Translations under genes and position numbers: made by a program | Shown: positions 1 to 21,906 of the stretch, in pieces | Layout of the letters: each line of letters opens with the position of its first letter | How positions within the stretch are numbered: position 1 is the first letter of the stretch | Source of the DNA: a virus | Reading direction: 5' to 3' (one strand) | IMG/VR virus record: IMGVR_UViG_3300037587_000361 | Coordinates: 1 to 21,906 of that record | Length of the DNA stretch: 21,906 bases | Notes under the pieces: generated by a model | Databases searched by the model: none | What the model was told of the DNA's origin: nothing | What the model saw: the letters and a program-made list of their open reading frames with translations, nothing else

Positions 1-1
1 A

Positions 2-133
2 TTCAAGACTTCGACCGTTCAGGTAGTCAGAACATATACAGGTTATGATAAACAAAGCTTAGCCTTTCCTTGGTGGGTTACTACAAATGCCCGAAAGAAG
101 GTGTTGGAAAAGGGGTGTTTGATAAAGAGTTAA
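2..133 (+). CDS. C-terminal part of an unknown protein, cut by the window edge
   Basis: The frame is open from base 2 and ends at TAA 131-133, giving 43 residues with an FPWW motif and a basic C-terminus (RKKVLEKG). The start lies outside the window. I do not recognise the protein. It runs in the same direction as everything else and ends 15 bases before the next start, which fits the packed phage layout, but the short length makes chance possible. Confidence 0.45.
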   Translation, partial: FKTSTVQVVRTYTGYDKQSLAFPWWVTTNARKKVLEKGCLIKS

Positions 134-148
134 CAAAAGATAATAGTT

Positions 149-433
149 ATGGGAAGATACAAGAACAAGACTAAGAAAGAGCGTCAGCAATGGTGGGCTG
201 ACTTAACGACTGAGCAGCAAGCCATACACTTGGAAAGATGGCAAGCTGGGAAGTCTATAATGAGACGTTCAAGGTCTATTGAGTTTATGTCTAAGATAAC
301 CATATTATTCAGCTGTAAAAAGTGTTTTCACGGCCAAGGTAGGAATTGCACTGATAACTTGCCGAATGGCTGTGAGTATTGGTTCCATCCTAAGAGTAAA
401 AAGATGGGGATTGCTTATAAACGGACAGCATAA
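149..433 (+). CDS. Small basic protein with four cysteines (possible zinc site)
   Basis: 94 residues. The N-terminal half is Lys/Arg/Gln/Trp-rich (KKERQQWWADL) and probably helical. The C-terminal half has Cys56, Cys59, Cys67 and Cys75 in a CKKC-x7-C-x7-C pattern that could bind zinc. No strong ribosome site precedes the ATG, so the start is only moderately certain. The gene is followed closely by other cysteine-bearing small proteins. Known: such proteins are frequent in phage accessory regions and often bind nucleic acid. Inferred: DNA or RNA binding. The specific role is unknown. Confidence 0.65.
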   Translation: MGRYKNKTKKERQQWWADLTTEQQAIHLERWQAGKSIMRRSRSIEFMSKITILFSCKKCFHGQGRNCTDNLPNGCEYWFHPKSKKMGIAYKRTA

Positions 434-449
434 GAGAAGAGGCAAGAAA

Positions 450-731
450 ATGAAGTTAACTTGTCAAAAATGTAAGCATAAATGGGAAGTAATGTCTGGG
501 ATGTTAGCACGTCATCCTCGGCCTTTAAGTAAATGTCCTGAATGTAAGGGACAAGGTACAGTCAATAAAGTTGGATTGCGTTCACTTATTGCCAGAGATT
601 ACACGACAAGATTAGTAGGAAGATTAGGGCGTTCAGACAAAAATTCCAAAACAAAAGATAAAGTTATGAAAACTCATTTCAGAAATCAAAAAGAGAGAAT
701 AGATGCAAAAATGAATAGTTTGGGTTATTGA
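450..731 (+). CDS. Small zinc-ribbon-like protein with a basic C-terminal tail
   Basis: I chose ATG 450 over the in-frame ATG at 366: it follows an AGAAGAGG ribosome site, and the longer form would overlap the previous gene by 68 bases. The protein has 93 residues. Cys5-x2-Cys8 and Cys29-x2-Cys32 (TCQKCKHKW and KCPEC) form a typical small zinc ribbon, followed by a strongly basic, probably helical tail (TTRLVGRLGRSDKN, then many Lys/Arg). Known: this layout is common in nucleic-acid-binding accessory proteins. No partner or reaction can be assigned. It sits in a run of tiny Cys-x2-Cys genes. Confidence 0.65.
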   Translation: MKLTCQKCKHKWEVMSGMLARHPRPLSKCPECKGQGTVNKVGLRSLIARDYTTRLVGRLGRSDKNSKTKDKVMKTHFRNQKERIDAKMNSLGY

Positions 732-754
732 GATGCACAGACTAAAAAACAGAT

Positions 755-895
755 ATGAATAAAGACTGCAAAACTTGCAAGGAAAACAAAGATTGCGTAA
801 ACATAGGAAAGTTCAAAGAGAACGACTGTTTGCAATACGTAATGACTATAAAAGCAATGAACGAAGAAATTGAGAATTTAGATGTAAATGAGTGA
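755..895 (+). CDS. 46-residue cysteine-rich protein
   Basis: ATG 755 opens a 46-residue frame ending TGA 893-895, with the stop overlapping the next start. The N-terminus is cysteine-dense (MNKDCKTCKENKDC, then NDCLQY): four to five cysteines in 30 residues suggest a small metal or disulfide knot. The C-terminus is acidic. A competing 9-codon ATG frame at 733 overlaps it. Function unknown. Support comes from the spacing, the overlap and the cysteine pattern shared with its neighbours. Confidence 0.5.
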   Translation: MNKDCKTCKENKDCVNIGKFKENDCLQYVMTIKAMNEEIENLDVNE

Positions 896-1031
896 AGCCA
901 CAAAAAAGACAAAAGATTACACGCTTAAAGCAATATGTCCTGACTGTGGACGAATAGGTTGGGAAAATTGTATTTGTGATGATTATTATGATTTAGAGGA
1001 TGACGAATGGGGATATGAGGACGAAGATTAA
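888..1031 (+). CDS. 47-residue zinc-ribbon-like protein with an acidic tail
   Basis: ATG 888 overlaps the previous stop by 8 bases, and its TAA (1029-1031) shares an A with the next ATG, so the gene is translationally coupled on both sides. It carries ICPDCGRIGW and NCICDD, two cysteine pairs about 11 residues apart, typical of a minimal zinc ribbon. The last 20 residues are almost all Asp/Glu/Tyr (DDYYDLEDDEW). The acidic tail on a zinc knuckle is unusual. Function unknown. Confidence 0.55.
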   Translation: MSEATKKTKDYTLKAICPDCGRIGWENCICDDYYDLEDDEWGYEDED

Positions 1032-1144
1032 TGGACACAAAACAGCTTGAAACTTTGAGTTATAAGCCTGATTGTGAATGCGCAGCTTGTGCAATTGAGG
1101 TAAGAGCGGAACAACCCGCCAAGGTCCCGCCAACGACTGAATGA
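1031..1144 (+). CDS. 37-residue cysteine-containing peptide
   Basis: The start overlaps the previous stop (TAATG, 1029-1033). The 37-residue product contains CECAAC, three cysteines in six positions, and ends in a Pro/Thr-rich stretch (AKVPPTTE). Coupled translation with its upstream neighbour is the main support. The small size leaves doubt, and no family is recognised. Confidence 0.4.
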   Translation: MDTKQLETLSYKPDCECAACAIEVRAEQPAKVPPTTE

Positions 1145-1179
1145 GAGGTTAGAGAAATTACATAAAGAAACTCAGTTGA

Positions 1180-1332
1180 ATGAAAGAAGAAGAAGCACAG
1201 AAAATAGTTGATGAAGGCAATCAGAGAATCGAAGCAAGGATTCAACACTGTAATGAGGTTGGTTCTTATGGCCCAAGGCGTTCATTTCATTGGGAAGTGC
1301 GTGGTGGCGAACCCTGCTTAGTAGAAGATTAA
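1180..1332 (+). CDS. 50-residue protein of unknown function
   Basis: ATG 1180 is the first ATG after an in-frame stop at 1177. The product is helical at the N-terminus (EEEAQKIVDEGNQRIEARI), then SYGPRRSFHWEVRGGEPCLV. A ten-codon ATG frame (1333-1365) sits between this gene and the next, and may only bridge ribosomes to the start at 1366. No ribosome site is strong. I do not recognise it. Confidence 0.45.
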   Translation: MKEEEAQKIVDEGNQRIEARIQHCNEVGSYGPRRSFHWEVRGGEPCLVED

Positions 1333-1365
1333 ATGAAACACCAAAACAAGCGCAGAGGTGTTTGA

Positions 1366-1521
1366 ATGATAGCCAAAATAACATTTGAAGATAAAGATGA
1401 TGAGGTCGAAATTGGTATTGAAAATGTGATGGCGGATAAGCCGACAGAAGCACAGAAAGCAGCTTTGCAGCTATTTGTTAAGATTAAAGCATACATTAAA
1501 AAAGAACTTGAAGTAAAATGA
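1366..1521 (+). CDS. 51-residue protein of unknown function
   Basis: ATG 1366 lies seven bases after AGAGG (1354-1358), good spacing for a ribosome site. The sequence begins with a short beta-like segment (IAKITFEDKDDEVEIGIE) and ends in an amphipathic helix (AQKAALQLFVKIKAYIKKEL). It overlaps the next gene by ATGA (1518-1521). It looks like a genuinely folded small phage protein. No family is recognised. Confidence 0.55.
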   Translation: MIAKITFEDKDDEVEIGIENVMADKPTEAQKAALQLFVKIKAYIKKELEVK

Positions 1522-1619
1522 AGTCCATAAACAAACACAGACAACGCACAGAGCAGTTAAGACAGGCCACAGCACGGCGCAGGATGGTCGAACAGTGCAG
1601 ATTCAATATAGTTGATTGA
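1518..1619 (+). CDS. 33-residue Arg-rich peptide, or N-terminal half of a stop-interrupted gene
   Basis: The start overlaps the previous stop (ATGA). The product is very basic (NKHRQRTEQLRQATARRRM) and ends at TGA 1617-1619. The same frame stays open after that TGA for 61 more codons and encodes a convincing zinc ribbon. One reading is therefore a single 94-residue protein with an in-frame TGA, where TGG (Trp) would be one base different. The other reading is two coupled genes, this one being an Arg-rich peptide. Confidence 0.4.
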   Translation: MKSINKHRQRTEQLRQATARRRMVEQCRFNIVD

Positions 1620-1646
1620 GCAAGGCGTGCTTGTAGAGGTAAAATA

Positions 1647-1805
1647 ATAGAAACTAAACAGTGCCCAAAATGTTTTTGTTGGTTAATTGAGATTCGGACG
1701 GATTTGAATGGAGATTTCCCCGTAGGTAGATGTGCAGATTGTGGGTTTTATTTTATGGACGAAAAAGATGAGCAACGCATAAGAGAACGAATAGGAGTAA
1801 CATAA
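1647..1805 (+). CDS. Zinc-ribbon-like small protein, probable ATA start
   Basis: From 1620 to TAA 1803-1805 the frame is open and contains CPKCFCW and RCADCGFYF, two Cys-x2-Cys pairs 20 residues apart, typical of a zinc ribbon. It then has a charged helix (DEKDEQRIRERIG). There is no ATG, GTG or TTG before the first cysteine pair. The only well-placed initiation signal is AGAGG (1635-1639), seven bases before ATA 1647; a second ATA is at 1644. I therefore mark ATA 1647 as start, giving 52 residues. The alternative is readthrough or mutation of the TGA at 1617 joining it to the upstream peptide. The coding potential is clear, the start is not. Confidence 0.5.
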   Translation: METKQCPKCFCWLIEIRTDLNGDFPVGRCADCGFYFMDEKDEQRIRERIGVT

Positions 1806-1820
1806 TAAAAAGATTAAATA

Positions 1821-1895
1821 ATGAACGAGAACAGGCAAATATTCGTAAACACTGTAAACACTTATATGGCAAATTCTAATGAAAGCAGAAATTAA
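1821..1895 (+). CDS. Possible 24-residue peptide
   Basis: ATG 1821 to TAA 1893-1895, beginning MNENRQIFVNTVNTYM. It overlaps the start of the next gene in another frame and has no clear ribosome site. Only gene packing supports it. It could be non-coding leader for the gene at 1879. Confidence 0.2.
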   Translation: MNENRQIFVNTVNTYMANSNESRN

Positions 1896-2049
1896 GGAAG
1901 GTATTTTAGTAGTAAGGGCTGAATCAATAGAAGAAAACCAATCTCTTCGGCGTTGGCGAAAAAAATACATTGAAACTCCGAAGGAACAAGCGGGAAAGAA
2001 ATGGTTTGAATGCTATTATTGTAACCCAGTGCAGACGGTGGTGTTATGA
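1879..2049 (+). CDS. 56-residue basic protein with CYYC pair, coupled to terminase small subunit
   Basis: ATG 1879 to TGA 2047-2049, the stop overlapping the ATG of the terminase small subunit (ATGA). The N-terminus is probably a beta segment (EIKEGILVVRAESI), followed by a basic stretch (LRRWRKKYI) and FECYYCNP, a single Cys-x2-Cys pair. The coupling suggests co-expression with packaging genes. Function unknown. Confidence 0.5.
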   Translation: MKAEIKEGILVVRAESIEENQSLRRWRKKYIETPKEQAGKKWFECYYCNPVQTVVL

Positions 2050-2492
2050 ACTTCAAACAAACATTATTCGTTCAGTACTACACAGAGGGAGAGACTAAGG
2101 GGAACTGTGAACAGTCAATGCTTAAAGCAGGATATAAGAGTAAATACGCACGTGGGCATTGTGGAACATTCTTAGTGGCAAATAGTTGCGTCCAAAAAGC
2201 GATAAAAGAAGCCATTGAGATGCTAAAAATAGCCTGGACGGATAGGATAAATAAAGTAATCGCAAGGCTCCAAAAAGAGATGGATAACACTACAAGTATA
2301 TCCTCATTATGCCTGTTAGTTAACGCTCAAAAGGGTTATATGGACATGCAGGCTAAGAATCAAGGGGAGTATGGTGCTGACAACGCTCAAAGGACCGAGC
2401 AAGTCAAATTAGACCAAGTACACAAAGAGGAAGCTCAAAGGATAGCTAAAATCCTGAATTTAGAGGATGCAAGGAAGGGAAAGGCGGGTTAA
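2046..2492 (+). CDS. terS: Terminase small subunit
   Basis: 148 residues. Residues 2-55 match the helix-turn-helix pattern of the Terminase_2 family. An N-terminal KQTLFVQYY leads to GNCEQSMLKAGYKSKYAR and then a helix with many Ala/Lys. Known: in this family the segment around the AGY motif recognises the packaging site, and the protein oligomerises to load the large subunit. The middle (TDRINKVIARLQKEM) looks like an oligomerisation helix and the tail is charged. It overlaps its neighbours at both ends (ATGA and TAATG). Unusually, the large subunit gene lies 3.2 kb downstream instead of next to it. Family assignment is by motif reading only. Confidence 0.8.
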   Translation: MNFKQTLFVQYYTEGETKGNCEQSMLKAGYKSKYARGHCGTFLVANSCVQKAIKEAIEMLKIAWTDRINKVIARLQKEMDNTTSISSLCLLVNAQKGYMDMQAKNQGEYGADNAQRTEQVKLDQVHKEEAQRIAKILNLEDARKGKAG

Positions 2493-2683
2493 TGCCACTT
2501 TCAGGACAAGCTAAGACAGACTATCAACGTGAGTATATGCGTAAGCGTAGGGCTTTGGGGTCTAACACAGGCGTTACGATAAGACCTAAATCTGTTAGAC
2601 CTGAGCAGGTTGGTCTTGTTAGACCTAAAGGTGTGAGTGATAACCAATGGGCTTATATCCAAATGAAGGCAGAGAATGAATAG
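2492..2683 (+). CDS. Small basic protein with repeated VRP motifs, next to terminase small subunit
   Basis: 63 residues, starting at TAATG overlap with the terminase gene. The N-terminus is very basic (TDYQREYMRKRRALG). Then comes a repeat of Arg-Pro units (IRPKSVRPEQVGLVRPKGV) and a C-terminal SDNQWAYIQMK. I recall small phage proteins of this general form (GQAKTDYQREYMRKRR followed by VRP repeats) near packaging genes, but cannot name a function. The basic helix suggests nucleic-acid contact. Confidence 0.65.
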   Translation: MPLSGQAKTDYQREYMRKRRALGSNTGVTIRPKSVRPEQVGLVRPKGVSDNQWAYIQMKAENE

Positions 2684-2849
2684 TAAGTGGAAGCCAGCTA
2701 AAACAAATAATGGATGGTGGATGGCAAGATGCATAGATTTAGTAACTACAGATTCAACGGAAAAGTATAGTGCTGTTGAATGCAGACAGATGTATTGGTG
2801 GGAGAGGATTAGATACTTCAGGCTATGGAGAGCGGAGCGTGGAAGATAA
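2676..2849 (+). CDS. 57-residue Trp/Arg-rich protein
   Basis: ATG 2676 overlaps the previous gene by 8 bases, and the TAA at 2847-2849 forms part of the TAAGGAG ribosome site of the next gene. The sequence is rich in Trp and Arg (SKWKPAKTNNGWWMARC, then MYWWERIRYFRLWRAERGR). It is probably soluble and basic. Function unknown. Confidence 0.6.
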   Translation: MNSKWKPAKTNNGWWMARCIDLVTTDSTEKYSAVECRQMYWWERIRYFRLWRAERGR

Positions 2850-2860
2850 GGAGTAGTAAT

Positions 2861-2944
2861 ATGAGTCCAGGATGGTTAGTACCAATGTTTGCATTAGGGA
2901 TAATTGCGGGCATAATACTTGAGAAGGTATTGAATGCACTGTAA
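2861..2944 (+). CDS. 27-residue single-span membrane peptide
   Basis: AAGGAG (2848-2853) lies seven bases before ATG 2861. The product is essentially one hydrophobic helix (WLVPMFALGIIAGIILEKV) with short polar ends, so it should insert in the host inner membrane. Such tiny membrane proteins in phages may modulate the envelope or assist lysis. Nothing here decides that. The strong ribosome site and the next gene's TAAGGAG overlapping the stop support its reality. Confidence 0.5.
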   Translation: MSPGWLVPMFALGIIAGIILEKVLNAL

Positions 2945-2956
2945 GGAGTAGCATAG

Positions 2957-3124
2957 ATGGACAAGTGGAGACAGAGTGAAGCAGATAGGTATCAAGAGGC
3001 TAATAAGCAGGCAGTGGAGCGTTACAAGCAGGCCTTAGTTAACTCCTTGAACGGCAAAGACTTAGGGGGTGGCCTTAAAAAAGGGCTTGACCCCCCAAAG
3101 GGGCGGGGATGGCTAAAGTCATAA
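2957..3124 (+). CDS. 55-residue helical and Gly-rich protein
   Basis: TAAGGAG (2942-2948) precedes ATG 2957. The N-terminal 30 residues form a charged helix (DKWRQSEADRYQEANKQAVE). The C-terminus is Gly/Lys/Pro-rich (LGGGLKKGLDPPKGRGW). Bases 3063-3106 contain G-runs facing C-runs that could pair in the mRNA. Function unknown. Confidence 0.5.
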   Translation: MDKWRQSEADRYQEANKQAVERYKQALVNSLNGKDLGGGLKKGLDPPKGRGWLKS

Positions 3125-3170
3125 TGAGCTAAGACATTCATATTGATTTTAAGAGGTGTCAAGATAACTT

Positions 3171-3383
3171 ATGGAATACATATTATTAACCTTTTATAAC
3201 CGAGGAACTACAAGAAAGCCTATTTGGGAGGTATATGGCTGGAAGAACGATTATACTAACGATTTTTTAGATAGTTTCAAAACAAAATCTCAGGCTATCG
3301 AATATGCTCATACTTTTTCTGCTCCAGTACTTTCAACATCTAAGGGTCATATTATAGCTGAGAAACTAAGCAGAAAGTCATAA
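3171..3383 (+). CDS. 70-residue protein of unknown function
   Basis: The sequence looks like a small alpha/beta fold: MEYILLTFYNRG, a WEVYGW segment, then FLDSFKTKSQAIEYAHTF. A charged helix after two strands resembles small phage proteins that take an amino-acid sequence pattern of the type strand-strand-helix. An AAGAGGT stretch lies 13 bases upstream, a weak ribosome site. No family is named. Confidence 0.55.
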   Translation: MEYILLTFYNRGTTRKPIWEVYGWKNDYTNDFLDSFKTKSQAIEYAHTFSAPVLSTSKGHIIAEKLSRKS

Positions 3384-3440
3384 TGTAACCCGATATATAT
3401 ACTGGATTTACGAATGTCAAGACAATATAAGGACTTATAG

Positions 3441-3653
3441 ATGGATGTTATAGTTCCTATGTTATTTAGTTTTTGGATGTGCGTGATTTACGTAATTTTC
3501 AGCATAGTTATGATAGCCATTTGGGTTTGTATTGGTATTATGGGTGGCCCTGCTGTGAGACTCAAGAGGCCGAAGATTCCTTTGCCTCCGAAATTACCCG
3601 ATATACCTTCCCCAGTCCCCCTACAAGCCCCGGAGAGGCCGCTGGAGGCGTAA
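3441..3653 (+). CDS. Membrane-anchored protein with a proline-rich tail
   Basis: 70 residues. Residues 3-36 are almost entirely hydrophobic (MLFSFWMCVIYVIFSIVMI and IWVCIGIMG), one long or two short membrane spans. The remaining half is basic then proline-rich (RPKIPLPPKLPDIPSPVPL). An AAGGAC site at 3428-3433 precedes ATG 3441. The shape, an inner-membrane anchor with a stiff tail, is seen in some phage lysis accessory proteins, but there is no neighbouring endolysin or holin, so this is not a claim of function. Confidence 0.5.
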   Translation: MDVIVPMLFSFWMCVIYVIFSIVMIAIWVCIGIMGGPAVRLKRPKIPLPPKLPDIPSPVPLQAPERPLEA

Positions 3654-3656
3654 AGT

Positions 3657-3857
3657 ATGATAGTAAGTAGAGAAACAATCAATGACATAATAAGCAGTGG
3701 CATACGTATATCTTGTGTTGTTGACCAAAATCTTGCTATCGCCAAACATATTATATCAAGACAGATACAAAAGCCTATGTCTGAAATGATTGCTTTTTAT
3801 GTTCCTAATGGCGATGTAGCGGTAATTCCTAAGAACCCATTAGCCCATAAGGCGTAA
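3657..3857 (+). CDS. 66-residue protein of unknown function
   Basis: Begins MIVSRETINDIISSGIRIS, followed by a helical segment (QNLAIAKHIISRQIQ) and a strand-like C-terminus (MIAFYVPNGDVAVIPKN). Its start is preceded by GGAGGCGTAAAGT, related to the linker repeats nearby, and its last codons (LAHKA stop) form the first full copy of that linker. Function unknown. Confidence 0.5.
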   Translation: MIVSRETINDIISSGIRISCVVDQNLAIAKHIISRQIQKPMSEMIAFYVPNGDVAVIPKNPLAHKA

Positions 3858-3863
3858 AGTATG
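3839..3863 (+). repeat. Linker repeat, copy 1 (inside the end of a gene)
   Basis: TTAGCCCATAAGG-CGTAAAGTATG. It ends in an ATG opening a seven-codon frame (3861-3884, SNQAFP after Met). It matches copies at 3878-3896 and 4379-4397, allowing single-base gaps. Here the repeat is translated as the end of the previous gene. Confidence 0.6.
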
Positions 3864-3877
3864 AGTAATCAAGCATT

Positions 3878-3896
3878 CCCATAAGGACGAAATATG
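3878..3896 (+). repeat. Linker repeat, copy 2 (ribosome site and start of the next gene)
   Basis: CCCATAAGGACGAAATATG, identical to the copy at 4379-4397 in 18 of 19 bases. It supplies the AAGGA ribosome site and start codon of the gene at 3894. Confidence 0.65.
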
Positions 3897-4079
3897 AGTA
3901 AAGAAAGATATATTGGTGCTGTGCCAAATCAACCTTTGATTCAGAATAGTCATACAGAAGAAGAAATAGCTAATTTTTTTCTAAGTAGCGGGTGGTTTGC
4001 AGAACCAAGCAAATTATTAGACCCACTATTAGCTAAGATATTATTAGCTTCTTCCCCCAAGCCACAGGAGAATAAGTAA
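3894..4079 (+). CDS. 61-residue protein of unknown function
   Basis: Start set by the linker repeat (AAGGA, eight bases before ATG 3894). The product reads MSKERYIGAVPNQPLIQ, then a helix EEEIANFFLSSGWF and LLDPLLAKILLASS. The stop overlaps the next start (TAATG). Not recognised. Confidence 0.5.
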   Translation: MSKERYIGAVPNQPLIQNSHTEEEIANFFLSSGWFAEPSKLLDPLLAKILLASSPKPQENK

Positions 4080-4378
4080 TGGAAGTTGAACTTGGTATTA
4101 AGGTAAAAGATAAAATAACCGGCTTTAGGGGGGTTGCTGTCGCTCGTTGTGTATATCTGAATGGGTGCGTGCAATTTGAGATTGAACCCTTGCAATTAAA
4201 AGATGGTGTTCCACAAAAGTCATTTTGGTTGGATGAGCCGAGAGTAATTGCAATAGGAGAGAAAGAGCCAAAAGAGCAAGTAACTAAGAAAGAGATGCTT
4301 GACCATGTTGGGCGTTTCGGCCCACAAAATCATCCAGCTAAAAAAAGTCCACCAAGTTTAGCTGGTTATGAAGATTAG
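4079..4378 (+). CDS. Conserved phage protein of unknown function (KVKDKITGFRG family)
   Basis: 99 residues. ELGIKVKDKITGFRGVAVAR, LNGCVQFEIEPLQLKDG and FWLDEPRV match, from memory, a widespread family of small phage proteins with an SH3-like beta core. In these the same order (KDKITGF, YLNGC, W-DE) is followed by a GPQ-type tail, here RFGPQNHPAKK. The family has no established function. The start overlaps the preceding stop. The gene ends directly at linker repeat copy 3. The family assignment is my recollection, not a database hit. Confidence 0.7.
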   Translation: MEVELGIKVKDKITGFRGVAVARCVYLNGCVQFEIEPLQLKDGVPQKSFWLDEPRVIAIGEKEPKEQVTKKEMLDHVGRFGPQNHPAKKSPPSLAGYED

Positions 4379-4397
4379 CCCATAAGGACGAAGTATG
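4379..4397 (+). repeat. Linker repeat, copy 3 (ribosome site and start of the next gene)
   Basis: CCCATAAGGACGAAGTATG, starting one base after the TAG stop (4376-4378) of the previous gene. It differs from the copy at 3878 in one base, and shares TTAGCCCATAAGG with the copy at 3839. Confidence 0.65.
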
Positions 4398-4550
4398 CTA
4401 CGAAGATGGATAAAAAAATATGGTTACAAAGTCACAATGATTGATAAGCGACCGTTTGGAGTTGTAACGATGCGGTTTCTTGAGCCTAAAAACATAATTG
4501 GTTACATAGATTCTTGGTGTAGAGCTTTCCACACCCAGGAGAATAAATGA
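4395..4550 (+). CDS. 51-residue basic protein of unknown function
   Basis: Start codon supplied by linker repeat copy 3. The sequence is MLRRWIKKYGYKVTMIDKR, then FGVVTMRFLEPKN and GYIDSWCRAF: two or three strands and a basic N-terminus. It overlaps the next gene by ATGA (4547-4550). Confidence 0.5.
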   Translation: MLRRWIKKYGYKVTMIDKRPFGVVTMRFLEPKNIIGYIDSWCRAFHTQENK

Positions 4551-4711
4551 GCATTGAGAAGGCCAAAGAACTTTGTCGCAAATATGCAAAAGCAACCGAA
4601 TATCACGATGAGCTTATTGAAGGCGGATTTGTAGAGATGCCACCGGTGGTCAAGAAATTTGTAAATCAAGTTGGGCAGGAGATTTTAGATGAGCTTGAAC
4701 AGGCACACTAA
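4547..4711 (+). CDS. 54-residue helical protein of unknown function
   Basis: Translationally coupled to the previous gene by ATGA. Probably all-helical (EKAKELCRKYAKATEYHDE, then FVNQVGQEILDELEQ). Its last 23 bases overlap the next gene in another frame. Function unknown. Confidence 0.5.
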   Translation: MSIEKAKELCRKYAKATEYHDELIEGGFVEMPPVVKKFVNQVGQEILDELEQAH

Positions 4712-4898
4712 GCAATATGCTCGCATAGGTGATGGCGTAGGACTTTGGTGTGGTAAGAAACTAATTGCACACAATCCCCATCGTAGTACGAATTTTTCTA
4801 TGGAACCGTGTGAATGCGGAATGGAAGTACGGACTATTGGTTGTTCACCGGAAACTGATAAGGTTCAAGAGTATGAGAGGCAAAATGAACAGACGTAA
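4689..4898 (+). CDS. 69-residue Cys/His-containing protein
   Basis: CAGGAG (4677-4682) lies before ATG 4689. The product carries LWCGKKLIAHNPHR and EPCECGMEVRTIGC, so four cysteines and two histidines could hold a metal. It overlaps the following Tat-signal gene by 14 bases. Not recognised. Confidence 0.5.
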   Translation: MSLNRHTKQYARIGDGVGLWCGKKLIAHNPHRSTNFSMEPCECGMEVRTIGCSPETDKVQEYERQNEQT

Positions 4899-5388
4899 TT
4901 TCTTCAAGACAGTTACAGGATTTATCGCAGGTGTATGTGCAGCGTGCGTACCGAAAGCTAAAGCGAAGTTAAGAGATTTCGATGCCCACCTTGTTCTTGG
5001 CGATGATTTTGATGAAGTTGATTTGCTTGAGACCAAAACGCATCCTTCGTGTTATGGACATTTCAGAAGTTACGGCGTGTTGGATTGTTCTGTTGATTGT
5101 GAATTTACTGAGGAATGTAGTCAATTGGGTCAAGTACCTGAATATTCTTCCAGTGCCTCTATGTCAGGCCATCCTTCTGCTACAAATTCAGTAGAGGCTG
5201 AAGGTAATTTTGTTTATGGTTGGATGGATGATTGGGATGGTAAAATTATTTGTCATAGTTGTTCAACTAAAGACTGCGGCGTACGGGATTACGCATGTAA
5301 AATAACAAATTACCCAGAACACAATATCCACGACAAATTAGTTGCTTATTGTGGATGGCATTTTTTATACGGAAAATGGAAGAAATAA
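4885..5388 (+). CDS. Exported cysteine-rich protein with a twin-arginine signal
   Basis: I chose ATG 4885, four bases after GAGAGG (4876-4880). The product then begins MNRRNFFKTVTGFIAG, a textbook Tat signal: RRNFFK, then a hydrophobic stretch, then an AKA cleavage-like site near residue 25. ATG 4873 would add MRGK; the in-frame ATG 4765 is unlikely because it hides the signal. The mature part (about 140 residues) is acidic and has clustered cysteines (SCYGH, DCSVDCEFTEEC, CHSCSTKDCG). Known: Tat exports folded, often cofactor-bearing proteins across the inner membrane. Inferred: a metal- or disulfide-bearing protein acting in the envelope. The reaction is unknown. Confidence 0.65.
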   Translation: MNRRNFFKTVTGFIAGVCAACVPKAKAKLRDFDAHLVLGDDFDEVDLLETKTHPSCYGHFRSYGVLDCSVDCEFTEECSQLGQVPEYSSSASMSGHPSATNSVEAEGNFVYGWMDDWDGKIICHSCSTKDCGVRDYACKITNYPEHNIHDKLVAYCGWHFLYGKWKK

Positions 5389-5430
5389 TGACCTAAAAGC
5401 TAAAACTTAAAGATTGAATATGCAACGAAT

Positions 5431-5472
5431 ACGGGCAAGTGGATGTCCACTCATTCACTATGCCCGTTTTTT
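5431..5472 (+). terminator. Probable intrinsic terminator before the packaging/head block
   Basis: ACGGGCAAGTG pairs with CACT-A-TGCCCGT, with a single bulged A, and is followed by TTTTTT. The loop contains its own small inverted repeat (AGTGGATGTCCACT), so two alternative folds exist. It lies in the 113-base gap after the Tat-signal gene. A 36-codon frame from ATG 5420 runs through it but is less convincing than the hairpin. Confidence 0.7.
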
Positions 5473-5501
5473 GTTGCCCCGGAAGTTGAGAGATTATTGG
5501 G

Positions 5502-5726
5502 ATGATAACTCCTTACGAATTATTAAATAAATATCATTCTAATATACTCATAAGGTACATCAGAGACAAAAAGGCTTATAGGTTGGATATGGATGCGACA
5601 GTCGATAACAAGTTGTTCAAGTGGGCAATACTTATAAGGCCAGAAGAGATAAGAAAGTTGCAGGTGTTCATTTATTCTGGGATTGTGGCATTTGTAAGAA
5701 CTTTTAAGAAAAAGAAATTAGGATAA
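5502..5726 (+). CDS. 74-residue basic protein upstream of terminase
   Basis: Starts MITPYELLNKY, with the same first four residues (and 12 identical bases) as the terminase gene downstream (MITPEELEYF). The remainder is charged (IRYIRDKKAYRLD, then VRTFKKKKLG) with one hydrophobic patch (LQVFIYSGIVAFV). The stop overlaps the terminase start (TAATG), so the two are translationally coupled. Function unknown. Confidence 0.6.
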   Translation: MITPYELLNKYHSNILIRYIRDKKAYRLDMDATVDNKLFKWAILIRPEEIRKLQVFIYSGIVAFVRTFKKKKLG

Positions 5727-7384
5727 TGATAACTCCTGAAGAACTAGAATATTTTGACGCTGGAAGATGGGCTATTGGTAACGAGATTAAGCTCCAGAGC
5801 GGGTTGTTCAGTTTTCATACTCGTGAATACCAAATAGAACCTTTAGGTTCGGATGTTCGCCGAATGTGTTACATGAAGGCCACCCAACTTGGTTTTACTG
5901 AGTTGGAAGTAATACGAGCGATTCACGGTTTAATAAAACGTATTTATCCAAGAGGCGTTGGTTACTATTTCCCAACTAACGATGATGTTCAGGAATTTGG
6001 CAAGTCCCGATTCAATCCGTTAATTCAGTCTAATCGTAATGCTATCGGGAAATATGTCAGGTCTGTCGGTAAGAAGAGTACCGATACTGCATCACTAAAG
6101 AAAATAGGTGATGCCTTTTTGTGGTTACGAGGAGCGAGGATGCCTCGTAAAATAGATGAGCAGTCCGTATCGTCCAAAACATCATCTATCCCTCTTGACA
6201 GGATTGTTTTTGACGAACTGGATTTAATGGCGGATGTCGATGACAAGTTTACTGTTGTCGGTAAAGCCAGAGGCAGATTGCGGGATTCCGAATCACCTTC
6301 AGAATGTTATATTTCTAATCCAACCACTCCTAATTTCGGCATAGATACTTTCTTTGCTAAATCTGACCAGAGGCAGTGGTTTAGATTTTGTGAAGCCTGT
6401 GGAAAACATACGACTTGCGCAGAACTCTTTTTTATGGAAGACCCTGAAAGGTGCGTGAGAATACGCAAAGACGGTTCTGGTTATATCGCTTGTAAAGTCT
6501 GCGGAAATGAGATTCCTAATTTTCCTGGCGAATGGGTTCCCGCTTATCCCCGAAATTCTGCTTATATGTACGGATACCAGTTATCTCAACTTACAAGTGT
6601 AAGAAACGACCCTGCTGAAATACTTTACGAATATAGAAATCCGCCCGAAGATAATCTTAGTTCGATTGTCAGATTGAGATTAGGATGGCCCCATATTTCC
6701 TCGGAGGACAAATTAAGAAAAGAAGATGTTCTGAATTGTTGCAATGAAAGCAATTATCCTCTTACTTCTCATCCCGGCCCTTGTCTGATGGGTTTGGATT
6801 GTATGAAAGGTAAACATCTGATTATTGGCGCACGGACAGGCACGGACAGTTTTGAAATATACAAGACCGCCGTAATCAGAGGCGAAGGGATGGATAGTTG
6901 GAATGAGATTGAAGATATTTGCAGGCGTTTTAATGTCAAGGTAGGCGTTGTAGACATTCGGCCATACGAAGATATGGCGAGACATTTTCAAAAGAAAGTC
7001 AAATTCAAAGTCTGGTTATGCGAGTACAAAGAAACTACTCCTCTTGGTTCTATCTTTAACAAAAATACGAAGATGGTAAGTGTAGGTCGCACTGAAATTA
7101 TGGATACTTCTCACAGACTTGTAATAACTCCTGGTAATTTAGTTCTTCCCCGCAGAAGTCCTGCAATAGTTGAGTTTGCCAAGCAATTATGTTCGCCGTT
7201 CAAAACTGAGGAGTTGAATAAGAAAACAAAGCAAATGGTTTACCGATACCGCAAGACAAGTGACCCCGACCATTTTCGTCATTGTCTGAATTATCTAATC
7301 TTAGCTGCGGCCCATTCGAGGATTTACAGGGTCACGAGCAAAACCAAACAGGAAGACGTAATCTCTGAATATGTGAGGATATAA
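5726..7384 (+). CDS. terL: Terminase large subunit, GpA-like packaging ATPase/nuclease
   Basis: 552 residues, within the usual range of the lambda GpA family. The ATPase part has a divergent Walker A (KATQLGFTE, residues 51-59, the place of the KSAQVGWTE form seen in GpA) and a Walker B (IVFDE, 160-164). A zinc-like insert follows with Cys222-x2-Cys225 and Cys256-x2-Cys259, then GEWVPAYPR, as in GpA proteins. The nuclease part shows Asp358 (LMGLDCMKG), Asp410 (VGVVDIRP) and Asp515 (DPDHFRHCLNYL), the usual RNase H-like acidic set. Role: ATP-driven DNA packaging into the prohead and cutting of concatemers, working with the small subunit and the portal. The start overlaps the preceding stop. 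Confidence 0.93.
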   Translation: MITPEELEYFDAGRWAIGNEIKLQSGLFSFHTREYQIEPLGSDVRRMCYMKATQLGFTELEVIRAIHGLIKRIYPRGVGYYFPTNDDVQEFGKSRFNPLIQSNRNAIGKYVRSVGKKSTDTASLKKIGDAFLWLRGARMPRKIDEQSVSSKTSSIPLDRIVFDELDLMADVDDKFTVVGKARGRLRDSESPSECYISNPTTPNFGIDTFFAKSDQRQWFRFCEACGKHTTCAELFFMEDPERCVRIRKDGSGYIACKVCGNEIPNFPGEWVPAYPRNSAYMYGYQLSQLTSVRNDPAEILYEYRNPPEDNLSSIVRLRLGWPHISSEDKLRKEDVLNCCNESNYPLTSHPGPCLMGLDCMKGKHLIIGARTGTDSFEIYKTAVIRGEGMDSWNEIEDICRRFNVKVGVVDIRPYEDMARHFQKKVKFKVWLCEYKETTPLGSIFNKNTKMVSVGRTEIMDTSHRLVITPGNLVLPRRSPAIVEFAKQLCSPFKTEELNKKTKQMVYRYRKTSDPDHFRHCLNYLILAAAHSRIYRVTSKTKQEDVISEYVRI

Positions 7385-7386
7385 TT

Positions 7387-7572
7387 ATGAGCGGTCTTGT
7401 ATCTAAGCCAAAAACAGTAAGTCCCCCTGCGGCGAAACCGCCTCTTGCGGTTCCGCAGGTAAGCAAGGAAGTCGGAACGCAGGCGAGGCGCAGACGGCCT
7501 CGTGGCCGCAGAGAAACTTTTTTAACCGGCGATTTAATTCCTATGTTGGAAGAGAGAACGAGTTTAGGATAA
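7387..7572 (+). CDS. Small Arg/Pro-rich protein between terminase and portal
   Basis: 61 residues in two parts: a Pro/Ala-rich N-terminus (VSPPAAKPPLAVPQ) and a very basic centre (QARRRRPRGRRETFLTGDL) ending in ERTSLG. Small proteins with an Arg-rich core, an FLTG/ILTG-like motif and a terminal LG occur at this same position in many podoviruses, as far as I recall. The basic, disordered make-up suggests contact with DNA or with the connector. The stop overlaps the portal start (TAATG). Confidence 0.7.
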   Translation: MSGLVSKPKTVSPPAAKPPLAVPQVSKEVGTQARRRRPRGRRETFLTGDLIPMLEERTSLG

Positions 7573-9221
7573 TGGCAACTAAAGCAGAAGAAATAATAGA
7601 CCTTCGCAACAGGGAATTGGCGTTGCAAGCCAATATAAGAAGTTTATGGCAACAGACCGCCAATAAATTATACCCTTACGTCCAGATAGACTCGACTTTT
7701 GAGCCAGGCTCGATAAGGACTACCGAGATTTACGACCAGACTCCCATGCTGGACGCCGAGGACATGGTATCTGGCCTGAAACAGATTTTAATACCTTCCG
7801 GTCAGCCGTTTTATGCGATAAAGACTAATAATAAGATTAACGATACCATCCAGAGATACACTTCTATGCTGACTGATATTTCTCACGAAAAAATATACAA
7901 ATCCAATTTCATAACCGAGTTTGACGAGGTGTTAAGGTCTTTAATAATCTTTGGGCCTGCCAGTATCTTTTCCGAATGGACTGTTAAGACCGGTTTGAAT
8001 TACAAAAACAGCGTATTGGGTTCGTACCAGTTTATCGAGAACAGCAAAAAGCTGGTTGATGGAATAGTTCTAACTGTGAAATATACTCCAAGGCAGGCAA
8101 TAGAGGAGTTCGGTGAGGAGAATGTCAGCAAAAAGGAAGATGGTACTATTACCGAAATTATGAGGGCTTTTAACGACCCCAAGAAGCAGAACGAGTTATT
8201 TAATTTCATTTACCTTGTTCGGCCTCGTGAAATAATCAAACCCAATCTATCGCAGAGGTTCGCTGGCAATATGCCTTGGGAATCTGTTGCAGTAAACGAA
8301 AGGGAAAAACTGATAGTTGCTGAAAGTGGTTTCCCTGAATTCCCATATCACAGCGCAAGATGGAAAAGACCGGCGAACGAAAAACACGGGCGTGGGATAG
8401 GGACGGAGATACTTCCGCAGATTAAAGTACTCGACAGGTCTATGAGGGACTGGATTGACGTTAGTAATTTGTGGGCGAATCCTCCGAGAGAAGTTTTATA
8501 TTCCGTCAACGGGCCTGTTAGAGTTACGCCCGGCGCAAAGAATGTCGTACAGGAGATGGGTTCTATTAAAGCCCTTGACTCCAATTTGAACGGGAACTTT
8601 CCTGTAGCCGATTCATCATTAGACAGACAGCAGGATTTAATTGACAGGGCGTTTTTCAAGGACGCATTCTCTCCGTTAGAGAATTTGACAGGTGACAGAA
8701 GGACTACGCTTGAAATAAGGGAACGCATTAAGCAGACGTGGTATAAGATTGGCCCTCCGGTAGCAAGGGTATGGTACGAGCTTTTGGAAGGTTGTGTAAC
8801 GAGGAGTATATTACTACTCATTCGGAACGGAGAAGTTGAGTCGCCTCCCGCTGAATTGCAGGGCGTCAATTTCGGCTTGGAGTTCGTAGGCCCGTTTGCC
8901 CTTGAATTAAGAAGTCAGCAGGCAAAGGCGTTTCAGGAGTGGGTTTCGTTTGTTGGCGAAATGGAATCAGTTTTTCCAGGTGCAGTAGATAATGTTGATG
9001 CTGACGATGCTATTATACGTATGGGTCATACCTTTGGCGTCAATACTGAAGATATGGCGTCTGAGGAGGAAAGAGACGAGAAGCGAAGAATACGTCAGGC
9101 TGCATTAGAAAGGCAGCAGGCGTTAGAAGAGGCACAGGCTGCTGGACAGGCGTATGGGCAAACTACAAAAGCACCGGAAACTGGGTCGCCAGCAGGTGAG
9201 CTTATGGAGGCTGTTAAATGA
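7572..9221 (+). CDS. Head-tail connector (portal), T7 gp8-like
   Basis: 549 residues, close to T7 gp8. The N-terminal pattern matches the podovirus head-to-tail connecting protein family: RSLWQQTANKLYPYV, then IYDQTPMLDAEDMVSGL and a segment on small-solubility residues (LIPSGQPFYAIK). Later features are FPYHSARWKRP, the GRGIGTEILPQIKVLDRS signature and a conserved FKDAFSPLENLTGDRRTTLEIRER-type stretch. The C-terminus is a charged coiled coil (EEERDEKRRIRQAALERQQA). Role: a dodecameric ring at one capsid vertex through which DNA is packaged and ejected, binding the terminase first and the gp11-like adaptor later. The next gene overlaps it (ATGA). Confidence 0.92.
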   Translation: MATKAEEIIDLRNRELALQANIRSLWQQTANKLYPYVQIDSTFEPGSIRTTEIYDQTPMLDAEDMVSGLKQILIPSGQPFYAIKTNNKINDTIQRYTSMLTDISHEKIYKSNFITEFDEVLRSLIIFGPASIFSEWTVKTGLNYKNSVLGSYQFIENSKKLVDGIVLTVKYTPRQAIEEFGEENVSKKEDGTITEIMRAFNDPKKQNELFNFIYLVRPREIIKPNLSQRFAGNMPWESVAVNEREKLIVAESGFPEFPYHSARWKRPANEKHGRGIGTEILPQIKVLDRSMRDWIDVSNLWANPPREVLYSVNGPVRVTPGAKNVVQEMGSIKALDSNLNGNFPVADSSLDRQQDLIDRAFFKDAFSPLENLTGDRRTTLEIRERIKQTWYKIGPPVARVWYELLEGCVTRSILLLIRNGEVESPPAELQGVNFGLEFVGPFALELRSQQAKAFQEWVSFVGEMESVFPGAVDNVDADDAIIRMGHTFGVNTEDMASEEERDEKRRIRQAALERQQALEEAQAAGQAYGQTTKAPETGSPAGELMEAVK

Positions 9222-9397
9222 AAAGTGGAATACACATAGTAACTTCAAGAACGCCAGGAGATAAACATGATTGGATGTTGATTCGTGGAGGAAAGTATAA
9301 GTGTGTTCAATGCGGATACACAATGCCTACTCATCCTGTAGATACACTTATACTTCGTTCTGGATGTCCAAAATCTAAGGTATTGATGGAAGCGTAA
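9218..9397 (+). CDS. 59-residue protein with a zinc-finger-like motif
   Basis: Start overlaps the portal stop (ATGA, 9218-9221), implying coupled translation. It carries YKCVQCGYTMPTHP and a later SGCPKS, three cysteines and a histidine that could bind zinc. No family is recognised. Confidence 0.6.
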   Translation: MKSGIHIVTSRTPGDKHDWMLIRGGKYKCVQCGYTMPTHPVDTLILRSGCPKSKVLMEA

Positions 9398-9398
9398 A

Positions 9399-9533
9399 AT
9401 GGCTAAGAAACTAACAGTTAAAAAAGCTAAGAAGATTCTCAGGCACGATTCTGCGCGAGGACATAAATTAACGGCCAAACAAAAACGCCTATTTGGCGCA
9501 AGGGCAGGTGGCCAGAAATTAAGGAAGAAATAA
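9399..9533 (+). CDS. Small conserved basic phage protein (LTAKQKRLFGARAGG type)
   Basis: 44 residues: AKKLTVKKAKKILRHDS, then KLTAKQKRLFGARAGGQK and a basic end. Small phage proteins with a KKILHD...LT-KQRRFFGA-AGG core are common near head genes, as I recall; their role is unknown. Its last 12 coding bases plus stop are the first copy of a 17-base direct repeat (9519-9535), which also starts the next gene. Confidence 0.65.
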   Translation: MAKKLTVKKAKKILRHDSARGHKLTAKQKRLFGARAGGQKLRKK

Positions 9534-9535
9534 TG
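9519..9535 (+). repeat. 17-base direct repeat, copy 1
   Basis: TTAAGGAAGAAATAATG, read here as codons for Leu-Arg-Lys-Lys-stop of one gene and as ribosome site plus start of the next. Confidence 0.8.
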
Positions 9536-9715
9536 GATAAGTTAAGATGGTCTTTTGGTATGCGATACGAATTAAGTGCTGATGGTAAGGGTTTGCTAAA
9601 GTATTTTTCGCAGACTGATTTTTACCATATACATTCGGACGAAATGACTTCTTTGGAAAGATGGAAACATCGCGCCCTTACTGCAAATAAAGGCAAGGTA
9701 CAGTTTTCAATTTAA
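9533..9715 (+). CDS. 60-residue protein flanked by 17-base direct repeats
   Basis: Starts in the first copy of TTAAGGAAGAAATAATG and ends in the second, so the gene looks like a unit that could be gained or lost by recombination between the copies. The sequence is DKLRWSFGMRYELSADGKG, then FSQTDFYHIHSDEMTSLERW. Function unknown. Confidence 0.55.
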   Translation: MDKLRWSFGMRYELSADGKGLLKYFSQTDFYHIHSDEMTSLERWKHRALTANKGKVQFSI

Positions 9716-9728
9716 GGAAGAAATAATG
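9712..9728 (+). repeat. 17-base direct repeat, copy 2
   Basis: TTAAGGAAGAAATAATG, identical to 9519-9535. It spans the TAA of the 60-residue gene (9713-9715) and the start of the Bbp19-like gene (9726). Confidence 0.8.
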
Positions 9729-9974
9729 TCTGACGAACAGCAGAAGGTAGAAGAATTACAGGAAGCACTTGAGCAACGGGTGTCTGATTTCAAGCATTCG
9801 TTCGAGACTCTGCCCGGCAAGAGGGTTTATGAATATTTGTCAAAGTTTTGCTTTGAGAATCAGAGTACTTTCGATGCAAGTTCTCAGAGTACGTGCAATT
9901 TTAACGAAGGTTCAAGGTTCGTAATCCTTGAAATCAAAAAATGGTTGGAATTCGATTTAACTAAAAAGGAGTAA
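9726..9974 (+). CDS. Bbp19-like phage protein
   Basis: 82 residues. After an acidic helix (EELQEALEQRVSDFKHSF) come RVYEYLSKFCFENQSTFD and FNEGSRFVILEIKKWL. This matches the pattern of the Bbp19 family (named after Bordetella phage BPP-1): a cleavage-site-like start F-x-TF, R-V-EYL--FC, STF, then FNEGRR. The family sits among head genes of podoviruses and has no settled role. Position between portal and scaffold fits. Assignment is by remembered motif. Confidence 0.75.
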   Translation: MSDEQQKVEELQEALEQRVSDFKHSFETLPGKRVYEYLSKFCFENQSTFDASSQSTCNFNEGSRFVILEIKKWLEFDLTKKE

Positions 9975-9977
9975 ATT

Positions 9978-10553
9978 ATGAACGGATTAGCTGAGACCCC
10001 AAAAGGGACTACTTCAGCCCCAGGAATGTATGAGGAGATAGAGCAGGGCGATGAGGTTGCAAAAGGCCACGTGCAGGTTAAGGAGATTATTGCTTATGAC
10101 TTTATCGAAAGGAAAAAGGTAATAGAAAGAGATAAGATTGGCAACGAAATAGGTAGTAAGTGGGTGATTATTGAAAAGGGCCGCCCTCCGTATTTTTGCC
10201 AGACGAAGGAGCAGGAATTGATATTTCTGGAAAACAATCCTGGCATAAGAGAGGAAGATTCCAATAAAGTTGTAATTGCAGCTTCCGGTGTAAGGACGGA
10301 ATCCTATAGTATCCAACTACTCAAGTCAACGGCCATTAAGTACATAAATGACCCCAGAAACGTGAAGGAATTTACAAGACCTGAAAATGAGACACTTATA
10401 GATGCACTTGGAGGAACCGAACCAACTTGGCGGCAACAAGCCAAACAACTTGGTATTCCACTTAACAAGGAAACGGGCGGCTCACGGAAGAAAGAAGATG
10501 TTCTGACTGACATTGTAGCTGCGCTAACTCAAACTACAACGTCAATCAGTTAA
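9978..10553 (+). CDS. Virion-region protein with a C-terminal SAP-like segment
   Basis: 191 residues. GGAG (9968-9971) precedes ATG 9978. The main part is probably beta-rich (VQVKEIIAYDFIERKKVIE, KWVIIEKGRPPYFC). The C-terminal segment (WRQQAKQLGIPLNKETGG, then RKKEDVLTDIVAAL) resembles the helix-extended loop-helix of SAP/HeH-type DNA-binding motifs (AKELGI-----K-DVL--I). Position between the Bbp19-like gene and the scaffold suggests a head or DNA-associated role. Inference only. Confidence 0.6.
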   Translation: MNGLAETPKGTTSAPGMYEEIEQGDEVAKGHVQVKEIIAYDFIERKKVIERDKIGNEIGSKWVIIEKGRPPYFCQTKEQELIFLENNPGIREEDSNKVVIAASGVRTESYSIQLLKSTAIKYINDPRNVKEFTRPENETLIDALGGTEPTWRQQAKQLGIPLNKETGGSRKKEDVLTDIVAALTQTTTSIS

Positions 10554-10564
10554 GGAATTAAATT

Positions 10565-11428
10565 ATGGTAGAACCAGTAGCACCACCAGTAGAACCAATA
10601 GTAACGCCAACAGAACCACTAGTGGAACCTCCTGTTTACTTTGGCAGCGATGGTTCGCTGGCAGATGGCTGGCAGGGTACTCTTGACGAGAGTTTGCGGG
10701 ACGAAAAAAGCCTTTTAACATTTAAGACGGTAGGTGATTTGGCGAAGTCGTTTGTAAACACTAAGTCGATGGTCGGCAAGAATACGATGGAGATACCCAC
10801 CGATGCCTCAAATGAAGTCGTATGGGACATATATCATAAAGCGGGCGGGAAACCTGATACGGTTGCTGATTACGATTTGAAAGCTCCGGAAGGATTTCCC
10901 GAAGAAGTGATGGAGAAAGTATTCCCAAAAGCCAGATTAGAGGCTTGGCAGGAACGGTTCTTCAAAGCGGGTATAAGCAAAAAAGCGGCCAGCCAGTTCA
11001 TTGCCGACTTTGCTCAGGATATGTTAGCTGATTTACAGAGTGTAAAGCAAGTTGAAGAACTGGAAATGTCCGAACTAAAAACCGGTCTTTCGGTGGAATA
11101 CGGCGCCGCTTATGACCAAAAGAAACATATCGGGAATATGGCGATAGAAGAAGGTACTAAAGGAGATTTGGAGTTTAAGGCTCGACTTACCGATAAATTC
11201 GGTAACGACCCTGATTTCATAAGGTACTCTATAAACTTAGGCGAGAAATTCGCCGAAGGGAAGTCGCCTAACTTTACTAATATCCCGACACCTGCCGATT
11301 ACCAGACTCAGATAGACGAAATTATGGCCAATCCTCTTTATATGAACGGAACGACTAAGGAACGAATGAGATTGGCCGAACAAATTATGGCTTTAAGAAC
11401 AAAAATGAAACCGGAGAAGACTACTTAA
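10565..11428 (+). CDS. Scaffolding / capsid assembly protein
   Basis: 287 residues just before the capsid gene. The N-terminus is Pro/Glu/Val repeats (a disordered tether), then a domain with LTFKTVGDLAKSFVNTKSM and KPDTVADYDLKAPEGFP, typical of phage scaffold proteins. The rest is long charged helices (VKQVEELEMSELKTGLSVE, RLAEQIMALRTKMK). Known: such proteins guide capsid assembly and then leave the prohead. Expected from position and helical, acidic composition; there is no protease gene in view. Confidence 0.8.
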   Translation: MVEPVAPPVEPIVTPTEPLVEPPVYFGSDGSLADGWQGTLDESLRDEKSLLTFKTVGDLAKSFVNTKSMVGKNTMEIPTDASNEVVWDIYHKAGGKPDTVADYDLKAPEGFPEEVMEKVFPKARLEAWQERFFKAGISKKAASQFIADFAQDMLADLQSVKQVEELEMSELKTGLSVEYGAAYDQKKHIGNMAIEEGTKGDLEFKARLTDKFGNDPDFIRYSINLGEKFAEGKSPNFTNIPTPADYQTQIDEIMANPLYMNGTTKERMRLAEQIMALRTKMKPEKTT

Positions 11429-11460
11429 CTGCCTTATCCAGTTTTACATAAGACGGATTA

Positions 11461-11553
11461 GCCTTTTATAAGGCCCCGGAAAATAGCGGTAAACCGCTCG
11501 CCTATCGGCGATAGATAGGAACGACCCACTTGTTGTGGACTATCTTTCCGAGG
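11461..11553 (+). ncRNA. Structured RNA leader of the major capsid gene (candidate)
   Basis: The 154-base gap before the capsid gene folds on paper into a branched structure. An outer stem pairs CGGAAAATAG (11477-11486) with CTATCTTTCCG (11540-11550, one bulged C), extended by CC/GG beyond a mismatch. It encloses three hairpins: AGCGGTAAACCGCT (11485-11498), CCTATC-7 bases-GATAGG (11501-11519), and CCAC-TTGTT-GTGG (11526-11538). A separate GCCTT-TTAT-AAGGC hairpin (11461-11474) precedes it. It lacks tRNA T-loop and D-loop motifs. It could control translation, mRNA stability or processing of the abundant capsid transcript. No known RNA family was recognised. Confidence 0.55.
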
Positions 11554-11582
11554 TAAAACAACTTTTTTGAAAGGTTAATTCG

Positions 11583-12503
11583 ATGAGTACACAGATACCC
11601 ATCGCCTTCGTTGACCAGGTATCAGCAAACATCCTAATGTTGTCGCAGCAAAAACCAGCGAAACTAAGGATTGCTTGCCGCATTGACCAGGTCACGGGCG
11701 ATACGATGTTTGTGGAACGCCTCGGCCCAAAGGACGCTCAGCCTCGTGGAGCAAGACACGGCGAGACTCCTATTTCCGATGCCGACCACACAAGACGGCA
11801 GTTGACTATAATTGATTACGTAGTCCCTGCCGATTTAATCGACAAGCCAGACCGTCTGAAAATGCTTATAGACCCACAGTCTCCATACGCACAGAATCAG
11901 GCGTTTTCTTTGAACAGGCAGATAGACGATGTGATTATAGCCGCTTTGGGCGGAAACGCTTTTGGTGGTCATACCGGTGGAACGACTATTGCTTATTCCG
12001 CCGTAGGTGAATGTAGAATTATCAACTCGGACGGTGCTATTGTTGCCGCTGGTACGGCCCATAGCAATGCTACTGAAACCCCATTGACTATTGCCAAGCT
12101 CCTCACTTGCAAGGAGCTTTTAGATAACGCTGAAGTTGACTCTGACAGGCAGCGTTATTTCCTCACTAATCCGCACAATGTCAATCAACTGATGAATACT
12201 ACAGAAGTAAAGAGTTCGGATTACAATACTGTCAAGGCTTTAGCGCAGGGTAAGGTTGATACCTTTATGGGATTCCAGTTTATTTGGAGTACCAGATTAG
12301 TTACCGGCGCCGACACTGCGGCCACTCGGAGTTATGCTTTCGCACAGGACGCGATAGTATTAGGTGTACAGAGTGAACCGCAAGTGAGTATAGACGTTCG
12401 TCCTGACCTATTAAATTCCACCCAGATATTTTCGACGCTGGGAATAGGTGCAACAAGAGTCGAAGGGCCAGCAGTTGTTTCGATTGAACTCGACACTGCC
12501 TAA
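11583..12503 (+). CDS. Major capsid protein
   Basis: 306 residues. The patterns NILMLSQQKPAKLR, ARHGETPISDADHTRR, DYVVPADLIDKPDRLKMLID, SPYAQNQAF and NRQIDDVIIAALGG match the phage capsid protein family of podoviruses such as the BPP-1-like group, an HK97-fold shell protein. Later FLTNPHNVNQLMNT and the conserved GFQFIWSTRL also fit. Role: builds the icosahedral head. GAAAGG (11569-11574) lies eight bases before ATG 11583. It follows the scaffold and a structured leader. Confidence 0.92.
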   Translation: MSTQIPIAFVDQVSANILMLSQQKPAKLRIACRIDQVTGDTMFVERLGPKDAQPRGARHGETPISDADHTRRQLTIIDYVVPADLIDKPDRLKMLIDPQSPYAQNQAFSLNRQIDDVIIAALGGNAFGGHTGGTTIAYSAVGECRIINSDGAIVAAGTAHSNATETPLTIAKLLTCKELLDNAEVDSDRQRYFLTNPHNVNQLMNTTEVKSSDYNTVKALAQGKVDTFMGFQFIWSTRLVTGADTAATRSYAFAQDAIVLGVQSEPQVSIDVRPDLLNSTQIFSTLGIGATRVEGPAVVSIELDTA

Positions 12504-12518
12504 AGAAAGGAGAACAAA

Positions 12519-13337
12519 ATGAGTAATAAAAATTACCCTTTTAATCCTCTTCCGTGGCACAGTGCGCCACATGATGGAGCGACCGATAATCAATTAGGTA
12601 TCTATCTCGATGAAGCAACTCAAAGGTTTGTAGCAGGTACGAGATTTACCCGATGGGACGGTTCTGTGTTCAAGTACGGCAAATCCTTAGCTACTGTATT
12701 GAAGAATGGACAGGGCGCTCAAAATAATTCCGCACCAGTTAATATCGCCAATGCTGCCACTATCGTTGTTGGCGATAGAACGACCATACTTGCTTTACAG
12801 AGTGACGATGGAGTTGCCAGTAACGGGGTTATGGCTGATAAGGAACTTGTTGGTGGATACTGGGTTACTGGTCATGCCGGAGCAACTGTCCAGAATCGCT
12901 TAATCATCGACACCGACGGTGTTGGTGTTTCCAGTACCGGTGGTAATATCACGCTTACCTTTGACGGCCCGATAAGTGATGCCGCAACAACTCCGTTTAC
13001 TGAGATTGTCTTGAACCCATACAGGTATTTGAACATAGCTACTGTTGACGCTAATTACCTTTCGGTGATGGGCGTTCCTGCCTGTGTTGTAACCGCTACT
13101 TATTGGTGCTGGGTTCAGTCCTGGGGGCCGTGTTGGGTAAGACCAGGTGGTGGCGATACTACTCCCGGCAATACGATAAATGACCGGACGGCTTATTTCG
13201 TTGGTGACGGTACAGTTAATTTCGGAACTGTTATTGATGCTCTTAGCCGCGGCCACCAGCTTGCCGGTTTCTGTATTGACCAGACTGCAAGTGGCACGAG
13301 TGCACTACCTTTGATTATGTTGCAGATTAGTATTTAA
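12519..13337 (+). CDS. Probable capsid-associated (decoration) protein
   Basis: 272 residues, directly behind the capsid gene and ending before a terminator, so it is likely made at high level. AAAGGAG (12505-12511) precedes ATG 12519. The sequence is beta-rich, Gly/Thr/Asn-heavy: PFNPLPWHSAPHDGATDNQ, a central NITLTFDGPI region, and VTATYWCWVQSWGPCWVR, a motif I recall in virion proteins at this position. A cement or decoration role is inferred from location and composition, not shown. Confidence 0.6.
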   Translation: MSNKNYPFNPLPWHSAPHDGATDNQLGIYLDEATQRFVAGTRFTRWDGSVFKYGKSLATVLKNGQGAQNNSAPVNIANAATIVVGDRTTILALQSDDGVASNGVMADKELVGGYWVTGHAGATVQNRLIIDTDGVGVSSTGGNITLTFDGPISDAATTPFTEIVLNPYRYLNIATVDANYLSVMGVPACVVTATYWCWVQSWGPCWVRPGGGDTTPGNTINDRTAYFVGDGTVNFGTVIDALSRGHQLAGFCIDQTASGTSALPLIMLQISI

Positions 13338-13344
13338 TTTTAAC

Positions 13345-13379
13345 GGACTTGGGCGGGTAACCGCCCTTGTCCCTTTTTT
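13345..13379 (+). terminator. Intrinsic terminator after the capsid operon
   Basis: GGGCGG-GTAA-CCGCCC (13351-13366), a six base-pair GC stem with a GNRA tetraloop, flanked by TT/TT and then GGAC/GTCC, followed by C and TTTTTT. It lies directly after the capsid-associated gene. Confidence 0.88.
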
Positions 13380-13393
13380 AAGAAAGGATTATT

Positions 13394-13465
13394 ATGGCTG
13401 AAAAGACATGGGCCGAACAACAGGCCGAGAAGATTAAAAAAGCTAAAAAAGAAGCCAAAAAGTGA
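13394..13465 (+). CDS. 23-residue Lys-rich peptide
   Basis: AGAAAGGA lies just before ATG 13394. The product is a short helical Lys/Ala peptide (AEQQAEKIKKAKKEAKK). It overlaps the GTG start of the next gene by four bases (GTGA), so it may serve to bring ribosomes to that start. Very short; moderate to low confidence. Confidence 0.4.
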   Translation: MAEKTWAEQQAEKIKKAKKEAKK

Positions 13466-13635
13466 GTCAAGGTACGATTACAAGTATGACTATCCAATGT
13501 CGCAAGTGCGGTTCGTGGCTGTGTTTCCAGAACTACAAAAACGACAGGCCGATTCACAGATGTAAGGATTGTGATTATGTAAGTTATGACAATCCTCGCT
13601 GGTATGAAAGGTTAATGTTTTGTTGGAAATACTGA
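13462..13635 (+). CDS. Zinc-ribbon small protein
   Basis: Open from GTG 13462, which overlaps the preceding stop (57 residues), with an internal ATG 13486 giving 49. Both forms contain CRKCGSWLC and RCKDCDYVSY, two Cys-x2-Cys pairs in a classic ribbon, then WYERLMFCWKY. The GTGA overlap favours the GTG start, while the ATG start has only a weak site. Function unknown; probably nucleic-acid or protein binding. Confidence 0.6.
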   Translation: MSQGTITSMTIQCRKCGSWLCFQNYKNDRPIHRCKDCDYVSYDNPRWYERLMFCWKY

Positions 13636-13853
13636 AACGAGCAAGGGGGCCGAACGATGGTGATATAGTGCCGTTCGGCCCGCCTCCGGCTGGATTACAG
13701 GACGAACTTAATCTGCGTTTGTTCAAGGCCGGTCATACTGACAGGGATGGACAACCTAAAGATTTGCCGAAGATTAGAATATTCGGTGGTCTTAGTAAAA
13801 CAAAATTGAATATATGGCCTCGTGATAGTGAGGACAACTTAATTGATGATTAA
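13620..13853 (+). CDS. 77-residue protein, TTG start
   Basis: No ATG is available in frame: TGA at 13605 closes the frame upstream, and TTG 13620 sits seven bases after AAAGG (13608-13612). The start overlaps the previous gene by 16 bases. The product is MLEILKRARGPNDGDIVPF, GPPPAGLQDELNLRLFKA and LSKTKLNIWPRD. Not recognised; position suggests a small tail or head-tail gene. Confidence 0.6.
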   Translation: MLEILKRARGPNDGDIVPFGPPPAGLQDELNLRLFKAGHTDRDGQPKDLPKIRIFGGLSKTKLNIWPRDSEDNLIDD

Positions 13854-13864
13854 GGAGTAAAATA

Positions 13865-14209
13865 ATGGCAAGTTCAACGACAAAAGCGTTTTGGGCATTT
13901 ATATTTTACGTCAAGAATAATCCTTTTAAGTCTATTGACAATATGACTGAAAATGATTTTGACGAAATGGTAAGGCAGTTCGCTGCGGTAAATGAAACTG
14001 ACGGTATAACCGTAGCGACAGCACCGGATTTACCAGACTTTTATGGATATGGAACAGTTAATATAGGGACTGAGATAAATTTCCCCAAAAAAGGTACAAC
14101 TACTCGTTGGGCGGATGATGCGGGCGGGATTCCTGGTTCAACAACATATTTGCTTAATCTGGTGCAGTTAAAGTCAGCGTCATATCCAGAAGAACATTTA
14201 GGAGAATAA
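13865..14209 (+). CDS. 114-residue virion-region protein, unknown
   Basis: TAAGGAG (13851-13857) gives a strong site for ATG 13865. There is a helical N-terminus (FWAFIFYVKNNPFKS, ENDFDEMVRQF) and a beta-like end (GYGTVNIGTEINFP, TTYLLNLVQLK). No family is recognised. It stands between head and tail genes, so a head-completion or tail role is possible but not shown. Confidence 0.6.
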   Translation: MASSTTKAFWAFIFYVKNNPFKSIDNMTENDFDEMVRQFAAVNETDGITVATAPDLPDFYGYGTVNIGTEINFPKKGTTTRWADDAGGIPGSTTYLLNLVQLKSASYPEEHLGE

Positions 14210-14212
14210 ATT

Positions 14213-14557
14213 ATGGCTGCATTTACAGTAAATTCAGTAACGTCAAAAGGGCCGTGGCTTGTTATTGATGCTTACAGCACAGACGTAAGTACATCGACTG
14301 CTTTGCTTGCTGACGTAACTGGCAATGACCATTTAGTTAAGAGTGTTCAGATTGATTACCAAAAAGGCACCGACAACAGATGGATTAAGATATTTGATGG
14401 TTCTGACCTTCAAATAGGCCCTGCTAAGCCGAGTGTTAATTTATATCCTCTCGACTTTGGCGATGGCCTGACCTTTGAAGATGGCGTTTTTATCCAGACT
14501 GAATCAGATGCTCAAATCCACGTAACGATGATATATAAAATAGTGCCTGTTCTTTAA
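14213..14557 (+). CDS. 114-residue beta-rich virion-region protein
   Basis: Alternating hydrophobic and small residues throughout: AFTVNSVTSKGPWLVIDAY, ALLADVTGN, LVKSVQIDYQKG, DGVFIQTESDA, IHVTMIYKIVP. This suggests a beta-sandwich, as in small head or tail decoration proteins. AGGAG (14201-14205) lies before the start. Function inferred only from context. Confidence 0.55.
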   Translation: MAAFTVNSVTSKGPWLVIDAYSTDVSTSTALLADVTGNDHLVKSVQIDYQKGTDNRWIKIFDGSDLQIGPAKPSVNLYPLDFGDGLTFEDGVFIQTESDAQIHVTMIYKIVPVL

Positions 14558-14566
14558 GGAGACATT

Positions 14567-14752
14567 ATGGCAACAGTAAAGGACAGGTGTGTATTTTTTG
14601 TTGAGGTTGACCAGTGTGAGTTTCTTACCAAAACAAACGGCGACAAAGTAAGATTTGGTAAGGGATTGCGCATAAGACAGAATGACGCCACTGCCTTGAC
14701 CTATTTAATACAGTCCGGCAAAAGGCTCAAAGTGATAGTTAGGGAGGCATAA
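14567..14752 (+). CDS. 61-residue protein coupled to the tail adaptor gene
   Basis: AAGGAG (14555-14560) precedes ATG 14567, and the stop overlaps the adaptor start (TAATG). Sequence: VKDRCVFFVEVDQCEF, VRFGKGLRIRQND, LKVIVREA; a small beta fold. Not recognised. Confidence 0.55.
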   Translation: MATVKDRCVFFVEVDQCEFLTKTNGDKVRFGKGLRIRQNDATALTYLIQSGKRLKVIVREA

Positions 14753-15519
14753 TGGCTTTAAGTGGAACAATAACCGAAACGGCGATTTGTAATATAAGTC
14801 TCGGCAAACTTGGTACTAAGAGAATACCAGATGGCGAGACTGTAGATTCCAGCACCACTTTAGAAGCCATTCAATGCCGACTTCATTACGAACAGACGAG
14901 AGACGCTCTAATACGCTCTCACTGGTGGCGATTTGCAAGTACAAGGATAAAACTTGTTTCGTCTTGGTTGACGGCTACGGTCTATACTACCGACCAATAT
15001 GTATCAAATGATTCTGTTTGGTATAAGTGCTTAAAGGCTCATACCTCTGGTGCTTTGGACGATGAACCTGGGGTTGGTGCTGTTGCTGGTACTTATTGGA
15101 CTACGCTCACAGAAGTCGATTACGTACCTGATATAGGGGAGTGGGACTTTATGTGGACTTTGCCAAGTAATTTTCTGAGTTTCAAGTCTATTTACGAAAA
15201 TAGGTTTACAGATGAGAATTATCGTTCTTATGCGCTCGAAGGGGAAAATCTTCTAACAAATCTTTCAGATGTAGGTATTCGGTACGTTAAGAAAGTTACA
15301 GACCCTACGGAATTTGACCCGTTATTTACTGAAGTTTTTGTTTGGATTTTGGCCAATAAAATGATTGGCTCTCTGGCCGGTGGCGATGCTCGAATACAAA
15401 AGAAGATTGATACTGCATTGGACAATTTAATGCCTGCCGTAATAGCAATGGACAAACAAGAAACTAACACAATAGGCGAACGCGATTTAGGGACGTGGAA
15501 TAATGCGAGGTATGCTTAA
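14752..15519 (+). CDS. Tail adaptor (tail tubular A, T7 gp11-like) with inserted CBM-like module
   Basis: 255 residues. The N-terminus (ETAICNISLGKLG, LHYEQTRDALIRSHWWRFA) and the C-terminal helices (FTEVFVWILANKMIGSLAGG, LDNLMPAVIAMDKQE) match the gp11/TTPA family. That family forms a dodecameric ring between portal and nozzle. The family core is interrupted at residues 72-117 by WLTATVYTTDQYVSND, VWYKCLKAHTSG and EPGVGAVAGTYW. This W..Y..D.V...VWY.C..AHTS......W pattern is typical of family 5/12 carbohydrate-binding modules. The insert may be exposed on the tail. It overlaps the neighbours at both ends (TAATG). Confidence 0.85.
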   Translation: MALSGTITETAICNISLGKLGTKRIPDGETVDSSTTLEAIQCRLHYEQTRDALIRSHWWRFASTRIKLVSSWLTATVYTTDQYVSNDSVWYKCLKAHTSGALDDEPGVGAVAGTYWTTLTEVDYVPDIGEWDFMWTLPSNFLSFKSIYENRFTDENYRSYALEGENLLTNLSDVGIRYVKKVTDPTEFDPLFTEVFVWILANKMIGSLAGGDARIQKKIDTALDNLMPAVIAMDKQETNTIGERDLGTWNNARYA

Positions 15520-15971
15520 TGGCGAATGAAATCGCCCACGACCATACGACTGGAAGCACTTTGTATTTTTGCGCGTTCCAACCGGACGGAAACGTATTTT
15601 TGACGGGTGGTGCATCTGACGAAGTTTGGGGAACTGACGGACGTGATGCTGACGATTATGACGAGACGATGACCGAAGACGGTGCTGGTGGTCATTATGT
15701 GGGCGATTTTGATACTTCTATCGCAGCGGGAGTATATCAGGTCGCCGTTTATTTGCAGGCCGGAGCTAATCCGGCAGATACCGATATAGCACTTGCGCGA
15801 GGCGAAATATATTGGGACGGTTCTGCCGAAATAAATATTTACACTTTGGATACTACTATCAATGATGACGTTATCGGTGCTGACGGCGATAGTCACGAAG
15901 ATTTATCAGACCAAATGGATGTTTTGTCATCGCAGGGAAGTAAAGTTTTGAATGTTTACGATGATAGGTGA
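15519..15971 (+). CDS. Beta-rich virion protein between adaptor and nozzle
   Basis: 150 residues. The order TLYFCAFQPDGNVFL, EVWGT, YDETMTEDGAGGHYVGDF, AAGVYQVAVYLQAGANPAD, GEIYWDG is one I recall from virion proteins of many phages: a beta-sandwich repeated in tail-associated or fibre proteins. A helical end (HEDLSDQMDVLSSQG) follows. Position between gp11-like and gp12-like genes supports a tail role. Function unknown. Confidence 0.7.
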   Translation: MANEIAHDHTTGSTLYFCAFQPDGNVFLTGGASDEVWGTDGRDADDYDETMTEDGAGGHYVGDFDTSIAAGVYQVAVYLQAGANPADTDIALARGEIYWDGSAEINIYTLDTTINDDVIGADGDSHEDLSDQMDVLSSQGSKVLNVYDDR

Positions 15972-15974
15972 AAT

Positions 15975-16151
15975 ATGATTAACGTGCCAATAATAAACTT
16001 AAACAGTGGCGAGTTTAGTCCGCTTATAGATGTGCGGTCTGACGTTGATAAGTATAAGTCGGGTTGCCGTAAATTGGATAATTTCTTTCCGAGAGTCTAT
16101 GGCGTAGTAGAGCGTAGGCCAGGCACGAAATTTATAAAGGAAGCAAAATGA
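15975..16151 (+). CDS. Tail nozzle protein, detached N-terminal segment
   Basis: 58 residues: INVPIINLNSGEFSPLIDV, KYKSGCRKLDNFFPRVYG, VERRPGTKFI. This is the hallmark N-terminus of the gp12-like tail nozzle/stabilisation family. In that family the RRPGTKF motif is followed within a few residues by an R-x-[LM]-P-F-x-FS segment. Here the frame stops at TGA 16149-16151, overlapping the next gene by ATGA. The expected continuation (TIRMMPFIFSSTIAY) appears at 19052, in the 1132-residue ORF. So either this is a split subunit that still assembles with the rest, or a remnant. No ribosome site is strong; it lies three bases behind the preceding stop. Confidence 0.85.
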   Translation: MINVPIINLNSGEFSPLIDVRSDVDKYKSGCRKLDNFFPRVYGVVERRPGTKFIKEAK

Positions 16152-16300
16152 AAGTGAAAATTGGCGACAAGTTAGTTGAAGTAAATGACGGCGTAATCAA
16201 GGCAACGGCTGAAGAAATTCGTCATCCTGACGGTCGGGTTGACGTTATTGTTAAAGTTCCCTGCTTGCAAATAAAAGCAGAAACTCAGAAAGGAGACTAA
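16148..16300 (+). CDS. 50-residue small protein in the insertion
   Basis: Starts inside the stop of the nozzle fragment (ATGA). The product is a compact beta-like sequence: KVKIGDKLVEVNDGVIKAT, EEIRHPDGRVDVIVKVPCL. I recall similar small proteins in phage tail regions but cannot assign a role. It is the first gene of the stretch that separates the two nozzle parts. Confidence 0.6.
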   Translation: MKVKIGDKLVEVNDGVIKATAEEIRHPDGRVDVIVKVPCLQIKAETQKGD

Positions 16301-16302
16301 TT

Positions 16303-16704
16303 ATGGCCTCAGGCATCTATTCACGCTTCAAGGCAAATCTTATGAACAAGGTAGTCGATTTAGAGGCGGACACCATCAAGGTAACTCTATACGACAACTC
16401 ACACAGTTTTACAGCGAGTGATACCGACTATACTACCGACAATGAGTTAGCTACTACCGGTGGCTACACTCAAGGTGGTGCTACGTTGGGGAGTAAGGCT
16501 GTTACGGAAGCGGCAACGACTAAATGGGATGCGGCGGATACGGCGTGGACGAGTGCGACTTTTACGGCATACCACGCTGTAATATATGACTCAACTGCGG
16601 GAAATGACCTTATTGCCTCTATTGATTTCGGTGGAGCAAAAGTGGTTTCATCCGGTACGTTCACAATCCAATGGGACGCGAATGGCTTAATTAGTTTATC
16701 TTGA
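16303..16704 (+). CDS. Probable virion protein (ASGIYSRFKANL family)
   Basis: 133 residues. AAAGGAG (16288-16294) precedes ATG 16303. The start MASGIYSRFKANLMNKVVD, LEADTIKVTLYDNSHSFT, and a C-terminal IASIDFGGAKVVSSGTF and FTIQWDANGLI are the pattern of a very common phage structural protein. In it the gene follows or lies among tail and fibre genes. Mostly beta. Part of the insertion in the nozzle gene. Its exact place in the virion is not known to me. Confidence 0.7.
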   Translation: MASGIYSRFKANLMNKVVDLEADTIKVTLYDNSHSFTASDTDYTTDNELATTGGYTQGGATLGSKAVTEAATTKWDAADTAWTSATFTAYHAVIYDSTAGNDLIASIDFGGAKVVSSGTFTIQWDANGLISLS

Positions 16705-16707
16705 CTC

Positions 16708-16716
16708 TGGTATAAT
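16708..16716 (+). promoter_or_regulatory. Extended -10 promoter ahead of the HNH gene
   Basis: TGGTATAAT (16708-16716) is a perfect extended -10 element (TGnTATAAT), 36 bases before the HNH start. The best -35 at 18 bases spacing is poor (TTAATT), which extended -10 promoters tolerate. The HNH gene could thus be transcribed independently of the tail operon. Confidence 0.55.
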
Positions 16717-16751
16717 ATCTTGTTACGATAGTAATAAAAAAGGAGAAAACT

Positions 16752-17252
16752 ATGGTAACGAAAAAAGGATATTATCAAGATAGGAATGATAAATGGTGGT
16801 ATAAACCGCCAAATATGGAAACCAGATTTAGTGCAAAGGTTTTTTCTTGTGTATCTTGTGGAAAAGAATCAATAAAGGTAAAAGGAAAAAAGAATAAAAC
16901 AGGCAGATATTACTGTTCCAAAAGTTGTGCTGCCAGAGATGGCGGTGGTTTGAAAGGGATGGTTGGCAAAAATCATTATGCTTGGAAGGGTGGCAGAAAT
17001 AAAGTTCGAGGTGGTTATGTTGAAATATATTGCCCAGACCATCCCGCGTCAAGAGGTGGAAAATATGTCCGAGAACATCGTCTTGTTATGGAAAAACATC
17101 TTGGCAGATATTTACTGTCTTCGGAATTGGTACATCACAAGAACGGGATTAAGGACGATAATAGATTGGAAAATCTTGTGTTGATGACTCGTGATTTACA
17201 TTTTGGAAAAATTATATGCCCGCATCGCGGAAAAGACTTTGTGATAAAATAG
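16752..17252 (+). CDS. HNH endonuclease with N-terminal zinc finger (homing type)
   Basis: 166 residues. An N-terminal zinc-finger-like part has Cys33-x2-Cys36 and Cys55-x3-Cys59 (CVSCGKES and YCSKSCAAR). Then come GKNHYAWKGG, YVREHRLVMEKHLGRYL and LVHHKNGIKDDNRLENL (H109, H128, H129, N131, N137). These are the HNH_3-like signature for metal-dependent DNA cutting. Such enzymes often act as free-standing homing endonucleases that spread themselves and nearby DNA. AGGAG (16741-16745) and an extended -10 element lie upstream. It sits in the middle of the segment that splits the nozzle gene, which makes it a candidate agent of the insertion. Confidence 0.88.
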   Translation: MVTKKGYYQDRNDKWWYKPPNMETRFSAKVFSCVSCGKESIKVKGKKNKTGRYYCSKSCAARDGGGLKGMVGKNHYAWKGGRNKVRGGYVEIYCPDHPASRGGKYVREHRLVMEKHLGRYLLSSELVHHKNGIKDDNRLENLVLMTRDLHFGKIICPHRGKDFVIK

Positions 17253-17263
17253 GAGATTAAATT

Positions 17264-17473
17264 ATGGTTACAAAACTTGCAATAACGACAAATGAAGAAG
17301 CAGCAAAAATAATTTTTGAGTTACTTATGCAGGATGTAAAACATAAGCGACTTGATATTGGCATAAGAGATTCATCTTTAGATACAAGAAGTCCACGTCT
17401 ATGTCCGGAAATACAGTTAACAACAGATGATAGCGTGATAACACTAACAGTGGCAACGGTACTTAGGAGATAA
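17264..17473 (+). CDS. 69-residue protein of unknown function
   Basis: GGAG (17251-17254) precedes ATG 17264. An N-terminal helix (NEEAAKIIFELLMQDVK) is followed by strand-like KRLDIGIRD and SVITLTVATVL. It lies between the HNH gene and a tail-like gene, all in the insertion. It has the same first four residues (MVTK) as the HNH protein, which may be chance. Confidence 0.55.
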   Translation: MVTKLAITTNEEAAKIIFELLMQDVKHKRLDIGIRDSSLDTRSPRLCPEIQLTTDDSVITLTVATVLRR

Positions 17474-17476
17474 CTT

Positions 17477-17983
17477 ATGGCTACAAGACCTACGGTGGGC
17501 GGCTCCGACGGTACTTGGGGTACTGAATTGAATGAGCATTTGGATGTCTCTTTGGATGCTGACGGCAAAGTAGATGATGGTGCTGCGCAAACAACTTCTG
17601 CTGCTCCAGACGCTGATGCTGAACTTGCCAATAAGAAATATGTGGATGATAGTGTCAAAGGTGATTCTCCGACTGGTAATGATTCCGAATCTAATGCAAT
17701 GTTACAAGCCCATGCTTACCTGACGCAGACCTCCGGGTTTGTATCGGCTTATCAAAATGCAGAGGCAACAGGTCATGCGAAGGGTTATATCGGTACTACG
17801 ACCGACCCCGAAGGGGCAGGCACGTTGATTGTTCAGTCAAAAATTACCGCCGGAGGAGCACCCTGTATATATATGTTCATCCCTGATGGTAAATATTTTG
17901 AAGTGACACATACCGGTACGTTAACCGCTATTACCTGGACCCCTCTCGTACCAGGTGGCGGCGCCCCAGTTGACCAGGATTAA
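17477..17983 (+). CDS. Tail-fibre-like virion protein
   Basis: 168 residues. The N-terminus is PTVGGSDGTWGTELNEHLD, followed by ADAELANKKYVDDSVKG. The ANKKYVDD motif recurs in phage tail-fibre and baseplate proteins. The remainder is beta-rich (GTLIVQSKITAGG, KYFEVTHTGTLTAI). Inferred: part of a fibre or side-tail component. It precedes the chimeric nozzle ORF by 54 bases and belongs to the same insertion. Confidence 0.6.
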   Translation: MATRPTVGGSDGTWGTELNEHLDVSLDADGKVDDGAAQTTSAAPDADAELANKKYVDDSVKGDSPTGNDSESNAMLQAHAYLTQTSGFVSAYQNAEATGHAKGYIGTTTDPEGAGTLIVQSKITAGGAPCIYMFIPDGKYFEVTHTGTLTAITWTPLVPGGGAPVDQD

Positions 17984-18037
17984 GGAGCTTAAATTATTGC
18001 TTCGAGTATCACGATAACAGAAACAAAGGTATGATAA

Positions 18038-21000
18038 GTGGCGCATACAGCAGATACAAATTTAAGGTTTACCGGAAGTTCTAATCCGCTTACCAGTGCC
18101 TATACCTGCGGGGCAAGTGCTAAACTTCTTGTCTTGGGAATAGTAACCGGTGGTTCGGTTCAGCGTTCAGGAGATGCGCCTACTTACAACGGGGTTGAAT
18201 TAACCCAAGCTGACGAGACAAGACAGTACATTACCAATCCGGAAACGAGTTGTGAGTTATGGTATCTTACGGAGCCTGGAACCAGTTCTGCTTTTCAAAT
18301 TAGTATTCCTAACCCTACTTCTTTAACCTTGCACGTTCAAGCTTCAAGTTACAATGTAGCTTCCGGTTTTACGAGTGCTTTGGATGTCGATGGCGGTAAT
18401 ACAGGACTCTCCGCAAGTCCTTCGGTATCAGTTACACCTACTGTAAATGGGGCAGTAATAGTAGGGGTTTTGGGTGGTGGCCAAGATTACGCTCCCGTAA
18501 ATCAGTCAGGAACAGAATTAAATGCAACTGATAATGGTCTTTATTCTGATAGCAACCAATATACTTTACAGGCAATTGCCGGGGCCATAGCAACAGACTG
18601 GACAACTGGTGTTTACGGAAGTGGAGTTTATGGTGTAGGTCTTTATGGTGGCGCTGATGATTGGTGTATGTCTGTTGCTGCTTTCAAGCAGACAAATGTT
18701 ACAATAACAGTCGAGCCGGATGCATTAGCATTGTCTTTATCTTTGCTAAATCCTTCTATCACGGCAGGGACGGGCGTTTCAATATTACCTTCCACATTGG
18801 CTTTGACGGCAACATTGAATGCACCAACTATTGTAATAAATGTAACGCACGAAGTAACCGTACAGGCTCTTACCCTTTCCCTAAAAGCCCCCTCTGTTGT
18901 TGTTAGTGTTACTGTCGAACCATCTGCGTTGTCGTTATCTTTATCTCTTGGAAATGTTTCTGTTTTAGCTGAACGGAATATAACCGTTGTAATTTCTTTA
19001 CTTACATTAAGTTTAACATTAGAACAGCCAAATTCGTTGGCTCCCCTTCCCACAATACGAATGATGCCGTTTATATTTTCTTCTACTATAGCATACCCGG
19101 TCGAGTTCGGTAACGAATATGCAAGGTTTTATTTCAGTGGAGAACCATTATTGGGAGCCGGAGAAATCCATGTTGATATTTCAACTCCTTATCAATCTTC
19201 TGATTTGTATCAACTTCAGACTAAACAGAGTGCTGACGTTATGTGGATTGTTCATCCTTCTTATCCACAGGCGAAATTAAAAAGGACAACGCCTACGACT
19301 TTCGTACTTGAAGATATTGTATTCAATAAAGGCCCGTTCATTGAAAGAAATGATATAGCGGAAAATGACGGGGTTACAATGAATGTCAATGTAACTAACG
19401 AAGGAGGCGCTGGAATCTTAACCAGTTCGTCAGGGATATTTCAAACCGGCCATATCGGAACCTTATTCAAACTTACACATCCCCGCGTGAACCGAGAGAC
19501 AAACGGCAGTAAGACAGGTACTGAGACCGGAATCATAGGCGAGGCTATTGATGTTTTCGGAGATTATATTTTTTCAATCACTTCTTCTTCGTGGTCGGGG
19601 ACGGTAAGTTTGCAAAGGAGTACGGACGACTGGGTAAGTAATACAAATGTAATAACTTTTACCAGTGGCAAGCAAACCTACAAGAATACGGAAGAAACCG
19701 CTAATGTTCAGTATCGTATAAATGTTACGGCTCATTCTTCCGGCACAATATCTTCGAGTCTTGTTGTAAATACCAGTGCGATTAGCGGTTCTGCGACCAG
19801 TATAGGGGTGATTAAGATACCACTTGACGTAAAAGGTGATTTTAATTTCAATACTCACGGCAATTGGGATGCTACCGTTGTGTTGGAGAGGAATGTGGAC
19901 AGCGCGGGATGGGAGCCGTACAGGACATACATTTCGGTAATAGAGAATGGCGTAGGAGACAGGAATGTTCAATTTGCAGGAGTCGAGGAGGATGATAATG
20001 TTCAATACCGAATAAACGTAACTACTTATTCGAGTGGAACTCTTAATGCGGATTTGCAAGCTACGTCAAGTACGCAATCTGGAATAGTAAGAATAAACGG
20101 CATTTTGTCCGATGTGGAATCTGAAATTACGGTCGTTTCCAAGGTTAGCCAGACAACCGATACAAAGCGCTGGGCTGAAGGTGCGTGGTCTGGGGTGAGA
20201 GGGTATCCTTCTGCAATTACACTCTTCGAGGAACGTGCCGTATATGGGTTTACCAATTCCGACCAGCAAGATATATGGTTAAGTGAAACGGGAAGATTTG
20301 AAGATTTTGAAGCGGGCATAAAGGACGCTGATTCGTTTGCCTTAACAATTCCAACCGCTAATCGTGGAAAATGGTTAGGTTCGCTCGAAACTCTTGTTGC
20401 CGGTACGTCAGGTGGTGAATGGCGCATAAAATCGCCCTTGGATGAATCTTTAACTCCCAAGAATTGGGACATAAAAAAGCAAACATCTTACGGCGGCGCG
20501 GACGTACAGGTGGTGGAGGTTGGGTCTGTAATATTGTTTATTGATTTCGTTGGCAGGAAGATTAGGGAAGTTACGTTTGTGGATGCCGACCAGAAGTACG
20601 TTGCTCACGATTTAACGTCTCTTGCCGAGCATATTACGACCTCTGGAATAGTGTGTTTCGCTCACCAGAGGAATCCTGACTCAATTTTGTGGTGTGTACT
20701 CGATAATGGCAATTTGATTACGTTAAGTTATGAACGGGAGCATAATGTTGTGGCTTGGGCGAGACATCCGATGGACGGTTTAGTGCAATCTGTCGCAGTC
20801 ATTCCCGCTTCCGGCGAAGATGAGGTTTGGATTACGATTGTAAGGGCCATTGACGGCGAGAACAAAGTTTACATAGAGCAATTCCAGTCAAGGTATCTCG
20901 ATATTAGGAAAGAAAACTCCTACTTTGTCGATAGCGGCATTATTTACAATAGCATATTAACAGATACCATAACCGACTTAGGCCATCTCGAAGGAAAGGT

Positions 21001-21436
21001 TGTTGCAATTTTGGCGGATGGAGAAGTGTTGGCTCAGCAAAGAGTTGTTGGTGGACAGATTTCACTTTCTACTCAAGCAAGGAATGTAAGGGTAGGACTC
21101 CCCTTTGTTTCACAAGTAACTCCGATGAGAATGGACTTGAATCTGCCATCCGGAACTACACATGGCAGTATCAAGAAAACATCGGAGATTGTTGTTAGTT
21201 TTCACGATACTTTGAACGCACAATACGGTCATTCTGAAAAGGAATTATTTGATTTTGACTGGACTAACGTAAGGTGGGTTAATACCAGCGAGATTGAAGG
21301 GTTGTTTTCGGGAGATATAACAACTGCTTTTGACGGTGGCTTTAATACTGATGATACAATGATTATTTCGCAATCAGACCCGCTTCCTTGCACTGTAAGA
21401 GCTATAATACCGAGAATAGAAAAGACGGGACGCTAA
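18038..21436 (+). CDS. Chimeric tail protein: beta-rich/repeat N-terminus fused to the tail nozzle body
   Basis: 1132 residues from GTG 18038, directly after a stop and eight bases behind AAAGG. Residues 1-218: beta-rich domain with Gly-Tyr repeats (TTGVYGSGVYGVGLYGG). Residues 219-333: about five degenerate repeats of the type TVEPSALSLSLSL, ending at a junction. Residues 339-1132: the gp12-like nozzle body. It has TIRMMPFIFSSTIAYPVEF, two similar beta units (498-681), then propeller motifs GYPSAITLFEERAVYG, TLVAGTSGGEWRI, QTSYGGADVQVVEVG, DSILWCVLDNGNLITLSYE and AVIPASGEDEVWITI. The nozzle body lacks its usual first 60 residues, which sit at 15975. Role: closes the tail channel and contacts fibres. 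The overlapping gp13-like gene follows (TAATG). Confidence 0.85.
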   Translation: MAHTADTNLRFTGSSNPLTSAYTCGASAKLLVLGIVTGGSVQRSGDAPTYNGVELTQADETRQYITNPETSCELWYLTEPGTSSAFQISIPNPTSLTLHVQASSYNVASGFTSALDVDGGNTGLSASPSVSVTPTVNGAVIVGVLGGGQDYAPVNQSGTELNATDNGLYSDSNQYTLQAIAGAIATDWTTGVYGSGVYGVGLYGGADDWCMSVAAFKQTNVTITVEPDALALSLSLLNPSITAGTGVSILPSTLALTATLNAPTIVINVTHEVTVQALTLSLKAPSVVVSVTVEPSALSLSLSLGNVSVLAERNITVVISLLTLSLTLEQPNSLAPLPTIRMMPFIFSSTIAYPVEFGNEYARFYFSGEPLLGAGEIHVDISTPYQSSDLYQLQTKQSADVMWIVHPSYPQAKLKRTTPTTFVLEDIVFNKGPFIERNDIAENDGVTMNVNVTNEGGAGILTSSSGIFQTGHIGTLFKLTHPRVNRETNGSKTGTETGIIGEAIDVFGDYIFSITSSSWSGTVSLQRSTDDWVSNTNVITFTSGKQTYKNTEETANVQYRINVTAHSSGTISSSLVVNTSAISGSATSIGVIKIPLDVKGDFNFNTHGNWDATVVLERNVDSAGWEPYRTYISVIENGVGDRNVQFAGVEEDDNVQYRINVTTYSSGTLNADLQATSSTQSGIVRINGILSDVESEITVVSKVSQTTDTKRWAEGAWSGVRGYPSAITLFEERAVYGFTNSDQQDIWLSETGRFEDFEAGIKDADSFALTIPTANRGKWLGSLETLVAGTSGGEWRIKSPLDESLTPKNWDIKKQTSYGGADVQVVEVGSVILFIDFVGRKIREVTFVDADQKYVAHDLTSLAEHITTSGIVCFAHQRNPDSILWCVLDNGNLITLSYEREHNVVAWARHPMDGLVQSVAVIPASGEDEVWITIVRAIDGENKVYIEQFQSRYLDIRKENSYFVDSGIIYNSILTDTITDLGHLEGKVVAILADGEVLAQQRVVGGQISLSTQARNVRVGLPFVSQVTPMRMDLNLPSGTTHGSIKKTSEIVVSFHDTLNAQYGHSEKELFDFDWTNVRWVNTSEIEGLFSGDITTAFDGGFNTDDTMIISQSDPLPCTVRAIIPRIEKTGR
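18704..19036 (+). repeat. Degenerate repeats in the chimeric tail protein
   Basis: About five units, for example VEPDALALSLSLLNPSI, LPSTLALTATLNAPTI, VQALTLSLKAPSVVV, VEPSALSLSLSLGNVSV, VISLLTLSLTLEQPNS. Such Leu/Ser repeats end some phage tail-associated proteins. Here the last one runs straight into the nozzle body. Confidence 0.65.
19529..20080 (+). repeat. Tandem duplicated beta unit in the nozzle body
   Basis: Residues 498-589 and 590-681 align: IDVFGDYIFSITSSSWSGTV with LDVKGDFNFNTHGNWDATV, and NVQYRINVTAHSSGT with NVQYRINVTTYSSGT. The copies are diverged at DNA level outside the NVQYRINVT core. Confidence 0.75.
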
Positions 21437-21864
21437 TGGAAATCCGCAAGGCTACGCAAGAAGATATGGCCTTTGTCCGTCAGAATCCTTTCGAGGGTGC
21501 GGTCAAGAACTATCCTTATATGGAAGTGCCTGATGAGAATACTTATACGGCCATTTATGAAAGTGCCATAGTGGCCGTAGGTGGATTGCAAGTGAAGTGG
21601 GAAGGCGTGGGATTGCTATGGCTGATGCTGACCGCCGATTGTAAAAAATACGGCGTATTTGGCTTGATTGCGTTAGAGGCCATTAAAGAAAAGATGGAAT
21701 TCTTAATAGAAGAGAACAATCTCTGGCGGGCAGAGGCAGTAATTAGAACTGGCTTTCCGCAGGCGATTAAAATGATAGAGTTCTTTGGTTTTGAACGGGA
21801 AGGTCTAATGAGACAATATATGCCAGACAAAAGCGATGGATATTTATATTCAAGGATATTCTAA
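21436..21864 (+). CDS. GNAT-like protein, T7 gp13 position
   Basis: I chose ATG 21436, which overlaps the nozzle stop (TAATG); an ATG at 21388 would lie inside the nozzle gene. 142 residues: MEIRKATQEDMAFVRQNPF, AIVAVGGLQVKWEGVGLLW, FGLIALEAIKEKMEFLIEE, RAEAVIRTGFPQAIKMIEFF, GFEREGLMRQYMPD. This is the alpha/beta pattern of GNAT acetyltransferases, and resembles the gp13 family found just after gp12 in T7-like phages. Gp13 helps virion assembly without a known acetylation target. Whether it binds acetyl-CoA is not visible (no clear R/Q-x-x-G-x-G/A). Confidence 0.8.
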   Translation: MEIRKATQEDMAFVRQNPFEGAVKNYPYMEVPDENTYTAIYESAIVAVGGLQVKWEGVGLLWLMLTADCKKYGVFGLIALEAIKEKMEFLIEENNLWRAEAVIRTGFPQAIKMIEFFGFEREGLMRQYMPDKSDGYLYSRIF

Positions 21865-21906
21865 TGAGTGGTTTATTTGAGACATTGAGCGGCGCAAAAG
21901 GAATAA
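21864..21906 (+). CDS. Start of the next tail-region gene, cut by the window edge
   Basis: ATG 21864 overlaps the preceding stop (TAATG) and reads MSGLFETLSGAKGI to the end. By position it may be an internal virion or tail protein (gp14 position in T7), but 14 residues do not allow identification. Confidence 0.6.
   Translation, partial: MSGLFETLSGAKGI

Follow-up and report, generated by a model that had tools for sequence, protein, structure and literature searches.

The tail nozzle gene in the viral DNA analysed here is split into two open reading frames (ORFs), a short N-piece and a long C-piece, with other genes lying between them. The split is real, not an artefact, and it is best read as a nozzle that works in two pieces, since the same split occurs in other contigs, both pieces are under purifying selection and two 45-kb relatives have no second nozzle. 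In short-tailed phages, closing and opening of the DNA channel is the task of the nozzle. The preliminary description of this DNA had entertained a two-piece nozzle side by side with a second copy of the gene and a mis-joined contig, and it is the first of these that stands.

The split gene and its cassette

The window (the whole 21,906-base stretch, IMG/VR virus record IMGVR_UViG_3300037587_000361) contains a late block of the tailed-phage type: terminase (phrog_675), head-tail adaptor or portal-like protein (phrog_332), major head protein (phrog_3437), then phrog_394 and the nozzle region, which is laid out as follows.

14752..15519, + strand: tail protein, phrog_394 (E 1.1e-29); precedes intact and split nozzles alike (conserved context)
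15975..16151, + strand: nozzle N-piece, 58 aa, phrog_376 4-60 (E 1.9e-16), stop codon at 16149-16151; RSD, GCR and ERRPG motifs of the family's N-terminal segment
16148..16300, + strand: 50-aa cassette gene, its ATG overlapping the N-piece stop (ATGA)
16303..16704, + strand: 133-aa cassette gene, phrog_644 (E 2.9e-24), function not assigned
16752..17252, + strand: free-standing HNH endonuclease gene, 166 aa, between two cassette genes (phrog_20891, E 1.7e-29; HNH_3, PF13392, E 4.7e-11)
17264..17473, + strand: 69-aa cassette gene; a 49% identical ORF at the corresponding place in L006 only
17477..17983, + strand: 168-aa short-fibre-like gene; first ~60 residues conserved, with a TWGTxLN motif, remainder variable
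18038..19051, + strand: N-terminal extension of the C-piece, 338 residues; a conserved stretch, then degenerate repeats, e.g. VEPDALALSLSL
19052..21436, + strand: C-piece, the remainder of the nozzle (residues 339-1132 of ORF 18038-21436), phrog_376 66-710 (E 6.8e-156); PDB 8ck1_A, Carin-1 tail nozzle (E 6.4e-77)
21433..21864, + strand: phrog_4177 gene (E 1e-16), 3' of the C-piece (conserved context)

The two pieces match consecutive parts of phrog_376 (4-60, then 66-710 of 712). On a profile of intact nozzles they abut at columns 57 and 65, so that no more than a turn of about 7 residues is absent. The single polypeptide that is the usual state of a nozzle is replaced in the window by two ORFs in different reading frames; read-through therefore cannot join them. 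The gene occupies its place after the phrog_394 tail protein in the head-tail gene block, and the ORF that holds the C-piece (18038-21436; 1132 aa, GTG start) matches phrog_376 over residues 340-1130. In its anatomy the preliminary description was right: nozzle residues 1-58 end at the TGA at 16149, the rest of the family core starts at 19052 in another ORF, and ORFs of 50, 133, 166 (HNH), 69 and 168 aa lie between.

The same cassette is found in 14 other IMG/VR contigs (L002-L007, L016, L018, L057, L061, L062, L087, L088 and L092; some truncated), including ones from other metagenomes. Their gene order is phrog_394, a ~150-aa gene, N-piece, 50-aa gene, phrog_644, ~168-aa gene, extension plus core, and phrog_4177, the last wherever there is enough downstream sequence. 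Core identity to the window is 64-77% in the first set of these relatives, the window's N-piece is 74-76% identical to those of several of them, and in a tree of the C-terminal domain the window's clade comprises 8 rows, itself included (SH-aLRT 100). Two contigs of ~45 kb (G001, G005) have exactly one N-piece and one C-piece each, and no further nozzle gene in either. Genome scanning with the window core as query recovered no relatives, and with alignment A2 three only; alignment A1, of 24 diverse N-pieces, was too divergent to serve as a search query. An uninterrupted nozzle, which the preliminary description had proposed to look for in related genomes, is present as a single ORF at the same genomic place in L008-L014 and L019. 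In the pair L003/L005 the N-piece (dN 0.074, dS 0.60, dN/dS ~0.12) and the nozzle core (dN/dS ~0.11) are both under purifying selection.

The genes between the pieces have different distributions. Only loci with a cassette of the window's type have the 50-aa gene (54-84% identity); AAGGA lies within the last codons of the N-piece, 5' of the ATG of the 50-aa gene, and the N-piece and the gene that follows it are probably coupled in translation. (Shine-Dalgarno-like motifs are found 5' of 23/54 downstream pieces vs a 15% background, which is supportive, not decisive.) The phrog_644 gene, for which there was no match among 50,697 phage records, is also found in L052/L053, where the extension-core ORF directly follows it; their order is N-piece, phrog_644, extension-core, but the N-piece is present twice, and the 50-aa and 168-aa genes are lacking. 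The extension is conserved with the cassette (52-79% identity; 45-51% in L052/L053), is absent from intact nozzles and has no Pfam match. Most relatives match the 168-aa gene over its first ~60 residues only. Its TWGTxLN motif recurs in tail-spike ORFs between the nozzle pieces of L163 and L173; all ORFs with this motif in the sampled loci lie between pieces or in cassette fragments.

The HNH gene is flanked by the phrog_644 gene and the 69-aa gene, at a distance from either break (~600 bases from the first). Among cassette members it is found only in the window and in L057 (57% identical, same interval). The preliminary description had seen a cassette marked by an HNH gene: the genes and the HNH are there, but a single HNH-marked unit is not, the relatives other than L057 being without it. 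Because the subset N-piece, phrog_644, extension-core occurs in L052/L053, the cassette is better described as a mosaic. Because full-length likeness of the 168-aa gene is limited to the window and L057, both HNH carriers, the HNH as companion of a putatively exchangeable fibre-like gene fits better than the HNH having split the nozzle. A paper entitled "Nuclease genes occupy boundaries of genetic exchange between bacteriophages" reportedly points, to judge by its title, to a general pattern.

Breaks across the nozzle family

The ORFs of all retrieved loci were compared with the profile of intact nozzles (six sequences, 839 columns), and 108 distinct nozzles that retain most of the C-terminal domain made up the sample. 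Breaks of the window's type (site A, columns 57-65) occur in 23/108, L148 being counted here after inspection of its pieces; site B (about columns 442-461) is broken in 15/108 and site C (about columns 619 or 663-707) in 7/108, and 6/108 are three-piece nozzles, broken at both A and B. That nozzles are single chains, as the preliminary description had it, holds for the solved members but not for about a third of these 108 relatives, which are split. On the tree of the C-terminal domain the minimum numbers of state changes are 9 (A), 5 (B) and 3 (C), or 5, 3 and 2 on well-supported branches alone: these are counts from a quick tree that pool gains, losses and recombination, and recombination between phages could inflate them. 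A single clade for all A splits is rejected (p 9.6e-6). On phylogenetic grounds, then, breakage of the nozzle gene appears to have recurred, each time in one of a small set of loops. The breaks need hold nothing: in L117 and L196 the ORFs at site A overlap by 4 and 1 bases, pieces overlap by 1-8 bases in other family members, and every gap at site B, like many at site A, is at most 76 bases. Two annotated nozzle genes in a cultured phage were not seen among the matches listed from 50,697 records.

Where do these sites lie in the protein? An AlphaFold2 model of an intact relative, L160 (60 sequences, pLDDT 92.9, pTM 0.88), resembles the Carin-1 nozzle (Foldseek TM 0.83), that of LME-1 (0.70) and T7 gp12 (0.57-0.59). 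It places site A in loop 56-63, between strands 50-55 and 64-69, site B in loop 362-369 and site C1 in 536-539; all three are thus predicted to be loops between strands. Single-ORF stretches of relatives carry in-frame insertions (63 aa at A, in L166; 236-578 aa at C1; up to 317 aa at C2), and the new ends created by splitting bear extra sequence in most C-pieces at A, in 8/15 second pieces at B (191-582 aa) and in 6/7 at C (390-500 aa). Pfam finds a Laminin_G_3 (LamG) domain in the N-piece of 356 aa in L052, and GLUG motifs in pieces of L076, L067 and L152; tail-spike ORFs lie between the nozzle pieces at site A in L163 and at site C in L063.

The N-piece is kept in 23/23 A-split loci, a figure to be read with the proviso that an A-split call requires an N-piece by construction; the sole core-bearing locus without one is L157, whose core begins at the locus' first base. 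In 7/23 there are two N-pieces: a short and a long copy in six, and two short ones plus a spike gene in L163. Most copies retain the RxD, CR and RPG motifs, part of which the long copies of L148 and L161 have lost. In L117 and L196 the ORF after the N-piece starts directly at the core, with no replacement segment.

A nozzle probably assembled from parts

The best explanation of these findings as a whole, in which we place considerable confidence, can be set out in steps: 1) An ancestral nozzle gene would have been split past about residue 58, in the turn that links two β strands. 2) N-piece and C-piece would be translated separately, most likely assembling non-covalently into one nozzle protomer, to which the N-piece would contribute strands of the platform domain, as the T7 gp12 platform uses both chain ends. 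3) The break would then be a permissive attachment point, with extra domains on the new ends, and the gap between the pieces could house genes of the receptor-binding type. 4) The cassette would have grown stepwise, with the HNH gene a late and incidental passenger. The pieces would come together in the virion, and an adhesin role of the extra parts seems probable; in podophage OWB the nozzle protein binds the host receptor (PMC7241545). The small unit cut off by a break after ~58 residues plausibly completes the platform of the C-piece, because three strands of the C-terminal platform barrel of T7 gp12 come from its 45-residue N-terminus (PMC6702177). AlphaFold2 gave a poor model of the window's own core (12 sequences, pLDDT 48.7), and the idea of strand complementation therefore rests on the intact relative and on T7. 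Recurrent splits with extra, often adhesin-like parts suggest that the nozzle self-assembles from pieces and that the cut sites are attachment points. One can go further and imagine a plug-in system, in which an N-piece docks by strand complementation in each protomer and can carry an adhesin, short and long N-pieces together yield mosaic nozzles that display appendages of two kinds, and the split gene is where tail-fibre genes are exchanged; this we offer tentatively, as an attractive possibility with the balance somewhat against it.

Did an endonuclease split the gene? The preliminary description had suggested that homing possibly brought a multi-gene cassette into the nozzle gene, and there is indeed a real HNH gene between the pieces, as well as a precedent in split yet working enzymes such as nrdA, split by mobE in Aeh1 (PMC2988022). 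We consider this very improbable: the HNH gene is at neither break, separated from both by other cassette genes, and hardly any relative with this break has one; the short gaps at B, and many at A, have no room for an endonuclease; some splits at the same site overlap, with nothing between; and the L052/L053 subset speaks against a cassette that arrived as one unit. An HNH gene is also typical cargo of phage introns, and the pieces abut almost exactly, as they would if a single chain were restored by RNA splicing or, through a split intein, by protein splicing. But no Rfam family was found at E<=1 over 15500-19500, and a Pfam search of the window's two pieces and of ten pieces from relatives gave no intein domain. 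Contrary to a split intein, the N-piece does not run on past the family segment; complete, conserved ORFs fill the region between the pieces; and the overlapping pieces of other family members leave nothing to remove. Splicing of either kind is extremely improbable.

Alternatively, the N-piece may no longer be part of the nozzle, the C-piece working alone with its 338-residue extension as substitute and the N-piece serving in some other role. It is short and separately encoded, and N-pieces with long extensions resemble anchors for other domains. We think this unlikely, in view of the purifying selection on the N-piece and of its retention, with family motifs, at every A-split locus, including the two (L117, L196) that have no replacement segment. 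There remain two possibilities raised at the outset, a mis-assembled contig and a further, intact nozzle gene elsewhere in the genome. The record is 21.9 kb long and its completeness is not given; both possibilities are scarcely credible given that the same arrangement was assembled independently in many contigs and that the 45-kb relatives are without another nozzle.

Comparison with known systems

For split nozzles, no account was found in the open-access literature in a limited search, most subscription papers lying outside it. Repeated breaks at the same loops, into as many as three pieces, show where the nozzle structure tolerates cuts, and make the family a ready-made set for studying the assembly of a large β-rich machine out of fragments. 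Adhesin-like domains and, in some loci, tail-spike genes accumulate at the breaks, which may for this reason also offer phages a way to diversify host recognition by means of the nozzle itself.

With the podovirus nozzle (T7 gp12, Carin-1 8ck1, phrog_376) the window shares the family of both pieces and the position after phrog_394, and its intact close relative L160 is predicted to share the fold (TM 0.83 to Carin-1). The solved members are single chains, whereas the window has two pieces, an added 338-residue extension and genes between. The nearest precedents for the split are the genes-in-pieces of T4-like phages (Aeh1 nrdA/mobE, phage 25 gene 43, the T4 topoisomerase gene/mobA), in which, as in the window, what is normally one coding region yields separate polypeptides, which must reassemble; several phage enzymes that function although split are linked to insertion of an endonuclease (PMC2988022). 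Those cases are enzymes and single events, tied to an endonuclease or other insert; here a structural tail protein appears to have been split again and again at the same few loops, in most cases with no endonuclease, and the HNH gene of the window lies between two cassette genes rather than at the break, as in fission of the Aeh1 mobE type. Phage receptor-binding proteins, finally, combine a conserved N-terminal anchor with a variable tip, and the 168-aa gene and the L163/L173 spikes follow suit with a shared TWGTxLN N-terminus and variable remainder; what differs is that these genes lie inside a split nozzle gene, and that in some relatives the N-piece itself carries an extra domain.

The HNH gene and its fibre-like neighbour

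The HNH gene occupies the same intergenic position in two loci that carry the cassette (the genes lying between the nozzle pieces), the window and contig locus L057, and in both it adjoins the only two genes of the 168-aa short-fibre-like type that are similar end to end. Endonuclease and variable fibre-like gene look as if they moved as a pair.

HNH gene, cassette
Window 16752-17252
L057 9832-10353

Other genes and insertions in nozzles

Split nozzles can also harbour tail-spike genes between their pieces, at two different sites in two loci.

Tail-spike gene between nozzle pieces
L163 7392-8966
L063 10599-11780

In-frame insertions of about 300-490 residues are found at profile column ~97 in the single-ORF nozzles of L180, L188, L182 and L194; no split was found at this loop, which is distinct from the split sites.

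Apparently duplicated nozzle segments

The N-terminal segment (N-piece) is present twice per genome in the loci listed here, usually as a short copy plus a second that carries a long extension at its C-terminus. In L163 the second halves of the two copies contain a stretch in which the residues are identical, which suggests recent duplication or conversion.

Two N-pieces
L052 7333-8588
L109 8814-10173
L110 8295-10182
L153 6837-8561
L161 7384-8999
L163 6904-7316
L076 9001-12596

The nozzle C-terminus is apparently duplicated in part, following the split at site C, a recurrent break position, in two loci.

Apparent partial C-terminal duplication
L102 11058-13534
L105 11609-13752

Possible hosts

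The three-piece nozzle of L196 (8804-12360) sits on a contig belonging to a Phycisphaerae metagenome-assembled genome, which offers a hint of the hosts of the split-nozzle group.
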